Positions 1 through 64,000 of a DNA stretch of 64,000 nt are shown one piece after another. The notes below the pieces were generated by a model, which ran no database searches, was not told the DNA's origin, and saw nothing but the letters and a program-made list of their open reading frames with translations. Origin of the DNA: Natronococcus sp. A-GB1 (GTDB taxonomy: Archaea; Halobacteriota; Halobacteria; Halobacteriales; Natrialbaceae); NCBI RefSeq assembly GCF_029688845.1, contig NZ_JARUKW010000008.1, positions 1 through 64,000 of the forward strand, written 5' to 3'. Numbering within the stretch: position 1 is the first letter of the stretch; the number at the start of each line of letters is the position of its first letter. Position numbers and translations under genes: made by a program.

Positions 1-192
1 TTCGTGCATAATTACAACTCCGATATTACTGCTGAGCTTAGCTAAAGACGGATGGTCTGGTGGGTCACGCCACGGAGAATCGATGATTTCGTTGAGTTTG
101 TCGATGATGCGCTGCTGTTCGTTCGAATTGAGAGCGGTGAGATCGTCCTGTGCTTTCGATGCGAGTTCCCACGTCCACTCGCCGTCACTCAT
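1..192 (-). CDS. RelE/ParE-type toxin (partial, runs off the left edge)
   Basis: The reverse strand reads MSDGEWTWELASKAQDDL and then an EQQRIIDKLNEIIDSPWRDP stretch, the usual N-terminal pattern of RelE/ParE-fold toxins (two helices, then P-x-L-x-x-L into the first strand). About 64 residues are inside the window; the rest is outside. The ATG at 192 overlaps the end of the antitoxin gene by 8 nt, the coupled arrangement of type II toxin-antitoxin modules. Family members are usually mRNA interferases or gyrase poisons; catalytic residues lie in the missing C-terminus, so activity cannot be judged here. Confidence 0.7.
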   Translation of the reverse strand, partial: MSDGEWTWELASKAQDDLTALNSNEQQRIIDKLNEIIDSPWRDPPDHPSLAKLSSNIGVVIMHE

Positions 193-469
193 TCGTCCCG
201 TCAGTGCCGAATCGTTCGCGTGCTTCTTCGGCACTCATCGTCCGTTGTTCACGGACATCTTCGTCGGCTTGGAGGAGTGCAACGAGTTCATCGCGGTCGA
301 ACGTGGGGTGTTCGACGGCATCGCGTAGGGTATACCGAATAAATTCGCTACGGCTGTTGAATCCTCGTCCTTGCCACGTGTCTTCGATCTCGTTGAGAAA
401 CGACTGTGTGACCTTGAAATTTACCGTGACGATCTCGTCGTCGCCGTTGTTTGTGGCCGCTTCGGACAT
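185..469 (-). CDS. Ribbon-helix-helix antitoxin
   Basis: 94 residues. The segment EIVTVNFKVTQSFLNEIED followed by RGFNSRSEFIRYTLRDAVE is a canonical ribbon-helix-helix fold: a beta strand that reads operator DNA, then two helices with the conserved RSEFIR turn. The acidic tail (DRDELVALLQADEDVREQ...) is the likely toxin-wrapping region. It is the first gene of a two-gene operon and overlaps the toxin start by 8 nt, so the pair probably autoregulates from the AT-rich region just upstream (470-560). Surrounding base composition is lower in GC than the core genome, consistent with acquired DNA. Confidence 0.8.
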   Translation of the reverse strand: MSEAATNNGDDEIVTVNFKVTQSFLNEIEDTWQGRGFNSRSEFIRYTLRDAVEHPTFDRDELVALLQADEDVREQRTMSAEEARERFGTDGTNE

Positions 470-725
470 ACGCTTGTATTACTCGCATGTTACTGTAGGT
501 ATTTCGGCGTCCGAACGCTGGAGCTATTGGCTAAGAGAAACGGTAGTAGATCCGTGAAATTAGTGTCGTTTGTTACCGATTCTCACGCTGCTCTACTTTG
601 TTCAACTCAACAAAATCCACCATACATTCGCACGAACGATAGTTGTCAATCGAGAGGCTGGCTTGACATTCACCGATCAGTACAGAGCAAGGAGTTATCA
701 CTACTATCGTCCAATTAGACAACCA

Positions 726-863
726 ATGACGGATTGGGAGCGAGTGAAGCAAGAACTTCAGGATGCGGGCTATGCTGGCTTCGAGTTCGACAGCGGGGAG
801 ACCGCTGTACCGGGTCTATCCGGAGATGGGTGGTCGGTGAGATTAAACGCGAGGGGCAACTGA
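726..863 (+). CDS. Small hypothetical protein, possibly the 5' piece of a decayed gene
   Basis: 45 residues beginning MTDWERVKQELQDAGYAGFE, a plausible amphipathic helix and acidic in haloarchaeal style. Its stop overlaps the ATG of the next ORF (TGATG at 861-865), so it could be translationally coupled. Alternatively it is the 5' part of one gene that lost its frame: frame +1 past residue ~23 reads GRPLYRVYPEMGG and frame +2 reads VVGEIKREGQLMREN, which join smoothly. No family recognised. Confidence 0.3.
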   Translation: MTDWERVKQELQDAGYAGFEFDSGETAVPGLSGDGWSVRLNARGN

Positions 864-1051
864 TGCGTGAGAACCAGCCATTCTTGATACGGATTTGCGA
901 CTCCCTACCGGGTAGTAACACTGTGAGTGCTAACTCGGAGAATACCCCGGAAAGCATACAGAACATCGCTGAACAACACGGCTTGAACGTCGTGATATTC
1001 GGTGTCTCTAACGATGAAGTACGTATCGCACTCTGTGAATCTCCAAAATAA
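863..1051 (+). CDS. Small hypothetical protein, coupled to the preceding ORF
   Basis: 62 residues. The central part (TPESIQNIAEQHGLNVVIFG then VSNDEVRIAL) looks like a helix followed by two strands, so it is probably really coding, but no family is recognised. The ATG overlaps the previous stop. The same frame stays open upstream (VVGEIKREGQL), which suggests that the present start may be internal and that an original longer gene was broken by two small frameshifts around 795-840. Confidence 0.3.
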   Translation: MRENQPFLIRICDSLPGSNTVSANSENTPESIQNIAEQHGLNVVIFGVSNDEVRIALCESPK

Positions 1052-1116
1052 GAGTCGTCCTCCTAACGGTGTGTTCGCACGTGTAGTGTCCGCTGGTTCT
1101 GGTGATCGGTCTACTG

Positions 1117-1162
1117 CTCAAACCGTTCAACACGAACCAACTGAACAGCAACCGGAAGATTT
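1117..1162. repeat. Degenerate copy of the aroQ 3' end
   Basis: The segment around CAGCAACCGGAAGAT (about 1145-1159) resembles the end of aroQ (CAGCAGCCGGAAGAT, about 1249-1263), and both are preceded by TGCTCAA. On the reverse strand both encode IFRLL. This looks like a decayed second copy of the aroQ 3' end, of the kind left by integration or by a tandem duplication at the island boundary. The match is short, so chance is not excluded. Confidence 0.35.
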
Positions 1163-1208
1163 CTAATCGGTTATTGGGCGTTACACGAGCTTAGAAACTC
1201 GATTAGTG

Positions 1209-1535
1209 CTATCTACTATCCCTTTGCTCAACCTTGTTCAGTTCGATCAGCAGCCGGAAGATCGCCTTCACGAGGTTCGCGTCGACGTCGAACTGCTCGG
1301 CGTTGTGGCCCGCTCGGTCCATCACCTGCTCTTCTTGCTTCTCGTCGGTCGTCGGCAGCCCTTTTTCGTCTTTGACCGCTGCGATTGTGTCCGCGACGTA
1401 GGTTCGCTGGGCGATCAGCTCGACGATCTCGCGGTCGATCGTCTGGATCTCCTCGCGGAGTTCGTCGAGATCCATCTCTTCGGGCGCTCGATCCGTCGTC
1501 TCGGCCTCGTCCGTGTCGGTCTCGTTGGGTGTCAT
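1209..1535 (-). CDS. aroQ: Chorismate mutase (AroQ class)
   Basis: 108 residues. Converts chorismate to prephenate in phenylalanine/tyrosine synthesis. The region MDLDELREEIQTIDREIVEL, then IAQRTYVADTIAAVKDEKG, is the all-helical AroQ signature (LR..ID..I..L...R......IA..K). The preceding ~20 residues are an acidic, low-complexity leader typical of halophiles. The ATG at 1535 is chosen because it forms a 4-nt ATGA overlap with the aroK stop; an upstream ATG at 1598 would lie deep inside aroK. The aroK-aroQ order puts two shikimate/aromatic steps in one transcript. Confidence 0.9.
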   Translation of the reverse strand: MTPNETDTDEAETTDRAPEEMDLDELREEIQTIDREIVELIAQRTYVADTIAAVKDEKGLPTTDEKQEEQVMDRAGHNAEQFDVDANLVKAIFRLLIELNKVEQRDSR

Positions 1536-2401
1536 GTGGTTCGTGTCCCGTCGGTTCGCGTCGCCAGTAATCGTGTCGTTCCGTCCCGTTCGTCCCACCG
1601 CTCCCGGATCTCCTCGAGCGTCTCCCGGTCGCCGACGGCCACGTAGCTCGGGCCGGTTCCCGACAGCGAGACGCCGTCGGCGTCGGGCATCGCCTCGAGC
1701 ATCGGCCCCGTCGGGAACTCGAGAGCGCCACAGAACGCAAAGCCGTTGACCGTCATCGCCTCGCCGTAGCGGCCCTCGAGGGCCAGTTCCTCGACGAGTT
1801 CGGCCATCGGCGCGATCCGTTTGCAGGCCGAGACGTCGGCGTCGGCGCTGTAGGCCTGCTCCGGTGGGGTGTAAACGAGCGCGCCCCAGTCGACTTCCTC
1901 GCGGGCGAGCAGTTCGTCGTTCGTGTTGTCGGTGACCGTCACCCCGCCGAGCATGCTCGCGCTGGCGTCGTCGAACGCGCCCGTTGCCGTGACGCCGGCG
2001 TCGCGGGCCGCCCGCACGCCGAGTCGGCAGGCGTCGATCCGGTCAACGGCGTCGGTGATCTCGAGGGCGTCGAGGGTCGCGAGCACCGTCGCGTTGGCGG
2101 CGGCGCTCGAGCTCTTGAGCCCGGCGGCCATCGGGACCTCGCTGCCCGTTCGAACCCGACCGCCGACGTCGCCGGTGAGCCCCGCGGCGTCGGCGTACTC
2201 CTCGAGCGCGAGCTCGACGCAGCGCTCGATGAGCCCGGTGTCCGCCTCGGGCCGGTCGGCGACGGTGCCGACGACCTCACCGTCGGTCGTCAGCTCGACC
2301 GACGCGGTCGTCTCGAGATCGATCGCGAACGCCGATCCGCGACCGGTCGCGAGCGCGTTCAGCACGGTTCCGGCCGCCGGCGCAACAGCCCGGCCATCCA
2401 T
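1532..2401 (-). CDS. aroK: Archaeal shikimate kinase (GHMP family)
   Basis: 289 residues. Phosphorylates shikimate to shikimate-3-phosphate. Archaea use a GHMP-superfamily enzyme unrelated to bacterial AroK, and this one shows the ATP-binding motif PMAAGLKSSSAAANATV (residues ~87-103), the N-terminal GRGSAFAID region and the C-terminal SLSGTGPSYVAVG GHMP motif. The start is set at ATG 2401 (MDGRAVAPAAGTVLNAL), matching the family N-terminus; the frame extends upstream but that part reads like non-coding sequence. It is followed directly by aroQ with a 4-nt overlap. Confidence 0.92.
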   Translation of the reverse strand: MDGRAVAPAAGTVLNALATGRGSAFAIDLETTASVELTTDGEVVGTVADRPEADTGLIERCVELALEEYADAAGLTGDVGGRVRTGSEVPMAAGLKSSSAAANATVLATLDALEITDAVDRIDACRLGVRAARDAGVTATGAFDDASASMLGGVTVTDNTNDELLAREEVDWGALVYTPPEQAYSADADVSACKRIAPMAELVEELALEGRYGEAMTVNGFAFCGALEFPTGPMLEAMPDADGVSLSGTGPSYVAVGDRETLEEIRERWDERDGTTRLLATRTDGTRTT

Positions 2402-2529
2402 ACCGACCCCTCTCGCCCGGGCCGTATTTAGGCTGGCGATCACGGCGAGTAGTGGCTCCGGTTCGGTCTCCGGGAGGCGACCGGACCCGCGAACGTACGG
2501 TTTTTCTCCGGCGCGACCGAACCGGACGT

Positions 2530-2961
2530 ATGAGCCAGCGCAGCAACGTCGCACCCAGTACGATCGGCGTCGACTTCGTCGAGGGCGGCGTCGTCGTCGA
2601 GTACCTCGACGGGCGGGACGTCTTCTACCACGGCCCGCCGAAACCCGTCGAGCGGTCGGTGAAAACGCCCCCCGGGAAGGAAGTTCACGTCCTGGTCACG
2701 GATCCTGACGGCGTCGAGGGCGTCATGACCTACGTCAACGACCGCAACACCCAGGCAGAAATCCTCGAGTCGACCGGCGTCGGCCGGGTGATGCTAGAGG
2801 GGGACGACGAGGAGGTGCTGTTCCCGGGCGTGACGGTGTCGACGACGGCCTACGCGATCGAGGTCGAGGCGGAGCCGTCGACGGTCGACGGCCGCGTCTT
2901 CGTCTTCGCCGAGGACGAGATGAGCGAACACGCGTACGAACTCGTGGAGGCGGTCGACTGA
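2530..2961 (+). CDS. Haloarchaeal conserved protein (DUF5796-like)
   Basis: 143 residues. The sequence opens MSQRSNVAPSTIGVDFVEGG and continues with a beta-rich, acidic body (VVVEYLDGRDVFYHGPPKPV, later GVTVSTTAYAIEVEAEPS). I recall this pattern as a haloarchaea-restricted DUF (DUF5796), with no function known. The ATG at 2530 lies after a short promoter gap; the more upstream ATG in frame gives an Arg-rich extension unlike the rest. It overlaps the next gene by one base (TGATG), so the two are probably co-translated. Confidence 0.75.
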   Translation: MSQRSNVAPSTIGVDFVEGGVVVEYLDGRDVFYHGPPKPVERSVKTPPGKEVHVLVTDPDGVEGVMTYVNDRNTQAEILESTGVGRVMLEGDDEEVLFPGVTVSTTAYAIEVEAEPSTVDGRVFVFAEDEMSEHAYELVEAVD

Positions 2962-3206
2962 TGCCCTTACAGAAGTCCTGGCGAGAGCTGGATCGGGACG
3001 CCGTCGCCCGGGCGCCCGACCGTCCCGGCGTCTACGAACTCGGCGACGGCTCCGGAACCGTTCTCGCGGTCGACCACGGCGTGTTGCGAGACGAACTCAA
3101 GACGGCGCTCGCCTACGGGGACGGCGACCGCGTCCGCTGGACGGAGACGCACACGCTGGAGCAGGCTCGAGAGCTCGCGGCCGACCACCGCGACCGTCTC
3201 GAGTAG
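2961..3206 (+). CDS. Small conserved haloarchaeal protein with GIY-YIG-like start
   Basis: 81 residues. The N-terminal segment RAPDRPGVYELGDGSGTVL resembles the first strand-turn of GIY-YIG-type domains (PGVYEL...), but the protein is too short to hold the catalytic helix and Glu, so no nuclease function is claimed. The remainder is helical and charged (TLEQARELAADHRDRLE). It starts on the last base of the preceding stop codon, indicating an operon. Confidence 0.7.
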   Translation: MPLQKSWRELDRDAVARAPDRPGVYELGDGSGTVLAVDHGVLRDELKTALAYGDGDRVRWTETHTLEQARELAADHRDRLE

Positions 3207-3248
3207 CGGGCCCTCGCCGTCAGCGGCTCGGGCGGACGCCAGTTCGCT

Positions 3249-3383
3249 TCACTGGATGTACGACGGATCGCTACCGTCGCAGTGTTTCTCGTGTTCCGTC
3301 GCGTCGGACTGCTCGTCGAACAGCAGCCCACAGGTTTCACACTCGAACCAGGTGGCGTCGTCCCGTTCGGTCTGGACCACCAT
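3249..3383 (-). CDS. Small C2H2-type zinc-finger protein
   Basis: 44 residues: MVVQTERDDATWFECETCGL with a later EHEKHC. The C-x2-C and H-x3-C arrangement (Cys at 15 and 18, His/Cys near 34-38) is a single zinc finger of the haloarchaeal DUF7128 type as I remember it. The start at 3383 is the first ATG that gives the compact form; an upstream in-frame ATG at 3470 adds a non-conserved leader reaching almost to the divergent cdc48 start. Function unknown; probably nucleic-acid or protein binding. Confidence 0.7.
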   Translation of the reverse strand: MVVQTERDDATWFECETCGLLFDEQSDATEHEKHCDGSDPSYIQ

Positions 3384-3489
3384 GCCCGGAGATGTGATAC
3401 GGATCCCCAAAGGCGTTTCTCCGGCAGCGGCCGACGGTCCCGTCGGCTCGAGGACAATTCTCAAGAGCACGGACGCGAAATCACCTCAC

Positions 3490-5691
3490 ATGAGTGGGTC
3501 CGACGCTGACGCAGTGGGGCTATCGGTTCGGGCAGCCGAGAAACGCGACGCCGGCCGGGGCGTCGCGCGGATCCCCGAACGCGCACGCCGGGAGCTGGGG
3601 GTTTTAAGCGGGGACACGGTCGTGATCGAGGGCGAGAAGACCACGGTCGCGAAGATGTGGCCCGCCGATCCCTCGGTCCCCGAGACCGCAATCCAGATCG
3701 ACGGCGACACGCGCGCGAACGCCGGTGTCCACGTCGGCGACACGGTCGCGGTTCGCCCGAAGGACACGTCCACGATTCAGGAGGCGACACGAATCACGCT
3801 GTCGCCCCCGCCGTCGATCACCGACGGGGAACGGCAGGTCGCCGAGCGCAACGCGGCCCAGAAGCTCCGGAACCGGCCCGTCCGAGCCGGCGAGCAGATC
3901 CGGATCGAGGGCGTCAGCCAGAACCCGTTTACCGTCGTCGACACGACGCCCACCGGCGACGTCCGGATCTCGAGTACGACCACGGTTCGGATCGCCGATC
4001 CCGGAACTCGAGCGAGTTCGGCCGGCAACAGCCCTCGAAACGCGAGCTCGGGCGCCTCGAGCGAGAACGTGGAGGGCGACTCGGTCTCGGCGGAGGGAAC
4101 GACGGGGCCGACCTACGAGGACATCGGCGGGTTGGACGAGGAGCTCGAGCAGGTCCGGGAGATGATCGAACTCCCGCTGTCGGAACCCGAACTGTTCCGG
4201 CGACTCGGCGTCGAGCCGCCCTCGGGCGTTCTGCTGTACGGGCCGCCAGGAACAGGAAAGACGCTGATCGCCCGTGCGGTCGCGAACGAAGTGGATGCCT
4301 CCTTCGAGACGATCTCGGGACCCGAGATCATGTCGAAGTACAAAGGCGAGAGCGAAGAACAGCTCCGGGAGGTGTTCGAACGCGCCCGCGAGAACGCGCC
4401 GACGATCATCTTCTTCGACGAGATCGACTCCATCGCGGGCGCTCGCGGCGAGGACGAGGGCGCCGAGAACCGCATCGTTGGCCAGCTGCTGACCCTGATG
4501 GATGGGCTCGACGCCCGCGGCGAGGTGATCGTCATCGGCGCGACGAACCGCGTCGACGCGATCGACCCCGCCCTGCGCCGGGGCGGTCGTTTCGACCGCG
4601 AGATTCAGATCGGCGTTCCCGACGAGACGGGCCGCAGGGAGATCCTCGAGGTCCACACCCGCGGAATGCCCCTTGCCGACGACGTCAGCGTCGACACCAT
4701 CGCCCGCCGAACACACGGGTTCGTCGGCGCGGACCTCGATGCGGTCGCCAGCGAGGCCGCGATGGCCGCGATCCGGGAGCGACCCGCCGACACCGACGAC
4801 CGCGAGGAGTGGAACCGCGATCCGAAGGTGACGAGAGCTCACTTCGACACCGCCCTCGCCTCCGTCGAGCCCTCCGCGATGCGCGAGTACGTCGCCGAGT
4901 CGCCCGGTACCGACTTCGAGGACGTCGGCGGGCTCGAGGGCGCGAAGGAGACGCTCCGGGAGTCCGTCGAGTGGCCCCTGACCTACGATCGACTGTTCGA
5001 GGAGACGAACACCGAGCCGCCCTCGGGCGTTCTGCTGTACGGCCCGCCCGGAACGGGAAAGACGCTGCTCGCCCGCGCGCTCGCCGGCGAGACCGACGTC
5101 AACTTCGTCCGGGTCGACGGCCCCGAGATCGTCGACCGCTACGTCGGCGAGTCCGAGAAGGCGATCCGTAAGGTGTTCGAGCGGGCTCGCCAGGCCGCGC
5201 CGTCGATCGTCTTCTTCGACGAGATCGACGCCATCACCGCGGCTCGGGGTGCGGGCCAGAACGAGGTCACCGAGCGGGTCGTGAGCCAGCTGCTCACGGA
5301 ACTCGACGGGATGCGCGAGAACCCGAATCTCGTCGTGCTGGCCGCCACGAACCGCAAGGACCAGATCGATCCCGCCCTGCTCCGACCGGGCCGGCTCGAC
5401 ACGCACGTCCTCGTTGGAGAGCCCGATCTCGAGGCCCGCGAGAAGATCCTCGCGGTCCACGCCGGCGACAAGCCTCTGGCCGACGACGTCGACCTCGCGG
5501 AGCTAGCGGCCGAGGTCGAGGGGTACACCGGCGCCGACCTCGAGGCGCTGGTTCGGACGGCGTCGATGAAGGCGATCCGCGAGGTCGCGACGGCCTACGA
5601 CCCCGAAGAGGCCAACGAGCGGGCCGACGAGGTGCTGATCGAGCGTCGGCACCTCGAGGCAGCGCGCGAGGAGACGACCGCGTCCGGCTGA
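3490..5691 (+). CDS. cdc48: CDC48/VAT-type AAA+ ATPase
   Basis: 733 residues, the normal length for archaeal CDC48. The N-domain (residues ~1-185: [19 protein letters not shown], double-psi barrel plus the CDC48_2 part) is joined by a Ser/Glu-rich linker to two AAA modules. D1 has Walker A GPPGTGKT at ~251-258 and Walker [11 protein letters not shown]2 has Walker A at ~518-525 and Walker B IVFFDEID. Both carry second-region-of-homology segments ([40 protein letters not shown]). It unfolds ubiquitin-like-tagged or damaged proteins for the proteasome. It lacks a long C-terminal tail. Haloarchaea carry several paralogs, so the letter suffix is not assigned. Confidence 0.95.
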
Positions 5692-5855
5692 GGCCGTTTT
5701 CGACCCGGCGGCGCCCCGCCGAGACGCTCGTCACCGCCGCGGAGTGACCGGAAAACGCTCCCCGTTTTATATTGCCTGGAATAGCCGAAAGGATCGTTTT
5801 GCGGCTCCCTATCGAATCGGTATAATCGTGATGATCGATCAAGAGGGCGATCGCG

Positions 5856-6068
5856 ATGACTGACTCGGAGAACGGGGTCGAACGGGCGGCGGCGATCTGC
5901 GAGCGCTGCGGTGACGCGATCGCGGTCCGGATCGACGCCGACGGCGAGATACGGCCGATCGGAAACGAGAAGGGGGAGTGCTGTTCCTGCGCGGAACCCG
6001 ACCTTCGCGCCATGAACGACGCGACGGAGGTTCTGGACGACCCGCGGTCGACCGAGCGTTCGGAGTAG
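5856..6068 (+). CDS. Small Cys-rich (zinc-binding) hypothetical protein
   Basis: 70 residues. Two Cys pairs, ICERCGD near residue 15 and GECCSCAEPD near residue 41, look like a zinc ribbon. The rest is acidic. It sits alone in a ~390-nt gap between cdc48 and the converging psd gene. No function can be assigned. Confidence 0.65.
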   Translation: MTDSENGVERAAAICERCGDAIAVRIDADGEIRPIGNEKGECCSCAEPDLRAMNDATEVLDDPRSTERSE

Positions 6069-6076
6069 GCGTTTCG

Positions 6077-6817
6077 CTACGGGGGTGCGGCCGCGGCGTC
6101 TCCATCGTCGGATTCGTACTCCGAGCTCTCGAGTCCCGTGTCGAGCAGCGCGTCCTCGGCCGGTTCGACGACGACGGTTTCGCCGGCAGTCGTCGAGTCG
6201 CCTGGCTCGACGGTGATATCCTCGCGGTTGACGCCCGGAGGAAAGACGAGGTCGACGCGGCTGCCGAAGGCGATGTGGCCCAGACGCTGTCCGCGCCCGA
6301 GGTCGTCGTCGGGTTCGACGTAGGGGAAGATCCGACGGGCGAACGCGCCCGCGATGAGGGTGACCGTCGAGGCGGCGGCGTTCCGGTCGATGCTCGAGTC
6401 GGTGTCGTCGGCGACCTCGAGGTCGGGGAGGTGCGGCGAGTCGGTCTCGAACTCGACGTGGACCCGCTCGTTGCGTTCGGACTCCTTCGAGAACGCCGGA
6501 CGATGCGCGCCGGAGACGTGTTCGACATCGATTACCCGGCCCTCGAAGGGTGTGCGGACGACGTGGACGTGCCAGACGTTCATGAAGATCCCCAGGCGGA
6601 CGTGGCCCTCCTCCTCGCGCAACACCGAGACAGTCCCGTCTGCGGGGGCGACGACACCCGTCGGCGGCGGGTTTCGGTCGGGGTCGCGGAAGAAGGCGAG
6701 CGTCGCGACCCCCGCGAGGAGGGCTGCGACGCTGGCCGCGACGCTGAACAGCAACGCGAACGGTGCGGCGAGCAAGGGGGGAAGCGCGTACTTCCAGGCC
6801 CCGGGGGCGAAGTTCAT
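6077..6817 (-). CDS. psd: Archaeal-type phosphatidylserine decarboxylase
   Basis: 246 residues. Makes phosphatidylethanolamine-type archaeal lipids from archaetidylserine. Two N-terminal membrane segments (ALPPLLAAPFALLFSVAAS and an adjacent one) are followed by FFRDPDRNPPPTGVVAPADG, the MNVWHVHVVRTPFEGRV signature and, near the C-terminus, GHIAFGSRVDLV, where the Gly-Ser site self-cleaves to create the pyruvoyl cofactor. The acidic C-terminal tail is halophile-specific. ATG 6817 (MNFAPGAWKYA) matches the family N-terminus; ATG 6829 four codons upstream is also possible. Confidence 0.9.
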   Translation of the reverse strand: MNFAPGAWKYALPPLLAAPFALLFSVAASVAALLAGVATLAFFRDPDRNPPPTGVVAPADGTVSVLREEEGHVRLGIFMNVWHVHVVRTPFEGRVIDVEHVSGAHRPAFSKESERNERVHVEFETDSPHLPDLEVADDTDSSIDRNAAASTVTLIAGAFARRIFPYVEPDDDLGRGQRLGHIAFGSRVDLVFPPGVNREDITVEPGDSTTAGETVVVEPAEDALLDTGLESSEYESDDGDAAAAPP

Positions 6818-6860
6818 ACCTCGAGCCATGCGAGCGAGTCGTATGGTCGTTACGGACGGG

Positions 6861-8886
6861 TCAGGATTCGGTCGCGGGAAGCGTGAACGTGAACGTCGCG
6901 CCCTCGCCGGGCTCGGAGTCGACGCGGATCCATCCGCCGTGGCGTTCGACGATCCGCCGGCAGATCGCGAGCCCGATCCCCGTACCCTCGCATTCTTCGT
7001 GACTGTGTAGTCGCTGGAACACCTCAAAGACGCGCCCCTGCTCGTCGGGGTCGATCCCGATCCCCTCGTCGCGAACCGCGATCTCCCACCGATCCCCGGC
7101 GTGGTCGGCGCCGACGTGGACGCGGGGCGGCTCGTCGCCGCTGTACTCGATCGCGTTCGACACGAGGTTCTGGAGCAACTGCCGAAGCTGGCTGGCGTCG
7201 CCCTGTACCGTCGGCAGCGACTCGGCCGTGATCTCGGCGTCGTGGCACTCGATCATCACCTGCAGGTCCGCCAGCACGTCCTCGAGGACGGTCTCGAGCT
7301 CGACGGGTTCGAACGGGTCGCCCTGCGAATCGATCCGGGAGTACGCGAGCAGGCCGTCGATCATCTCGCGCATTCGGTCGGCGCCGTCGACGGCGTACTC
7401 GATGAACTCCTCGCCGTCGCCGTCGAGGTCGTCCGCGTAGCGGCTCTCGATCAGACCGAGGTAGCTCGAGACCATCCGTAACGGCTCCTGAAGGTCGTGG
7501 GAAGCCGCGTAGGCGAACTGCTCTAACCGCTCGTTCGAGGCCTCGAGCTCCCGAACCATCTCGTTGAGCCGACGCTCGTAGCGCCGACGCTCGAGGGCGG
7601 TGGCCAGGATTGTCGAGACGCTGTCGAGGAAGTCAACGTCGTGATCGGCGAACTCGCAGGGCCGGTCGTCGTAGGCCGCGAGGATACCCCACGAGTCGGC
7701 GGCCGGTCCGATAGCGACACCGATACCGCTGCGGACACCGCGGTTCGACAGCAGTGGCGTCCCGTCGAAGCGATCGTCGGTCTCGAACGATTCGACCGCG
7801 ATCGGGCCGTCCCCGTCACGTGCTGCGGCGGCGGCCAGCGAGTCGGTCGGCGACGGCGACGCAGTTTCGCCCTCGGTGAGCGCGTCGCCGCAGCCGGTGG
7901 TGGCCCGGACGCGGAAGCTCGCGTCGTGACTCCGCGAGCCGGTCGCGTCGGTCTCGAGGACGGCACAGCACTCGACGTCGAGCGCCGCGACGACGAGGTC
8001 GGTCGCCTTCGCGAGCAGCTCGTCGACGTCTCCGTTCTCGAGGGCGTACCGGCTGAGGTAGGCGACCGACTCCAGCTGGGCGACCTTCGCAGTCAGCGTC
8101 TCCTCGACCTCCTTTCGGGGCGAGACGTCCCGGAAGAGGCCGACGAAGTAGCGGTCGCCGTTGTGGAAGAAGTCGTTGAGCGAGACCCCGAGGGGGACCT
8201 CGTGGCCGTCGCGGTGCTGACCCGGGAGTTCGACGTAGGTCCAGTCGAGGTTCCGTTCCCCGGTCTCGAGGTAGCGCTCGAGGGCCTTGAGGTGGCGCTC
8301 GCGGAGCCGGGGCGGGATGATATCGACCTTGCTCGCGCCGACGAGCGCTTCGGGATCGTAGCCGAGGATCCGCTCGACTGCGGGGTTCGCGTACCGGATC
8401 TTCCGCATCGAGGACGATGATCCCGTCGGGCAGCGCGTCGGCGAGTGCCTCGAACGTCCGTCCGTAGGTCGGTTCGGCCGTCGCCTCCCGCGTCGGCCGC
8501 GGGTCGACGATCGCGACCACGCCCGGTTCCGAGTCGGACTCGCTCGCCGGCACTCGCTCGAGGCGGATCTCGACGTCGACGACGGTTTCCGAGCGGGTCA
8601 GCACCGAACCCGTCGTCGACAGCGACGCCCGATCCTCCTCCATCAGTGTCCTCTCGGGCGATGCGCCCTCTTTATCCAGAAGCGCCGAGAACGGCTTCCC
8701 GACCAGCTCCGAGCGGTCGTAGCCCGATAGGGAGGCGAACGCCTCGGTGACGTCGTCGATCATCCCCGCCGGCGTCAGTCGGACGCTCGGAACGTCCGCG
8801 CTCTCGAGCAGCGAAAGGCGGGTACCGGCCGACCGCGACGGCGACGTCGCGTTCTCGACGGGCTCGTCGGGAGACCTCGAGTCCAT
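6861..8886 (-). pseudogene. PAS-PAS-GAF sensor histidine kinase split by a frameshift
   Basis: Two overlapping frames form one kinase. The upstream frame (start ATG 8886) encodes PAS 1 (LSGYDRSELVGKPFSALLD) and reaches ALPDGIIVLDAED. The downstream frame (from ~8408) continues KIRYANPAVERILGYDPEAL (PAS 2), a GAF domain (VVAALDVECCAVL...), an H-box with phosphoacceptor His (SHDLQEPLRMVSSYLGLI), the N-box (LLQNLVSNAIEYS), and G boxes (VRDEGIGID, GTGIGLAICRRI). The joint lies at about 8398-8410: two bases missing (or one extra) between codons for DA and KIRY. Restored, it would be about 675 residues and soluble. Either a real lesion or a sequencing error; the rest of both parts shows no decay. 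Confidence 0.85.
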
Positions 8887-8965
8887 GGGCAGGAAATCAA
8901 GTCGGTTCGCGGATAAGGCCGTTGCCGGAAACGGAGACCGAGCCGACGATCGCGACCTCGGTCGA

Positions 8966-11791
8966 TCAGTCCCAGAACGACTGGGTGCGGGCGTACTCGC
9001 GTTCCTTCGAGAGAATGTCCCGGTAGAAATCCGCCTCGTTCTCTCGGAGCTTGCTGATGATCCGGGCCGCGTTGTGCGGGCCGACCCCGCGGGCGGCCAT
9101 CGCGATCACGGCCTGCTTGCCGTGACTCTGGACCAGACTGGCGCTGTGGAACGCTCGTTCGGTCATCTCCTTTTGTTCCTCGTCTTTCTCCTCGGCCCGA
9201 ACGGCCTGGACGACCTCGTCGGCCCACGGGTTCAGCGACGCGATCCGGGTCGAGCCACACTCGGGACACTCGGGCTGGTCGGCGACGCGGCCGACCTTCG
9301 TCTTCACCTTCCACTCGTGGCAGTGCGTACACAGCAGGATAACGCGGTCGTTCCGAATCCGTTCCTTGACCGTCTCGATCACGCTCGCGTCGGCGTTCTC
9401 CGGCGCGAGCAGCTCCTTTCCGGACGAGCGACCGCCCATCCCGACGGGAGTGTGACCCCGATGGGTGGACAGCTCGAGTTCGTCGGACTGGATCGCCTCG
9501 AGCACGCGGCCGGCGTGTGTGACGTCCAGATCCTCGTGGAACAGCTCGCGGATCGACTCGTCGTACATCGGCGTGTCCTCGAGGGCCTTGAGCAGGCGCT
9601 CGTTCGACATCCGGCCGGAGCCCTGCCAACGCTTGAGCGCGCCGAACTTCGCCGAGACCTGGGCGAGCCGGAAGGCGAGTGCGTCCGACCCCTTGAGTCC
9701 GAGTTCGACGATCGTGCCGACGTGGTCGGGGTCGGTGTCCTCGAGCACCGCCAGCACGTCGCTCGTTGCGATCGACGTCGGTACCTCGAGTTCGATTCTG
9801 TACGGATCGGTTTCGAGACCGACGGAGGAGCCGGCCTGCTGGCCCAGCAGCGACGAAAGGATTCGGCCGAGCGTCTCGTTTGTCTTGTGGCCGAAGGGGG
9901 CGTTGAGGACGAGCGTCCGGCCCTGGCGCTCGAGGACGAGCCGGTCAGCCGTCGGCATCGGCGCCTCGCTCTCGACGTGGTCTGCGAGCTGCGAACAGGC
10001 CTCGGTGAGCGTGTGCTCGTCGGCGGGATACCGACCCGCGAGCTCGCGGCCGACCGCGGCGGCGTCGGCGCCCTGCTTTAGTTGCGGTTCGGCCACGGCA
10101 CGGATCTCGCCGACCTCGCCGGCGACCGCCGCGGGAACCGGGATCTCCTGGCCGATCCAGGACGGCACCTCGCCGGCGGGATCCTCGATCGGGCTTACCT
10201 TCACCCGGCCCTCGTCGTCGTCGATCTCAGCGATGCGCCACATCTCGCCGCGCTGGATGAACACCTCACCCGGCTGGGCAAAGTTGACGACGAACTGCTC
10301 GTCCAGGGTGCCGATCTGCCCTCCGGAGGCGATGTCGTGGACCTCGTAGGTCTCCTCGTCGGGGATCATTGAGAGGTTCGCGTAGACGTACTGCCAGGTG
10401 CCGCCGGTGGTCTCGAGGCGATCCTCGCTCTCGTCGAACCAGACGATCCGGTTGCGGTGCAGTTCGCCGAGGATCTCGCGGATCGTCTCCTCGGTGACGT
10501 CCCGGAACGGGTACGCCCGGGTGATCGTCTCGACGGCCTCCTCGAGGCGGGTGTCGCCGCGGCTCTGGACGAACGCCGGCAGCTGGTTGGCAACCACGTC
10601 GAGGCTGCCCTCGTGGATCGCGGCGGGTTCGACCTCCCCGTCTCGAGCGCGTCGGGCGATCGACAGCGCCTCGAACGTGTCATCGGGACGGGTCGTCACG
10701 ATGGTCCCGCTCGAGACCTCGTCCTGGCGGTGGCCCGCGCGACCGATCCGCTGGAGCAGGCGGGCGACCTGCCGGGGACTCTGGTACTGGATCACGTGGT
10801 CGACACGGCCGACGTCGATCCCCAGCTCCATCGAGGACGTACAGAGCAGCCCGTCGAGTTCGCCGGCCTTGAACCGGTCCTCGACGTCGATCCGGGCCTC
10901 CTTCGAGAGCGAGCCGTGGTGGATCCCGATCGGCAAGTCGAGTTCGGTAAACCGCGAACCCAGCGCCTCGGCGGTCTGTCGCGTGTTGACGAAGATCAGC
11001 GTCGACTCGTGTTCGTCGACGAGATTCCGGATCAGCCGGACGTGACTCGCCGTCGAGGCGTCGGTAACGAGCTTGCCGGACAGGTTCTCGTCCTCCTCGG
11101 TGATTTCGGGGTTGCGGACCGTGACGTCGACGTTGCTCCCAACGTCGATCTCGCGGATCTCGCAGGCCCGACCGCCCGTCAGGAACTGCCCGACGGAGTC
11201 GGGATCGCCGACGGTCGCCGAGAGCCCGATCCGCTGCATGTTGCCGGCGAGATCGTGTAGCCGCTCGAGTCCGATCGCCAACTGTGCGCCCCGCTTGGAG
11301 GCCGCGAGTTCGTGGACCTCGTCGATCACGACGTGGGAGACGTCCTCGAGCGCTTCCCGCAGTCGCTCGCCGGTGAGCATCGCCTGGAGCGTCTCGGGTG
11401 TCGTCACCAGGACGTCGGGCGGGTCCTCGGCCTGCTTGCTCCGCTGGTACTGTGTAGTGTCGCCGTGGCGGACCGCGACCTCGAGATCGAGGTACTCGCC
11501 CCACCACTCGAGGCGCTCGCGCATGTCGCGGTTGAGCGCCCGCAGCGGCGTGACGTAGAGCGCACCGAACCCCTCGGGACGGTCCCCAACGAGATGGTCG
11601 AAGACGGGTAACATCGCCGTCTCGGTCTTGCCGCTCCCGGTCGGCGCGATTACGAGCGTGTTCTCGCCGGCCGACAGCGGCGGAATCGCCAGTCGCTGGG
11701 GTGCCGTCGGTGTCGAGAACCCGCGCTCGGAAAGCGCCCCGCGGACCGTCGAGCCGAGGTGCGTGAAGGCGGCGACGTCTCCCTCAGTCAT
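8966..11791 (-). CDS. lhr: Lhr-type superfamily 2 ATP-dependent helicase
   Basis: 941 residues. Motif I APTGSGKTETA (~50), motif II DEVHELAASKRGAQL, motif III SATVGDP, motif IV-VI region with HHGSLSKEARIDVEDRF, LLCTSSMELGIDVG and QRIGRAGHR define the Lhr family, followed by the winged-helix and Lhr-core domains. Near the C-terminus a Cys4 site (LCTHCHEWKV ... PECPECGSTR) forms a zinc knuckle. Lhr proteins translocate 3'-5' on DNA and act in repair or in RNA/DNA hybrid processing. ATG 11791 (MTEGDVAAF) is chosen; an ATG 12 codons upstream is possible. It stands alone on the minus strand. Confidence 0.93.
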   Translation of the reverse strand: MTEGDVAAFTHLGSTVRGALSERGFSTPTAPQRLAIPPLSAGENTLVIAPTGSGKTETAMLPVFDHLVGDRPEGFGALYVTPLRALNRDMRERLEWWGEYLDLEVAVRHGDTTQYQRSKQAEDPPDVLVTTPETLQAMLTGERLREALEDVSHVVIDEVHELAASKRGAQLAIGLERLHDLAGNMQRIGLSATVGDPDSVGQFLTGGRACEIREIDVGSNVDVTVRNPEITEEDENLSGKLVTDASTASHVRLIRNLVDEHESTLIFVNTRQTAEALGSRFTELDLPIGIHHGSLSKEARIDVEDRFKAGELDGLLCTSSMELGIDVGRVDHVIQYQSPRQVARLLQRIGRAGHRQDEVSSGTIVTTRPDDTFEALSIARRARDGEVEPAAIHEGSLDVVANQLPAFVQSRGDTRLEEAVETITRAYPFRDVTEETIREILGELHRNRIVWFDESEDRLETTGGTWQYVYANLSMIPDEETYEVHDIASGGQIGTLDEQFVVNFAQPGEVFIQRGEMWRIAEIDDDEGRVKVSPIEDPAGEVPSWIGQEIPVPAAVAGEVGEIRAVAEPQLKQGADAAAVGRELAGRYPADEHTLTEACSQLADHVESEAPMPTADRLVLERQGRTLVLNAPFGHKTNETLGRILSSLLGQQAGSSVGLETDPYRIELEVPTSIATSDVLAVLEDTDPDHVGTIVELGLKGSDALAFRLAQVSAKFGALKRWQGSGRMSNERLLKALEDTPMYDESIRELFHEDLDVTHAGRVLEAIQSDELELSTHRGHTPVGMGGRSSGKELLAPENADASVIETVKERIRNDRVILLCTHCHEWKVKTKVGRVADQPECPECGSTRIASLNPWADEVVQAVRAEEKDEEQKEMTERAFHSASLVQSHGKQAVIAMAARGVGPHNAARIISKLRENEADFYRDILSKEREYARTQSFWD

Positions 11792-11869
11792 CGGCGCGTC
11801 TACGGACGTAGGGCGGATAAGCGCCACGTTCTTCGTCCTCGCTGACGGCCGGGCGGCCGCTGCTCTCCC

Positions 11870-12289
11870 TCACTCCTCCCGGTCGTCGTTCCGGAGCTCC
11901 TCGGCGAGATCCTCGTCGAGGGAGAGCTCCCCGGGCGTCGCCGGCTCCTCCTGGACGTTCTCGGTCGCCCACTCGTCGATCGCCTCGCTCGAGCGTCGCT
12001 CGTCGGCGACGTCTGCGTTCAGCCGCTCGTCGTCGATCGGTTCGGTGTCGTCGGTCCGATCCGACGAGGATTCGCCTCGGGGCGTCGACCGCCCCCGACG
12101 GTGCCGTACACGGTCGGCGACGGCGGACGGCCCGCTCGACTCGAGACGCCGGGCGACCGCACCGGCGGCCAGGACGGCCCCAACGCCGACGATCGCCAGC
12201 CCGACGGCTCGGGCGCCGAGCGATCGGTCGGCCGCGGGCGGCTCCGGTCGATCGTTCAATTCCGCTTTCCGGAGGTATCGGAGACTCAC
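11870..12289 (-). CDS. Membrane-anchored hypothetical protein with acidic tail
   Basis: 139 residues from a GTG at 12289 (SLRYLRKAELNDRPEPP). One hydrophobic segment (VGLAIVGVGAVLAAGAV, ~28-44) is followed by an RRRG-type basic patch and a long Glu/Asp-rich cytosolic tail. Another GTG at 12376 would add 29 residues (SDRANQLAASRL...). No family known to me. It is transcribed divergently from the surface protein at 12535, with an AT-rich promoter region of about 245 nt between them. Confidence 0.6.
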   Translation of the reverse strand: MSLRYLRKAELNDRPEPPAADRSLGARAVGLAIVGVGAVLAAGAVARRLESSGPSAVADRVRHRRGRSTPRGESSSDRTDDTEPIDDERLNADVADERRSSEAIDEWATENVQEEPATPGELSLDEDLAEELRNDDREE

Positions 12290-12534
12290 TGACCATCTTA
12301 TCGGTGGTGTCAGTAAGTCGGTTCGGCCCGCGAGAGCAAGCCTGCTAGCAGCCAGTTGATTCGCCCTATCAGACACTTAAGGCTAGTTTAGGGGCCGAAA
12401 GCTATACAGGCATTCTCGAAATCGTATAATTGGATGACATTTAATAAATACTTACAGTCTCTTAGAACGATAGTTATTCGCTCGACGACCGGTTCCGAAG
12501 CGGAATCGAGCGGACGACGAGAACGGGGGAGCCG

Positions 12535-13560
12535 ATGAGCCGCGACGGCCGGACCGTCGTCGTTCTCGGCATCCTTGCAGTACTCGCGGGTGTCCTAGTC
12601 GCGGCACTTTTCGTCGGCGGAACTGCCGCCGTCGGCTCCGACGACGCCTCGAGCGGCGACGACCTCGAGACGAACGCCGTAGAGTCGTCGACGACCGGCG
12701 TCTCCGAGCCCGCCACCGAGATGCCGGTCCCGGAGCCGGGCGATGAGTACTACGAGGCGGCCGCACCCGACGGAAGCTGGATCAGCTATATCAATCCCCG
12801 AGACGAGTACCGAAGTCCGTACCTCGGGGATGGCTCAGGGAAGATCTGTGTGACCCTGCTCAACGAAGCGGGTGAGCCGATCGTCGGCGAGAGCGTCCCG
12901 AACACGACCGCGACCGTGCCGACCGGCGACGAACTCGAGTGGCACTCGGGTGCGGACCCGATGGTCGTCGAGTACTCGCTGACCGACAACTACGATCGAC
13001 CGCTCGACGCCGACCAGTTCGGGACGAACGAGGAGCTCCCGCAGGGTGACGGCTATCTGGATTCCCACTGCATCGAGATGCACGGCCAGCCCGAGGACGG
13101 AACCATCGAGTACGGTGAGGTCGAGATCGACGGCGAACACGCCGATAACATCGAGCTCGTCGGCTACATCCAGCAGGCACACGAGGCCTGGGACAGCGAC
13201 GTCGATCCGATCGAGGACGCCGAGTCTTACGAGGAAGCCGGCGGTGGCTGGACGTACAAGACTGACGGCTCGCACGGACAGGCCGTCGTCGTACTCCAGC
13301 TGGCGGGCGAGGTCGACGACTCGAGCGACGAACCCGAGGAGCGGACCGAGTCGACCACGGAGGACAGCTCCGAGTCGAACGAGTCGTCCGGGGACGATGC
13401 CGGCGACGACGATGGTGTCAACGGAGACGACGAGACGAGCGACGACGACGGGAGCGATGACGGCACTGGCGACGACGCCGACGGACTGCCTGGCTTCGGC
13501 GTCGGCGCCACCGTGGTCGCGCTGGCTGCGATCGCCGTCGCGGTCTCTCGACGCCCGTAG
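12535..13560 (+). CDS. Secreted/surface protein with PGF-CTERM sorting tail
   Basis: 341 residues. Signal segment VVVLGILAVLAGVLVAALF (~8-26), an exported beta-rich domain (ISYINPRDEYRSPYLGDGSG; two Cys at ~103 and ~180 that could pair), a Ser/Asp/Glu-rich stalk (~260-318) and a C-terminal LPGFGVGATVVALAAIAVAV followed by SRRP. The PGF motif, hydrophobic stretch and terminal Arg are the PGF-CTERM signal, which archaeosortase A replaces with an archaeal lipid anchor. The protein is thus predicted to be lipid-anchored on the cell surface with an O-glycosylation-prone stalk. The ectodomain function is unknown. Start ATG 12535 directly precedes the basic n-region. Confidence 0.85.
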   Translation: MSRDGRTVVVLGILAVLAGVLVAALFVGGTAAVGSDDASSGDDLETNAVESSTTGVSEPATEMPVPEPGDEYYEAAAPDGSWISYINPRDEYRSPYLGDGSGKICVTLLNEAGEPIVGESVPNTTATVPTGDELEWHSGADPMVVEYSLTDNYDRPLDADQFGTNEELPQGDGYLDSHCIEMHGQPEDGTIEYGEVEIDGEHADNIELVGYIQQAHEAWDSDVDPIEDAESYEEAGGGWTYKTDGSHGQAVVVLQLAGEVDDSSDEPEERTESTTEDSSESNESSGDDAGDDDGVNGDDETSDDDGSDDGTGDDADGLPGFGVGATVVALAAIAVAVSRRP

Positions 13561-13666
13561 TCCCGGCCCGAAACCCAGACCGCACGCAGCCGTCCTCGAT
13601 CCTACTCGATCGGCGACGGGAACTCCGTGTCATTTACTGCCTCTGGCGACCGACCTCGGGGTAGCG

Positions 13667-13933
13667 ATGACCGACGACAGCCCCGAATGGATGCATCCGG
13701 TCGACGAGGAACTCCTCCGACTGCTCCAGGAAGAGGAGATCTTCATGCCCGACCAGCTCGCCGAGGAAGTCGAGCCCCGCGCCCCTCAGGTCGCCTACCG
13801 GTGTCGCGAACTCGCGAAGTACGGGCTCGTAACGAAACACGCGATGGGAATGTATGACATCAGCGACCTCGGCGAGCGGTATCTCGCGGGCGAAGTCGAT
13901 CCGAGCGATCTCGAGCCCGAGGACGACTCGTAG
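13667..13933 (+). CDS. PhiH1-repressor-like winged-helix protein
   Basis: 88 residues. DEELLRLLQEEEIFMPDQLAEE then VAYRCRELAKYGLVTKHAMG and MYDISDLGERYLAGEVD form a helix-helix-recognition helix-wing pattern typical of the small haloarchaeal winged-helix proteins related to the phage PhiH repressor. Start ATG 13667 precedes an acidic TDDSPEW leader. No partner gene is adjacent, so the target is unknown. Confidence 0.8.
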   Translation: MTDDSPEWMHPVDEELLRLLQEEEIFMPDQLAEEVEPRAPQVAYRCRELAKYGLVTKHAMGMYDISDLGERYLAGEVDPSDLEPEDDS

Positions 13934-13943
13934 CTTCCCGGCC

Positions 13944-14291
13944 TCACTCCGCGACGGTCTTGGGAACACGCTCCTCGAGGAAGGAGACGACGGCGTCAGT
14001 CTGTACGAATCCCTCGGCAAGCCGCCCGATTTCATCGCCGTCTTCGAACAACACGAGCGTCGGCACCGAGCGGATGTCGAACCGATCGACGAGCGTGATG
14101 TCGTTGCCCGGGTTGAGCAGGGCGATAGAGACGTCGGTGACGCGAGCGACGTTTCCGAGCACTGGCACCATCGCGTTGCACCGCTCGCAACCCTTTGTGT
14201 AGAACTCCACGAGGGCAACCTCGTGCTCGTCGACGAACGTCTCGAGGTCCTCGCCGTCCTCGAGACGCGCCGGTTTCGATGACTCGTCCAT
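13944..14291 (-). CDS. Thioredoxin-fold protein
   Basis: 115 residues. The core VALVEFYTKGCERCNAMVPV contains a CxxC (CERC) redox motif instead of the classical WCGPC; later VDRFDIRSVPTLVLFEDG has the conserved cis-Pro. It probably acts as a disulfide reductase or thiol relay in the cytosol; the basis for reductant supply is not visible here. Start ATG 14291 (MDESSKPARLEDGEDLE); the in-frame extension upstream reads like non-coding sequence. The gene converges with the winged-helix gene 11 nt away. Confidence 0.88.
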   Translation of the reverse strand: MDESSKPARLEDGEDLETFVDEHEVALVEFYTKGCERCNAMVPVLGNVARVTDVSIALLNPGNDITLVDRFDIRSVPTLVLFEDGDEIGRLAEGFVQTDAVVSFLEERVPKTVAE

Positions 14292-14527
14292 ACCACAGGT
14301 AGACGCTCGGGACTGAAACCGGTAGCGCCAGTGGTCGACGCTCGAAGTCGACACGACGTGAACAACATGCCCGCTGACCGTTCGGGCGGAAGAATCGAAT
14401 TCGTGTGAACGTCCGTCACTCAGAAACCGGCTGGCGGACGAGTTCGTGTGACAAATTCGCCCGGATTAGTGGAAGGAACGATCATTGAGAAAAGGGGCTT
14501 TACGCGTCGATCCCCTACTGGCTCGCA

Positions 14528-14830
14528 ATGAGTATCAGTCACGACCGGAAGCCGCCCGATGGGCGGAAGACGACGCTGTACTGCTGGGGATGTAACCACG
14601 CAAGCCCCGTCGGTGGTGACTGGGTTCGCGAACCGCGAGGCGAGGAGATCGCGCTCGTCTGTCCGGACTGCGAAACTGTTCTCGACGAGCGAGCCCGCGG
14701 GAACGACGATCCCAGCCCCGTCGAGGCGTGGAGCCGGGTCGTCAGGACCTCGGTCTCGGTCTGGCGGGCGAGCGTCGGCGTCGGAGCGCGGGCCTCGACG
14801 GGACCTTCGGAACACCGTGAGGACCGATGA
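14528..14830 (+). CDS. Small zinc-finger protein
   Basis: 100 residues. TLYCWGCNHASPVGGDW and IALVCPDCETVLDER provide two CxxC knuckles (Cys ~19/22 and ~45/48), a zinc ribbon common in haloarchaeal DUF-type proteins. The C-terminus has a helix (SPVEAWSRVVRTSVSVW) and an Arg-rich end. It is encoded ahead of glnA but the ~180-nt gap has its own TATA-like box, so the two are probably separate units. Confidence 0.7.
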   Translation: MSISHDRKPPDGRKTTLYCWGCNHASPVGGDWVREPRGEEIALVCPDCETVLDERARGNDDPSPVEAWSRVVRTSVSVWRASVGVGARASTGPSEHREDR

Positions 14831-14970
14831 TCATCGGTATCGGTTCGACGTTCGAAGCTTTTCCCTCCGATTCCCCGCCGTCTTTCGACCCGATCCCCGC
14901 CTGACGACGGGCGAAAATTACGATTGTCCAACTCTGTTTCGACTCGAGTATATTCGCCCACAACAGTAGA

Positions 14971-14980
14971 GCTTTAATAG
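14971..14980 (+). promoter_or_regulatory. TATA-like element upstream of glnA
   Basis: GCTTTAATAG lies about 30-39 nt before the glnA ATG, in an AT-rich patch of an otherwise GC-rich region. Archaeal TATA boxes sit about 25 nt before the transcription start, so this would give a leader of only a few to ~12 nt. GGAG at 14992-14995 is a possible but distant ribosome binding site. Confidence 0.45.
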
Positions 14981-15009
14981 TGGGATCCGTTGGAGAAGCC
15001 GAGTAGAAA

Positions 15010-16365
15010 ATGTCAGATGGGAACCTGACCACAGCAGAGCAGGACGTACTGGACCAGATCGAATCGGAGGACGTCGACTTCCTCCGCCTGCAGTTTACGG
15101 ACATTCTCGGCACGGTGAAGAACGTCTCCGTTCCGGCCCGCCAGGCGGAGAAGGCCTTTACCGAAGGGATCTACTTCGACGGCTCCTCGATCGAGGGCTT
15201 CGTCCGCATTCAGGAGTCGGACATGCGCCTCAAGCCCGACCCCGAGACGTTCGCCGTCCTCCCCTGGAGGGACAAGGAGGACAGCGCCGCCGCACGGATG
15301 ATCTGTGACGTGATCGACACCTCGACGGGCGAACCGTTCGAGGGCGATCCACGGTATATCCTCAAGCAAGCCCTCGACCGCGCCAAGGAGATGGGCTACA
15401 CCGTCAACGCCGCACCCGAGCCGGAGTTCTTCCTGTTCGAGGAGGACGAGGACGGTCACGCGACGACCAAAACCAACGACCACGGTGGCTACTTCGACCT
15501 CGCACCGAAGGACCTCGCCCAGGACGTTCGCCGCGATATCATCTACGGCCTCGAGGACATGGGCTTCGAGGTCGAGGCGAGCCACCACGAGGTCGCACAG
15601 GGTCAACACGAGATTAACTTCGAGTACGACGACGCCCTCACCACCGCTGACAACGTCGGGACGTTCCGCACCGTCGTTCGGGCGATCGCCGCCCAGCACG
15701 GCTACCACGCGACGTTCATGCCGAAACCGATCCCGAAGGTCAACGGGTCGGGGATGCACACCCACATCTCGCTGTTCACCGAAGACGGCGAGAACGCCTT
15801 CCACGACGAGGACGATGAGTTCAACCTGAGCGACGAGGCCCACGCGTTCACGGCCGGTGTTCTCGAGCACGCGCCGGCGATCACGGCCGTCGCGAACCCC
15901 ACGGTTAACAGCTACAAGCGTCTCGTTCCCGGCTACGAGGCCCCAGTGTACGTCGCCTGGTCGGACCGCAACCGCTCGGCGCTGATCCGCAAGCCCGCCG
16001 CCCGCGTTCCCGCCGCCTCGCGCGTCGAACTTCGTTCGCCCGACCCCTCGTGTAACCCCTACCTCGCGATCGCGACCATGATCCACGCGGGTCTCGACGG
16101 GATCGAGAACGACCTCGACTGTCCCGACCCGGTTCGCGAGAACATCTACGAGTTCGACGAGCAGAAACGCGAGGAGTACGGCATCGACACGCTGCCGTCG
16201 AATCTCGGCGAGGCCGTCGACGCCCTCGAGGAGGACGAGGTCGTCTACGACGCACTGGGCGAACACATCGCCGAGAAGTTCGTCGAGGCCAAGCGCCAGG
16301 AGTTCGAGGAGTACCTCATCGACGTCTCCGACTGGGAGCTCGAGCGCTACCTCGAGAAGTACTGA
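15010..16365 (+). CDS. glnA: Type I glutamine synthetase
   Basis: 451 residues. ATP-dependent synthesis of glutamine from glutamate and ammonia, the main ammonia-assimilating step. Catalytic landmarks: [10 protein letters not shown] (~55), [11 protein letters not shown] (metal-binding Glu, ~137), [24 protein letters not shown] (~245), and [13 protein letters not shown] (ATP/Arg site, ~321). No adenylylation Tyr signature (NLYDLPP) is evident, so control is probably GlnK-type as in other archaea. A T-run at 16399-16404 after the stop is a candidate terminator. Confidence 0.97.
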
Positions 16366-16398
16366 GCGGCGACCACCGACGGCTGCCGATTCTTCGCG

Positions 16399-16404
16399 TT
16401 TTTT
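16399..16404 (+). terminator. T-run terminator after glnA
   Basis: Six consecutive T's 34 nt after the glnA stop in a GC-rich context. Archaeal RNA polymerase terminates on T-runs without needing a hairpin. The next gene begins 27 nt later, so read-through is possible. Confidence 0.4.
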
Positions 16405-16430
16405 AGGGTCGCGACCGAACGGGTTCAACG

Positions 16431-16721
16431 ATGGAGCCGTCCGATAAACCGACGCCTCCCGACGACCTCGAGCCGGAGCTACGCGCAGTCCTCGAGGCCC
16501 TCGCTGACTCCGATCCCGAGACGATCCGGACCGTCGCCGAGCACGCCGACGCGCTTGCGACTTGGGCGGAGTCTCGCCCGTCGGACGGGAACGACGACGC
16601 GTACCCGAACGGCGTCCCAGAGCGGGCCACGGTGTCCACGATGACGATCGACGGCGAGGAGTATCGGTACTACCAGTGGCGGGAGGACGACGAGATCAGA
16701 TCGAAAACGGAACGCGCGTAA
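16431..16721 (+). CDS. Short acidic hypothetical protein
   Basis: 96 residues. The N-terminal half is helical (LEPELRAVLEALADSDPETI...), the C-terminal half has a beta pattern (RATVSTMTIDGEEYRYYQW). No metal-binding or catalytic motif. Probably haloarchaea-specific; function unknown. It converges with the gene at 16726, which ends 4 nt away. Confidence 0.65.
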   Translation: MEPSDKPTPPDDLEPELRAVLEALADSDPETIRTVAEHADALATWAESRPSDGNDDAYPNGVPERATVSTMTIDGEEYRYYQWREDDEIRSKTERA

Positions 16722-16725
16722 GCGG

Positions 16726-17010
16726 CTACTCTTCGTCGTCGACTCGGACCGTCGCCAGCGTCTCCCGGTCGCCGAGCAGTTCGAACGCGAAGCCGGCGTC
16801 GTCTCGCTGGACCTGAACGTCGAGTTCCGTGACGTCGGCCGTCACGTCCTCGCTCCGGGAGACGTCTCCGTCGCGATCCGGACTCTCGACGTCGAAGTCG
16901 TCGTAGGATACGTGGGTCGACTCCGCGATCAGTTCCTCGCTGTCGTAGACGTCTGCGTCGAGACCTGCGTCTGACTCTCGAACCTCGAGTCGGTACGTTT
17001 CGAGCGACAT
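16726..17010 (-). CDS. Acidic hypothetical protein
   Basis: 94 residues starting MSLETYRLEVRESDAGLDAD. Alternating strand-like segments and many Asp/Glu; near the C-terminus FAFELLGDRETLATVRVDDE. The ATG at 17010 is 38 nt downstream of the molybdopterin-like gene's stop, so the two are probably co-transcribed. The same frame is open upstream only because it runs into the frameshifted portion of that gene. No known family. Confidence 0.6.
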   Translation of the reverse strand: MSLETYRLEVRESDAGLDADVYDSEELIAESTHVSYDDFDVESPDRDGDVSRSEDVTADVTELDVQVQRDDAGFAFELLGDRETLATVRVDDEE

Positions 17011-17048
17011 ACGCCACCCTTTCCGCGGCCGAGACATGGCGATTCGGC

Positions 17049-17531
17049 CTACATGCGCTGGCCGCCGATGTGCTCGTCCGCCTTCCCCCCATCGTTCGTA
17101 TGACTTGGGATCCTCGCCGGGAGCGAGCGTCGCCGCCTCGACGCGCGCGACGCCCTTGACCGTCCGGACGCCGTCGACGCCGGGCACGACGAACCGCGTC
17201 GCGTGGTCCCCGACCGTCGAGAGCGGGCGGCCGCCCTTCGCGACCGCGAGCAGTCCCCCGAGGGCGTCCTCGACGGCGACGCATGCTCGGAGCCCGTCCC
17301 GGGAGTCGACGAGCAGGTGGGTCGTCTCCGGCGGCGCCGCGGCCGACTCGAGCAAGGTCGGAATCGGCACCCCCCGTCAGCGTTCGATGAACGGTCGCCC
17401 GTGGCACAGACGATCTCGATCTCGCGGCTCCGGTGTTCGAGCGCGGCGAGGCCGGTCCCGTCGAGGGTCGTCGTTCGGGTCCCGACGAGACGGAGCGGTC
17501 GGTCGAGCGCCCGGGTAGCGGCGTCGCTCAT
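17049..17531 (-). pseudogene. Molybdopterin-dependent oxidoreductase-like protein, two poly-G frameshifts
   Basis: The N-terminal frame (ATG 17531) reads RALDRPLRLVGTRTTTLDG ... IEIVCATGDRSSNADGG. The middle is in another frame: VPIPTLLESAAAPPETTHLL, DALGGLLAVAKGGRPLS, RFVVPGVDGVRTVKGVARVE and APGEDPKSYER. The end returns to the first frame: GKADEHIGGQRM. Both switches fall in runs of six G's (near 17365 and near 17093): one needs an extra G, the other one fewer. Corrected, it is ~160 residues resembling the small sulfite-oxidase-fold (Oxidored_molyb) proteins of haloarchaea (CATGDR, GVPVP.LLE, VPGVDG.RTVKGV). The cofactor Cys in CATGDR is kept. Paired poly-G indels suggest sequencing error at least as strongly as real inactivation. 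Confidence 0.7.
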
Positions 17532-17597
17532 AGCCGTCGTTTGCGGCGGGTCGGTACTACCCGTTCCGGGCGTTCCCAGTCGCTGGGATCGGCGTTG

Positions 17598-18389
17598 CTA
17601 GAGGTCGCGGTAGGGGCCGAGTCGGGTGCCGTCGAGCAGGTACGCCTCGCCCGCCGCGAGCCCGTCGGGGAGAAACGGCGAGAGAAACGACTGGCCCGGG
17701 ACGTTCACCCACGTGCCACCGACGAGGTCGTTGAACGCCGGCAGCACGATCATTCGCGGGGGCGTTCCTCCGTCGAACCAGGAGAGGGCCGCGTACTCTG
17801 CTCGGTCCCGAAACGGCTCCGGATCGATCCGACCGCGGAGCCACACCGATTCGACTTGGCTGCCGCCGACCTCGTCCTCGAGGCGCACGCAGGGGTGTTC
17901 GTGGCCCAGACAGAGCACGTCGGTCTCGAGAGCCGCCGGCGCGGGCCAGGTGTGGCCGTGACAGACGCCGATCGACCCGATCGCCGTCCCGGCGCCCGGA
18001 ACCACCGTCGCGTCCCCGACCCAGTCCTCGATCCCGCCGTCGTGGTTCCCCTTTACCACCGTCGTCTCGATCGTCGACGGGAGCGACTCGAACAGCACCT
18101 CGAGCTCGCCGCGCTCGGCGCTGCCGGGGTCGCCGATCGAGTGCATCAGGTCGCCGAGGACGACCAGCCGGTCGACGCCGGTTCGCTCGAGCAGTGCGAG
18201 CAGTTGCTCGCGGCGGTCCGGCGCCTGGCTGGGGACGTCGACGCCGCGTTCGACGCGCAGGCCGGCCTCGTAGCCGGCGTGGTAGTCCGCGAGCAACAGC
18301 GCGCGCTCGTCGCCGACCGTCGCGACGGCGGCCGGCTCGCCGGGGACGGGTTCGACGGTCGGCTCCGGGCGGCTCGCGTCGTCCCCCAT
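17598..18389 (-). CDS. rpe: Calcineurin-like metallophosphoesterase of the RPA operon
   Basis: 263 residues. The five metallophosphoesterase motifs are present: LLADYHAGYE (motif I, D-x-H), VVLGDLMHS, VVKGNHDGG, GVCHGHTWP and CLGHEHP. The fold coordinates two metals for phosphoester hydrolysis. The gene is the third member of an rpa1-rpap1-phosphoesterase cluster; in Haloferax the same order is known, the protein being encoded with RPA1 although its substrate is not settled. Only 7 nt separate it from rpap1, so it is in the same transcript. Confidence 0.88.
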   Translation of the reverse strand: MGDDASRPEPTVEPVPGEPAAVATVGDERALLLADYHAGYEAGLRVERGVDVPSQAPDRREQLLALLERTGVDRLVVLGDLMHSIGDPGSAERGELEVLFESLPSTIETTVVKGNHDGGIEDWVGDATVVPGAGTAIGSIGVCHGHTWPAPAALETDVLCLGHEHPCVRLEDEVGGSQVESVWLRGRIDPEPFRDRAEYAALSWFDGGTPPRMIVLPAFNDLVGGTWVNVPGQSFLSPFLPDGLAAGEAYLLDGTRLGPYRDL

Positions 18390-18396
18390 CGTCCGA

Positions 18397-20139
18397 TCAG
18401 ATCGCTTTCAGCGTCCCGTCGGCGGGCTCGTAACACTGCCCGCCCATCAGGGCCTCCTCGATGGCGTCCTCGACGGCGCCCTCGTCGACGCCGGTTTCGG
18501 ACGCGACCGTTTCGACGACCGTGGACCGGTCCGCGCCGTCGCCGTCGTCTAGTTCGGACATCGTCTCGACGACCGCCGCCTCGAGGTCGACCGCAGCGGG
18601 TTCGGACTCGTCGTCCGCATCGCTCCCGTCGTCGGTGTCCGGCTCGTCGGCCCTGGAGGGGGCGTCCGCCTCCGGCTCGGGCTCGGGCTCGGGCTCGAGA
18701 TCCGGTTCGGTCTCCGACTCGAGACCAGGTGCCTCACCGAGTTCCTCCTCGGTTCCGGCGCCGCCATCGGCGTCAGTGTCCGGCTCGGGGACGTCGATAT
18801 CGTTCTCGCCGGGGTCGTCGATCTCCGTACCGGTCGCGAACTCCGCGCCGAACTCCTCCTCGAGCTGTTCGCGCTCGTCGTCGTCCATCTCATACATCCC
18901 GCCGCCGTCGAAGTCACCGAGCTCGTCGTCGTCACTCTCGTCGATCTCGGACGGCGATTCGAGCTCGTCGTCGGCTCCGAACTCGTCGGCCTCGACGTCG
19001 TCGAACTCGAGATCGGCGGTCTCGGTCGCGGCTTCGGGTTCCGCGGACGGGTCGTCGCTACCGATGTCGGTCTCGCCTTCGACGTTCGTCTCCGCGTCAG
19101 CCGGAACCTCCTCAGCGGCGGCGAACTCGTCGGCAGTCGCCGTCGTCATCGACTCCGGTTCGTCCTCACCGGCGGTTACCTCGCTCGGGTCGGGAGCGTC
19201 GGACTCGTCGGCGTCGAACGCCGGATCCTCGCCGGCGGCGTCGGTCGGGACATCCTCGCTCGCGGTGAACTCGTCGGCCGTGGCCGTCGCCACCGGTTCC
19301 GGCTCGTCCTGGCCCGCAGTTACCTCGGCGGGGTCGGGAGCGTCGTCCTCGGCAGCCGTCGCGACGGCGGATTCGTCGGGCTCGATCGAAGCCAGGGCCG
19401 ACAGCGAGTCGAACGTCGCCCCGTACTCCGGGCTCGAGCCGTCGGGGTCGAGCGCGAGGCCGCTCACCTGGTCGCGCTCGCCCGCGACGACCTCGCAGGC
19501 CTCGAGCGCACAGTCGCGGAGCGCGGCGAGGTAGTCCGGCGTCGTCCCGTAGTGGTCTCTCGCGAGCAGGATGCCGTCGGCGAGGCCGGACTCGACGCCG
19601 TCCTCGGCCAACGCGTCGGCGAGGGCGTCGCCGTCCGCATCGAGGCTCGTCGCGGCCGCGTAGGTGCCGATCCGCTCGAGGGTCTGCTCGGCGGCGCTGA
19701 CGACCCAGCGGTCGCGGGTGTCGGCGTCGATCGTCGCGATCGACTCGGGTCGGATCGAGGTGTAGACCCGGTCCGCGTCGTCGGGCTGGAAGGTTCGGGC
19801 CTTCCCGGTGACGGCGACGAACGCGGGCGGCTCGATCGACTCGAGGGTTGCCAGCTCGTCGGGCTGGTACTGGCCGGCGTAGACGACGAACGCGCCCGTC
19901 GGGTCGACGACGCGAGCCCGCACCATCTCGTCGTTGACCGACGTGACCTCGGTGAGCGTGCCCGCGACGAACACACGGTTGAGCCGCGCACCCGTCGGCG
20001 TGATCACGTAGTTGGGCGCTCGCTCCTCGTCGCTTTCGGCATACGAGAGCGAGGCATCGTCGTACTCGGCGGCGAACAGGCGGTAGGCGATCTCCCGTCC
20101 GGGGATCTCCTCGCCGTTCTCGTCGCCGTTCGCGCTCAT
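18397..20139 (-). CDS. rpap1: RPA-associated protein
   Basis: 580 residues. The N-terminal ~150 residues (GREIAYRLFAAEYDDAS, YVITPTGARLNRVFVAGTLTEV, FVVYAGQYQPDEL) are an OB-fold of the COG3390 RPA-associated type, which binds the cognate RPA and helps single-stranded DNA protection. Residues ~255-520 are a very acidic spacer containing a 48-residue tandem duplication (DAPDPAEVTAGQDEPEP at 266 and DAPDPSEVTAGEDEPES at 314). The C-terminal ~60 residues (STVVETVASETGVDEGAVED) look like a winged helix, as in other RPAPs. Its ATG overlaps the rpa1 stop by 4 nt. Confidence 0.92.
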   Translation of the reverse strand: MSANGDENGEEIPGREIAYRLFAAEYDDASLSYAESDEERAPNYVITPTGARLNRVFVAGTLTEVTSVNDEMVRARVVDPTGAFVVYAGQYQPDELATLESIEPPAFVAVTGKARTFQPDDADRVYTSIRPESIATIDADTRDRWVVSAAEQTLERIGTYAAATSLDADGDALADALAEDGVESGLADGILLARDHYGTTPDYLAALRDCALEACEVVAGERDQVSGLALDPDGSSPEYGATFDSLSALASIEPDESAVATAAEDDAPDPAEVTAGQDEPEPVATATADEFTASEDVPTDAAGEDPAFDADESDAPDPSEVTAGEDEPESMTTATADEFAAAEEVPADAETNVEGETDIGSDDPSAEPEAATETADLEFDDVEADEFGADDELESPSEIDESDDDELGDFDGGGMYEMDDDEREQLEEEFGAEFATGTEIDDPGENDIDVPEPDTDADGGAGTEEELGEAPGLESETEPDLEPEPEPEPEADAPSRADEPDTDDGSDADDESEPAAVDLEAAVVETMSELDDGDGADRSTVVETVASETGVDEGAVEDAIEEALMGGQCYEPADGTLKAI

Positions 20140-21422
20140 GCGTCCACCTCCTCGAGAAAGGCCGTCGCACGCGCGGCCGGGTCGTCGTCGCTCTCCTCGA
20201 AGGTTTCGGCGTCTAAGTTGGCGCCGTACTCGTCGACCGAGAGGTGACCCCGCACGCGGTACTCGCGGCCGACGACGTTCTCGCGGATTTCGTCGGCGAC
20301 GACCTCCTGGTCCATCGCCTCGCGGGCGGCCTCGAGGGCGTCCTCGAGGTCCCCGCCGTAGACCTGCTGTGTCAGCTCGTCGTCGAGGATGGCCGTGACG
20401 GTCCCCGTCCCGTCGTCGAGGATCGCCTTCACCCGCAGGTCGTCGATCCCGTCGACGTCGCCGTGGGTTCGACACTGGCCCTTCTGGATCACGCGATAGC
20501 ACTCCGGACAGCGCTGGATGAGTCCCGAGCCGTCCCGGATCGCGATCGCGTTGCCGACGAGTTCGACGTCGTAGATCCCGCCCGTGCGGACGGCCTCGCC
20601 GACGTCCATCGTCGTCGCGTCGCTGCCGACGTCGATCTCTCGCTCGAGCGCGGAGACTCGCGAGAACTCTGAGACGTTGACCTCGGGGACGCCGCGGAAC
20701 TCCTGGACGTAGGCGTTCTCGATGCGGACCGACGCGCCTTCCTCGATCTCGGGGACCGGATCCCAGTTCGTAAAGGGCAGTCGACCGCTCTCGTCGCCGA
20801 GGACGCCGCTCAGGATCTCCGTCTCGCCGTCGCGGCCGTCGATCGTCCGGCGCTCGCACTCGAGAACCGCGACCTCGAGGGTTCGGGCTCGGTCGCCCGC
20901 CTCGAGGTCGGTGAGTTCGGCCTCGCCGCCGATCTCGTAGGAAATCTCGTCAGAGATTTCGAGGGAGTCGCTCTCGAAGGAGAGCGCGGTGCTCTCGCCC
21001 ACGTTGAGTTCGGGTTCGCCGTCCCACTCGCGGACGCCCGCGTTGCCCGCGGTGATCGTATCGCCCGCCTCGAAGCCGAAGTCCTCCCAGGCGGTGTAGT
21101 CGATCCGTCCGGTCTCGTCGGCCAGTTGGCCTTCCACGATAACGTGGTCGCTTCCCTGGTAGCGGATCGAGCGCTTCCCCGCCGTGAGGACGGTTCCCGT
21201 GACGGTGACGGAGCCGTCCTCGGGAGTGATGTCGGCGACGTTCTTCGCCGAGGGGGTTCCGCCCCCGCCGCTCGAGCCGTCGCCGTACTTTCGGCGCAGA
21301 CTCTGTTTGGCCTCGTCGACCGGGACGCTGTACTCCACCAGGTTCTGCAGGTCGGATTTGACCTCCTCTTTGTCGACACCGAGGTCGGAGGCGAGCTCCT
21401 CGGCATGATCGTCGAGTTCCAT
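20136..21422 (-). CDS. rpa1: Replication protein A, single-stranded DNA-binding subunit
   Basis: 428 residues. An N-terminal helical region (ELDDHAEELASDLGVDKEEV) is followed by three or more OB folds with repeated V-x-V-x-G-x-V and DETGRIDYTAWEDFGFE/DESGRLPFTNWDPVPE motifs. A zinc finger (RCPECYRVIQKGQCRTHGDV) interrupts the last OB fold, as in euryarchaeal RPA. It coats ssDNA in replication and repair. ATG 21422 (MELDD) is preferred; a second ATG three codons upstream (21431) is possible. First gene of the rpa1-rpap1-rpe operon. Confidence 0.93.
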   Translation of the reverse strand: MELDDHAEELASDLGVDKEEVKSDLQNLVEYSVPVDEAKQSLRRKYGDGSSGGGGTPSAKNVADITPEDGSVTVTGTVLTAGKRSIRYQGSDHVIVEGQLADETGRIDYTAWEDFGFEAGDTITAGNAGVREWDGEPELNVGESTALSFESDSLEISDEISYEIGGEAELTDLEAGDRARTLEVAVLECERRTIDGRDGETEILSGVLGDESGRLPFTNWDPVPEIEEGASVRIENAYVQEFRGVPEVNVSEFSRVSALEREIDVGSDATTMDVGEAVRTGGIYDVELVGNAIAIRDGSGLIQRCPECYRVIQKGQCRTHGDVDGIDDLRVKAILDDGTGTVTAILDDELTQQVYGGDLEDALEAAREAMDQEVVADEIRENVVGREYRVRGHLSVDEYGANLDAETFEESDDDPAARATAFLEEVDA

Positions 21423-21547
21423 CACCGGCACTTCGGTCGGGGGCTTAAAAAGCGTTCCCGGAACGCACCGGAAGTGAAACCCGGATGGGGGCCCTCGAGA
21501 CGGCGAGCAAACGGTACGTTCATCCCGTCGGTTCGTGAACGTCGGGT

Positions 21548-21757
21548 ATGGAACGTATCGGCGCGGCGCTGGGCGGACTCGCCTTCGTCGCCCTGATCTT
21601 CGGCGGTCTCGTCGCCGTGCGGATCCTCACGCGGGCGCTGTACGCCGTCATCTGGTTCGCCGAAACCGTCGCCACGTTCGGGTTCGCGCTGCTCGTGGGG
21701 TACGTCGTGTACCGGATTCTGCTCGGCTCGAGCGACGATCCGCGACGGGGCGTGTGA
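21548..21757 (+). CDS. Small two-segment membrane protein
   Basis: 69 residues with two hydrophobic stretches (LGGLAFVALIFGGLVAVRIL and VATFGFALLVGYVVYRILL) and a short charged end (SSDDPRRGV). Divergent from rpa1 with a ~125-nt intergenic region. No family known. Confidence 0.6.
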   Translation: MERIGAALGGLAFVALIFGGLVAVRILTRALYAVIWFAETVATFGFALLVGYVVYRILLGSSDDPRRGV

Positions 21758-21887
21758 CGGACCGGTAGCGGGGAACGGTCAGTCGCCGAGCACCTCGAGT
21801 TTCTGCCGGACTTGCGTGTACACTTTCGGATGGAGATTCATTCCCTCGATAACGAGGTCGGACGTCCACCGAGCCGATATCTAATCT

Positions 21888-21946
21888 ACCTATTGTATCT
21901 ATTTCAAGTGAGCTAGGTAAGGTAGGTGGTTTAGGTACCTATTGTA
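21888..21946. repeat. Paired ACCTATTGTA elements upstream of arfC
   Basis: ACCTATTGTA occurs at 21888-21897 and again at 21937-21946, 49 nt apart start to start, with several AGGTA words (mirror of TACCT) between them, in an AT-rich strip within GC-rich surroundings. The same word is found upstream of 27886 (28100-28109) with a close variant at 28132-28141. The palindromic TAGGTACCTA at the second copy suggests a protein binding site or an element end. It lies 90-150 nt before arfC. Confidence 0.45.
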
Positions 21947-22037
21947 CTCTGTCGACCGTCGCTACCGTGCCCCCTCGAGCGACCCGTCTAAACGTCCCGA
22001 TCCACGCCTTCTTTAGGAGCCGCCTCCCACAGGAGGT

Positions 22038-22703
22038 ATGCACGTCGTCGTCAACGCCGCCATGAGCGCGGACGGGAAGCTCTCCTCGAGACGCCGCGAA
22101 CAGATCGCCATCAGCGGCGACGAGGACTTCGCGCGGATGGACCGCCTCCGGGCCGACAGCGACGCCGTCGTCGTCGGCGTCGGCACCGTCCTCGCCGACG
22201 ACCCCCACCTCACGGTCAAAGAGGAGTCGCTGATCGCCGACCGACGCGATCGGGGCGAGCCGGCTCACCCCGCCCGCGTGGTCGTCGACTCGACGGGGCG
22301 GACCCCGCTGGACGCGGCCGTCCTCGACGATGCGGCGACGACCTACGTCTGTACGAGCGAGCGGGCGATGGTCGACGATCGGATGGATCTCTCGAATCGT
22401 GCCGAGTTGATCACGGCCGGCGACGACCGCGTCGATCTCCTACGGGCGTTCGCGACGCTACAGGGACAGGGCCTCGAGCGAATCATGGTCGAGGGCGGCG
22501 GAGAACTCATCTTCTCGCTGTTCGAAGCCGGGCTCGTCGACGAACTGCGGGTGTTCGTCGGTCCGAAGGTGATCGGTGGCAGGGACGCCCCGACGCTAGC
22601 CGACGGCGAGGGGTTCGTCGCGGAGTTTCCCACCCTCGAGCTCGAGCGTCTCGAGCGCGTCGGCGAGGGAGCGCTGTTGACCTGGCGGACGGCCGAGCGC
22701 TAA
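22038..22703 (+). CDS. arfC: Diaminohydroxyphosphoribosylaminopyrimidine reductase (riboflavin pathway)
   Basis: 221 residues, RibD C-terminal (DHFR-like) fold. Reduces the ribosyl side chain of 2,5-diamino-6-ribosylamino-4(3H)-pyrimidinone 5'-phosphate with NAD(P)H in archaeal riboflavin/F420 precursor synthesis. Visible motifs: NAAMSADGKLSSRRREQIAI (start), GVGTVLADDPHLTVK (NADP region, ~52), EGGGELIFSLFEAGLVDELR (~152) and VGPKVIGGRDAP. Length matches single-domain archaeal reductases. It is followed 45 nt later by msrA, perhaps in one transcript. Confidence 0.92.
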   Translation: MHVVVNAAMSADGKLSSRRREQIAISGDEDFARMDRLRADSDAVVVGVGTVLADDPHLTVKEESLIADRRDRGEPAHPARVVVDSTGRTPLDAAVLDDAATTYVCTSERAMVDDRMDLSNRAELITAGDDRVDLLRAFATLQGQGLERIMVEGGGELIFSLFEAGLVDELRVFVGPKVIGGRDAPTLADGEGFVAEFPTLELERLERVGEGALLTWRTAER

Positions 22704-22748
22704 CCCGGCCCCGTCAAGTCTTTGCGCGCTCGTTCCCTACGACCGTCC

Positions 22749-23282
22749 ATGGAACGAGCCACGTTCGGCGGCGGCTGTTTCTGGTGTGTCGAGGCGGCGT
22801 TCGAGCAACTCGAGGGCGTCGAATCGGTCACGTCGGGGTACGCCGGCGGTCATACCGAGAACCCAACCTACAGGGCGGTCTGTTCGGGGTCGACGGGCCA
22901 CACGGAGGTCGTCCAGCTCGAGTACGATCCCGAGACGATCGCCTACGAGGACCTGCTCGAGGTGTTCTTTACGATCCACGACCCGACCACGAAGGATCGG
23001 GAGGGGCCGGACGTCGGCAGCCAGTACCGCTCGGCGATCTACGCCCACGACGACGACCAGCTCGAGACCGCCCGAGCCTTCGCCGAGGAGCTCGAAAACG
23101 AGGGGCTCTACGAGGGGATCGTCACCGAGATCGAGCCGCTCGACACCTTTTACGAGGCCGAAGAGTACCACCAGAACTACTTCGAAAAGAATCCCAACGA
23201 CGCCTACTGCTCGATGCACGCGGCGCCGAAGGTCGAGAAGGTCCGCGAGAAGTTCGCCGCGAAGGCGACGCCCGAGAACTGA
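22749..23282 (+). CDS. msrA: Peptide methionine-S-sulfoxide reductase A
   Basis: 177 residues. Repairs oxidised methionine (S-epimer) in proteins. The catalytic motif GGGCFWCVEAAFEQL is at the N-terminus, with later VGSQYRSAIYAHDD and FYEAEEYHQNYFEKNPNDAYC, matching MsrA. Thioredoxin (one is encoded at 13944) is the usual reductant. ATG 22749 is right before the motif and gives the normal length; an in-frame ATG at 22722 adds only an Arg-rich leader. Confidence 0.96.
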   Translation: MERATFGGGCFWCVEAAFEQLEGVESVTSGYAGGHTENPTYRAVCSGSTGHTEVVQLEYDPETIAYEDLLEVFFTIHDPTTKDREGPDVGSQYRSAIYAHDDDQLETARAFAEELENEGLYEGIVTEIEPLDTFYEAEEYHQNYFEKNPNDAYCSMHAAPKVEKVREKFAAKATPEN

Positions 23283-23330
23283 GACTCGAGCGACGCGGTC
23301 GATCGAGGGACACCGACCGTCTGCAGCCCG

Positions 23331-23570
23331 TCACTCGGAGATCGTCAGGATCCCGTTGTTCGCAGACACCTCGGTCGCGCCGGCGGGCAGATCGAACTGG
23401 AACTGTCGGTCGTCCATGACGACGATCACTGTCTCGTCGACGACGTCGACGGACATGTCGGCGGCGTCGGAGCCGAAGTCGACGGTGATCACGTTGCCGT
23501 TCTCGTCCTCGATTTCGCGGACGACCGCATCCTCGGTGTGACCGTCTCGGAGCTGTTTTGGGACTCGCAT
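23331..23570 (-). CDS. Small beta-rich protein (DUF7127/Hsp20-like)
   Basis: 79 residues: MRVPKQLRDGHTEDAVVREI, then alternating strands (NVITVDFGSDAADMSVDVV, VIVVMDDRQFQFDLPAGATE) ending VSANNGILTISE. The final NNGILTI-type motif and strand spacing resemble the alpha-crystallin core of Hsp20 proteins in reduced form, and I recall a haloarchaeal DUF7127 of this kind. Chaperone activity is an inference. The start is ATG 23570; sequence further upstream in frame does not look coding. Confidence 0.65.
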   Translation of the reverse strand: MRVPKQLRDGHTEDAVVREIEDENGNVITVDFGSDAADMSVDVVDETVIVVMDDRQFQFDLPAGATEVSANNGILTISE

Positions 23571-23720
23571 GGTCCGGCTAGGCACCCACCAACCGTAAAC
23601 ACTACCCCCGCAGCATCCGGCCGTCCGATCCGACGTGTTTCGCCGGTCAACCGCCGGAAACAGAGGGCCGGCGGCCGCTCCGTACCGTGTCGGTCTTGCG
23701 CCCACTCGAATGCCGTGGCG

Positions 23721-23972
23721 TCACAAGGACTGGCGGCGTGAGTCGATCCGTATGACAGTCGGCAAACTCGGTGTCCGGAAGACGTCGCAACCGCACAGCC
23801 AGACAACGACCTCGTGGCGACGGTCGGCGAACAGCTCGAGAATGTCTCCGGGGCGATCGAGGTCCAGTCGCCGGACTACAGCGCGTAGCGTCGCGTCCGT
23901 TCCGTTCTCGAAGCCACTCGTCTCAACGAGTAGGGGGAGCCTTCGGCTCGATACCGACGGCTGTCCGCTCAA
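23721..23972 (-). CDS. Possible small protein in the 23.6-24.1 kb gap
   Basis: 83 residues from ATG 23972. The middle (DATLRAVVRRLDLDRPGDIL, ELFADRRHEVVVWL) has haloarchaeal composition, high third-position GC and a helix-strand pattern. It could be a real small protein or a decayed fragment. The remainder of the gap (23571-23720, 23973-24111) shows nothing recognisable. Confidence 0.3.
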   Translation of the reverse strand: MSGQPSVSSRRLPLLVETSGFENGTDATLRAVVRRLDLDRPGDILELFADRRHEVVVWLCGCDVFRTPSLPTVIRIDSRRQSL

Positions 23973-24111
23973 ACGCCGGAGAGCGGTGGGGCCCTCCGTT
24001 CGGTGGCCGGTACGGAGATCGAGTCAGACGCCGGGTCGTAAACCACTCCTTGCGATACAGAAGCCGCACCGAAACAATACACCGCGGCGCCGTCGACCCC
24101 TGCGAGACTCC

Positions 24112-24879
24112 GTGACGATCAGCAACCGAGCGCTTCGAGAGAGCGCATCGCCAACACTGGACTGCGCCGACGAGGGTGAACCGACGGCGGCCGTCCGGCT
24201 CGAGAGCGTGAGCCACAAGTACGGGACCGGAGGCGGGTTCCGCTCCCGGTCGGATCGAACGGTGACGGCGCTCGAGGAGGTCTCGCTGTCGGTCGACGCC
24301 GGCGAGATCGTCGGCCTCGAGGGGCCGAGCGGGAGCGGGAAGTCGACGATCCTCCACGCCGTCGCCGGGCTGCTGGTGCCGACGGCTGGGACGGTCGCGC
24401 TACACGGAACCGACGTGACGGCGCTGTCGGACCGGCGGCGGACCCGCCTCCGGCGCGAACGTGTCGGGATCGTCTTCCAGCGGTTTCACCTCCTCCCCGC
24501 GCTGTCCGCGCGGGCGAACGTCGCGCTTCCGCTGGTGCAGGCAGGCGTTCCGAAGGGGCGACGACGCGAGCGAGCGAGGCGACTGCTCGAGCGGGTCGGC
24601 CTCGAGGATCGGGTGATGCACCTGCCGGGCGAACTGAGCGGGGGCGAGCGACAGCGGGTCGCGATCGCGCGGGCGCTGGCGACCGACCCCGACGTGGTCG
24701 TGGCGGACGAGCCGACCGGCGAGCTAGACACCGCGACCGGCGAGACGGTGCTCGAGGCGCTGACCGATATCGGTCGGGACCGGGCGATGCTGGTCGCCTC
24801 TCACGACGCCGAGACCCTCGCTGTGGCCGGCCGGGTGGTCACGCTCCGCGACGGGCGAGTGGTCTCGAGCGAGCGATGA
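24112..24879 (+). CDS. ABC transporter ATP-binding protein (LolD/MacB type)
   Basis: 255 residues from GTG 24112 (TISNRALRESASPT). Walker A GPSGSGKST (~70), Q-loop IVFQRFHLLPALSARANVAL, signature LSGGERQRVAIARAL, Walker B DVVVADEPTGELD and switch His (VASHDAETLAVAG). The A-N-V-A-L-P helical region and the typical DEPTGELD are those of LolD/MacB/FtsE-like ATPases that drive FtsX-type permeases. No permease is adjacent; the two FtsX-like permeases at 40352-42783 have no ATPase next to them, so a functional pairing is possible but speculative. The start was chosen because upstream codons do not resemble the family. Confidence 0.88.
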   Translation: MTISNRALRESASPTLDCADEGEPTAAVRLESVSHKYGTGGGFRSRSDRTVTALEEVSLSVDAGEIVGLEGPSGSGKSTILHAVAGLLVPTAGTVALHGTDVTALSDRRRTRLRRERVGIVFQRFHLLPALSARANVALPLVQAGVPKGRRRERARRLLERVGLEDRVMHLPGELSGGERQRVAIARALATDPDVVVADEPTGELDTATGETVLEALTDIGRDRAMLVASHDAETLAVAGRVVTLRDGRVVSSER

Positions 24880-24917
24880 CTCTCCCCAGAGTCGTTCGAA
24901 ACAGTACCTCGATCGGT

Positions 24918-25274
24918 TCACGAATCCTGCGTCCAGAGGCCGACCAGCGGATCGCTCGAGTTCTCGACGTCGACGCGGAGCGATCGGTCGTCGTCGAGCC
25001 CGATCGCGACCCGATCGAAGTCCGCGACGTACCGGGATTTTCGGCTTCGGCTCCGGCCGACCCCGACCGTCTCCCTGACCAGTCCCGCCTCGGTCAGTCG
25101 ATCGAGCTTCCGGTAGGTCGTCGAGAGGGGACGGTCGATCTCCTCGGCGGTCTCCGCGACCGTCCGTGGCTCCTCGAGGGTCGCGATGATCGCCCGACAG
25201 TCGTCGTCGGTTAGCACGCCGAAGACGTGCTCGCGCGAGGGGGCATCGTCCGACGAGGAGAACTCGAGTGGCAT
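24918..25274 (-). CDS. ArsR-like winged-helix regulator
   Basis: 118 residues. FGVLTDDDCRAIIATLEEPR, TVAETAEEIDRPLSTTYRKL and DRLTEAGLVRETVG give the winged-helix recognition helix and wing; the tail (YVADFDRVAIGLDDDRSLRV) is the small dimer/ligand part. No metal-binding Cys is seen. Converges with the ABC ATPase gene and is divergent from cobA, so it might control either. Confidence 0.82.
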   Translation of the reverse strand: MPLEFSSSDDAPSREHVFGVLTDDDCRAIIATLEEPRTVAETAEEIDRPLSTTYRKLDRLTEAGLVRETVGVGRSRSRKSRYVADFDRVAIGLDDDRSLRVDVENSSDPLVGLWTQDS

Positions 25275-25371
25275 ACGGGTACACCCGACTTGGAAGTGGA
25301 GCCTAAAGACACGTTTGGTCGGCCATCCTGGATGTGGTGGCTACATGTAGCCGGCGCTCCAGAACCAGCGT

Positions 25372-26055
25372 ATGAGCGACGACTCTCAGGACGTCCTCGA
25401 GAACACGCCGGGAGCGGGTCGGACTCCCGAAGCCAAACGCATCGAACCCGCGGCGCCCGAGGAGTTCGGGCTCGTCCAGGTCTGGTGGGGCGACGGCAAG
25501 GGGAAGACGACCGCCACGCTCGGGATGGGGATGCGTGCGGCCGGCCACGGCTACCGCGTCCACCTGCTTCAGTTCATGAAGGGCGGCGCCTCGAGCGTCG
25601 ACGCAGTCCGCGGCGAGTACAACGCGATCGATGCGCTGCCGGGGATGAGCTACGAGAACCTCGGTCACTACGGCTGGCACGGGATGGCCGACGGCAGCGA
25701 GGACGCAGACCACCAGGCGGAGGCCGAAGCGGGCCTCGAGCGCGCCCGCGAGCTGCTCGCGGCGGCGGACGACGCCGACCTCTCGGCACCGCTCGACCTC
25801 GCAGCCGACCCCGAGGCGGGGGTCCACATGCTGATCCTCGACGAGGTGCTGTACGCCGCCGATCGCGGGCTGATCGGCGAGGACGACGTCCTCGGACTGC
25901 TCGACGCCAAACCCGACGGCCTCGAGCTGGTGCTGTCGGGCAGCCACGAGGAACCGACCTATCTCGAGGATCGTGCGGACCTGATCACGAACGTTCGGAA
26001 GGTGAAACACCCGATCGAGGCGGGTCAGCGAGCACGACAGGGAACTGAATACTGA
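25372..26055 (+). CDS. cobA: Cob(I)alamin adenosyltransferase (CobA/BtuR type)
   Basis: 227 residues. Transfers the adenosyl group of ATP to cob(I)alamin or cobinamide. The P-loop GDGKGKTTATLGMGMRAAGH (~44-63) has the characteristic modified Walker A, followed by VHLLQFMKGG and, near 160, HMLILDEVLYAADRGLIGED and ELVLSGSHEEP (family usually LTGR). The N-terminal ~35 residues are an acidic halophile extension. The gene stands alone here; other corrinoid genes are not in this window. Confidence 0.93.
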   Translation: MSDDSQDVLENTPGAGRTPEAKRIEPAAPEEFGLVQVWWGDGKGKTTATLGMGMRAAGHGYRVHLLQFMKGGASSVDAVRGEYNAIDALPGMSYENLGHYGWHGMADGSEDADHQAEAEAGLERARELLAAADDADLSAPLDLAADPEAGVHMLILDEVLYAADRGLIGEDDVLGLLDAKPDGLELVLSGSHEEPTYLEDRADLITNVRKVKHPIEAGQRARQGTEY

Positions 26056-26242
26056 TACGGATTGCTGTACCGATGTCCCGGCCCAACCGCCCCACGGGCC
26101 GCGGTTACGCCGGTACTGACGTACAGTAAACCGTATGAAGCGTGCTCTCCGGGCGCCGGTTCTCCGGAGCGTGATGTCGTCGGTTCAACCGTTACCGGGA
26201 GACAAACGCAACGTTCACACCGGGTGATCGGCAGGGAATGGT

Positions 26243-27382
26243 ATGAACGTTCGCGACTACTACTTCACGGCGAAGGGAGTCCAGGACCTCGTCGACACTG
26301 AACGGAACTCCTCGTCGTACTCGCAGTCGCTCCCGCGTCGGCTCGCCCTCTGGCGGCGCGGCTTCCTGAGCAGGGCCGGCGTTATCTACGACTTCGAGCG
26401 CCACGACCCGGAGGCGTTCGTCAGCGACTATCAGCGGTTCGTCCGGACGAAGAACCTCAACGGGACGTGGTCGGTCGCGCTCTCGAACAAGCTGTTTTTC
26501 GACTGGCTGATGCGGGCCTACGGCGACCACCGCACGGTCGTCTACGGACTCGTCCGTGGCGGCCTCTTCCACGAGTTCGACGACTCCCGCGAGCCGGCAC
26601 CCGCGGCGGTCGCCGGCGACGGAACGGCGGCGCTCGAGCCGGCGGTCGATTCGAGGACCGCTGCTCGCCACGAGGCCGGTGCGTGGGTCGCCGATCGGCT
26701 CGCCGAGGAGGGGAAGCTGGTTCTCAAGTGGATCCGTGGCGGCGGCGGCGAGAACGTCCTGCTCTGCTCGCGGACCGAGAGCGGCTACGAGGTCAACGGC
26801 GAGCACTACGATCGTGGCGCCCTCGTCGCTCGGGTCGACGACCTCGAGAACTACCTCGTCTGCGAGCACGTCGAGCAGGGGCCGTACGCGGCCGCTCTCT
26901 ACCCCGAGACGCCGAACACGATCCGCGTGCTCACAATGTACGACGACGACGCCGAGGAGGCGTTTATCGCGGCCGCGATCCAGCGGATGGGCTCCGACCT
27001 ATCCGGTTCGATGGACAACTTCTCGCAGGGCGGGCTCAGTGCCGAAATCGACGTCGAAACAGGCGAACTCGGACCGGCCGCACAGCTTCCTTACGAGAGC
27101 GACCGCCTCGAGTGGCACACCCACCATCCCGAAACCGGAACGCGGATCCAGGGTACGAAGGTTCCCGCCTGGGAGACGATCCGAGAGCGAGTTCTCGAGT
27201 TGGCCTCGAGCCACCCGATGCTCCCGTACGTCGGCTGGGACCTCGTGCTCACCGACGACGAGGGCTCGTTCAAGGTTATCGAAGCGAACGATCACCCCGG
27301 ACTCAAGGCGATGCAGATCAACGGCCCGCTGCTAGCTGACGAGCGCGTTCGCCGGTTCTACGAACGCCACGAGGTCTGCTAA
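26243..27382 (+). CDS. ATP-grasp protein (sugar-transfer associated type)
   Basis: 379 residues. RFVRTKNLNGTWSVALSNKL (~67-86) and later GKLVLKWIRGGGGENVLLCS (P-loop-like Gly-rich), LENYLVCEHVEQGPYAAALY, PETPNTIRVLTMYD, and C-terminal YVGWDLVLTDDEGSFKVIEA with the metal-binding E-x-N (EANDH) place it in the ATP-grasp superfamily; the PF14397-type found near glycan genes is the closest I recall. It would ligate an acid to a nucleophile using ATP. Substrate unknown; no sugar genes adjoin. It starts at an ATG after a ~180-nt gap, alone. Confidence 0.75.
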   Translation: MNVRDYYFTAKGVQDLVDTERNSSSYSQSLPRRLALWRRGFLSRAGVIYDFERHDPEAFVSDYQRFVRTKNLNGTWSVALSNKLFFDWLMRAYGDHRTVVYGLVRGGLFHEFDDSREPAPAAVAGDGTAALEPAVDSRTAARHEAGAWVADRLAEEGKLVLKWIRGGGGENVLLCSRTESGYEVNGEHYDRGALVARVDDLENYLVCEHVEQGPYAAALYPETPNTIRVLTMYDDDAEEAFIAAAIQRMGSDLSGSMDNFSQGGLSAEIDVETGELGPAAQLPYESDRLEWHTHHPETGTRIQGTKVPAWETIRERVLELASSHPMLPYVGWDLVLTDDEGSFKVIEANDHPGLKAMQINGPLLADERVRRFYERHEVC

Positions 27383-27457
27383 CCGCTCTCATCGCTACGA
27401 TTTCTCTCGAGTGTAACTCGGTCGTCGGACGAAAAGCGGCCGGCGGCGTTTCGGCGA

Positions 27458-27886
27458 CTACTCGACGCGTAGCTCGTCGTCGGCTTCGACGTGGTCGGCG
27501 TCCCACCGGATCGTAAACGTCGTGCTCCGTTCGGCACCGGTGTCGAGCAGGTCGGAGTCGGTGTCGACCGCGACGTCGAACGAACACGTCTGCGGCGGGT
27601 TGATCGTCGCACTCTCGTTTCCAGTGATTACCGTAACCTTGTCCCCGACACTTCCGGCGCGGTCTCCGGTCTCGGTACCGTCGGCTCGACGGTCCGCTCC
27701 ATCGGATCCAGTACCGGCTCCGGTCCCGGCCGTCCCCGTCGACCCGGTTCCGACCGTCTCGGCGGTGTTCCCGCCGCGCTCGGTGGTATCCGATCGCGTA
27801 TCCGGATCGAGTTCGTCGGCGAACTGTCGGAGGTACGCGGCGATTTCGGAACGGGTCCGCTCCTGTGTCGACTCGAGTGATGCCAT
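27458..27886 (-). CDS. amphi-Trp-like domain protein
   Basis: 142 residues. The N-terminus (RTRSEIAAYLRQFADELDPD) is the short helix that opens amphi-Trp domains, and the C-terminus (KVTVITGNESATINPPQTCS then FDVAVDTDSDLL) has the paired-strand pattern of that domain. Between them is a ~50-residue Gly/Thr/Asp linker (TGSTGTAGTGAGTGSDGAD), unusual in the family. Function unknown. The gene has a long (~375-nt) upstream region containing ACCTATTGTA elements. Confidence 0.6.
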   Translation of the reverse strand: MASLESTQERTRSEIAAYLRQFADELDPDTRSDTTERGGNTAETVGTGSTGTAGTGAGTGSDGADRRADGTETGDRAGSVGDKVTVITGNESATINPPQTCSFDVAVDTDSDLLDTGAERSTTFTIRWDADHVEADDELRVE

Positions 27887-28099
27887 ACTGAACCGTCAAC
27901 GGACCGATCAATGAGTCTGAGGCTTGCACAACAACGGCGTTTCGGCCGTCGCGGACGGAGTCGATATGCGGTTCGGTGCGCTCGCGAGCGAGTCGGTTCG
28001 TCGAAACGTCGGTCGGTGAACGGTGCCCTTCTCGAGCGGGGACTCGTCTCCGCCTCGCGAGTTCGGTAGACTCGGGTAGCAGCGGCAAGTGCGGTAGCT

Positions 28100-28141
28100 A
28101 CCTATTGTAGCTTAGCTACCCTAACTGAGGTAGCTATTGTA
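28100..28141. repeat. Second pair of TATTGTA elements
   Basis: ACCTATTGTA at 28100-28109 and AGCTATTGTA at 28132-28141, with TTAGCTACC between them. The same decamer occurs twice at 21888-21946. The pair lies about 210-250 nt upstream of the amphi-Trp-like gene and just beyond the end of the sensor gene. The surrounding 27887-28261 region holds no gene that I can see. Confidence 0.45.
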
Positions 28142-28261
28142 GAAGATCCGGCTACTACGAGAGAGCGACGGAACGAGCAGTAGCCGCCTCGAGAATCGGA
28201 TCCGCATAAGGGTTTCTCGAGCGGGCGAGATCCGGCGAGCGGGAGAACGTGATCTGCGCGG

Positions 28262-29032
28262 TCAGGAGGAATCGATCAGCGCGGTCACGTCGTACCCGCC
28301 CTCGAGTAAGAGCTTGGCGTACCGACCGAACAGCCAGGCCAGTCCGTTAAGCGCGTGGAGGGTGAGCAGGCCAAGCAGGAGGCCGCCGCCGGCGACGACG
28401 ATCGCCTGTGGAAGCGTCGTGATCTCCCAGTAGCCGACCGTAAGGACCGCCTCGAACCCGACCAGCAGCTGGTTCCACGCCAGGTAGACGGTCTGGTGGA
28501 ACTCGGGTGCCCGATCGGTTACGACCCCCACGTACAACCCCGGCTGGTCGTAGTACAGTGGCACGAATATCATTGCCAGCGCCGTCGACAGCCCGGTCGT
28601 GAGCACGACGAACGAAACCAGACCCAGGAGGAACACCGACGGAAGGTAGACGAACGGCGTCCAGGTCCGGAGATCGGTCAGCAAGTCGAACGCTCGATCC
28701 CGGCGTCGGTCGCCCTCGAGTCGACGGCTGCTGTCGATCTCGATCGGGAGCAAGCGCGTGACGAGCCAGCGTTCGAACTGGGCCGCGAGCAGCGTCGCCC
28801 CCAGCACGACCGCCAGCATCGGAAGCCCGACGACCAGTATCGAGAGGCTGATTCCGACCGAGAGGCCGACGACGAGAAAGACGAAGTACGCGATCCCGAG
28901 CGGAAAGGCGAGCAGCAGGTAGCCCAGACGGCGGTACGTCTCTTGTCGGACGGGGACCGAGACGAACCACCGAAGTCCGCCACGGAGTCGGTCGGCGCCG
29001 AGGTCGAGTCGCTCGGCCGTCGGAGACGCCAT
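28262..29032 (-). CDS. Membrane sensor-domain protein (PF13796-like)
   Basis: 256 residues with four or five hydrophobic segments (LGYLLLAFPLGIAYFVFLVV; VGISLSILVVGLPMLAVVLG; FLLGLVSFVVLTTGLSTALA; a C-terminal pair). The R-R-x-G-Y-L-L-L-A-F-P-L-G start and the W-x-P-F-V-Y-L pattern match the haloarchaeal putative sensor domain usually found alone or before histidine kinases. There is no kinase or output domain. It is divergent from a winged-helix gene and has a paralog at 30290, so it is part of a small membrane-signalling cluster. Confidence 0.75.
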   Translation of the reverse strand: MASPTAERLDLGADRLRGGLRWFVSVPVRQETYRRLGYLLLAFPLGIAYFVFLVVGLSVGISLSILVVGLPMLAVVLGATLLAAQFERWLVTRLLPIEIDSSRRLEGDRRRDRAFDLLTDLRTWTPFVYLPSVFLLGLVSFVVLTTGLSTALAMIFVPLYYDQPGLYVGVVTDRAPEFHQTVYLAWNQLLVGFEAVLTVGYWEITTLPQAIVVAGGGLLLGLLTLHALNGLAWLFGRYAKLLLEGGYDVTALIDSS

Positions 29033-29198
29033 CTCGAGGATGACTCCCCGGCGCGGAAAAATAAACGTTCGGCCCGGTCAGCAACCACCTTCGGATCGGA
29101 TCCGCTTCGAATCGGCCAGGCTCACAGTACTCGAATACGCTCGAGAATGGTGTCGGATGGGAGACAAGCTTTTGTTCTGGCCCGAGTACCACCCCTCG

Positions 29199-29540
29199 AT
29201 GGCCGACGACGGCGAGGTTGATGTCGTCGAGATCCTCGGCGACGACTACGCCAAGACGATCCTCGTCCGCACCCGTACAGAGCCCAAGTCGGTCCGGGCC
29301 CTAAGCGACGCCTGCGACGCCGATCCTTCGACGATCTACCGACGCGTCGAGCAACTCACGGAGGCCGACCTGCTCGAGGTCCACCAGCAGCTCGATCCGG
29401 ACGGCCACCACCACAAGGTGTACGCGGCCCGGCTTCGGGAAGTTCGGATCCGCCTCGCCGATGAGGGGTACGACGTCGAGATCGAACGAGAGGAATCGGC
29501 CGCCGACCGCTTCACCAGGCTCTACGAGGGGTTCAAATGA
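29199..29540 (+). CDS. Winged-helix transcriptional regulator
   Basis: 113 residues from ATG 29199 (ADDGEVDVVEILGDDYAKTI). The HTH is at PKSVRALSDACDADPSTIYR and the wing at VEQLTEADLLEVHQQ, with HHHKVYAARLREVRIRLADE as the ligand/dimer part. This is the haloarchaeal GvpE/TrmB-like small regulator type that precedes DUF7521 genes. A longer start at 29157 (MGDKLLFW) is possible. Its stop overlaps the next gene by 4 nt, so it heads an operon of small membrane proteins. Confidence 0.75.
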   Translation: MADDGEVDVVEILGDDYAKTILVRTRTEPKSVRALSDACDADPSTIYRRVEQLTEADLLEVHQQLDPDGHHHKVYAARLREVRIRLADEGYDVEIEREESAADRFTRLYEGFK

Positions 29541-29938
29541 GTCCGCGAGCACATCCACCGGTCCTCGAGTTCGCTTCGGCCTCGGAGCGGTGGCTGCCGG
29601 CCTGGACCGGGTTCGGATCGATAGTCGAGAGCACTCCCCTGTCGACGGTCGGAGGCTCCCCGACCGTGATCGCGCTGGTGTTTCTCTCGCTCGTGCTCGC
29701 GACGCTGCTGTCGGTGTACCTGGCGCTGCGGCTCTACCGCGGCCACCGCGCCGGTGGCGGGCGGGCGATGCTCCTGCTGGGCGTCGGACTCGTGTTGCTG
29801 ACGACCGTCCCGATGCTGTTGCGCCTCGCACTATCGAACGTCGGGAGCGTGGCGATCGTCTGGCAGGAGACGATCGTCACCGCCTGCCAACTGCTCGGGC
29901 TCGTCGTGATTCTGGGGGTGATCCATGGTCGCCGTTGA
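29537..29938 (+). CDS. Small membrane protein (DUF7521-like)
   Basis: 133 residues, three membrane segments (VIALVFLSLVLATLLSVYLA; AMLLLGVGLVLLTTVPMLLR; TIVTACQLLGLVVILGVIHG). The L-R-L-Y-R-G-H-R turn after the first segment is the DUF7521 hallmark as I recall it. The gene overlaps both neighbours (4 nt and 14 nt), so it is tightly coupled with the HTH and the next membrane protein. Function unknown. Confidence 0.65.
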   Translation: MSPRAHPPVLEFASASERWLPAWTGFGSIVESTPLSTVGGSPTVIALVFLSLVLATLLSVYLALRLYRGHRAGGGRAMLLLGVGLVLLTTVPMLLRLALSNVGSVAIVWQETIVTACQLLGLVVILGVIHGRR

Positions 29939-30209
29939 ACCCGCGACGGTGTTGTTCGCGACGGCGCTGGCGACCGCGGTGGTCGGGCTCGTCGTCGCCG
30001 GCTACGCCTACCGTGGGTATCGTCGCAACGACAGCCTCGCGATGTTCTACCTCTCGATCGGGATCGCGTTGATCGCCGCCGGCCCGGTCGCGGTCAGCTA
30101 CGGGCTCGCCCCGCTGCTCTCGCTGTCGGACGCCGCCAGCCTGCTCGGCGTCCTCTGGGTAACTATCGCGGGGCTGATAGCGATCCTCTACTCGCTCGAG
30201 GGAACCTAG
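29925..30209 (+). CDS. Small membrane protein (DUF7521-like), second copy
   Basis: 94 residues with three hydrophobic stretches (VLFATALATAVVGLVVAGYA; LAMFYLSIGIALIAAGPVAV; ASLLGVLWVTIAGLIAILYS) and the Y-R-G-Y-R-R-N basic turn. Similar architecture to the preceding gene, from which it is probably a duplicate. Overlaps it by 14 nt. Function unknown. Confidence 0.65.
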   Translation: MVAVEPATVLFATALATAVVGLVVAGYAYRGYRRNDSLAMFYLSIGIALIAAGPVAVSYGLAPLLSLSDAASLLGVLWVTIAGLIAILYSLEGT

Positions 30210-30289
30210 TACAAAACTGTTTCGCACGATCGTCGAGCCGACAGCCTGCGACCCCGTTTTACCGCCTCGGGAGCCGTTGATCCGTTCGT

Positions 30290-30973
30290 ATGCCATCCAA
30301 CCGATCCGATGCCGCCGGCTCCGGCGGAGTCGTACCGACCGACTCGTCGAGCGGGAGGGGAAGCCGTCCGTTTCGCGTCGCACCGATCGACCCCTGGACG
30401 TACCGATCGCTCGCCTACGTCCTGCTCGCGTTCCCGCTCGGGATCGCCTACTTGGTCGCGATCACCGTCGGCTTCTCGATGACCGTCGGACTGAGCCTCA
30501 CGCTGCTCGGGCCGATCGCGCTGGTCGCCACGCTGCTGTCGGTCGTCGCGCTCGCCTGGCTCGACGGCGCCCTCACTCGAGGACTGCTCACCGTCGACGT
30601 TACGCCGTCCCTTCCGCCGACCGATGACGGGATCGCCACGTTCCTGAAGCGGCTCGTGCTCGGACGCGAGACCTGGCTCGGCGCGGTGTATCTCGGCTGG
30701 AAGATCCTGCTCGGGATCGTCGGCTTCGTCGCCCTCGTCGTCGGCGTCTCGCTCGCAACGAGCCTGCTGGTCACGCCCTTCGTCTACGGAACCGACCTCG
30801 TGGTGTACGCCGGCCTCGGCGAGCCGATCACGATCGAAACCCTTCCGCAAGCGCTGGGGGCCGCGATAGGCGGGCTCCTCGTCGGCCTCGGGACGCTGTA
30901 CCTCGCGAACCTCCTCGGTCGCGTCTCGGCCGTCGTCGCCGCGTCGCTGCTCGAGGGTCGTAGCGAGATGTGA
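30290..30973 (+). CDS. Membrane sensor-domain protein, paralog of the 28262 gene
   Basis: 227 residues. RSLAYVLLAFPLGIAYLVAI aligns with RLGYLLLAFPLGIAYFVFLV in the divergent gene at 28262; both continue with a glycine-rich second segment and end with a Leu/Ala-rich pair of helices (ALGAAIGGLLVGLGTLYLAN). It lies 80 nt after the DUF7521-like gene. An acidic/Ser leader precedes the first helix. No kinase domain. Confidence 0.7.
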   Translation: MPSNRSDAAGSGGVVPTDSSSGRGSRPFRVAPIDPWTYRSLAYVLLAFPLGIAYLVAITVGFSMTVGLSLTLLGPIALVATLLSVVALAWLDGALTRGLLTVDVTPSLPPTDDGIATFLKRLVLGRETWLGAVYLGWKILLGIVGFVALVVGVSLATSLLVTPFVYGTDLVVYAGLGEPITIETLPQALGAAIGGLLVGLGTLYLANLLGRVSAVVAASLLEGRSEM

Positions 30974-31542
30974 GAGAGCCAAGAACGGGTGCGGAATCGA
31001 CCCGCTTTGCGGTGGGAAATTGGCTATCCGCTGCTCGACGGCGTCTTGGCCGGACGACGGGACTCGTTACCTAAAGACTGCGAACGGAACACTACAATTC
31101 CTGTCAAAGAGATAGTTTTGAAGCACAAAGAATTTCTACCTAATGTGAATAGTTTCTGACATGATCGGAATACACCTCAGTCTCGTTGGCTACATCTCTC
31201 GATAGTAGGTGGGTTTTGGATAGTTAGTACGAACTCCACCACTGCTGCTGTTACAAATATTCACTATATATTACTCTGGGGTGGACTGGTACTCACACTC
31301 CTAAGTCTATTTCTTCCTTCCCAGACGAGAGTTGATAAGTACAGGGCTGGATTCGTGCGCTTCTCTTGATGAAAGTCAATATCCTCAATTTACAGCGGGA
31401 CCCACTTGGCCTGTACTGAAATCCGTTCTACTGATTGCTACTCTGTGCTAAGACTGCGCTCGGTACTTTCTGGAGAGACCCCTGTCGTTTTCCTTCACTG
31501 GTGACGTCCTTCGTCGCTATCCGTGGAGGGATGTCAGGTTCT
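30974..31542. other. AT-rich intergenic region, no complete gene
   Basis: 569 nt between the sensor paralog and the DUF4097-like gene. GC drops clearly around 31080-31340. Apart from the doubtful remnant listed separately, I see no gene, tRNA or inverted repeat ends. It could be a scar of a lost mobile element. Confidence 0.4.
31160..31369 (+). pseudogene. Possible remnant of a small membrane-protein gene
   Basis: A frame without start codon reads VGGFWIVSTNSTTAAVTNI and HYILLWGGLVLTLLSLFLPS, which could be two decayed membrane segments. The region is AT-rich compared with its neighbours, so a hydrophobic reading may be accidental. Confidence 0.2.
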
Positions 31543-32385
31543 CTACTCCTCGAGCGTCGAGATCTCGACGCTTCCCGTGCTCGTCTCGATCCGGAGCCGC
31601 GGACCGCCCTCGCCGACGACGGCGCTGACGCGGTCGTTCTCGCGGCGGTACTCCTCGAGTTCCAGTCCGTCGTCGTCGATCTCGAGGCTGCCAGTGCTGG
31701 TTCGGGCCTCGAGGTCGGCGTCGATGGTCGGCGAGAGCGCGACTTCGACGCTACCGGTGCTCGCCGTGATCGCGGTGTCGCCGTCAATCGCCGGCACCGC
31801 GGCCTCGATGCTCCCGGTGCTCGCGGTCAGGTTTCCGACGGCGTCGACGTCCGCGACGTCGATGCTTCCCGTGCTCGTTTCGGCGACGACCGTCCCGTCG
31901 ACGTTCCTGATCTCGACGCTGCCGGTGCTCGAGCGAGCCTCCAGATCCCCGCCGACGTCGGCGACGGTGACCCGACCGGTTCCCGTGAGCAGGCGATCGA
32001 CCGACAGCCCGTCGGGGAGGGCGACGTCGAGATCCATCGCCGGCTCGCTCTCGAACCAGCCCGTTTCGCCGTCGTACTCGGCCCGGAACTCGAGGAGGTC
32101 CTCCTCCCGGGCGGACTCCAGGCGGAGCGCCTCGAGATCGGTCCGAACGGAGCTGGACTGCTTCTCGATATCCAGCCGAATCGTATCGCGGTCGGCGCCG
32201 GTAACCGTCAGGTCGCCGACCGAGCCGGTGATCGCGATCGATTCGGCGTCCTCGGGATCGATCGTCTCTTCGTCTGCGAGGCGTCGACCGACGAACGGCG
32301 TCGAACCGGTACAGCCGGCCAGGGCCGCCGCCCCCGCAGCGGACAGTCCACCGAGCAGTTGTCGGCGAGTGTAATTCACTGTCAT
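31543..32385 (-). CDS. Tat-exported lipoprotein with STGS repeats (DUF4097-like)
   Basis: 280 residues. The N-terminus NYTRRQLLGGLSAAGAAALA ending in a lipobox Cys (AGC) is a Tat lipoprotein signal. The mature part has a run of repeated Ser-Thr-Gly-Ser turns (SSTGSVE, TSTGSID, ASTGSIE, ASTGSVE, TSTGSLE, TSTGSVE) spaced about 19-22 residues, a beta-helix of the DUF4097/adhesin type. Function is unknown; bacterial relatives are surface or anti-sigma-associated proteins. ATG 32385 gives a proper Tat n-region. Confidence 0.85.
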   Translation of the reverse strand: MTVNYTRRQLLGGLSAAGAAALAGCTGSTPFVGRRLADEETIDPEDAESIAITGSVGDLTVTGADRDTIRLDIEKQSSSVRTDLEALRLESAREEDLLEFRAEYDGETGWFESEPAMDLDVALPDGLSVDRLLTGTGRVTVADVGGDLEARSSTGSVEIRNVDGTVVAETSTGSIDVADVDAVGNLTASTGSIEAAVPAIDGDTAITASTGSVEVALSPTIDADLEARTSTGSLEIDDDGLELEEYRRENDRVSAVVGEGGPRLRIETSTGSVEISTLEE

Positions 32386-32691
32386 ACTCGAGTCGACGGG
32401 TGCCATCCACCTGTAAACCAAGGCAGGGCTGACGAGTCATCACACGGTCCCCAACAGTTATATACGAGGAACTGCCGAGTCGGTTCGATCGGCTCGTCGC
32501 GGCAGCGAGAAGTACAGATTCCGGAACAGAGGCGATTTGTGGGTCCGTTCGCGACGACGAATTTCCGCCGACGCGAACCGAGAGGTACTTTTGTACTCGA
32601 GTGTAATATTTCGTGACCAGCAGCGCATCCCAGGTGTCTCCCGCGTTGGACGACATTCCGTTGCTGGTTCGCAATCGTGGTTCAGTGGTGC

Positions 32692-32711
32692 CCCCCGACA
32701 TCGGTCGGGGG
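32692..32711. other. Perfect 8-bp GC-rich hairpin
   Basis: CCCCCGAC - ATCG - GTCGGGGG, followed on the + strand by a pyrimidine-rich run (CCTTCCTTCCTTTCG). It resembles a terminator or structured RNA end, but no gene in its direction ends nearby. The 443-nt gap 32386-32828 otherwise holds no gene that I can see. Confidence 0.35.
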
Positions 32712-32828
32712 CCTTCCTTCCTTTCGATAATTCGAAAGCGGTCAGTTCGTCGATCTCCGAAGCGTGGCCGCTCTCGGAAACTGTGATCGATCCCACGGTG
32801 TTTAGTAGGAGTCCGCGAAACGACGGGT

Positions 32829-33068
32829 ATGGCAACCCGTTTGGCACGACAGCTTCAGGGGAAGACGATCGTCGGCATCGACGGCACCGATTTCGGGACG
32901 CTCGAGAACATCACCATGGGTGCGGAGCCCGGAACGATCGAGGAACTGGTCGTCGAACCACAGGACCACATTCCCGGACGGATCGAACTCGACGCCGACG
33001 GTCGGTTCAGACTGCCGCTCGAGTGCATCGAGAACATCGACGACAGGATCGTCATCAGTTCGGATTGA
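32829..33068 (+). CDS. PRC-barrel-like small protein
   Basis: 79 residues. LQGKTIVGIDGTDFGTLENI, GTIEELVVEPQD and IENIDDRIVIS correspond to the first strands of a PRC-barrel (V-V-x-x-D-G-x-x-x-G-x-L...). Haloarchaea carry several stand-alone PRC-barrel proteins that are proposed to organise RNA or cell division; which this is cannot be told. It is the last gene before the origin region. Confidence 0.7.
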   Translation: MATRLARQLQGKTIVGIDGTDFGTLENITMGAEPGTIEELVVEPQDHIPGRIELDADGRFRLPLECIENIDDRIVISSD

Positions 33069-33180
33069 TCGAGTCGACCGCTCGTTGTGTGATTTCTTCG
33101 AACCGTTGGCCGGGAGCCGTTAGTGCGTCGGAAGGGAGTGGACGTGGGGACTGAAAGTACGTAAGGAATAGGCGGTCCCT

Positions 33181-33202
33181 CCCCCCGTGTGCGAAATGAA
33201 AT
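33181..33202 (-). repeat. ORB-like box 1 (inverted)
   Basis: Reverse strand reads ATTTCATTTCGCACACGGGG with two further G's. Opposite orientation to all others; G-run at the outer side. Confidence 0.75.
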
Positions 33203-33584
33203 CGGGTGCGAAACCGGAGGCGGGGGAGAGGGGGCGGCGTAATCGACTCCCATTGGGAGCAACGTGGATAGTATCGCCGTGCGAGAACGGACGAGTTCGA
33301 CGGTTCCGCGGCCTCTTCCGATCGGTCTCGAAGCGTCGTTTTCTTCTCGAGCCGATCGGGACCCAGTACAGAACCTGTTCCTACAGAAGGAACATAAAAC
33401 CACTGGTACTAGAGTCCTTCGTGGGCCGGCACATGACATCCGAGAAGCGATCGCACCGATCGAGAAGCCGACGGCGATCACTGTGATTTCGACGCTTGGC
33501 GCCGTAAGTCCGCCCGATTCGCCGTTTTCTCGTTCTCTTCTACCACCCGGTCACCGCCCCCCACCCCGCCCCGTTCGTGACCCC

Positions 33585-33606
33585 AATTCATTTCGCACAC
33601 GGGGGG
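33585..33606 (+). repeat. ORB-like box 2
   Basis: AATTCATTTCGCACACGGGG plus GG; matches box 1 at nearly all positions, G-run at the end. Confidence 0.75.
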
Positions 33607-33906
33607 AGGGGGTCGACGGAACGCTTCCTCTCAGCTCGTCCGTTCCCGCCGTCACCGTCATCTGATCGTCCACGATATCCGACGGTCCGCCTGTCTACTC
33701 CGTCTCGGTGGTCCACCCGTTTTCGCCGTATGTCGTACGAGCGGTCACGTACTGCCGTCCAGTGACCGCACTGTCGTTCGGTGACGACCGTCGTTCGCGA
33801 ACTCTCTGTGCACGGAATACGCACTCGAACTGGAGAGGATACGAGCGGAACGAAAATTCATCCGGCACGTGGGCCCCCTCGAGCCCACACGCTCATTTCC
33901 GAGAAG

Positions 33907-33926
33907 AATTCATCTCGCACACGGGG
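33907..33926 (+). repeat. ORB-like box 3
   Basis: AATTCATCTCGCACACGGGG; identical over 20 nt to the boxes at 35666 and 35748. Confidence 0.75.
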
Positions 33927-34175
33927 TGTCTCACCGACAGCGAGTGCAGCGTCGCCGATCGTCTCTTCTTAATCCTCCTGACTACAGAGATTCCCGCCAA
34001 ATGTTGTTTTCAGTCGCGAGTTTCCCTGTTCGACCCCCGTATTTAATCTCGCCCACGGTTTTCGGCCTCGAAGCGTGCTCGTGTCGTACGGGCGCCCTCG
34101 ACGGCGGTTGTGGCACCGTTGCTCTCGCACGCGGTTCTCGTCACGTATTTATGAAGTCGGTACGAGTGACACGGT

Positions 34176-35522
34176 ATGACCGACGGCGACGATCGTCACT
34201 CCCTCTCGGAATCCATCAAGGGGCGACTGCAGGATGGCGTCCAGCAGTCGGTGTTCAGGGAGCGGGGACTGCTCGACCCCGACGCCGTCATCGACGAGGA
34301 CCGGATCGTCGGCCGGGATCAACAGCTCGAGGACATCATCACCTACCTTCGGCCCGCGCTCCAGGGGAACCGGCCGCCCAACATGTTGCTGTACGGTCCT
34401 TCGGGAACCGGAAAGTCGCTGATCATCAACGCCGTCTGCGAGCAGGTCGTCGAACTCGCGGAGGCTCAGGGCGATCGCTTCGGCGTCATCCAGATCAACT
34501 GTCAGACGATCAAGTCCCACGATCGGGCGGTGTACCGTCTCGTCGAGAACACCGCGACGACGGCCGGCGTCGAGGTCGGCGTCCCCGAGAGCGGTGTCTC
34601 GACGGACAGAAAGCTGAACCGGCTGTACGGACTGTTGAGCGAGGAGTTCGACTCCGTCATCATCATCCTCGATGAGGTCGACCTCCTGGTCGGTCGCCAG
34701 CGCGATCCCAACGACGAACCCGCCTACTCGAAACTGCTCTACCAGCTCTCGCGGGCCTCACAGCTCGGTCGGATCGACGGCCACGTCTCGGTCGCCGCGC
34801 TCACGAACGACCCTCGCTTCATGGAGGACCTCGACGGCCGCGCCGAGAGTTCGTTCAACCCACAGGACGTGGTCTTCTCGGATTACGACGCGAACCAGCT
34901 CCAGGCGATCCTCGATCGCCGACGCGACGCCTACCAGGACGGCGTCCTCGAGGCCGGGATCATTCCGTTAAGCGCGGCCTTCGCGGCGCAGGATCACGGC
35001 GACGCGAGGAAGGCGATCGATCTCTTTCGGAAGGCCGGCGAGATCGCGAACCGCCAGGGTGAGGAGACGGTCCGCGAGGACCACGTGCGCGACGCCCAGC
35101 GGGAGGCCGAACGCGACCGCACTCTGACCCAGATGCAGGGACTCTCGACACAAAAGAAGCTCTCCCTGTACGCTACCGCGATCGTGCCCGTCCACGCCGA
35201 GCGGAACCTGAACGCGATTCCGAGCACCGTCGCCTACCGGGTCTACCAGTATCTGACTGAGCGACTCGACGCCGACAAGAAGTCCCGTGACTCCTACCTT
35301 CGGTACATGACCGAGGCCGAGACGTACAACTTCATCACCTCGGAGAAACGCGGCCGCGGCTACGGTAGCGGCGTCCACAAGGAGTACACCTTCGTCGACG
35401 ATCCGGCCGTCGTCGCCGAGACGCTGCAGGCCGACTTTCGACTCGAGGAGATCGAGGAAGAGGACGAGCTGATTCAGTCCGTCGTCAACGCACAGATCGA
35501 CGAGTTCTTCGACGAAACCTGA
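34176..35522 (+). CDS. orc1: Orc1/Cdc6 family replication initiator
   Basis: 448 residues. AAA+ ATPase: Walker A GPSGTGKSLIINAVCEQV (~74), Walker B IIILDEVDLLVGRQRD (~165), sensor 1 AALTNDPRF, sensor 2 region with DHGDARKAIDLFRKAG, and a C-terminal Cdc6 winged helix (~330-430, KLSLYATAIVPVHAERNLNA ... RGRGYGSGVHKEYTF). The protein binds ORB elements through the winged helix and the AAA+ ISM and loads MCM. ORB-like boxes flank it on both sides, so it probably acts on its own origin. Start ATG 34176 follows an AT-rich strip (TATTTATGAAG). Confidence 0.96.
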   Translation: MTDGDDRHSLSESIKGRLQDGVQQSVFRERGLLDPDAVIDEDRIVGRDQQLEDIITYLRPALQGNRPPNMLLYGPSGTGKSLIINAVCEQVVELAEAQGDRFGVIQINCQTIKSHDRAVYRLVENTATTAGVEVGVPESGVSTDRKLNRLYGLLSEEFDSVIIILDEVDLLVGRQRDPNDEPAYSKLLYQLSRASQLGRIDGHVSVAALTNDPRFMEDLDGRAESSFNPQDVVFSDYDANQLQAILDRRRDAYQDGVLEAGIIPLSAAFAAQDHGDARKAIDLFRKAGEIANRQGEETVREDHVRDAQREAERDRTLTQMQGLSTQKKLSLYATAIVPVHAERNLNAIPSTVAYRVYQYLTERLDADKKSRDSYLRYMTEAETYNFITSEKRGRGYGSGVHKEYTFVDDPAVVAETLQADFRLEEIEEEDELIQSVVNAQIDEFFDET

Positions 35523-35593
35523 GTCCGACCCGATTTAGCTCGAGCTCGAGCCGCCAGCTCACGACACCGAAGCAGCTTCCGACACCGAAGCAC

Positions 35594-35615
35594 ATTTCAT
35601 CTCGCACACGGGGGG
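35594..35615 (+). repeat. ORB-like box 4
   Basis: ATTTCATCTCGCACACGGGG plus GG, 72 nt after the orc1 stop; preceded by a direct repeat of CGACACCGAAGCA (in 35561-35593). Confidence 0.75.
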
Positions 35616-35665
35616 AGGGCGGGCCGAAGCGCCGATAGCGGCATGATCTGGCCCGCCGCCCCGAA

Positions 35666-35685
35666 AATTCATCTCGCACACGGGG
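35666..35685 (+). repeat. ORB-like box 5
   Basis: AATTCATCTCGCACACGGGG followed by TGT; same 20-mer as box 3. Confidence 0.75.
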
Positions 35686-35747
35686 TGTCGGGAGATTCGT
35701 GCATTGCTCGACTTTTTTGGCCGATCGAGCCGGCGCTCGACCCCGAA

Positions 35748-35770
35748 AATTCATCTCGCACACGGGGGGT
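35748..35770 (+). repeat. ORB-like box 6
   Basis: The 20-mer of boxes 3 and 5, with GG and T following, preceded by CCGAAA as is box 5. Confidence 0.75.
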
Positions 35771-35793
35771 GTCCGGAGTCAGTCGTGGTACCG

Positions 35794-35812
35794 TTTCACT
35801 TCGCACACGGGG
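35794..35812 (+). repeat. ORB-like box 7
   Basis: TTTCACTTCGCACACGGGG, a closer match to box 2 in its middle part; last of the downstream series. The 35523-35942 gap otherwise has no gene. Confidence 0.7.
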
Positions 35813-35942
35813 AGTCTCGGCTCGAGTGGGCCGATCGATCAGTCTTCGGTCCTCGACCACGCGAAGCCAAACCCGGAATCAGCAACCGCCGCCTCGAACT
35901 AAAACGGTTTCAACGGGACCGGCCTTGCCACGCACACGCCGA

Positions 35943-37145
35943 ATGAGTCGCCTGGATTCGATTCGACGCGAACTGGTCGGGCTGTGGGCCGGCGGCACCG
36001 GAAAGACGCTGCTGGCCATCGCGCTCGGTTGGGGGTTGCTGAACGGCACCCGCATGATCTATCCCGTCTTGCTGCCCTACTTCAGCGCCGAGTTCGATCT
36101 CACGCTCTCGACGGCCGGCCTGCTCGTCACGCTGATCTGGCTGGGCTACGCGATCGGGCAGGTTCCCGGCGGGATGCTCGCAGATCGACACGGTGAACGG
36201 TCCGTGCTGACCGCGAGCGTCTCGATGGTCGTCGTCGGGGTAACGGTCGTCCTCCTCTCGCCGACCGCCGCGACCCTGTTCGGGGCGACGGCGCTGGTCG
36301 GGCTGGGGCTCTCGCAGTACCCGATCGCGCGGATCACCGCGCTGTCGGATCTCTACCCAGATCGGATCGGGCGGGCGCTCGGCGTCACGATGGCAGCCGG
36401 CGATATCGGCCAGACCGTGCTGCCGCCGATCGCGAGCGTGCTGGCGGTCGCAGTCGCCTGGCGGCTCGGCCTGGGCTTCGTCCTGCCGCTGCTCTGTATC
36501 ACCGCGGTCGTTATCTGGCTGACGCTGCCGGCGCCCGATCCCGACCTCGAGGACGGCAACGACGGCTCGAGCGAGAGCCTGCGGTACGTGATCGGCGAAC
36601 TCCGCAGCCCCGTCCTCGCAATTATCGGCGTGATCCTCTTTCTCTTTATTTTCGTCTGGCAGACGTTCTCAGCCTTTTATCCGACCTACCTCGTCGAGCA
36701 GAAGGGGCTGTCCTCGACGATGGCTGGAGGGCTGTTCGGTCTCTTCTTCGCGGTCGGCGTCGTCGTCAAGCCGGTTGCCGGGGTGGCCTACGATCGCATC
36801 GGGCTTCGGGGTTCGCTCCCGCTCGTTCTGCTGGGGTCGATCGTCGGTCTCGCGCTGTTACCGTTCGTCGACGGGCTCGTCGGACTCGTCTTCGTCACCG
36901 TCCTCTCGAGTACGATGCTCGGCTCCGGCGCGATCACGCAGTCGTACCTCGCCGAGATCATCCCACCGGAGATCCAGGGGACGGGACTGGGTGTGGTTCG
37001 CTCGAGCGCTTCGGTGCTCGGCGCCTCGGGACCGCTCGTGTTCGGCGTCGTCGCCGAGCGGGGCTACTTCGACGCCGGCTACCTCCTGCTGGCGCTGATC
37101 ATCGCGCTCGGAACGCTGTTGACGCTGCGGATGCCACGGGAGTAG
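35943..37145 (+). CDS. Major facilitator superfamily transporter
   Basis: 400 residues, about twelve hydrophobic segments. TLLAIALGWGLLNGTRMIYP opens helix 1; the A-motif between helices 2 and 3 is GQVPGGMLADRHGERSV, and a second copy between 8 and 9 is VAGVAYDRIGLRG. A soluble loop DPDLEDGNDGSSESLRY separates the halves. The NarK/sugar-phosphate-like MFS groups are close in general pattern, but substrate is unknown. Begins after the last ORB box and is not obviously coupled to orc1. Confidence 0.9.
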   Translation: MSRLDSIRRELVGLWAGGTGKTLLAIALGWGLLNGTRMIYPVLLPYFSAEFDLTLSTAGLLVTLIWLGYAIGQVPGGMLADRHGERSVLTASVSMVVVGVTVVLLSPTAATLFGATALVGLGLSQYPIARITALSDLYPDRIGRALGVTMAAGDIGQTVLPPIASVLAVAVAWRLGLGFVLPLLCITAVVIWLTLPAPDPDLEDGNDGSSESLRYVIGELRSPVLAIIGVILFLFIFVWQTFSAFYPTYLVEQKGLSSTMAGGLFGLFFAVGVVVKPVAGVAYDRIGLRGSLPLVLLGSIVGLALLPFVDGLVGLVFVTVLSSTMLGSGAITQSYLAEIIPPEIQGTGLGVVRSSASVLGASGPLVFGVVAERGYFDAGYLLLALIIALGTLLTLRMPRE

Positions 37146-37146
37146 T

Positions 37147-37449
37147 TTCCTTACCCGCGCTCGCTTCGCAGAAAATCACGGTTCGACCTTCGAATCGCTT
37201 TCGTTCACGCTGAGTTCGACCGTCGGCGCGGCGCTGGGTGCCGTCGGCGCGTGGTATGCGCTCGAGCGTCGTTCGACTCGGTTCGAGGGAAGCCACGCGG
37301 CGTTCGGTCTCGCGGCGCTCGCGGTGGTCGCCGTTCGGCTGCTGTCGACGACGCGGGGGTTCCACTGGAGCCTCGAGCTCGGCGGGTACGCGCTCGCGGT
37401 CGCCGTCGCGGTGGCGTCAACACTCGACGCCCCCAGCACTCCGGAATGA
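37147..37449 (+). pseudogene. Coding-like membrane fragment without a start codon
   Basis: One frame from about 37183 reads STFESLSFTLSSTVGAALGA, VGAWYALERRSTRFEG and later GYALAVAVAVAS before a TGA at 37447-37449. Third positions are mostly G/C and two membrane segments are visible, so it looks truly coding. No ATG, GTG or TTG exists in this frame between the upstream stop inside the MFS gene and residue ~48. It may be a truncated gene or one whose 5' end was lost by a frameshift. Confidence 0.5.
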
Positions 37450-37518
37450 GCGAACGCTCGAGCGGGACGAGTACGAACGAACGGGACGGTGATCTTCCTG
37501 AAGCCGAGGCCGAGGCGC

Positions 37519-38844
37519 TCAGTAAACGTAGTCGTCGGCCATCTGGCCGGGCGTGATCACGTCGACTTCGCCCGAGTACTCCTCGAGGGCGGCCAGCGTC
37601 GATTCGAGGCCCTCGATCGCTTCGCTCTCCTCGAGCTGGTAGAAGCCGATCGAGGTGATCCCGCCCATCTCCGCGGTCCACTCGACGAGGCTCTCGCCCT
37701 CGTCGCCGCTCGGGCTCGAGACCACCGAACAGAGGTGAGGGTTGCCGGCGTACCCCTGGGACTGGGTCTGGCCCGCAAAGGCTAGATCGTAGTTTTCCTG
37801 GACGAGTTCGTACGTCTCCTCGTTGTACTGTGAGCCGGGGAACGCGAAGAACCGGCCGTCGTCGTCGTAACCTTCGTCCTCGAGCCACTCCGCGGGTTCG
37901 ACGATAACATCTTCGGCTCCGACCTCGTCGATCGAACCCGCTTGCGCTCCGTTCGCGGTCTGGCAACCGATCGTCCACCCGTTCGCCGCGAGCTCCTCGA
38001 CCTGGCTCTCGGTGAGTCGGTCGCCCTCGACGGCGGGGTCGGCCCGGAGTCGGTCGGTCGGTACGAACGCCGTCGCTGGGAAGTCGTACTGGGCGACCCG
38101 TGGCAGGGCCTCCTCGTAGTGGGTCTCGTAACCGCCGTGGAACTGGAGCATCACCGTCGGCGTCTCGGGGGTAGGGACGAAGTGGAAGTCGTCGACCCAC
38201 ATCTCCTCGCCGTCGACGTCCTCGTCTTCGTCCTCGTCGTCCGCAGGCTCGCCGAACCAGCGAATGATCTGCAGGACGATGATCTCCTCCAGATCGGGGT
38301 CACCGCGAACGCGGGTGAGGCCGAAGTTGTGCCGAGCCAGCGGCATATCTCCCATCACCTGCTGGCTGTACTCGACGTAGTCGCCGTCCTCGTCCTGGAG
38401 CTGGATCAACACCATTCCGCTGTCGGAGGCGGTCATGGCGAGCCCTGGGGTCACGCCCCGGATGTCGATCGGCTCGTCGGTCTCGCGGCGCGCCCTGATC
38501 TGGCCATCCTCGGAATCGGGCAGGAGCCGTGCCGACTGCGATCCCTCGTAGTACTGCTCCGTGTCGGCCTCGATCGAGCCGATGTCCTGGAACGCGCTCC
38601 AGGGGTCGAGATCCTCGAAGTCGTCGTAGGTGCCGACGAGGTCGTCGTAGTCGTCGTCCTCGTCCGTCTCTTCCTCCTCGGTTTCCTCGTCGTCCGTCTC
38701 CGGCTCGTCATGGTCGTCGTCGCCGTTGGCCGCGCCGTCGTCGTGGTCCTCGTCGTCGGTCTCGCCGGGCCCGCCCATTTCGGAACAGCCGGCCAGCGCC
38801 ACGACTGCTCCCGTCGCGGTCACGAGATAGGTTCGTCGGTCCAT
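37519..38844 (-). CDS. Lipoprotein with a degenerate polysaccharide-deacetylase domain
   Basis: 441 residues. Lipobox at VTATGAVVALAGC; then a ~55-residue Asp/Glu/His-rich stretch; a beta domain (~65-230, FEDLDPWSAFQDIGS ... EMWVDDFHFVP); and a C-terminal NodB-like barrel (~235-441: PTVMLQFHGGYETHYEEALP, LTESQVEELAANGWTIGCQT, FFAFPGSQYNEETYELVQEN). The usual metal-binding Asp-Asp motif (F-D-D-G) is replaced by FHGG, and the H-x3-H motif is not evident, so catalysis may be lost. It is probably a surface-anchored binding protein. The N-terminal signal lacks a strong twin-arginine run apart from MDRRTYLV. Confidence 0.8.
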   Translation of the reverse strand: MDRRTYLVTATGAVVALAGCSEMGGPGETDDEDHDDGAANGDDDHDEPETDDEETEEEETDEDDDYDDLVGTYDDFEDLDPWSAFQDIGSIEADTEQYYEGSQSARLLPDSEDGQIRARRETDEPIDIRGVTPGLAMTASDSGMVLIQLQDEDGDYVEYSQQVMGDMPLARHNFGLTRVRGDPDLEEIIVLQIIRWFGEPADDEDEDEDVDGEEMWVDDFHFVPTPETPTVMLQFHGGYETHYEEALPRVAQYDFPATAFVPTDRLRADPAVEGDRLTESQVEELAANGWTIGCQTANGAQAGSIDEVGAEDVIVEPAEWLEDEGYDDDGRFFAFPGSQYNEETYELVQENYDLAFAGQTQSQGYAGNPHLCSVVSSPSGDEGESLVEWTAEMGGITSIGFYQLEESEAIEGLESTLAALEEYSGEVDVITPGQMADDYVY

Positions 38845-39183
38845 TGGTCCACCCGAGACCAGCCCCGAACCACGGTTTGTTATGGACCGACCTCCCAGCT
38901 ATCCGACTGGTGTTACTGTGACGATAGTAACGGTAACCGGACCGTTCGACAGATTCGCTTCGACCGTTCGGCCGAGGATCCGGGCTCGAGGCGGACGATC
39001 CGGGGACGGCGGACGTCCGGAACACCCTCCTGAATGAGGGCATCGGTGTCGACCCGCGGTAGCCGCCGTCTGTCCGGTTTTGCCGACTCGGTTTCCGGAT
39101 CGAAACGTCGACAGGTGCCACCTACCCTCGGTAGCCGAGGGCTGCGAACGGTCTCGATCGCTGACTCTACCACCTACTCGAAC

Positions 39184-39194
39184 AAACTATATCC
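39184..39194 (+). promoter_or_regulatory. TATA-like box upstream of the acetyltransferase
   Basis: AAACTATATCC lies ~30-39 nt before the ATG at 39223, the distance expected for a leaderless or very short-leader haloarchaeal transcript. The rest of 38845-39222 shows no gene. Confidence 0.45.
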
Positions 39195-39222
39195 CGAACC
39201 GCGTCGGGTGGTGTCTACGCGC

Positions 39223-39927
39223 ATGAGTCTCGATACCATTGTCGAACGATCGGTCTCCGCTCTCGGCTACCCGCCGGTAACCCACGGGCTTCTCAATCGG
39301 TACTTCGACGCCACCGAGCTCGAGATCGCCCCCTCGGCCCGAATCTCGATCGGCTGTCTGCTCCGCAACCGGGTGGATATCGGGCCGCATGCCCGGCTGA
39401 GTCGGGGCTGTATTCTCGACGGCGACGTCAGCATCGGGCGTCGGACGAATCTCGAGCCCGACTGCGATCTCGTCGGCGAGGTCGAAATCGGCAACTTCTG
39501 TGCGATCGCCCGCGAGAGCACCTTCCAGCAGACCAACCACCGGATCGACCAGCCGTCGATGCAGATCCGCCTCTACGAGGAAGTTCTCGACAGCGAGCTC
39601 CCGCCGACCGCCGACGGCCCCATCTCGGTCGGCAGCGACGTCTGGATCGGGACGGGAGCGACGGTCCTCTCGGGGGTGACGATCGGGGACGGCGCCGTCG
39701 TCGGCGCGGGGGCGGTCGTCACGAGAGACGTCGAGCCGTACTCGATCGTCGGGGGCGTGCCGGCCGACCGGATCGGCTGGCGGTTTCCACCGGAGATCAG
39801 ATCCTGGCTGCTCGAGCTCGAGTGGTGGGAGTGGAGCGACCGACGCATCCGCGAGAACCGGGCGTTCTTCGAGCGCAGACTCGACGATACCGGTGACGTC
39901 CCGCTCGCGCGGGCGGCACCCGACTAA
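39223..39927 (+). CDS. Left-handed beta-helix acyltransferase (CatB/Maa-like)
   Basis: 234 residues. Hexapeptide repeats (IAPSARISIGCLLRNRVDIG, PHARLSRGCILDGDVSIGRR, later VGSDVWIGTGATVLSGVTIG and DGAVVGAGAVVTRDVEPYSI) form a left-handed beta helix; the loop with TFQQTNHRI carries the likely catalytic His, and GVPADRIGWRFP is the usual C-terminal xenobiotic/maltose O-acetyltransferase sequence. It transfers an acyl group from acetyl-CoA to a sugar or small molecule. C-terminus extended by an acidic helical tail. No glycan cluster adjoins, so acceptor unknown. Confidence 0.9.
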   Translation: MSLDTIVERSVSALGYPPVTHGLLNRYFDATELEIAPSARISIGCLLRNRVDIGPHARLSRGCILDGDVSIGRRTNLEPDCDLVGEVEIGNFCAIARESTFQQTNHRIDQPSMQIRLYEEVLDSELPPTADGPISVGSDVWIGTGATVLSGVTIGDGAVVGAGAVVTRDVEPYSIVGGVPADRIGWRFPPEIRSWLLELEWWEWSDRRIRENRAFFERRLDDTGDVPLARAAPD

Positions 39928-39965
39928 TGGCTTTCACCTCGCGGTCGTGATCGTCGCTCCGATCC

Positions 39966-40091
39966 TCAGCACTCGATCGACTCGAGCGGGCCGCACAGCT
40001 GAGCGGTCGCGAACTCGGCGACCGCGGGTGCGCCGGCCAGAAAGAGCAACAGGAGGGCGAGCGTGAGGAGGGCGATGAGCTTTCCGACCAT
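39966..40091 (-). CDS. Small membrane peptide
   Basis: 41 residues: MVGKLIALLTLALLLLFLAG, then APAVAEFATAQLCG and a PLESIEC end. It looks like a single-span membrane protein or a secreted peptide with a signal, with two Cys at the C-terminus. The frame continues upstream but the added part reads like non-coding sequence. Its own promoter cannot be pinpointed. Confidence 0.5.
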   Translation of the reverse strand: MVGKLIALLTLALLLLFLAGAPAVAEFATAQLCGPLESIEC

Positions 40092-40351
40092 CGCCGTGAT
40101 TGTCAACGTTTGACACGATAAGTGTATCGGGCGTCTGGGAGTTGTCGGCCCGCACGAACCGGGAGTTGGTGAAACAAGCGCGTGTGAGGGAACGACCCAT
40201 CGCCGTTCCGCGAGCCGAACGAACGTCGGTTCCGACAACCGGAAAGTAACGAGAGCCAAACAATGGGACCCGCCCGGCTGTCTCGGTATAAACGGGAGTC
40301 GATCGTCGCACGGATCGCTCGACGCGACGACGGCTCCCTCGACCGCCACCG

Positions 40352-41578
40352 ATGTCAGGACGGGATCTCGACTCCGGGACGGGTTCGCAGCGCTCGAGCC
40401 GATGGTGGGGACTGCTCGCGGTCGCGGTAACGCTCGTTCGGACGCAGCTGACGACGGCGCGTGGTCGAACGCTCGCGACGATCCTCGTCGTCGCGCTGAC
40501 GGTCGCGAACCTCGTGCTCGTCACCGGCGTCGCGCTCGCGCTGGCCGACGACGGGGAGGCCGACCACGACGCCGACGCCCGGATCGTGGCCGACGACGCC
40601 GATATTCACGGCTCGGTCACCGGCGTCGAACCACCACGGCTGGGCGAGAGTTCGGACCGGGCCGAACGGATCGCCGACCGCGACGGTGTCGACCACGTCT
40701 CGCCCGTGTTCCGGGAGCCGATCCGGGCCGATCACCCCGGAGCCGGCGGGTCGACCTATCTCCTGCTCGTCGGCGCCGTTCCCGGTACCGATCCGGCGAC
40801 GGTGGCGGAACTCCCGACGGAGGGCCTCGAGCCAGACCCTCCCGGCGCTGACGACGCCGAACTCGTCCTCTCGAGGGCCGCCGCCGCTGAACTCGGTGTC
40901 GAACCGGGCGACGAACTCGTGCTCGAGGGCGCCGAGTACCGCGAGTCGGCGACGGTCGGCGCCGTCGAGGACGGGCCGGACGACGAACCGCCCGTCGCGC
41001 TCGTCCACCTCGAGGTACTCCAGTCGCTGTCGGGTACCGAGGGGAGCGGGCTGGCCGACGAGGTGTTGATCTGGGGCGAGGGCGACGCGATCCAGGAGGG
41101 GGCCGCCGAGGCGTACCCCGAGGCCGCGCTCGAGAGCGATGGGGCCGCCGACGTTCGGGCGTTGTTCGGCGACGGCCTCGCGCTCGCGACGAGTGCCCTC
41201 GCCCTGGTCGTTGCGCTTGGCGTCTGTTCACTGCTGGTAGCGACCACCGCAGGGATGCGAGTCGAGGCCGATCGCCGGACGCTCGCGATGCTGGGTGCGG
41301 TCGGGTTCCCGACCGAAAGCCGGCTGGTGGTCGTCGCGACGACGACGATCGCGACCGCGACTGCCGGCGCCGTTCTTGGCGTGGGCCTCGGCGTCGTCGG
41401 TATCCAGGTGACGAACGCGCTCGCGACCGCGACGGTCGCTCCCGAGGCGGTCGCGGTCCTCCACCCGCTGTTGGTTCCGTACGCGTTGGCGGTCGCCGTC
41501 GTCTCGACGCTGGTCGCCCTGCCGTACCCGCTCGCGCTCGCGGCCCGAACCGACGCTCTCGCGGAGGTGGGACGGTGA
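40352..41578 (+). CDS. FtsX-like ABC transporter permease
   Basis: 408 residues. One N-terminal membrane segment (LATILVVALTVANLVLVTGV), a ~220-residue exported acidic domain (MacB_PCD-like), and three C-terminal segments (LALVVALGVCSLLVATTAGM; TIATATAGAVLGVGLGVVGI; YALAVAVVSTLVALPYPLAL). This is the four-helix FtsX/MacB layout, and the M-R-V-E-A-D-R-R-T-L-A-M-L coupling helix is visible. It overlaps the second permease by 4 nt. The ATPase is not adjacent. Confidence 0.85.
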   Translation: MSGRDLDSGTGSQRSSRWWGLLAVAVTLVRTQLTTARGRTLATILVVALTVANLVLVTGVALALADDGEADHDADARIVADDADIHGSVTGVEPPRLGESSDRAERIADRDGVDHVSPVFREPIRADHPGAGGSTYLLLVGAVPGTDPATVAELPTEGLEPDPPGADDAELVLSRAAAAELGVEPGDELVLEGAEYRESATVGAVEDGPDDEPPVALVHLEVLQSLSGTEGSGLADEVLIWGEGDAIQEGAAEAYPEAALESDGAADVRALFGDGLALATSALALVVALGVCSLLVATTAGMRVEADRRTLAMLGAVGFPTESRLVVVATTTIATATAGAVLGVGLGVVGIQVTNALATATVAPEAVAVLHPLLVPYALAVAVVSTLVALPYPLALAARTDALAEVGR

Positions 41579-42783
41579 GCCGTCGCTGGCTCGTCCGGCT
41601 CCGTGCCGTCGTCGGCCTCGGACTCGCCCAGCTTCGTCACTCCCCGGGCCGGACCGCGCTCGCGGTCGGCGGGGTCGTGCTCGCGGTACTCTCCGTAACG
41701 CTGCTCGCCAGCCTCGGAGTCGGCGTCGTCGAAACCGGCCAGGAGCAGTTCGACGACGCCGGCCGAGATATCTGGATCACCGGCGGCCCTGCGGCCGGCG
41801 GCGAGAACGAGGTTGTCGACGCCGCGACCGTCGCGGCCGACCTCCGCGAGCACGAGGGCGTCGGCGACGTCTCGACGGTCGCGATGCACGACGTCTACCT
41901 CGGCACCGACCCCGACGCCGTCGAGCCGATCGCCGCCGTCGGCGTCGAGGGCACCCACGGCCACTTCGAGTTCGAGGACGGCGACGGGTTCGACGGCGCG
42001 ATGACCGCCGACGCGGACGAGGAGGGCCGTTCGAGCGGGAGCGTCGTCGTGCTCGATCCCGTCACTGCCGATCGGTTCGACGTCGGGGTCGGTGACACCG
42101 TCTACGTCGGCGCCAGTCGCCAGGCCGTCGACGCCTACACCGTCGTCGGCGTCGGCTCGTACTACTCGCAGTTCCTGGGGACCGAGGCTGCGACGATCCC
42201 ACTGCCCGAACTGCAGTCGATGACCGGAACCGCCGGCTCGAGCCGGGCCTCGTTTGTCACGCTCAACCTCGAGGACGACGCCGACCGAGAGGCGTTCGCC
42301 GACGACGTTCGGGCCGAGTACCCGACCTACGACGTCCGCACCGCCGACGACCAGTTCGCCGCGATGGTGGGCGACCGACACCTCGTCGTCGCGAGCGGGA
42401 TCGCGCTCGTCGGGCTGGCGACCGTCGGCGGCGTCGTGCTGACGGCGAACCTGTTCGCCCTGGTCGCCTACCAGCAACGCGAGACGCTGGCGGCGCTTCG
42501 GGCGATCGGCCTCTCTCGGGGGCTGCTGGCCGGGACGATCGGCGTGCAGGGGGCGCTCATCGGCCTCCTCGGTGGATCGATCGGGGTCGCCGCGACGCCC
42601 GTGCTCGCCGCGGGGTTGAACCGGCTCTCGACGGATGTCATCGGGTTCGAACGCCTCGTCCGGACGCCTCTCGAGGTGTTCGTCCTCGGGTTCGCCGTTG
42701 CGCTCGTCGTCGGGATCCTCGTCGCGCTCGTCACGGGCTGGTACGCGAGTCGATCGGCGACGGTGGCAGCTCTCGAGTCCTGA
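41575..42783 (+). CDS. FtsX-like ABC transporter permease, second subunit
   Basis: 402 residues from GTG 41575 (SRRWLVRLRAVVGLG). Same layout as its partner: TM at ~23-45 (ALAVGGVVLAVLSVTLLASL), exported domain, and three C-terminal TMs (LVGLATVGGVVLTANLFALV; GTIGVQGALIGLLGGSIGVA; EVFVLGFAVALVVGILVALV) with coupling helix YQQRETLAALRAIGLSRGLL. The two genes would form a heterodimeric MacB-like permease driven by a LolD-like ATPase, of which one is encoded at 24112. Substrate unknown. Confidence 0.88.
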   Translation: MSRRWLVRLRAVVGLGLAQLRHSPGRTALAVGGVVLAVLSVTLLASLGVGVVETGQEQFDDAGRDIWITGGPAAGGENEVVDAATVAADLREHEGVGDVSTVAMHDVYLGTDPDAVEPIAAVGVEGTHGHFEFEDGDGFDGAMTADADEEGRSSGSVVVLDPVTADRFDVGVGDTVYVGASRQAVDAYTVVGVGSYYSQFLGTEAATIPLPELQSMTGTAGSSRASFVTLNLEDDADREAFADDVRAEYPTYDVRTADDQFAAMVGDRHLVVASGIALVGLATVGGVVLTANLFALVAYQQRETLAALRAIGLSRGLLAGTIGVQGALIGLLGGSIGVAATPVLAAGLNRLSTDVIGFERLVRTPLEVFVLGFAVALVVGILVALVTGWYASRSATVAALES

Positions 42784-42828
42784 GCCGAATCAGGTCCGTT
42801 ATAGGCGTCGCCCCCATCGCTCGAACCT

Positions 42829-43395
42829 ATGTGGCCGCTCGGACACGTAGCTATCGGCTATCTCTGTTACGCGCTCGCGACCCGGACCCGGTTCGACCGA
42901 TCCCCGGGTGGGATCGCCGTCCTCGCACTCCTGGTCGGCACCCAGTTCCCCGACCTGATCGACAAACCCCTGGCGTGGTACCTGGGCGTGATCCCGACGG
43001 GCCGAACGCTCGCACACTCCCTGCTGTTTCTGGTCCCGGTCTCGATCGGCGTCTACCTCCTCGCGCGGCGGTACGGTCGTCCCGAGTACGGGTTCGCGTT
43101 CGGACTCGGCGCGATCTCGCACACGCTGGTCGACGCCCTGCCGGCGCTGTGGGGTGGGACCGATCCGAGCTTCCTGCTGTGGCCCGCACTTCCGGTCGAG
43201 GGTTACGAGTCGGGCGCGCCGACGGTGACCGCCCTCTTCCTCGAGTCGCTGAGCGACCCCTACTTCCTCTCGGAGTTCGTCCTCGCGGCCGTCGCACTCG
43301 TCGTCTGGCGACGCGACGGCTACCCCGGACTCGCGGCGATCCGAACGCTTCTCGAGCGCGTCCTCCCCGATCGCTCGACGCCCGACTCGAACTGA
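42829..43395 (+). CDS. YdjM/DUF457-type membrane-bound metal-dependent hydrolase
   Basis: 188 residues, four hydrophobic segments. MWPLGHVAIGYLCYALATR, VGTQFPDLIDKPLAWYLG, GRTLAHSLLFLVPVS and AISHTLVDALPALWGG hold the His/Asp metal ligands of the YdjM/LexA-binding family. The active site would lie on the cytosolic face. Its substrate is unknown; haloarchaeal genomes usually carry several. It follows the permease genes by 45 nt. Confidence 0.85.
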   Translation: MWPLGHVAIGYLCYALATRTRFDRSPGGIAVLALLVGTQFPDLIDKPLAWYLGVIPTGRTLAHSLLFLVPVSIGVYLLARRYGRPEYGFAFGLGAISHTLVDALPALWGGTDPSFLLWPALPVEGYESGAPTVTALFLESLSDPYFLSEFVLAAVALVVWRRDGYPGLAAIRTLLERVLPDRSTPDSN

Positions 43396-44113
43396 CGGCT
43401 CGCCGAGTCGAACGCCGCTTCTGTCCTGTTCTCAAGACGTTCAACTCGCCGACAGAACTATCTCTGCATGGGTGGTCGACGCAACTGCGGGGAATACGAT
43501 TGCCGGCAACCGACCGTTAGGGCACGAGCGGTCCCGGCACCGTCCGTGTGATCGATGTCCGACTCCAACGGACCGTTTCGACGCTCGCGTCGAGTCCCGC
43601 TCGACGGCGTCGACCGTTTTCGAGCCGATAGTACTTCGTCGTCGTCTCGCCCGACAGATTCGACCGCGGCTCGCTTCGCGGGCGCGTAACTGGCGTACCC
43701 GACTCGAGCGCTTCGGCGGTCTCGAACGCCCTGGGTGCCGTCGACCCCTTACCCGACCCGCGGCGTCGCGTCGGGCTCGAGCGTTCGTCTCGGGCTCCTT
43801 ACAGCCCTCTCTAAGCGTGTCATAGAACGATTCTCATGGGGATACTCTCATCCTTCTTTCAGTGAACCAACCGTTACGTAGAGGTGCCCACGTACCTTTT
43901 TCCGCCTCGGGATTCCTCACTGCGTTCGGAACCGCTCGGCGCAAAAATCTACGCTAAAAGGGCCGCTCGCTTCCCGCTGGTCGCTCGCGGGTGCTGCGCT
44001 TGTGATACTACCGCGGTGGTACCGCCTTCGCCTGTACTGAGCGTCCGTCGCTATGGAACGCAACTGTACTGGGGATGAACGCGCGTTACATACGTCTGTA
44101 CATGGAACGTTTG

Positions 44114-44400
44114 GCTTCGAGTCTGCAGCCCTGACTGACCACCGCTGGGTGGGTCTGAAAGGGGACAGGGGCTTTCGTGATAATCTCTACGGAAGCAGGT
44201 CCTGCTCACACGAACACAGGGGATTGCCACGCCCTCCCCAGCCGACTCACTCGCTGCGCTCGTTCGTCCACTGGAAGACGCGCTGCGTCTTCCAAGCCGT
44301 TCGCTCGCATGGCTCGCGAAGACCTCGCACAGTGTCGCCAACCATCCTCACTAACGTTCGGCCGGTCGACAGCGCGCGCCACCGCAGCGAGTGGGTGGTC
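44114..44400 (+). repeat. Dispersed repeat, copy A
   Basis: Starts near TCGAGTCTGCAGCCCTGACT, continues GACCACCGCTGGGTGGG, CACACGAACACAGGGG, GCCACGCCCTCCCCAGCCGA, a 9-10 bp hairpin (GGAAGACGC-GCT-GCGTCTTCC, 44273-44293), GCGAAGACCTCGCACAG, and ends near GACAGCGCGCGCCACCGCAG. Shares these blocks with copies at 49978 and 56715. The gap 43396-44529 holds otherwise no gene that I can see. Confidence 0.75.
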
Positions 44401-44529
44401 CGACATGATACATGGTCCGCCTATACGTGCCGTCTGGCAGGTAGTCGAGGAGAGGTATGAGAACAGTTCTATGACACCCTAGCCCTCTCTATTGGCAACG
44501 CCCACGTTGTGGGCGAGAAAACGGTCCTG

Positions 44530-46329
44530 CTACTCCACGGTGACGCTTTTCGCCAGATTTCGGGGCTTGTCGATCGACCGACCCAGCTCGTGGGCCGTCC
44601 AGTAGGCGACTCGCTGGAGCTGGACGTTCGCGACCATCGAGCTCGTGATCTCGCCGGCCGGCGGCACCTCGAGGACGTGGTCGGCGTAGCGGCCGACCTC
44701 CGATCGGCCGTCGGTGATAGCGACGACCGGTGTCCCCCGAGCCTCGACCTCCTTGACGTTCCCGATGGTCTTCTCCGCGCGGCGACCGTCGCCGGTGACG
44801 ATCGCAAACACCGGCGTCTGTTCGGTGACGAGTGCGAGCGGCCCGTGTTTGAGCTCGCCGGCCGCGAACCCCTCCGCGTGTTTGTACGTGATCTCCTTCA
44901 TCTTCAGCGCGCCCTCGAGGGCGACTGGGTAGTGATACCCTCGCCCGATGAAGAAGTAGGCGCTCGCGTCGGCGTACGTCGAGGCGACCTCGCGGGCGGC
45001 GTCTTCGTCGAGGACGGACTGGATTCGGTCGGGAACCGATCGCAGCTCGCGGACCAGGTCGCGGGAGCGGTGGTCGCTCAACGCGGCGGCGAGCATCGTC
45101 AACGCGGCCTGCTGGCTCACGAACGTCTTCGTCGCCGCGACGCTGATCTCCGGTCCGGCACGGATGTACAGGACGCGATCGGTCTCGCGGGCGGCCGAAC
45201 TCCCGACGACGTTCGTCACCGCGACGGTCGTCGCGCCGGCGGCGTTGGCCTCTCGCAGCGCCCGCAGCGTGTCGGCGGTCTCGCCGCTCTGGGTGACGCC
45301 GACGACGACCGACTCGGTGTCGATCGGCATCATCTCGGCCTCGAACTCGCTGGCCAGGTAGGCGTGGGCCGGCACGCCCCACTCCCGGAACAGCTGCGCG
45401 GCGAACAGCGCCGCGTGGTAAGAGGTTCCACAGGCGACGAACGTCACGGGCGGGTTCAGCTCGAACCCCTCGAACTCCTCCAAAGTGACCCGGCCGCTGA
45501 GCTCGTCGAGCCGACCGCGGAGACACTCCCGGAGCGCCGACGGCTGCTCGTTGATCTCCTTTCGCATGTAGTGGTCGTAGCCGCTCTTGCCGGCGTCCTC
45601 TGGGTCCCACTCGATCGTCTCGATCGAGGTCTCGACGACCCGCCCCTCGCTATCGGTGACCGAGATCTCGTCGCCCTCGAGCCGGGCGAACTCGCCGTCC
45701 TCGAGGTAGATCACTCGATCGGTAAACTCGATAAAGGCGGGGACGTCGCTGGCGAGGTAGGTGCCGTCGTCGGCGAGGCCGAGCACCAGCGGCGACTCGT
45801 GGCGCGCGGCGTACACCGTCTCCGAGCCCGCGAAGACGGCCGCGACGGCGTAGCTTCCCTCGAGTCGACCGATCGTCGCGCGGAACGCGGCCTCGTGGTC
45901 GAGCCCGTCCTCGAGGTAGCCGGCGATCAGGTGCGGGATAACCTCCGTGTCGGTCTCGCTGCGGAACTCGACGCCCTCGGCCGAAAGCTCGTCGCGCAAC
46001 CGCTGATAGTTCTCGATGATCCCGTTGTGGACGACCGCGACCCGGTCCTCCGCGTCCGTGTGGGGGTGGGCGTTGCGGTCCGACGGCGGTCCGTGGGTGC
46101 TCCAGCGGGTGTGACCGATCCCGGTCGTCTGGTTGCCGATCTCGGCGCCCGCGAGCGCGTTCTCGAGCGCCGAGAGCTCGCCCTGGCGCTTGTGAACGTC
46201 GAGTCTGCCGTCGGCCAGCGCGATTCCCGCCGAGTCGTAGCCGCGGTACTCGAGCTGGGAGAGGCCGTGGAGCAGGACGTCGGCCGCGTTCGAGCGATCG
46301 GCGCCGACGTAGCCGATGATCCCGCACAT
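44530..46329 (-). CDS. glmS: Glutamine--fructose-6-phosphate aminotransferase
   Basis: 599 residues. Makes glucosamine-6-phosphate from fructose-6-phosphate and glutamine. The Met-Cys start (MCGIIGYVGADRSN) puts the glutaminase nucleophile Cys at the N-terminus; HTRWSTHGPP is the glutaminase loop. Two SIS isomerase domains follow (ACGTSYHAALFAAQLFREWG; VTQSGETADTLRALREANAA; GRGYHYPVALEGALKMKEIT), and the C-terminal KPRNLAKSVTVE carries the Lys of the sugar site. The ATG at 46329 overlaps the glmU-like stop (TGATG). Supplies UDP-GlcNAc for surface glycans. Confidence 0.96.
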   Translation of the reverse strand: MCGIIGYVGADRSNAADVLLHGLSQLEYRGYDSAGIALADGRLDVHKRQGELSALENALAGAEIGNQTTGIGHTRWSTHGPPSDRNAHPHTDAEDRVAVVHNGIIENYQRLRDELSAEGVEFRSETDTEVIPHLIAGYLEDGLDHEAAFRATIGRLEGSYAVAAVFAGSETVYAARHESPLVLGLADDGTYLASDVPAFIEFTDRVIYLEDGEFARLEGDEISVTDSEGRVVETSIETIEWDPEDAGKSGYDHYMRKEINEQPSALRECLRGRLDELSGRVTLEEFEGFELNPPVTFVACGTSYHAALFAAQLFREWGVPAHAYLASEFEAEMMPIDTESVVVGVTQSGETADTLRALREANAAGATTVAVTNVVGSSAARETDRVLYIRAGPEISVAATKTFVSQQAALTMLAAALSDHRSRDLVRELRSVPDRIQSVLDEDAAREVASTYADASAYFFIGRGYHYPVALEGALKMKEITYKHAEGFAAGELKHGPLALVTEQTPVFAIVTGDGRRAEKTIGNVKEVEARGTPVVAITDGRSEVGRYADHVLEVPPAGEITSSMVANVQLQRVAYWTAHELGRSIDKPRNLAKSVTVE

Positions 46330-47498
46330 CAGCTCCACACCTCCGCGTCGGCGACGATGGTTCCGCTGACGGTCGACCCCCCGTGACAGACCGCGCCGTG
46401 GCCGACGACAGTCCCTGGCTCGTAGGTCACCCCACCGATGTCGCGAACGTGATCGGCCAGCACCGCGCCGAGGATCGTCTCCCGGTGGACGCGGTCGCCG
46501 ATCTCGACGTCACCCGGGCCGCCGGCGACCGTCGAGTTCGGACCGATCCCGACACCCCGTCCGGTGACGCAGTCTCGTATCGTCGCGCCGTTGTCGACGC
46601 GGGTGTCGGCGTCGAGCACCGACCGCTCGACCGTCGCGTTCGAGCCGATAGTGACGTTCTCGCCCAGAGAGACGTTCGGTCCGACGACCGCACCGGGACC
46701 GACGACACAGTCGTCGTCGATCACGACCGGTTCGACCACCGTTGCGTCCTCGTGGACGGACGCGCTCGCGGCGATCTGCCGCTCCTCGCCGTCCTCAAGC
46801 AGGTCGTCGGCGATCCGAAGCAGATCCCACGGGTAGGTGGCGTCGATCCAGGTTCCCTCGGAGACGACCCCTCGGACCTCCTCGTCGGCCTCGAGCAGCG
46901 TCGCGATCCCGTCGACCAGCGACTGCTCGCCGGCGCGGGGTTCGCTCCGGCGAATCGCCTCGAAGACCGCCGGCTCGAAGGCGTACACACCCGCGTTGAG
47001 CTGATAGCCACGATCGTCCCGCGGGTTCTCGACGATCTCCGTAACCGTACCGTCCTCGAGGAGGACGCCGCCGTACCGGGTGACGTCGGCCCGCCGGACC
47101 AGCCCGAGCGTCGCCGTCGCCGACTCGCGGTCGTGGGCCGCGATGACGTCCTCGATGATCCGGCTGTCGATCAGCTGATCGCCGTTGACGACGAGCGCTG
47201 CACCCTCGATCGCCGGCTCGGCCGAAAGCAGCGCGTGGCCGCTGCCGAGCTGTTTGTCCTGCGTGACGTAGGTCAGGGGCACGTCCCGATAGCTCGGGCC
47301 GAACTCGGACTGGACCCGAGTCCGGCGGTAGCCGACGACGACCGTGATATCGGTGACGCCGGCGTCGATTAATGCGTCGAAGACGTGCTCGAGAATCGGC
47401 TTCGTCGCCGCCGGAAGCATCGGCTTCGGCCGGTGGGTGGTCAGCGGCCGAAGTCGCCTCCCCTCCCCTGCCGCGAGCACCACTGCGGAGTATCCCAT
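46329..47498 (-). CDS. glmU: Bifunctional GlmU-like sugar nucleotidyltransferase/acyltransferase
   Basis: 389 residues. The N-terminal half is a nucleotidyltransferase (VLAAGEGRRLRPLTTHRPKP, QLGSGHALLSAEP, VNGDQLI); the C-terminal half is a left-handed beta helix with V-V-G-P-G-A-V-V-G, SLGENVTIGSNATVERSVLD and similar turns. In archaea this pairing carries glucosamine-1-P acetylation and UDP-GlcNAc formation. First gene of the two-gene operon with glmS; a TATA-like box is not evident in the region 47499-47640. Confidence 0.88.
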   Translation of the reverse strand: MGYSAVVLAAGEGRRLRPLTTHRPKPMLPAATKPILEHVFDALIDAGVTDITVVVGYRRTRVQSEFGPSYRDVPLTYVTQDKQLGSGHALLSAEPAIEGAALVVNGDQLIDSRIIEDVIAAHDRESATATLGLVRRADVTRYGGVLLEDGTVTEIVENPRDDRGYQLNAGVYAFEPAVFEAIRRSEPRAGEQSLVDGIATLLEADEEVRGVVSEGTWIDATYPWDLLRIADDLLEDGEERQIAASASVHEDATVVEPVVIDDDCVVGPGAVVGPNVSLGENVTIGSNATVERSVLDADTRVDNGATIRDCVTGRGVGIGPNSTVAGGPGDVEIGDRVHRETILGAVLADHVRDIGGVTYEPGTVVGHGAVCHGGSTVSGTIVADAEVWS

Positions 47499-47685
47499 GT
47501 CTGTTGACAGCTAGCAGCAGCTATTATTCCTTTCGACTGGGGATTCCGGTCGTATCGACTTCCGTCTCCGACGGCGTCGCCATCGGTGGCGCTCGAGGCC
47601 GCTCGAGAGCTTATGTAGCGTCTCGAGCACCGTCGCTCCGTCGGTGCAATGTCCGTTGATCGGATCTGAGCCGGACTCGATGGGT

Positions 47686-47696
47686 GTATATAATTA
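47686..47696 (+). promoter_or_regulatory. TATA-like sequence before the curlin-like gene
   Basis: TGTATATAATTAT is the strongest TATA match in the 47499-47814 gap but lies ~120 nt before the ATG, so a leader or another start would be needed. GATATG at ~47791 is a nearer, weaker choice. Confidence 0.3.
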
Positions 47697-47814
47697 TCCG
47701 TGACCTGTCCAGATTCTTCGCCGGTTTCGATGCTGCAACACCCGTTAGATGGCCAATTATTCCCGGAAGCTGGTCAATTACAGAGTGTGATATGCTCATC
47801 GGTCCAACCGGGCT

Positions 47815-49428
47815 ATGGCAGAAAAGAACACGAACCGCGGCACGATGAAGCGGAGAGGGTATCTCAAAGGACTCGCGGCGGGCGGACTCGGCGTCGGAAC
47901 GCTTTCGATCGCGAGCACCCGTACGCATGCAGATACGGGTAAGGACGACGAGAAGAAGAACGACGAGAAGGAAGAGGAAGCGAAGACGCACGACGTCAAG
48001 GGCGACGATCTGTACCTGATCTTTGGCGCCGACTCGTCCGAGAAGGACCTCGGCGACTGGGTCGACAAGCACCGCGACGAGATCAACGGCGACTCGGAGG
48101 AATCCCTCCCGAACGTCATCCAGTACCAGGAGGTCTCCCAGCTCAACGTGCTCCAGCAGGGCAACGCCGTCAGCATCGCCATGGATGGCGCCGACGCGAC
48201 GGCCGTCCAGGAGACCGAGCAGGACAACGTCAACGTCCAGGATGCGAGCGCGGAGTCGATAGACAGCTCATACGAGACGCGAGACGAGACGTTCTACGAC
48301 CCCAGTCGAGTGCACATCGTCTTCGCCGAGGAGACCGGCTGCCGGACGTTCTCCGGCTGGGTCTCCAGGGAGGACACCTACGAGAACGGAGCGTCCGCCA
48401 CCGCGACGATCGAGCAGGAACAGACCGTCGATCAGTTCAACTACAACAGCCAGAGCACGTCGATGGCGGTCGCCGAGAAAGGGAGCTGCGCCCGGTCCTA
48501 CCAGCGTAGCTGGCAGGCAAACGAGAACTACCAGCACGCCGAGGCCGTCGCGGCGAACATCGGCGAGGGTGACCGACAGGGAGCCGAGGCGTCGGTCGAG
48601 CAGATCCAGGACGTCTCCCAGCTCAACGTCAGCGAGCAGGGCGTCGCCATCGCGATCGCCGTCGGCGAGTGCAGCACCGCGGAGGCCTACCAGCTGAGCT
48701 CCCAGCTCAACGTCAACGAGCAGACCGCCGACGCGACGGCGATCAGCTTCGGCTTCCGGTCGCCCGACGATATCCTCAAGTGCGCCGAGATGGAGGGCGA
48801 GCTTCCGGAAGACGCCGTGGAGCGAACCGACGACGGCAAGGCTCAGTCGAACGGCCAGGCATCGGCGGAGATCACGCAGGTCCAGTGCGTCGGCCAGGAG
48901 AACATCAACCTGCAGAACGCCGCCATCGCCCTCGCCAAGAAAGACAGCAACGCGACCGCCCGACAGGTGAGCTATCAGGGCAACTTCAACGCGCAGGTGG
49001 CCACCGCGGAGGGGCTGAGCGTCAGCGACGGACGCTGCAGCGCGTCTACGGTGCTCAACGGCGCCGCCGCCAACGACGACGGTTCCTGGGCGCTAGCCTA
49101 CGGGAACGGCGACAGCGACGTCGATCTCGAGGAGGCTGCCGCCGGGATCGACCAGTACCAGTTCGTCGAGCAGGTGAACGTCAACGAGCAGTTCAGCGCC
49201 ATCGCCTACGCCACCCGCTGTGGCGAGGCGACGGCCGAACAGCTGAACTACCAGGCGAACCAGAACGTCCAGGTGACCGAGGCGCGCGCGGTCGGCGATG
49301 GTGACGGCGAGGAGAAAGACGAGAAGAAGGAGAAGAACGACGACAAAGCGAAGAAGGACGAGAAGAAGAACGGCAAGGACAAGGAGAAGAAAGACGAGAA
49401 GGACGAAAAGAAAAAGACGACGCACTAA
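47815..49428 (+). CDS. Tat-exported protein with five curlin-like repeats
   Basis: 537 residues. Twin-arginine signal MKRRGYLKGLAAGGLGVGTL starting at Met11, then a Lys/Glu/Asp-rich segment (42-58) and five imperfect ~50-residue repeats (~101-147, 198-246, 260-312, 351-402, 444-493). Each has two halves: I-x-Q-x-Q-x-V-x-Q-x-N-V/I-x-x-Q-x-x-A-I-A and A-T-A-x-Q-x-x-x-Q-x-N-x-N-x-Q (e.g. DVSQLNVSEQGVAIAIA; STAEAYQLSSQLNVNEQTAD). Regular Gln/Asn spacing with small residues is the curlin repeat pattern, which forms beta-solenoid amyloid in bacterial CsgA. A 40-residue Lys/Asp/Glu tail (498-537) ends the protein. Cell-surface or matrix location is inferred; no CsgB/E/F/G partners adjoin. Start ATG 47815; Met11 is an alternative. 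Confidence 0.8.
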   Translation: MAEKNTNRGTMKRRGYLKGLAAGGLGVGTLSIASTRTHADTGKDDEKKNDEKEEEAKTHDVKGDDLYLIFGADSSEKDLGDWVDKHRDEINGDSEESLPNVIQYQEVSQLNVLQQGNAVSIAMDGADATAVQETEQDNVNVQDASAESIDSSYETRDETFYDPSRVHIVFAEETGCRTFSGWVSREDTYENGASATATIEQEQTVDQFNYNSQSTSMAVAEKGSCARSYQRSWQANENYQHAEAVAANIGEGDRQGAEASVEQIQDVSQLNVSEQGVAIAIAVGECSTAEAYQLSSQLNVNEQTADATAISFGFRSPDDILKCAEMEGELPEDAVERTDDGKAQSNGQASAEITQVQCVGQENINLQNAAIALAKKDSNATARQVSYQGNFNAQVATAEGLSVSDGRCSASTVLNGAAANDDGSWALAYGNGDSDVDLEEAAAGIDQYQFVEQVNVNEQFSAIAYATRCGEATAEQLNYQANQNVQVTEARAVGDGDGEEKDEKKEKNDDKAKKDEKKNGKDKEKKDEKDEKKKTTH

Positions 49429-49619
49429 GACGTAGACGATCGATCACCGTTCGAACGCCCTGAACTCTCCGGGCGGACCGCCGTCGCCGATCCATTTCCT
49501 TTCGAAACTCCCTCGAGCGGAAGGTATTCTATTTAACGTTTACCGTACCCATCGAAGTCGGTCGCGAAAGGCCTGGAATAGCCACTGTCAGGAAACGACC
49601 CCGTCGAGATGCAGTCGAT

Positions 49620-49847
49620 TCAGTCCCGATCCGTCTCGCTCCAATCGCAGTCCTGACACTTCCGCCCCGTCACGAACTCCGTCACCGACGGCATGTAGCC
49701 GACCTCGAGGACGTCCCCGCCGCAGTCGGGACACTCCCTGTCGGCCTCCTCGATCGCCTCGGCGTCCATGACGGAGTCGTCCTCGATCAGCTCCGCGAGT
49801 TTCTTCGCCGTGACCATTCGTCCCTGAACGACGCGATTTTCGCTCAC
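49620..49847 (-). CDS. Zinc-ribbon protein (DUF5795-like)
   Basis: 75 residues from GTG 49847 (SENRVVQGRMVTAKKLAELI). CPDCGGDVLEVGYMPSVTEF and CQDCDWSETDRD give two CxxC pairs of a zinc ribbon. I recall homologs with the N-VVQGRMV start, which is why GTG is chosen; ATG 49817 (MVTAKK) is the alternative. Function unknown; possibly nucleic-acid binding. Confidence 0.75.
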   Translation of the reverse strand: MSENRVVQGRMVTAKKLAELIEDDSVMDAEAIEEADRECPDCGGDVLEVGYMPSVTEFVTGRKCQDCDWSETDRD

Positions 49848-49977
49848 GCTCGAGTGTGTGGTCCCGATACCCCTAAGCGTTTCTCGGCCGACCCACGGTT
49901 CCGGATTGAGCCAGGGCCAGCGCCGATCCGACAGCTCGACGGAGCGACGCCTATGGACCACGACGAGTGGATCGACC

Positions 49978-50260
49978 GACTCGAGTCTACAGCCCTGACT
50001 GACCACCGCCGGGTGGGACTGGAAGGGCTTTGGCGGTAGTGACGACGATACCAGTCCCGTTCGCACGAACACAGGGGTTCGCCACGCCCTCCCCAGCCGA
50101 TTCGCTCGCTTTGCTCACGGCTTCCGCCGTTCGCATTGCCGCGGCGCACAGCGCCGCGCTCCGCTCGCTTTATCCCTTGCGTAGGTTCGGACGACGGCTC
50201 ACGCCCCGCTGCGCTCGCCGTCGTCAAGCACGCGCCACCGCAGGAGAGTTCGTTGAACCA
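49978..50260 (+). repeat. Dispersed repeat, copy B (more diverged)
   Basis: Same left block as copy A (TCGAGTCTACAGCCCTGACT, GACCACCGCCGGGTGGG), then CGCACGAACACAGGGG and GCCACGCCCTCCCCAGCCGA. In the right part it is diverged but still has a hairpin (GCGGCGC-ACA-GCGCCGC, 50141-50157) and ends in CACGCGCCACCGCAG. The sequence between it and 50360 shows nothing else. Confidence 0.65.
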
Positions 50261-50359
50261 AAGTGACTCATAGCTGGTCTGTGCTGAATATACAGTGCCT
50301 TTCGCTCACGACACTTACAGACCCAATATAAACGGATTATTCGATTAAGAGAGAGACCA

Positions 50360-50536
50360 ATGCGGGTACGACCGGTACATGTTGGTATGGCACATGAGCA
50401 CCGTGCCGATGACCGAGGCAGCGACACTGAACCAAAATTCTACCTCCCTGCCGGGAACACCCCACCGTTCTATGCCAGTTCACTCGAGCGCCTCTGGGCG
50501 TCGCTATTCGACCAATACGTTGAATCATCATACTGA
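50360..50536 (+). CDS. Small hypothetical protein upstream of a membrane peptide
   Basis: 58 residues. MRVRPVHVGMAHEHRADDRG is followed by EPKFYLPAGNTPPFYASSLE and RLWASLFDQYVESSY. The aromatic C-terminal helix and the following gene 12 nt away suggest a coupled pair. The start may be Met10 (MAHEHRADD, ATG 50387). No family recognised. Codon composition is AT-richer than the average here. Confidence 0.4.
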   Translation: MRVRPVHVGMAHEHRADDRGSDTEPKFYLPAGNTPPFYASSLERLWASLFDQYVESSY

Positions 50537-50547
50537 GTTTCTCTGGG

Positions 50548-50691
50548 ATGTTACCACAATTTGGCGAACTCCTCGATGGAGAGGAAATGACTGGCAAACA
50601 GGCAGCGTTAATAGTGGCTGTTTGGATGGGAGCGACCGCCGTCTTCGGACTGATTTCCTATATTGTCGTGTTCGTTATTATGGGTGCGTGA
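50548..50691 (+). CDS. Small single-span membrane protein
   Basis: 47 residues: MLPQFGELLDGEEMTGKQAA followed by a hydrophobic stretch (LIVAVWMGATAVFGLISYIV, VFVIMGA). One transmembrane helix covering almost the whole second half. Likely co-expressed with the preceding small ORF. Function unknown. It is too short for typical annotation limits. Confidence 0.45.
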   Translation: MLPQFGELLDGEEMTGKQAALIVAVWMGATAVFGLISYIVVFVIMGA

Positions 50692-50763
50692 GTACTGCTT
50701 GCGCTGTCTCTCAGCCGTACGTAACGCGACTCTCACGCCAGAAGAGCCGTGCTAATATAACTG

Positions 50764-51927
50764 CTATCGATCGACGTCCCTGCCACTCTCCCAGCCCTGC
50801 GGCGAGTCGTTCAGTCGCTCGCAGCCCTCGTCGGTGACGGCGACGAGGTCCTCGATCCGCACCCCAAACTCGCCCTCGAGGTAGATCCCCGGCTCGATGG
50901 AAAAGACCATTTCGGGCTCGAGTTCGCGGTCGTTGCCCGCGGTGATGTACGGCGGCTCGTGGACCTCGAGGCCGACGCCGTGGCCCGTGCGGTGGACGAA
51001 GGCATCGCCGTAGCCCGCCTCTTCGATAATCGAGCGAGCGACGCGGTCGATCTCGCCGGCCTCGACGCCGGGTTCGACAGCCTCGACGGCTGCCCCCTGG
51101 GCCTCGCGGACGACCTCGTGGACCCGTTCGTACTCGGCGGGGGGCTCACCGACGACGATCGTCCGGGTCTGATCGCCCGGTTAGCGAGCGGTTCCCGCCT
51201 CGAGATCGCTCTCGACGAACGCGCCGAAATCGAGCACGATCGGCTCTCCCCGCTCGATCTCGCGGTTGCCGGGATGATGATGGGGACGGGCGCCGTTCGG
51301 TCCCGCGGCCACGATCGTCTCGAAGGCGGGCTCCCCGCCGCCCTCCGCTGCCAGCAGCGAGTCGATCTCGCTCGCGAGTTCGGCCTCGGTCGTCCCGACT
51401 AGATCATCGCCGCGGGATCTGATCTCGAGGGAGACGCGGTCAGCGATCGCGCCCGCCCGGCGAAGCGCCGCGAGCTCGGTCTCGTCCTTGCGGATGCGAA
51501 GTTCCTCGAGGACCACAGTCGCGAGACCGAACTCGGCGCCGGGGAGCAGCGAGCGCAGGTCGTGGTTGAACGTCGTCCACATGCGGTCGTCAAGCAACAC
51601 GGTTGGCTCGTTGGCACTGTTTGCGCTCTCGAGCACCATCTCCTCGAGAACGTCCTCGATGACGGTCAACGGATCCGTCTCGTCGTCCCAGAGTCTGACG
51701 TTGGGAACGCCGAGAGAGTCGAGCTGTGCCTCGTACATCGCGGGGGCGACGATCGCGGGCGCCCCGTCTCGTGGAACGAACAGCAGGAAGTGACGCTCGG
51801 AGGGCGACTCGACGAACCCCGTTAGATAAGTGAGGTTCGGGCTCGGAAAGCAGACGAGTAGCTCCGCGCCGACAGTCTCGAGCCGGCGCCGACAGGCCTC
51901 GATGCGGGCGTCGAACGGGGAATGCAT
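50764..51927 (-). pseudogene. M24 family Xaa-Pro peptidase, interrupted by an in-frame stop
   Basis: From ATG 51927 the frame reads HSPFDARIEACRRRLETVGA ... VLDFGAFVESDLEAGTAR, meets TAA at 51183-51181, and continues in the same frame [60 protein letters not shown], ending DVDR at 50764. The first metal ligand Asp (DFGAF) and the second (PGDQT) flank the stop; the His (GHGVG) and Glu (EPGIY, RIEDL) ligands lie after it. A TAC-to-TAA change (Tyr in homologs: R-Y-P-G-D) would explain it. Read-through would give 386 residues plus the stop position, the normal length. Truncated at the stop, no active site remains. Confidence 0.85.
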
Positions 51928-52090
51928 ACCTCGAGGGTTTCGGGCGTCCCGAAAAGAGCGTTCGGGTCACGGTGCCGAACGGACGGCGTAGTGACGGGTC
52001 TCCCGGCCGAAACGACACTAGGGGGCATTAGAGTCCCATGCAGGTGCAAGCCGCGAACCGACCCGCTAGGGACCTGTTTCCCTTCAGCGA

Positions 52091-53779
52091 ATGCGAAATA
52101 CGGAGCACCGGCTGCCCGACGGACGGACCGACGGGCGACGTGTGGACGGGGAGAGCCGCCCCGACGGACGGACCGACGGGCGACGTGTGGACGGGGAGAG
52201 CCGCCCCGACGAGACGGACGACGATGACGACGATCCGGGCTGTCCGGGGTCGCTGATCGTCGTCTCGAACCGTCAGCCGTACCGCCACGAGTACGAGTCC
52301 CAGCCGGAGGGCGACGACGGATCCATCGTCGTCGACGAGCCCGCCGGCGGGCTGACCGCCGGACTGGACCCGGTCGTCCAGGAGGCCAACGGCACCTGGA
52401 TCGCCTGGGGCGACGGCGAGGCCGACTTCGCGGTCACCGACGCGAACGACTGCGTCTCCGTCCCGCCCGGGGAAGACGCCTACACCCTCCACCGAATCGA
52501 CCTCTCGGAGGAGGCGGTCAACTCCTACTACTACGGGTTCAGCAACCAGGTTCTCTGGCCGCTCTGTCACGAGTTCCCCGACCTGATCGAGGAACGAAGC
52601 GACTGGGCGAACGACTTCGAGTGGTACCGAACCGTCAACGAGCGGTTCGCCGACGCCGTCGCCGAACACGCCAGCACCGAGTCGATCGTCTGGATTCAGG
52701 ACTACCACTTCGGACTCGCGCCGCGGCTGATCCGCGAGCGGATCCCGAAGGCCGCGACGATCGCTCACTTCTGGCACATTCCGTGGCCGACGCCGGAGAC
52801 GTTCGCCAAGTGTCCGGTCGGCGAGGAGCTGCTCGAGGGGCTGCTCGGCAACGACCTGCTCGGCTTTCACGTCGATCGGTACGCGCGGCTGTTCCTCGAG
52901 TGCGTCGAGCAGTACCTCGACGGCGCGGTCGTCGACCACGAGGAGTGGCTCGTCGACTACGACGAGGGGACGACCCGGCTGGCGACCGCGGCGATGGGAA
53001 TCGACGCCGAAACCTACGACGAGCACGCCCGAGCAGTCGAAGATCCGGACGCGTTGCTCGAGGAGTTCGGCGTCTCTCCCGAGGTCACGCTCGGACTCGG
53101 CGTCGACCGCCTCGATTACTCGAAGGGGATTCCCGAACGCCTCGCCGCCCTCGAGCGCTTCTTCGAGCGCAACCCCGATGGACGCGAGGAGTTCACGTTC
53201 CTCCAGAAGGCGACGCTCTCCCGAACCGGCATTCCGGCCTACGAACGGCTCGGCGACCTCGTTCGAAGCGAGGTCACCCGGATCAACAGTCGGTTCGGAA
53301 CGGACGACTGGCAGCCGATCGTCTACACCGAGGAGTACGTCCCCCAGAAGAACCTCTGCGGGCTCTACCGTCGGGCCGACGTCATGGTCATCAGCCCGCT
53401 GCTGGACGGGATGAACCTCGTCGCCCAGGAGTTCGTCGCCTCCTGCGTCGGCGAGGGCCCCGCGAGCGAATCGTCGCCGGGTGCACCCCACGGCGACGGC
53501 GTCCTGTTGTTGAGCGAGCGAACCGGCGCCCACGAACGCCTCGGCGCCGACGCGGTGACGATCGATCCGACCGACACCGACGCGTTCGCCGCCGAACTCG
53601 AGACCGCGCTGGCGATGCCGGCCAGCGAGCGACGACGTCGGATGCGGTCGATGCGGACCGACGTGTTCGAGGCCGACCTCGAGGCGTGGATGGACAGCCA
53701 GTTTGACTCGATCCGACGCCTGCACGACCCGAGCGAGTCGAACGACGACGATCCCGGTGCGCGAACCCCACAGATATAA
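52091..53779 (+). CDS. otsA: Trehalose-6-phosphate synthase (GT20)
   Basis: 562 residues. Forms trehalose-6-phosphate from a nucleotide glucose and glucose-6-phosphate. Core motifs: SLIVVSNRQPYRHEY (~54), VDEPAGGLTAGLDPVVQ (~80), WIQDYHFGLAPRLIRERIP (~201), FWHIPWPTPE (~228), VDRLDYSKGIPERLAALERF (~339), ISPLLDGMNLVAQEFVA (~437). The first ~50 residues are a repetitive, charged leader caused by an exact 45-bp tandem duplication and an Asp run, not part of the GT20 fold; a later start cannot be excluded but no ATG/GTG sits right before the core. otsB follows by one base, together producing trehalose as an osmolyte. Confidence 0.93.
   Translation: MRNTEHRLPDGRTDGRRVDGESRPDGRTDGRRVDGESRPDETDDDDDDPGCPGSLIVVSNRQPYRHEYESQPEGDDGSIVVDEPAGGLTAGLDPVVQEANGTWIAWGDGEADFAVTDANDCVSVPPGEDAYTLHRIDLSEEAVNSYYYGFSNQVLWPLCHEFPDLIEERSDWANDFEWYRTVNERFADAVAEHASTESIVWIQDYHFGLAPRLIRERIPKAATIAHFWHIPWPTPETFAKCPVGEELLEGLLGNDLLGFHVDRYARLFLECVEQYLDGAVVDHEEWLVDYDEGTTRLATAAMGIDAETYDEHARAVEDPDALLEEFGVSPEVTLGLGVDRLDYSKGIPERLAALERFFERNPDGREEFTFLQKATLSRTGIPAYERLGDLVRSEVTRINSRFGTDDWQPIVYTEEYVPQKNLCGLYRRADVMVISPLLDGMNLVAQEFVASCVGEGPASESSPGAPHGDGVLLLSERTGAHERLGADAVTIDPTDTDAFAAELETALAMPASERRRRMRSMRTDVFEADLEAWMDSQFDSIRRLHDPSESNDDDPGARTPQI
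52118..52207. repeat. Exact 45-bp tandem duplication in otsA leader
   Basis: The 45 nt at 52118-52162 are repeated without a mismatch at 52163-52207 and remain in frame, encoding two copies of DGRTDGRRVDGESRP in the N-terminal leader of OtsA. Confidence 0.9.
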
Positions 53780-53780
53780 C

Positions 53781-54605
53781 ATGCAACAGCAGCGAACGAA
53801 GCCGAACCCGATCGACGACCTCCGACCCCGAATCCGGACGCGACTCGAGGAGGCGACGGAACTCCTGTTGTGTCTCGACTTCGACGGCACGCTTGCGCCG
53901 ATCGTCGACGATCCCGACGAGGCCGCCCCGACGCGAGCCGTCAGCGACGTCCTCGAGAGAATCACCGCCGAACCGGACGTGACGACTGCGATCGTCAGCG
54001 GGCGCGAGCTCGCCGACGTCCGCGAGCGGGTCGACGGACCACGGATCTACGCGGGGAACCACGGCCTCGAACTCGAGCGCGGCGATTCGGTCGCGGTCCA
54101 CCCGATCGCCCGAAAGCGCGCCGCGCGCGTCGATGCCGTCTGCGAGGCCCTCGAGATCGCCCTCGATCCGGTTCCGAACGCCCGCGTCGAGAACAAGCGC
54201 CTGACCGCCACGGTCCACTACCGGTCGGTGCCCAAACCCGCGAGACCGCAGGTCGAGCGACTCACCCGCGAGACCGTCTCCCGGTTCGGCGGTGAGGGCC
54301 TCGAGCTCTCGACGGGGAAGGCGATCCTCGAGATCGGCCCCTCGATAGACTGGGGGAAGGGAAACGCCGTCGGGATGCTCGTCGCCGACCGCTCGGACGG
54401 GACGGTACCGATCTACATCGGCGACGACGTCACCGACGAATCCGCGTTTCGAACCGTCGAACCCCGGGGCGTCGGCGTCCGCGTCGGCGACGACGCGCCG
54501 ACGGCCGCATCGGGGCGCGTCCGCTCGCCCGAACAGGTCGCTTCGTTACTCGAGTGGGTATCGACGACGGGCGTCGAACAGGTTCGGAACGGACCAGTGC
54601 TGTGA
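53781..54605 (+). CDS. otsB: Trehalose-phosphatase
   Basis: 274 residues, HAD superfamily. LLLCLDFDGTLAPIVDDPDE (catalytic Asp, ~32-38), TTAIVSGRELADVRERVDGP, YAGNHGLELERGDSVAV, HAD motif IV IYIGDDVTDESAFRTVE, KGNAVGMLV. It removes the phosphate from trehalose-6-P. One base after otsA (TAA-C-ATG), so co-translated. Short hairpin CCCGC-TTTT-GCGGG at 54647-54660 after the stop could mark the transcript end. Confidence 0.94.
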   Translation: MQQQRTKPNPIDDLRPRIRTRLEEATELLLCLDFDGTLAPIVDDPDEAAPTRAVSDVLERITAEPDVTTAIVSGRELADVRERVDGPRIYAGNHGLELERGDSVAVHPIARKRAARVDAVCEALEIALDPVPNARVENKRLTATVHYRSVPKPARPQVERLTRETVSRFGGEGLELSTGKAILEIGPSIDWGKGNAVGMLVADRSDGTVPIYIGDDVTDESAFRTVEPRGVGVRVGDDAPTAASGRVRSPEQVASLLEWVSTTGVEQVRNGPVL

Positions 54606-54646
54606 CGAGTCAGGCTTCTGATGGTCGGTAGCTAATCGTCCGAGAA

Positions 54647-54660
54647 CCCGCTTTTGCGGG
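54647..54660 (+). terminator. Weak hairpin after otsB
   Basis: CCCGC-TTTT-GCGGG, 5-bp stem, ~42 nt after the otsB stop. It has no T-run behind it, so its role as a terminator is uncertain. Confidence 0.25.
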
Positions 54661-54770
54661 GCCAGAAACGCTGGGAAGTTCGATATGTCACTCCAGACGG
54701 GTCGATCGGTCGGAGTCGAAAGAATTAGTCACCACTGGAAATATAGTGGCAGATGCGAGCGTGACAGAGA

Positions 54771-55118
54771 GTGAAACTACGACAACCAACTGACTTCCTG
54801 ATCCTCGAGGAGCTCGAGGACAAGGGACGCAACGTCGCGACCAACCTGGCGGCCCACACCGGCAAGAGCCGCAAGAACATCAACACCCGTCTGCCGGTGC
54901 TCGAGGACTACGGGCTCGTCGAAAAGATCGGTCCGGCCGAGCGCTCCGGGCTCTACGAGATTACGTCGCTCGGGCGGGCGGCGCTGGTCTACCGCGACCA
55001 GTACGACGAGACCGACGACTTCGAGTCGCTCATCGAGGGGCCATCCCCGGATATCGACGAGTCGGCCGGCGAGCAGGGGAGTTTCGCCCGCGGCGAGAAC
55101 GAAGCGGACGAGGAGTAG
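54771..55118 (+). CDS. PhiH1-repressor-like winged-helix protein
   Basis: 115 residues from GTG 54771 (KLRQPTDFLILEELEDKGRN). The HTH is VATNLAAHTGKSRKNINTRL with P-V-L-E-D-Y-G-L-V-E-K-I and the wing LYEITSLGRAALVY. The acidic tail (DETDDFESLIEGPSPDIDES) is halophile-type. It is preceded by an AT-rich promoter-like region (GGAAATATAG at ~54738). It could control otsAB, but that is inference. Confidence 0.78.
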   Translation: MKLRQPTDFLILEELEDKGRNVATNLAAHTGKSRKNINTRLPVLEDYGLVEKIGPAERSGLYEITSLGRAALVYRDQYDETDDFESLIEGPSPDIDESAGEQGSFARGENEADEE

Positions 55119-55141
55119 GCTCCTCGCCTCTTCCTGGCCAG

Positions 55142-55954
55142 CTACAGCGTCAAGCCGCCGCTGTAGGACTCGAGCTCCCGTCTCGAACACGTCGAGAACG
55201 TCAGACTCAGCGCCCGATCACGTCCCGCCGTCGACGGATAGACGGTACCACAGCGCGACCGATCCTGTTCGTAGTCCGGATCCCAGGCGTAGCTGCTGAG
55301 CATCGGCGTCGCGACGACGGTCTCCTCGCTTCGGAAGGCGACCCCGTGATCGTGCTCGAGCCCGAGCGCGTGTCCGATCTCGTGCAACAGGATCTGGATC
55401 GTCCGGGTCGGGCGCTCGTTTGGAACGGTCCGGTGGACCACCTCGCCGTCCCGAACCGTTCCAAGCTCCGCGATCGGCGGTAGCGTCGCGAGGTAGCGAG
55501 CGCCGCCGACGGACGCGACGTGGGGCAGCGCGAACCCGGTCGGTGCGGTCGTCATCTGGCCGTCCGTGACGAGCAGGTTGACGTCCGAAACCGGGTCGAC
55601 GTCGCCGACCCCGACCGCTCCCGACGCCAGCGTCGTGGGCCACTCGCCGCCGCTGGTCACGCGGGCGCCGTCCTCCGTCGAGACCGCAACCGTTCCGCCG
55701 ATTGACAGCTCGAGCTCCCAGTGCTCGTCGGAAAGCAGCGCCTCGAGGTAATCGCGGACGCGGTCGGCGATCCCGTCGTACCCCGCGGCTCGCTCGGAAA
55801 ACCAGAGTCGAACCTCGAGGCGATCGGTCGGCTCCCGCCTCGCGTAGCCGAGCGTTCCGACGGTGGCGACCGAAGCAGTCGACCCGGCCAGCCCGACCAG
55901 CAGCTGGCGCCGCGTCAGGGCCGGTCTCTCGTCGCTCGCTCCCTCGTCGTTCAT
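55142..55954 (-). CDS. Tat-exported zinc metalloprotease (metzincin-like)
   Basis: 270 residues. Twin-arginine signal TRRQLLVGLAGSTASVATVG (~14-33). Around 200 the sequence TIQILLHEIGHALGLEHDHG contains HExxHxxGxxH, the zinc motif of metzincins. A later TPMLSSYAWDPDYEQ could be the Met-turn, and C227ish (RCGTVYP) may pair with a later Cys. It is probably folded in the cytosol and exported; target proteins unknown. Start ATG 55954. Confidence 0.85.
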   Translation of the reverse strand: MNDEGASDERPALTRRQLLVGLAGSTASVATVGTLGYARREPTDRLEVRLWFSERAAGYDGIADRVRDYLEALLSDEHWELELSIGGTVAVSTEDGARVTSGGEWPTTLASGAVGVGDVDPVSDVNLLVTDGQMTTAPTGFALPHVASVGGARYLATLPPIAELGTVRDGEVVHRTVPNERPTRTIQILLHEIGHALGLEHDHGVAFRSEETVVATPMLSSYAWDPDYEQDRSRCGTVYPSTAGRDRALSLTFSTCSRRELESYSGGLTL

Positions 55955-56034
55955 GTTCGCTGAAATCGATCTCGGCGTGTGTTTGGCGACCCCTACGAAC
56001 TACGATGGCTCGCCCTAAAACGGTTACATTCGGT

Positions 56035-56340
56035 CTATTGACCGTCAGGGAACCCGTACTGTCGGTCTCGGAGCCGACGACACCGCCGTCGCGTCCGGAC
56101 GACGCGGGCGGCTTCGCCCTCGAGCCGAACCTCGGCTCGAGCCGGCAGCGCCCCGGGGTCGATCGGGACGAGCAACAGGAGCTCGCCCGACTCCGTTTCG
56201 ACCAGTTGTCGGTCGGGATCAGCCTGCCGAAGGCAGCGTTTCCAGTCGCCCGCTCGGATTCTGCGAGCTACCTCCCAGCCGGTGTAGTAGCTCCCATCGG
56301 ACCCCTCGAGAACCGTTTCGGTCCGTAGCTCCTCGCTCAC
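56035..56340 (-). CDS. Hypothetical protein with beta/acidic N-terminus and basic C-terminus
   Basis: 101 residues. SDGSYYTGWEVARRIRAGDW, then strands (RQLVETESGELLLLVPIDPG) and a C-terminal Arg-rich run (VRTRRRCRRLRDRQYG). I do not recognise a family. The start ATG 56340 gives an acidic N-terminus. It is followed by the gap 56341-57073, which holds repeat copy C. Confidence 0.5.
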   Translation of the reverse strand: MSEELRTETVLEGSDGSYYTGWEVARRIRAGDWKRCLRQADPDRQLVETESGELLLLVPIDPGALPARAEVRLEGEAARVVRTRRRCRRLRDRQYGFPDGQ

Positions 56341-56714
56341 GCGTTCTCCCCCGGTAGCGCTCGAGCGGCCCCTTGCCGTGTTCGTCCTCGCTCGCTCATC
56401 ACTCGAGTCGAGTCGGGCCGGTCCTATCGTCGGTCGGGTTAACAGTTGCGACAGTTATACGTGGCTGAGTGTCCCTGCTCCGGAACTGATCCGATCGGCT
56501 GACGGTCGTTTCGTCGAACCTCTCGAGCGGCAAACATGGCTCTCGACGTCTCTACCTCCTGTCTGGGGTGACACGGGATCGGAACTGGCCGTAGAGCCAG
56601 ATAGTGATTCCGGACCGAGCAATTGTCGGTAGCGATAGTTGACAACGCGATTCTTCACCCAGGGTTTGGTGTGAAGTTCGCGTTCCGTACAGATGAACAA
56701 CGTATCAGCTCAGT

Positions 56715-57000
56715 CCGACCATCCCACCTGCAGTGGCGCGCGCTGTCAACGGGCCGAACGTCAGTGAGGACGGTCGACGATGCTGTGCGAGGTCTTCGCG
56801 AGTAACACGAGCGAATGGCTTGGCAGAGCTTGCTCTGCCAGTGGATGAGCGAACGGAGTGAGCGAGTCGGCTGGGGAGGGCGTGGCAATCCCCTGTGTTC
56901 GTGTGAGTAGGGCCTGTTGCTCGTCAGTATCACCAGGGAGCCCCTGGCCCTTTTCAGTCTCACCCCGCAGCGGTTGGCCAGTACTGGAGACTCGAGGCCG
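56715..57000 (-). repeat. Dispersed repeat, copy C
   Basis: Opposite orientation to A and B. Reverse strand: CTCGAGTCTCCAGTACTGG, GCGGGGTGAGACTGAAAAGG, CACACGAACACAGGGG, GCCACGCCCTCCCCAGCCGA, hairpin GGCAGAGC-AA-GCTCTGCC (56822-56839), GCGAAGACCTCGCACAG, ending GACAGCGCGCGCCACTGCAG. Closest to copy A in the right half. Confidence 0.75.
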
Positions 57001-57073
57001 GACGGTCCATACTCACCCAGTTACCGAGTCGCTCGAGTCGGTTTCAGCCGTCGTCCGAAGCCCGAGTCCGTAC

Positions 57074-57724
57074 TTAGTAGAGAGCGGTGTGCAGCGCCGA
57101 GAGTAGCTTTCGCTCGATCCGACGGAGGTGGTCGTCTACCGCCCGTCGGCTGATCCCCAGTTCGGACCCGAGTTGCTCGCTCGTCGTCTCCCGCGGAATC
57201 TCGTAGTAGCCGCCCTCGATCGCCAGCGAGAGGACCTCGCGCTGTCGGGCCGTCAGCTCCGGTAGCACTTCCTCGAGCGAGACCACCGGGGATGACCGGG
57301 CGGGAACGCCGACCTCGCGCTTGCGGAGAACTTCGACGTCGAACCCGTCCTCGAGGAGGGCGGCGTAGAGGCCGGTGAGGTTCTCGGGGTCGAGCGCGAG
57401 GATCCGACAGTGTTTCCGTCCGTTCTCGTACCGCAACGGCGGGAGCAACAGGCAGTCGTGGGACTCGAGGTAGCGCTCGATGTGCGAGGTCTCGTGTCGC
57501 TTCAGACAGGAACCCGTGATGACGACCGTCTCGCCGTCTCCCCGGACGCAGTCCTCGATTCCGATATCTGCCCGGACCCGGGAGAGCACCGGCTCGGCCG
57601 ACGAGCCGACGACGTAGAGGAGATCCGCGTGATCGTTACACCAGAGTTCGATCCGGCAGTCGGTCCCATCGGTCGGCGCGGTGTAGGCGCTCGAGTCGGC
57701 GATAGCGACGGTTGCCTCGTACAC
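57074..57724 (-). CDS. bat-type HTH regulator beside the hut cluster
   Basis: 216 residues from GTG 57724 ([19 protein letters not shown]). N-terminal sensing region, then [40 protein letters not shown] and [20 protein letters not shown]: the HTH-10 (bat) domain. Divergent from hutU with an 85-nt promoter region that it probably controls as an activator or repressor of histidine degradation. The ligand is not known. Confidence 0.85.
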
Positions 57725-57809
57725 GCATACCGATACGCTGCTCGACTATTATAAACCCACTTCCGTACGGAACACCGACGGTGTTGGTTCCCCGAACCGT
57801 GCTATCGGT

Positions 57810-59561
57810 ATGGACAGCGACCGACGATCGACGCTCGGGGACGCCCCACCGAGCGACCAGTGGCAGGAGTACCGCGGCTCGCCGACGGGAACGGACCTCG
57901 AGTGTACGGGCTGGCGCCAGGAGGCGGCCTTCCGAATGCTGAACAACAACCTCGATCCCGACGTCGCCGAGCGACCTGAGGACCTGGTCGTCTACGGCGG
58001 CACGGGGCGAGCAGCCCGGTCGTGGGACGCCTACGACGCGATCTGTGCCGAACTGCGCGAGCTGGGCGACGAGGAAACCCTGCTCGTCCAGTCGGGCAAG
58101 CCCGTCGGCCGCTTCGAGACCCACGAGCGCGCCCCCCGAGTACTGATCGCGAACTCGAACCTCGTCGGTAACTGGGACGACTGGGAGCACTTCCACGAGC
58201 TTGAGGCCGAGGGCAAGATCATGTACGGCCAGATGACTGCGGGCTCGTGGGCCTACATCGGCACGCAGGGGATCATTCAGGGCACCTACGAGACCCTCGC
58301 GGAGCTGTCGAGCCAGCACTACCCCGACACGGAGGGACTCGAGGGTACGATCGTCGTCACGGGCGGCCTCGGCGGGATGGGCGGCGCCCAGCCGCTGGCG
58401 GTCACGATGAACGGCGGCGTCTGCATCGCCGCCGAGGTCAACGAGACGCGGATCGATCGGCGCCTCGAGACGGGGTACTGCCAGGAGAAGACCGACGACC
58501 TGGACGAAGCGATCGAGGACGCGAAAGCTGCTGCCGAGGCCGGCGACCCCTACAGCGTCGCCGTCCACACGAACGCTGCCGACATGCTCGAGGCGATGCT
58601 CGAGCGCGGCTTCGTCCCCGACGTCGTCACGGATCAGACCAGCGCCCACGACGAACTCGAGGGCTACTACCCCTCGGGGTACACCGTCGCCGAGGCCGAT
58701 CAACTGCGCGAGAAGGATCCCGAAACCTACGTCGTGGAGAGTCTCGACACCATGGAACGCCACGTCGACGCCATCCTCGAGATGCAAGACGAGGGCGCGA
58801 TCGCCGTCGAGTACGGTAACAACATCCGCGGGCAGGTACAGGAACACCGCGGCCACGAGTCGGCGTTCGACTTCCCGGGGTTCGTCCCCGCCTACATCCG
58901 GCCGCTGTTCTGTCGCGGCAAGGGACCGTTCCGCTGGGTCGCCCTTTCAGGTGATTCCGCCGACATCCACCGGACCGACGACGCCGTTCGCGAACTGTTC
59001 CCCGAGAAGGACCACCTGCATCGCTGGATCGATCTCGCCCAGGAGCAGGTCGAGTTTCAGGGCCTGCCCTCGAGGGTCTGCTGGCTCGGGTACAGTACCG
59101 ACGGCGAGGGCGACGAGGGACTCACCGAGCGCGCTCGCTTCGCTCTGCGGATCAACGAGCTCGTCGCCGGCGGCGAGATCTCGGCCCCGATCGTCGTTAC
59201 GCGGGACCACCTCGATGCCGGCTCCGTCGCGAGCCCGAACCGCGAGACCGAGGCAATGGCCGACGGCACCGACGCCGTCGCCGACTGGCCGATCCTCAAC
59301 GCCCTGCTCAACTGCGCGGCCGGCGCCGACATCGTCAGCGTCCACGACGGCGGCGGCGTCGGCATCGGCAACTCGCTGCACACGAACAATCACGTCGTGC
59401 TCGACGGTTCGGAACTCGCGGCCGAGAAGGCGAGACGGGTGTTTACCACCGATCCCGGAATGGGTGTGATCCGTCACGCCGACGCTGGCTACGAGGAGGC
59501 CATAGCGGAGGCCCGCGAGTCGAACGTCCACGTCCCGATGGCGGAGGCCGATCGCTCGTGA
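57810..59561 (+). CDS. hutU: Urocanate hydratase
   Basis: 583 residues. Second step of histidine degradation: urocanate to imidazolone propionate, with tightly bound NAD+. Signatures: [20 protein letters not shown] (~138), [20 protein letters not shown] (NAD site), [40 protein letters not shown] and [20 protein letters not shown] (Cys/His site). The ATG at 57810 starts [10 protein letters not shown]. First of the tightly packed hutU-hutG-hutI genes; overlaps hutG by 4 nt. Confidence 0.96.
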
Positions 59562-60544
59562 GCGGAACCGATCGGTTCGCGACCAACCCCGACTGGGCGT
59601 CGACCGGCGGCTGGGACGTCCTCGCGGGCGGCGACGCGAACGACGAACTGTTCGGCGACGTCGTCGAGCGCGTCGCCCTCGAGGATCTCTCGGAGAGCGC
59701 GTTCGAGGCCGTCCTCGTCGGAGAACCCTACGACGGCGCGGTCATCGGCCGACAGGGTGCCCGCGAGGGGCCGCCGGCGATCCGACGCTCGCTCGCCCGA
59801 ACCAAGTCCCACCACTTCGACGGCGGTCCTCTGGAGGGAGTCGCGGACCTCGGCGACGTGCGCTCGCTGGTCGAGACGCTCGAGGACGACACGGACGAGC
59901 GAGTTTCGGCGGTCCAGAGGGAACTCCGCGAGACGACTCGGCTCGTCCACGAGCGCGACGCGCTCCCGGTCTTCCTCGGCGGGGACAACTCCCTGACCTA
60001 CCCGAACGTCGCCCCACTGCTCGAGTCGGGTACCGTCGGCGTCATCAACCTTGACGCCCACCTCGACGTTCGGGCGGTCGACGGCGAGCCCACGAGCGGG
60101 ACGCCGTACCGACAGCTCCTCGAGGACAGACTCGCGGGCTACGCCTGCGTCGGCGCTCGTCACTTCGAGACCTCGACCGCGTACCACGATTTCCTCCGCG
60201 AGCACGGTGGCGAGATCGTCACCAGCGAGGAGGTCGGTGACGACGTCGTCGAGGCCGCGGATCGAGCCCTCGAGATCGTCGGCGACGTCGACGCTCTCTA
60301 CGTCAGCGTCGACTGCGACGTCCTCGACGCGAGCGCTGCACCCGGCGTGAGCGCGCCGACATCCGGCGGGCTGCGTACTCGGGAGCTGTTCCGCCTGCTG
60401 CGGTTGCTCGCCAGCGACGACCGGATCGCCGGCTTCGAGATCGTCGAGTGCGCGCCGCCGCTGGATCGAGAGGCGCTGACGGCCGACGCGGCGGCTCGTG
60501 CGATCGCACACTTCCTCGCGGGGTACACGGAGGGACGACGATGA
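59558..60544 (+). CDS. hutG: Formimidoylglutamase (HutG, arginase family)
   Basis: 328 residues from GTG 59558 ([17 protein letters not shown]). Hydrolyses N-formimidoylglutamate to glutamate and formamide. Metal motifs: [18 protein letters not shown] (~137), [13 protein letters not shown] (~162), [18 protein letters not shown] (~247). The first motif has Asn where arginases have the His of GGDHS. Overlaps hutU and hutI by 4 nt each. Confidence 0.94.
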
Positions 60545-61818
60545 GCGGGCTAGCCGAGGACGCCGACTCCGGGGCGGACAGCGCGAACGGCGACATCTGC
60601 GTCGTCTACGATATCGGCGAGCTCGTCGTCGGGCCCTCGAGGAACGAGTCCGACGACACACCCCTCGAGATCCGCGAGGACGCCGCCCTCGTCGCGGTCG
60701 ACGGCGAGGTCGTCGCCGTTGGCTCGAGCGATGACGTCACCCGCGAGTACCCGCCCGAGGATGCCGAGACGACGATCGACGCCGAGGGGCGGGCGGTCGT
60801 CCCCGGTTTCGTCGATCCCCACACGCACGCCGTCTTCGCGGGCGATCGGTCCGACGAGTTCGAGGCGAAGTTACGAGGAAAGGAGTACCAGGAGATCCTC
60901 GCCGAGGGTGGCGGCATACTTCGAACTGTCCGAGCGGTTCGCGAGGCGAGCGACGATCAGTTAGTCGCGAACCTTACGGGCCACCTCGAGACGATGCTCG
61001 CCCACGGGACGACGACCGTCGAGGTCAAGTCTGGGTACGGACTCGACACCGAGACCGAACTTCGACAGCTCGAGGCGATCGACTGCGCCGACGCCGCCCA
61101 GCCGGTCGATCTCGTGGCGACGTTCATGGGCGCCCACGCGGTCCCCGACGATCGGGGTACCGACGAGTACGTCGACGACGTCGTCGAGAAACAGCTTCCG
61201 GCCGTGGCCGACCAGGGAATCGCGACTTTTTGCGACGTCTTCTGCGAGGAGGGCGTCTTCGACGTCAACCAGTCGCGACGGGTGCTCGAGGCGGGACTCG
61301 AATACGGCCTGACGCCGAAGGTTCACGCCGAGGAGTTCGTTCGCCTCGGCGGGGCGGAGCTTGCGGCCGAACTCGGTGCTGCCAGCGCGGACCACTTGCT
61401 GCATGCGAACGGAGACGACGTCGACGCGCTGGTCGAGAACGGAGTCGTGCCCGTCCTGTTACCCGGAACCGCGTTCGGCCTCGGCGAGGACTACGCCGAC
61501 GCGCGGGCGTTCCTCGAGGCCGGCGCGCCCGTCGCGCTGGCGACCGATTTCAACCCCAACTGCCACTCCCGGAGCATGGAGTTCGTTCAGACGCTCGGCG
61601 CCGTCGAGATGGAGATGACGCCCGCGGAGGCGCTGCTCGCGTCGACGCGAAACGCGGCGCTCGCGCTCGGACTCGAGGACGGAACGGGGACGCTGCGGGA
61701 AGGTGCGCCGGCCGACGCCGTCGTGCTCGAGGCGCCGTCGTTCGCCCACGTCGCTTACCGGTTCGACACGTCGGCGGTCGACGCGGTGCTCAAGCGAGGG
61801 GAGGTGGTGGCAAAATGA
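60541..61818 (+). CDS. hutI: Imidazolonepropionase
   Basis: 425 residues. Opens the imidazolone ring. Amidohydrolase motifs: [20 protein letters not shown] (~85), [40 protein letters not shown] (metal His, ~260), [20 protein letters not shown] (~335). ATG 60541 overlaps the hutG stop by 4 nt. Its final codons (EVVAK, stop) are echoed just before the hutH start, 525 nt further on. Confidence 0.95.
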
Positions 61819-61895
61819 CGGCTGCGATCGCCGATGCGATGTCTCGTTCGAGTACGCTCGAACTGAGACCGAACACGGCGCCGAAAGAGACGGCT

Positions 61896-62249
61896 TCAGT
61901 AGGTGATGATCTCGTAGCCGTCCTCGACCAGCGAGCGGATGCTGGGGTGGCCCTCGTACTCGTCGAGCAGTTCGGCCGGACTCGCTTCGACCTCGTCGGC
62001 AACCTCGTAGGCGTTCGCACAGTAGTGACACGCCGACATGAGGTCGGTCAGTTCCGCGTAGAGCTCGTGGTAGTCGTGAGCCTCGTCCTCGAGTTCGGGG
62101 ATCCACTGCGTACCGGCCCCGTCGAAGACGATCTCGACGTTGTCGCCGGCCTCGTGGAACTCCTGGGCGGTCTGGAGGCCGTTGACGACGCGGCCGAGGT
62201 CGGACGCCGATTCGGTTCCTGCGAGCACGACGATTGCTGCGTCTGGCAT
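61896..62249 (-). CDS. DsrE family protein, antisense inside the hut cluster
   Basis: 117 residues. DAAIVVLAGTESASDLGRVV, NGLQTAQEFHEAGDNVEIVF and LMSACHYCANAYEVADEVEA are the DsrE/F-like alpha-beta fold with a conserved Cys pair (HYC). Relatives transfer sulfur or serve redox sensing. It lies on the minus strand between hutI and hutH, which are usually adjacent, so it appears inserted. No sulfur genes flank it. Confidence 0.85.
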   Translation of the reverse strand: MPDAAIVVLAGTESASDLGRVVNGLQTAQEFHEAGDNVEIVFDGAGTQWIPELEDEAHDYHELYAELTDLMSACHYCANAYEVADEVEASPAELLDEYEGHPSIRSLVEDGYEIITY

Positions 62250-62338
62250 ACGATCGTCGCTCGGAAGCCCGCACGTATGCCCGTTGGGCGCTCGTGTGCG
62301 GGCCGCCCACCGGCGACGGCCGCGGGAGGTGGTCGCCG

Positions 62339-63955
62339 ATGACCGTCGTGCTCGACGGCGAGTCGCTGTCCCCGGAGGACGTCGCCGCGGTCGCGCGCGA
62401 CGACGCCCGGCTCGAGATCGACAAAGCGGCCCGAGAGCGACTCAGGGAGTCCCGCGCCCGCGTCGAGGACGTGATCGAGAGCGGCGAGGCCGTCTACGGG
62501 CTCAACACCGGATTCGGCGAGCTGGTCGACGAACGCATCCCGCCCGGGGAGATCGAACAGCTCCAGACGAACCTGCTGCGCAGCCACGCTGCGGGCGCGG
62601 GCCGCGAACTCGAGCGCGAGGAGGTCCGCGCGATGCTGGTCGCCCGGATCAACGCGCTCGTGACCGGCTACTCGGGGATCCGCGAGACCGTCGTCGATCA
62701 CCTCGTCGCGATCTGTAACGCGGGCGTCCACCCGGTTGTCAGATCCCGCGGAAGTCTCGGCGCCAGCGGCGACCTCGCACCGCTCGCGCATATGTCGCTG
62801 GTGCTGATCGGCGAGGGCGAAGCGGTCGTCGAGGGATCGAACGAGGAGGACGGTAAACGGTGCTCCGGCGCCGACGCCCTCGCCGAGATCGGCCTCGAGC
62901 CCCTCTCCCTGCAGCCCAAGGAGGGACTCGCGCTCATCAACGGCACCCAGCTAACCGCCGGGCTGGCGGCCCTCGCGGTTGTCGACGGCGAACGGCTCGT
63001 TCGCGGTGCGGATGCGGCCGGCGCGCTGACGATCGAAACCTCCCTCGGAACGACGGCGACGGCCGCCCGGGCGATTCACGAGGCCCGGCCGCACGCAGGC
63101 CAGCTCGAAAGCGCGCGCGAAGTTCGACGACTCACCGCCGGCAGCGAGGTCGTGGAGGCACACCGCAACTGCGACCGGGTGCAGGACGCCTACTCGCTGC
63201 GGTGTCTCCCGCAGGTTCACGGGGCGGTCCGGGATGCACTCGAGCACCTCCGCACGGCCGTCGAGACCGAACTCAACAGCGCGACCGACAACCCGCTGGT
63301 GTTTGCGGGCGACAGGGTCGACGATCGCGCGTCGGGAACCGAACGTGCGGCGGTGCTCTCGGGCGGGAACTTCCACGGCGCGCCGCTGGCGCTTCGACTC
63401 GAGTACGCCCGTCTCGCGCTGACCGACCTGGCGGCGATCAGCGAGCGACGGATCGACCGCCTGCTGAACCCCAACCTGCAGGAACCACACCTCCCGCCGT
63501 TTCTCGCCGCCGACAGCGGCGTCGAGTCGGGGTACATGATCGCCCAGTACACCGCGGCGGCGCTGCTCAACGAGCTGCGCTCGATCGGGGCCGCCTCCGC
63601 CGACAACACGCCGGTCAGCGGCGGGCAAGAAGATCACGTCAGCATGAGCGGCCAGTCCGCACTCAACGCTCGGCGGGCCGTCGAGAACGCTACGCAGGTC
63701 GTCGCAGCCGAACTCGTCTGTGGCGCACAGGCTGCCGACTACGTCGACGACGCCTTCGAGACCGACGAGCCGCTGTCGCTCGGCGTTGGGACGAGCGCCG
63801 TCTACGACCTGATCCGGGAGGTCGTCCCGTCGCTCGAGGCGGATCGGCCGGTTCACACCGACGTCGATCAGGTGGCGGAACTGCTCGCGGAGGGGTTGGT
63901 CGACGAGACGATCGAGCGCGCCACCGACGACTCGCCACCGATCGACGACGACTAA
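62339..63955 (+). CDS. hutH: Histidine ammonia-lyase
   Basis: 538 residues. First step of histidine degradation: histidine to urocanate and ammonia. The MIO cofactor forms from the Ala-Ser-Gly in SRGSLGASGDLAPLAH (~140-155). Other family marks: YGLNTGFGELVDERI (~51), NGTQLTAGLAALAV, QDAYSLRCLPQVHGAVRDAL, and SADNTPVSGGQEDHVSMSGQ. Starts at ATG 62339, preceded by GGGAGGTGGTCGCCG, a close echo of the hutI 3' end. The gap 61819-62338 from hutI is occupied by the antisense DsrE gene. Confidence 0.96.
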   Translation: MTVVLDGESLSPEDVAAVARDDARLEIDKAARERLRESRARVEDVIESGEAVYGLNTGFGELVDERIPPGEIEQLQTNLLRSHAAGAGRELEREEVRAMLVARINALVTGYSGIRETVVDHLVAICNAGVHPVVRSRGSLGASGDLAPLAHMSLVLIGEGEAVVEGSNEEDGKRCSGADALAEIGLEPLSLQPKEGLALINGTQLTAGLAALAVVDGERLVRGADAAGALTIETSLGTTATAARAIHEARPHAGQLESAREVRRLTAGSEVVEAHRNCDRVQDAYSLRCLPQVHGAVRDALEHLRTAVETELNSATDNPLVFAGDRVDDRASGTERAAVLSGGNFHGAPLALRLEYARLALTDLAAISERRIDRLLNPNLQEPHLPPFLAADSGVESGYMIAQYTAAALLNELRSIGAASADNTPVSGGQEDHVSMSGQSALNARRAVENATQVVAAELVCGAQAADYVDDAFETDEPLSLGVGTSAVYDLIREVVPSLEADRPVHTDVDQVAELLAEGLVDETIERATDDSPPIDDD

Positions 63956-64000
63956 TCGCCATAGACCGACGGCGCAACCCTCGTCCCGTCGGTCGATTTG

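What the first reader, a model, noticed from the sequence alone, without database searches (positions are those of the whole stretch)
44114..44400. Dispersed repeat with a covarying hairpin (copy A, with B and C)
Seen: three ~285-bp elements (44114-44400 +, 49978-50260 +, 56715-57000 -) share blocks such as CACACGAACACAGGGG and GCCACGCCCTCCCCAGCCGA. In the same place each has a hairpin of different sequence: GGAAGACGC/GCGTCTTCC, GCGGCGC/GCGCCGC and GGCAGAGC/GCTCTGCC. Pairing is kept while the bases change, which argues for selection on structure (RNA, or DNA hairpin used in mobility). No ORF common to all copies is convincing.
Basis: partly seen in the sequence, partly recalled or inferred. 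Interest (0 to 1): 0.68.

Follow-up and report, generated by a model that had tools for sequence, protein, structure and literature searches.

The report
Modular hairpin MITE at gene ends
The three repeats are decayed copies of a small non-coding jumping element of salt-loving archaea whose interior is an older, widespread hairpin unit that keeps its folded shape while its sequence changes, and that sits beside the ends of genes, in our sample never between two gene starts.

Summary
Observation: partly confirmed. The three copies are real (nhmmer E 1e-80 to 1e-56) and the genome, a Natronococcus, has about 24. But B's hairpin belongs to a different inserted module from the A/C hairpin.

What it is: the 285-bp block is the core of a longer MITE. 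Young copies in sister species are 400-540 bp, with 31-bp terminal inverted repeats, 4-bp NTAN target duplications and an empty site in a relative. Copy C keeps degenerate ends. The same ends bound many one-gene cassettes and 5-6.6-kb transposons with a 610-aa DDE transposase in other haloarchaea.

The structured core is older. It occurs in 66 of 101 Natrialbaceae genomes (up to 134 copies), usually without those ends, as a sharply bounded ~120-150-bp fold-back unit. No single base pair covaries significantly against a tree-based null, but whole stems are replaced by unrelated complementary sequence (13/16 distinct tails pair versus 14% of chimeras, p=2e-9). Hairpin modules differ at seven of eight orthologous insertions. 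Core copies sit between convergent genes in 32 of 48 cases and in no divergent promoter region.

Verdict: a new MITE family carrying a REP-like, structure-conserved unit. Function at gene 3' ends is inferred, not shown.

The parts
44084..44428 (+). Copy A: MITE core plus inner flanks; outer terminal repeats decayed. Lies between convergent genes (42828-43395 + and 44529-46338 -)
   Evidence: nhmmer E 2.8e-77; gene context
44206..44247 (+). Most conserved blocks of copy A (CACACGAACACAGGGG ... GCCACGCCCTCCCCAGCCGA)
   Evidence: sequence; core pattern in 66 of 101 family genomes
44273..44293 (+). Copy A, A/C-type module hairpin 1: GGAAGACGC / GCGTCTTCC
   Evidence: sequence; module alignment of 28 copies
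44300..44320 (+). Copy A, A/C-type module hairpin 2: TTCGC / GCGAA (TTCGT/ACGAA in other copies)
   Evidence: sequence
44335..44371 (+). Copy A tail stem region; poorly paired in this copy (net score 3)
44147..44171 (+). G-quadruplex-like motif GGGTGGGTCTGAAAGGGGACAGGGG in the MITE head; long arms insert between its 3rd and 4th G-tracts in other copies
   Evidence: sequence; arms
43866..44048 (+). Second MITE type (the 280-bp family with the same terminal repeats) directly upstream of copy A
   Evidence: nhmmer E 1.4e-45 with a 4-copy profile
49963..50289 (+). Copy B
   Evidence: nhmmer E 1e-56; orthologous copy L127 in G003, flank 98% identical
50118..50157 (+). Copy B, B-type module: CGGC/GCCG (50118-50129) and GCGGCGC/GCGCCGC (50141-50157); not homologous to the A/C module
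   Evidence: sequence
50190..50225 (+). Copy B tail stem GACGACGGC / GCCGTCGTC, a sequence unrelated to C's tail stem but complementary
   Evidence: sequence
56633..57085 (-). Copy C: near full-length MITE with degenerate terminal repeats at both ends; starts at the stop codon of the gene at 57073-57724
   Evidence: nhmmer positions 14-457 of 460, E 1.4e-80; orthologous copy L104 in G003
56822..56839 (-). Copy C, A/C-type module hairpin 1: GGCAGAGC / GCTCTGCC
   Evidence: sequence
56745..56778 (-). Copy C tail stem GTCGACCG / CGTTGAC
   Evidence: sequence

Best explanation
The repeats are members of a non-autonomous terminal-inverted-repeat transposon (MITE) family of Natronococcus. They were inserted by a cut-and-paste type transposase that recognises a 31-bp end (consensus CAGTAGNTNGTANNRCGRTTTCKTTATTCAG) and duplicates 4 bp, NTAN (shown by ends, duplications and an empty site). 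The transposase acts in trans: the same ends bound many single-gene cassettes without a transposase, and also 5-6.6-kb transposons that carry a 610-aa DDE transposase (shown as linkage; action in trans is inferred). The interior is a separate, older unit: a ~120-150-bp fold-back repeat of Natrialbaceae, present mostly without those ends, whose tail stem is kept base-paired while its sequence is replaced, and to which extra hairpin modules are added or removed, probably by recombination between copies (pattern shown, mechanism inferred). Core copies sit beside gene 3' ends, mostly between convergent genes and not in divergent promoter regions (shown). The likeliest role, inferred, is a REP-like extragenic unit tolerated or selected at gene 3' ends, acting as a folded DNA or RNA structure there.
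For: Terminal repeats and duplications; 42 of 48 tabulated elements have identical 4-bp flanks, T at position 2 in 47 and A at position 3 in 45. Empty site: G004 has one GTAA, uninterrupted, where the G001 copy L116 has GTAA-element-GTAA. Copy C aligned end to end with the MITE model. Transposons with both ends, a transposase and matching duplications: Natrinema pellirubrum ATAC/ATAC, H. salinarum NRC-1 TTAC/TTAC, H. salinarum 91-R6 and Halobacterium sp. GSL-19 TTAT/TTAT; Halomicrobium urmianum has both ends but unmatched flanks. Single-gene cassettes. Core without these ends elsewhere: ends found in 33 of 84 Natronococcus-set copies versus 1 of 69 from other genera and 0 of 84 shuffles; sharp consensus limits. 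Core in 66 of 101 genomes. Stem pairing 13/16 versus 13.8% of chimeras, p 2.3e-9. Modules differ at 7 of 8 orthologous loci. Gene context convergent/tandem/divergent 32/16/0 versus background 31/94/31; p 4e-9 for convergent, 1.5e-4 for no divergent.
Against: No autonomous copy was found in the window's own genome or its genus: only distant DDE paralogues (about 25-35% identity) without these ends. The transposons with a transposase are in Natrinema, Halobacterium and Halomicrobium, so mobilisation of this MITE by that transposase is inferred from matching ends. Only 13 of 84 copies have both ends recognisable by pattern; the window's A and B have lost theirs. The gene-context bias may reflect purging from promoters; TIR elements without the core are also often convergent (9 of 18), though 5 of 18 are divergent. 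Genes were called by a home-made codon score, and it missed at least one small gene near copy B. No transcription data.
Confidence: 0.8

Rival explanations
1. Structured non-coding RNA or bidirectional 3'-end element: the core is transcribed at the ends of convergent genes and its folded RNA terminates, processes or stabilises transcripts. Selection on that role keeps the stems.
For: Stem pairing kept across unrelated sequences, convergent 3'-end location with none in divergent regions and no orientation preference in tandem cases (9 vs 7), conserved sequence blocks across genera.
Against: No archaeal-type T-run: TTTT in only 5 of 84 core copies. No Rfam match. Location may only reflect tolerance. 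Module turnover at orthologous sites suggests loose constraint. No expression data examined.
Confidence: 0.3
2. Stems are kept by DNA processes, not selection: hairpin-templated repair and gene conversion turn imperfect palindromes into perfect ones and swap modules between copies, so compensatory change appears without function.
For: Whole hairpins gained, lost or swapped at 7 of 8 orthologous loci; no individually significant covarying pair; adjacent inverted copies in other genera.
Against: The tail stem is replaced by many unrelated sequences while flanking single-stranded blocks stay conserved, which simple palindrome correction does not explain well.
Confidence: 0.35
3. PATE- or REP-like element moved as single-stranded DNA by an IS200/IS605-type HUH transposase that recognises the hairpins; the MITE ends were acquired later.
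For: Core is a fold-back unit with sharp ends and no TIR in other genera. Such transposase-free elements are described in Haloquadratum (PMC3119063).
Against: No conserved insertion tetranucleotide or TnpA link was shown; in Natronococcus the mobile form has classical TIRs and duplications.
Confidence: 0.15
4. Remnant of a known insertion sequence or of a coding gene.
For: GC-rich ORFs cover parts of copies.
Against: Indels between copies break frame; no transposase in any complete copy; no ISH3-level match for the partner transposase.
Confidence: 0.03

Closest known systems
MITEs of haloarchaea (Haloquadratum HqIRS families; PMC3119063)
   Same: Short, no transposase, terminal inverted repeats, target duplication, many copies
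   Different: Different ends, 4-bp NTAN duplication, structured and modular interior also found outside the MITE
Mobile insertion cassettes (transposase-free cassettes between IS-type ends; known here by name and from memory)
   Same: Single passenger genes between transposon ends, no transposase
   Different: Haloarchaeal, many unrelated cargoes, and a non-coding structured version
REP/BIME extragenic palindromes of bacteria (from general knowledge; abstracts)
   Same: High copy number, extragenic, palindromic, near gene ends, composite modules
   Different: 120-150 bp with long conserved unpaired blocks; no RAYT partner tested; archaeal
PATEs and SMRs of Haloquadratum (PMC3119063)
   Same: Transposase-free, palindrome-bearing; SMRs insert into palindromes of other elements, as modules here sit inside hairpin regions
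   Different: Natronococcus form has TIRs and duplications; no IS605 relation shown
ISH3 family transposons (NCBIfam NF033541)
   Same: Partner transposase is distantly related; 4-bp duplication
   Different: Score 118.6 bits, cut-off 225; partner elements are 5-6.6 kb with several genes

Membership tests
MITE | Terminal inverted repeats | tested here: met
   31-bp ends in young copies; degenerate in window copy C, lost in A and B
MITE | Short, no transposase gene | tested here: met
   Complete copies about 400-570 bp without a transposase ORF
MITE | Target-site duplication and empty site | tested here: met
   4-bp duplications in 42 of 48 elements of the end family; empty site in G004
MITE | Autonomous partner with the same ends | tested here: inconclusive
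   Found in other genera, not in the own genome or genus
ISH3 family (partner transposase) | NCBIfam NF033541 above curated cut-off | tested here: not met
   118.6 bits against 225
REP/BIME | High-copy extragenic palindrome at gene ends | tested here: met
   Up to 134 copies; convergent/tandem/divergent 32/16/0
REP/BIME | 20-40 nt unit | tested here: not met
   Unit is about 120-150 bp
REP/BIME | Associated RAYT (REP-associated) transposase | not tested
   No search made
PATE | No TIR and no target duplication | tested here: not met
   Natronococcus form has both; other-genera cores lack the TIR and their duplications were not tested
Known RNA family | Rfam match at gathering score | tested here: not met
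   None in the window; only sub-threshold chance hits in four loci
Structure-conserved element | Covarying pairs against a phylogenetic null | tested here: inconclusive
   No pair at E<0.05; stem-level pairing p 2.3e-9

The most novel reading that the evidence does not exclude
The core is a new class of archaeal convergent-gene 3'-end element: a structured, orientation-independent fold-back unit selected for what its folded RNA or DNA does between convergent genes, spread through Natrialbaceae and in Natronococcus captured as cargo by a transposon system whose other members carry protein genes.
Probability: 0.3. Interest if true: 0.75.

Novelty: new variant of a known kind. Interest (0 to 1): 0.6.

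Why it matters
It links three things apparently not described together: an abundant structure-conserved repeat at gene ends in archaea, a family of transposase-free cassettes sharing one set of ends, and large transposons with those ends that often carry a CRISPR-derived HRAMP operon. The repeat gives a simple test of whether folded repeats shape gene ends in archaea, which terminate without bacterial-type hairpins, and orthologous copies with different hairpin modules offer natural experiments.

Tried and rejected
Rfam, at gathering and relaxed thresholds: nothing. tRNA: none in the window. Coding reading: rejected because module indels break frame. Intrinsic terminator reading: no T-runs. 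Viral contigs: one short match to the inner end motif and no transposase relative. Literature search for the end sequence: only unrelated papers. Partner transposase among PF01609 and related proteins of the own genome and genus: paralogues without these ends. Apparent strand bias of listed matches in G094: set aside as a likely effect of how the list is cut. The first chimera test chose representatives partly by pairing; it was repeated with representatives chosen by sequence alone. Structure prediction was not used because the rules exclude proteins from annotated-record loci.

Full report
OBSERVATION. A profile built from 15 complete or near-complete relatives finds them at 44084-44428 (+), 49963-50289 (+) and 57072-56636 (-) with E-values 2.8e-77, 1e-56 and 1.4e-80. 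The window lies in a 4.5-Mb draft genome (G000, contig 56) whose near relatives are Natronococcus. It holds about 24 copies, and same-genus genomes hold dozens of fragments. The hairpins exist, but they are not one homologous stem: A and C share a two-hairpin module, B has another, and many copies have neither.

ENDS. Extending young copies of Natronococcus pandeyae (G001) shows that the ~285-bp block is only the interior. The full element has terminal inverted repeats CAGTAGTTGGTANNACGGTTTCGTTATTCAG and direct 4-bp duplications outside them, e.g. TTAT/TTAT, ATAA/ATAA, GTAA/GTAA. Over 48 tabulated elements with these ends, of all cargo types, 42 have identical 4-bp flanks and the target is NTAN. 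An empty site was found: a related Natronococcus (G004) has an uninterrupted gene end ...GACGACGTAAG with one GTAA, where G001 has GTAA-element-GTAA. Window copy C aligns to positions 14-457 of the 460-position model, so it retains degenerate ends; A and B have lost theirs. A second MITE type with the same ends lies just upstream of A at 43866-44048.

THE WIDER SYSTEM. The same ends bound many other short elements with no transposase: non-coding ~280-bp MITEs and cassettes with one or two genes. Cargo identified by Pfam includes a PIN-domain protein, a GNAT acetyltransferase, a SAM methyltransferase, a sensor-like membrane protein and a Cys/Met-metabolism enzyme; by eye also an SMR transporter, a response regulator and lipoprotein-like proteins. 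In public plasmids the ends also bound 5-6.6-kb transposons with a 610-aa DDE transposase near one end: Natrinema pellirubrum (flanks ATAC/ATAC), Halobacterium salinarum NRC-1 (TTAC/TTAC), H. salinarum 91-R6 and Halobacterium sp. GSL-19 (TTAT/TTAT), and Halomicrobium urmianum (unmatched flanks). The transposase matches PF01609, and NCBIfam ISH3 only far below cut-off. Mobilisation of the MITE by such a transposase is an inference from shared ends and duplication length; no copy was found in the own genome or genus.

THE CORE IS OLDER THAN THE MITE. The 27-base core pattern occurs in 66 of 101 Natrialbaceae genomes, with up to 134 copies in one, and never when read backwards. In other genera only 1 of 69 core copies has a recognisable end, against 33 of 84 in the Natronococcus-dominated set and 0 of 84 shuffles. 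Consensus conservation begins near GTGG and stops after CAGCGCGCGCCACCGCA, a unit of about 120-150 bp. So Natronococcus MITEs carry a unit that exists on its own elsewhere.

STRUCTURE. In a home-made R-scape-like test with a tree-based null, no column pair was significant (best E 4.8 in 60 tails, 0.59 in 28 modules). Looking at whole stems changes the picture: tails are replaced by unrelated sequences that still pair, e.g. GAGTCGCG/CGCGACTC, GTCCGAGAGC/GCTCTCGGTC, GCGAGCAGTTC/GAACTGCTCAC. With 16 representatives chosen by sequence dissimilarity alone, 13 reach at least 6 net pairs, against 13.8% of chimeras made from two different copies and 10% of shuffles, p = 2.3e-9. An earlier version with less careful choice of representatives gave the same direction. 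Copy A's own tail stem is degenerate.

MODULE TURNOVER. Outer flanks identify orthologous insertions between Natronococcus species. At seven of eight such loci the long arm or the hairpin modules differ. For example C (no arm) and its orthologue L104 (arm plus an extra CTGCTCACGG hairpin), or L052/L145/L147 with three different combinations. Gene conversion between dispersed copies is the simplest explanation, and it weakens arguments that count hairpin differences as compensatory mutations.

GENE CONTEXT. With a codon-usage gene caller trained on the window, 48 core copies could be classified: 32 between convergent genes, 16 tandem, 0 divergent. Background intergenic regions are 31/94/31. Enrichment for convergent p = 4e-9; absence from divergent p = 1.5e-4; against TIR elements without the core (9/4/5) the divergent difference has p = 1e-3. 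Tandem cases show no orientation preference (9 vs 7). The caller is crude; it missed a small gene near copy B, so these figures need curated annotation.

INTERPRETATION. Shown: MITE anatomy, target duplication, empty site, shared ends with cassettes and transposons, stem pairing at the stem level, module turnover, 3'-end location. Inferred: mobilisation in trans, gene conversion, and any role of the folded core. I favour a REP-like extragenic unit tolerated or selected at gene 3' ends; a true 3'-end function is plausible but untested, and absence of T-runs (TTTT in 5 of 84 core copies) speaks against simple termination.

SIDE FINDING. Several large members of the end family carry, next to the left end, an operon like HRAMP, the CRISPR-derived Cas5/Cas7-like system of haloarchaea described in PMC8730458: a Cmr3-like protein (PADLOC 2e-7), an uncharacterised protein and a Csm3-like protein (2.5e-4). 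One Natrialbaceae genome has such an operon between both ends with CTAT/CTAT flanks and no transposase. The window's own genome has the operon without recognisable ends. No link between HRAMP and the hairpin core was found.

Noticed in passing
L295 680-7149 (Natrinema pellirubrum pNATPE01), L296 574-6581 (H. salinarum NRC-1), L298 5503-12130 (Halomicrobium urmianum), L319 5435-9453 (G067): HRAMP-like operon (Cmr3/Cas5-like, uncharacterised, Csm3/Cas7-like) lies directly inside the left end of a TIR transposon; in the first three a DDE transposase sits near the right end. A CRISPR-derived module built into a transposon would be worth a study of its own.
   Followed up: partly
G000:C14:21227-22111 (L320 4110-6651): The window's own genome has an HRAMP-like operon without recognisable transposon ends; its Cas5-like gene has one in-frame TGA.
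   Followed up: partly
L155, L156, L170, L179, L186, L210, L213, L223, L224, L227, L230, L233-L253: A large family of haloarchaeal gene cassettes without transposase, each with different cargo, shares the MITE's ends and 4-bp NTAN duplication.
   Followed up: partly
L178 517-4455 (G008): A cassette of the family contains a nested IS110-like transposase and a regulator-like gene, with TTAC/TTAC flanks.
   Followed up: no
L119 and L136: The same locus in two Natronococcus species has a MITE copy in opposite orientation relative to the flanks (inversion or independent insertion).
   Followed up: no
window 44147-44171: The MITE head holds a G-quadruplex-type motif; the long variable arms insert between its third and fourth G-tracts.
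   Followed up: no
L339, L368, L327, L372, L394: In other genera core copies sit next to inverted copies, forming larger palindromes.
   Followed up: no
plasmid collection: The core is rare on plasmids (2 records) although the transposon ends are common there (81 records).
   Followed up: no
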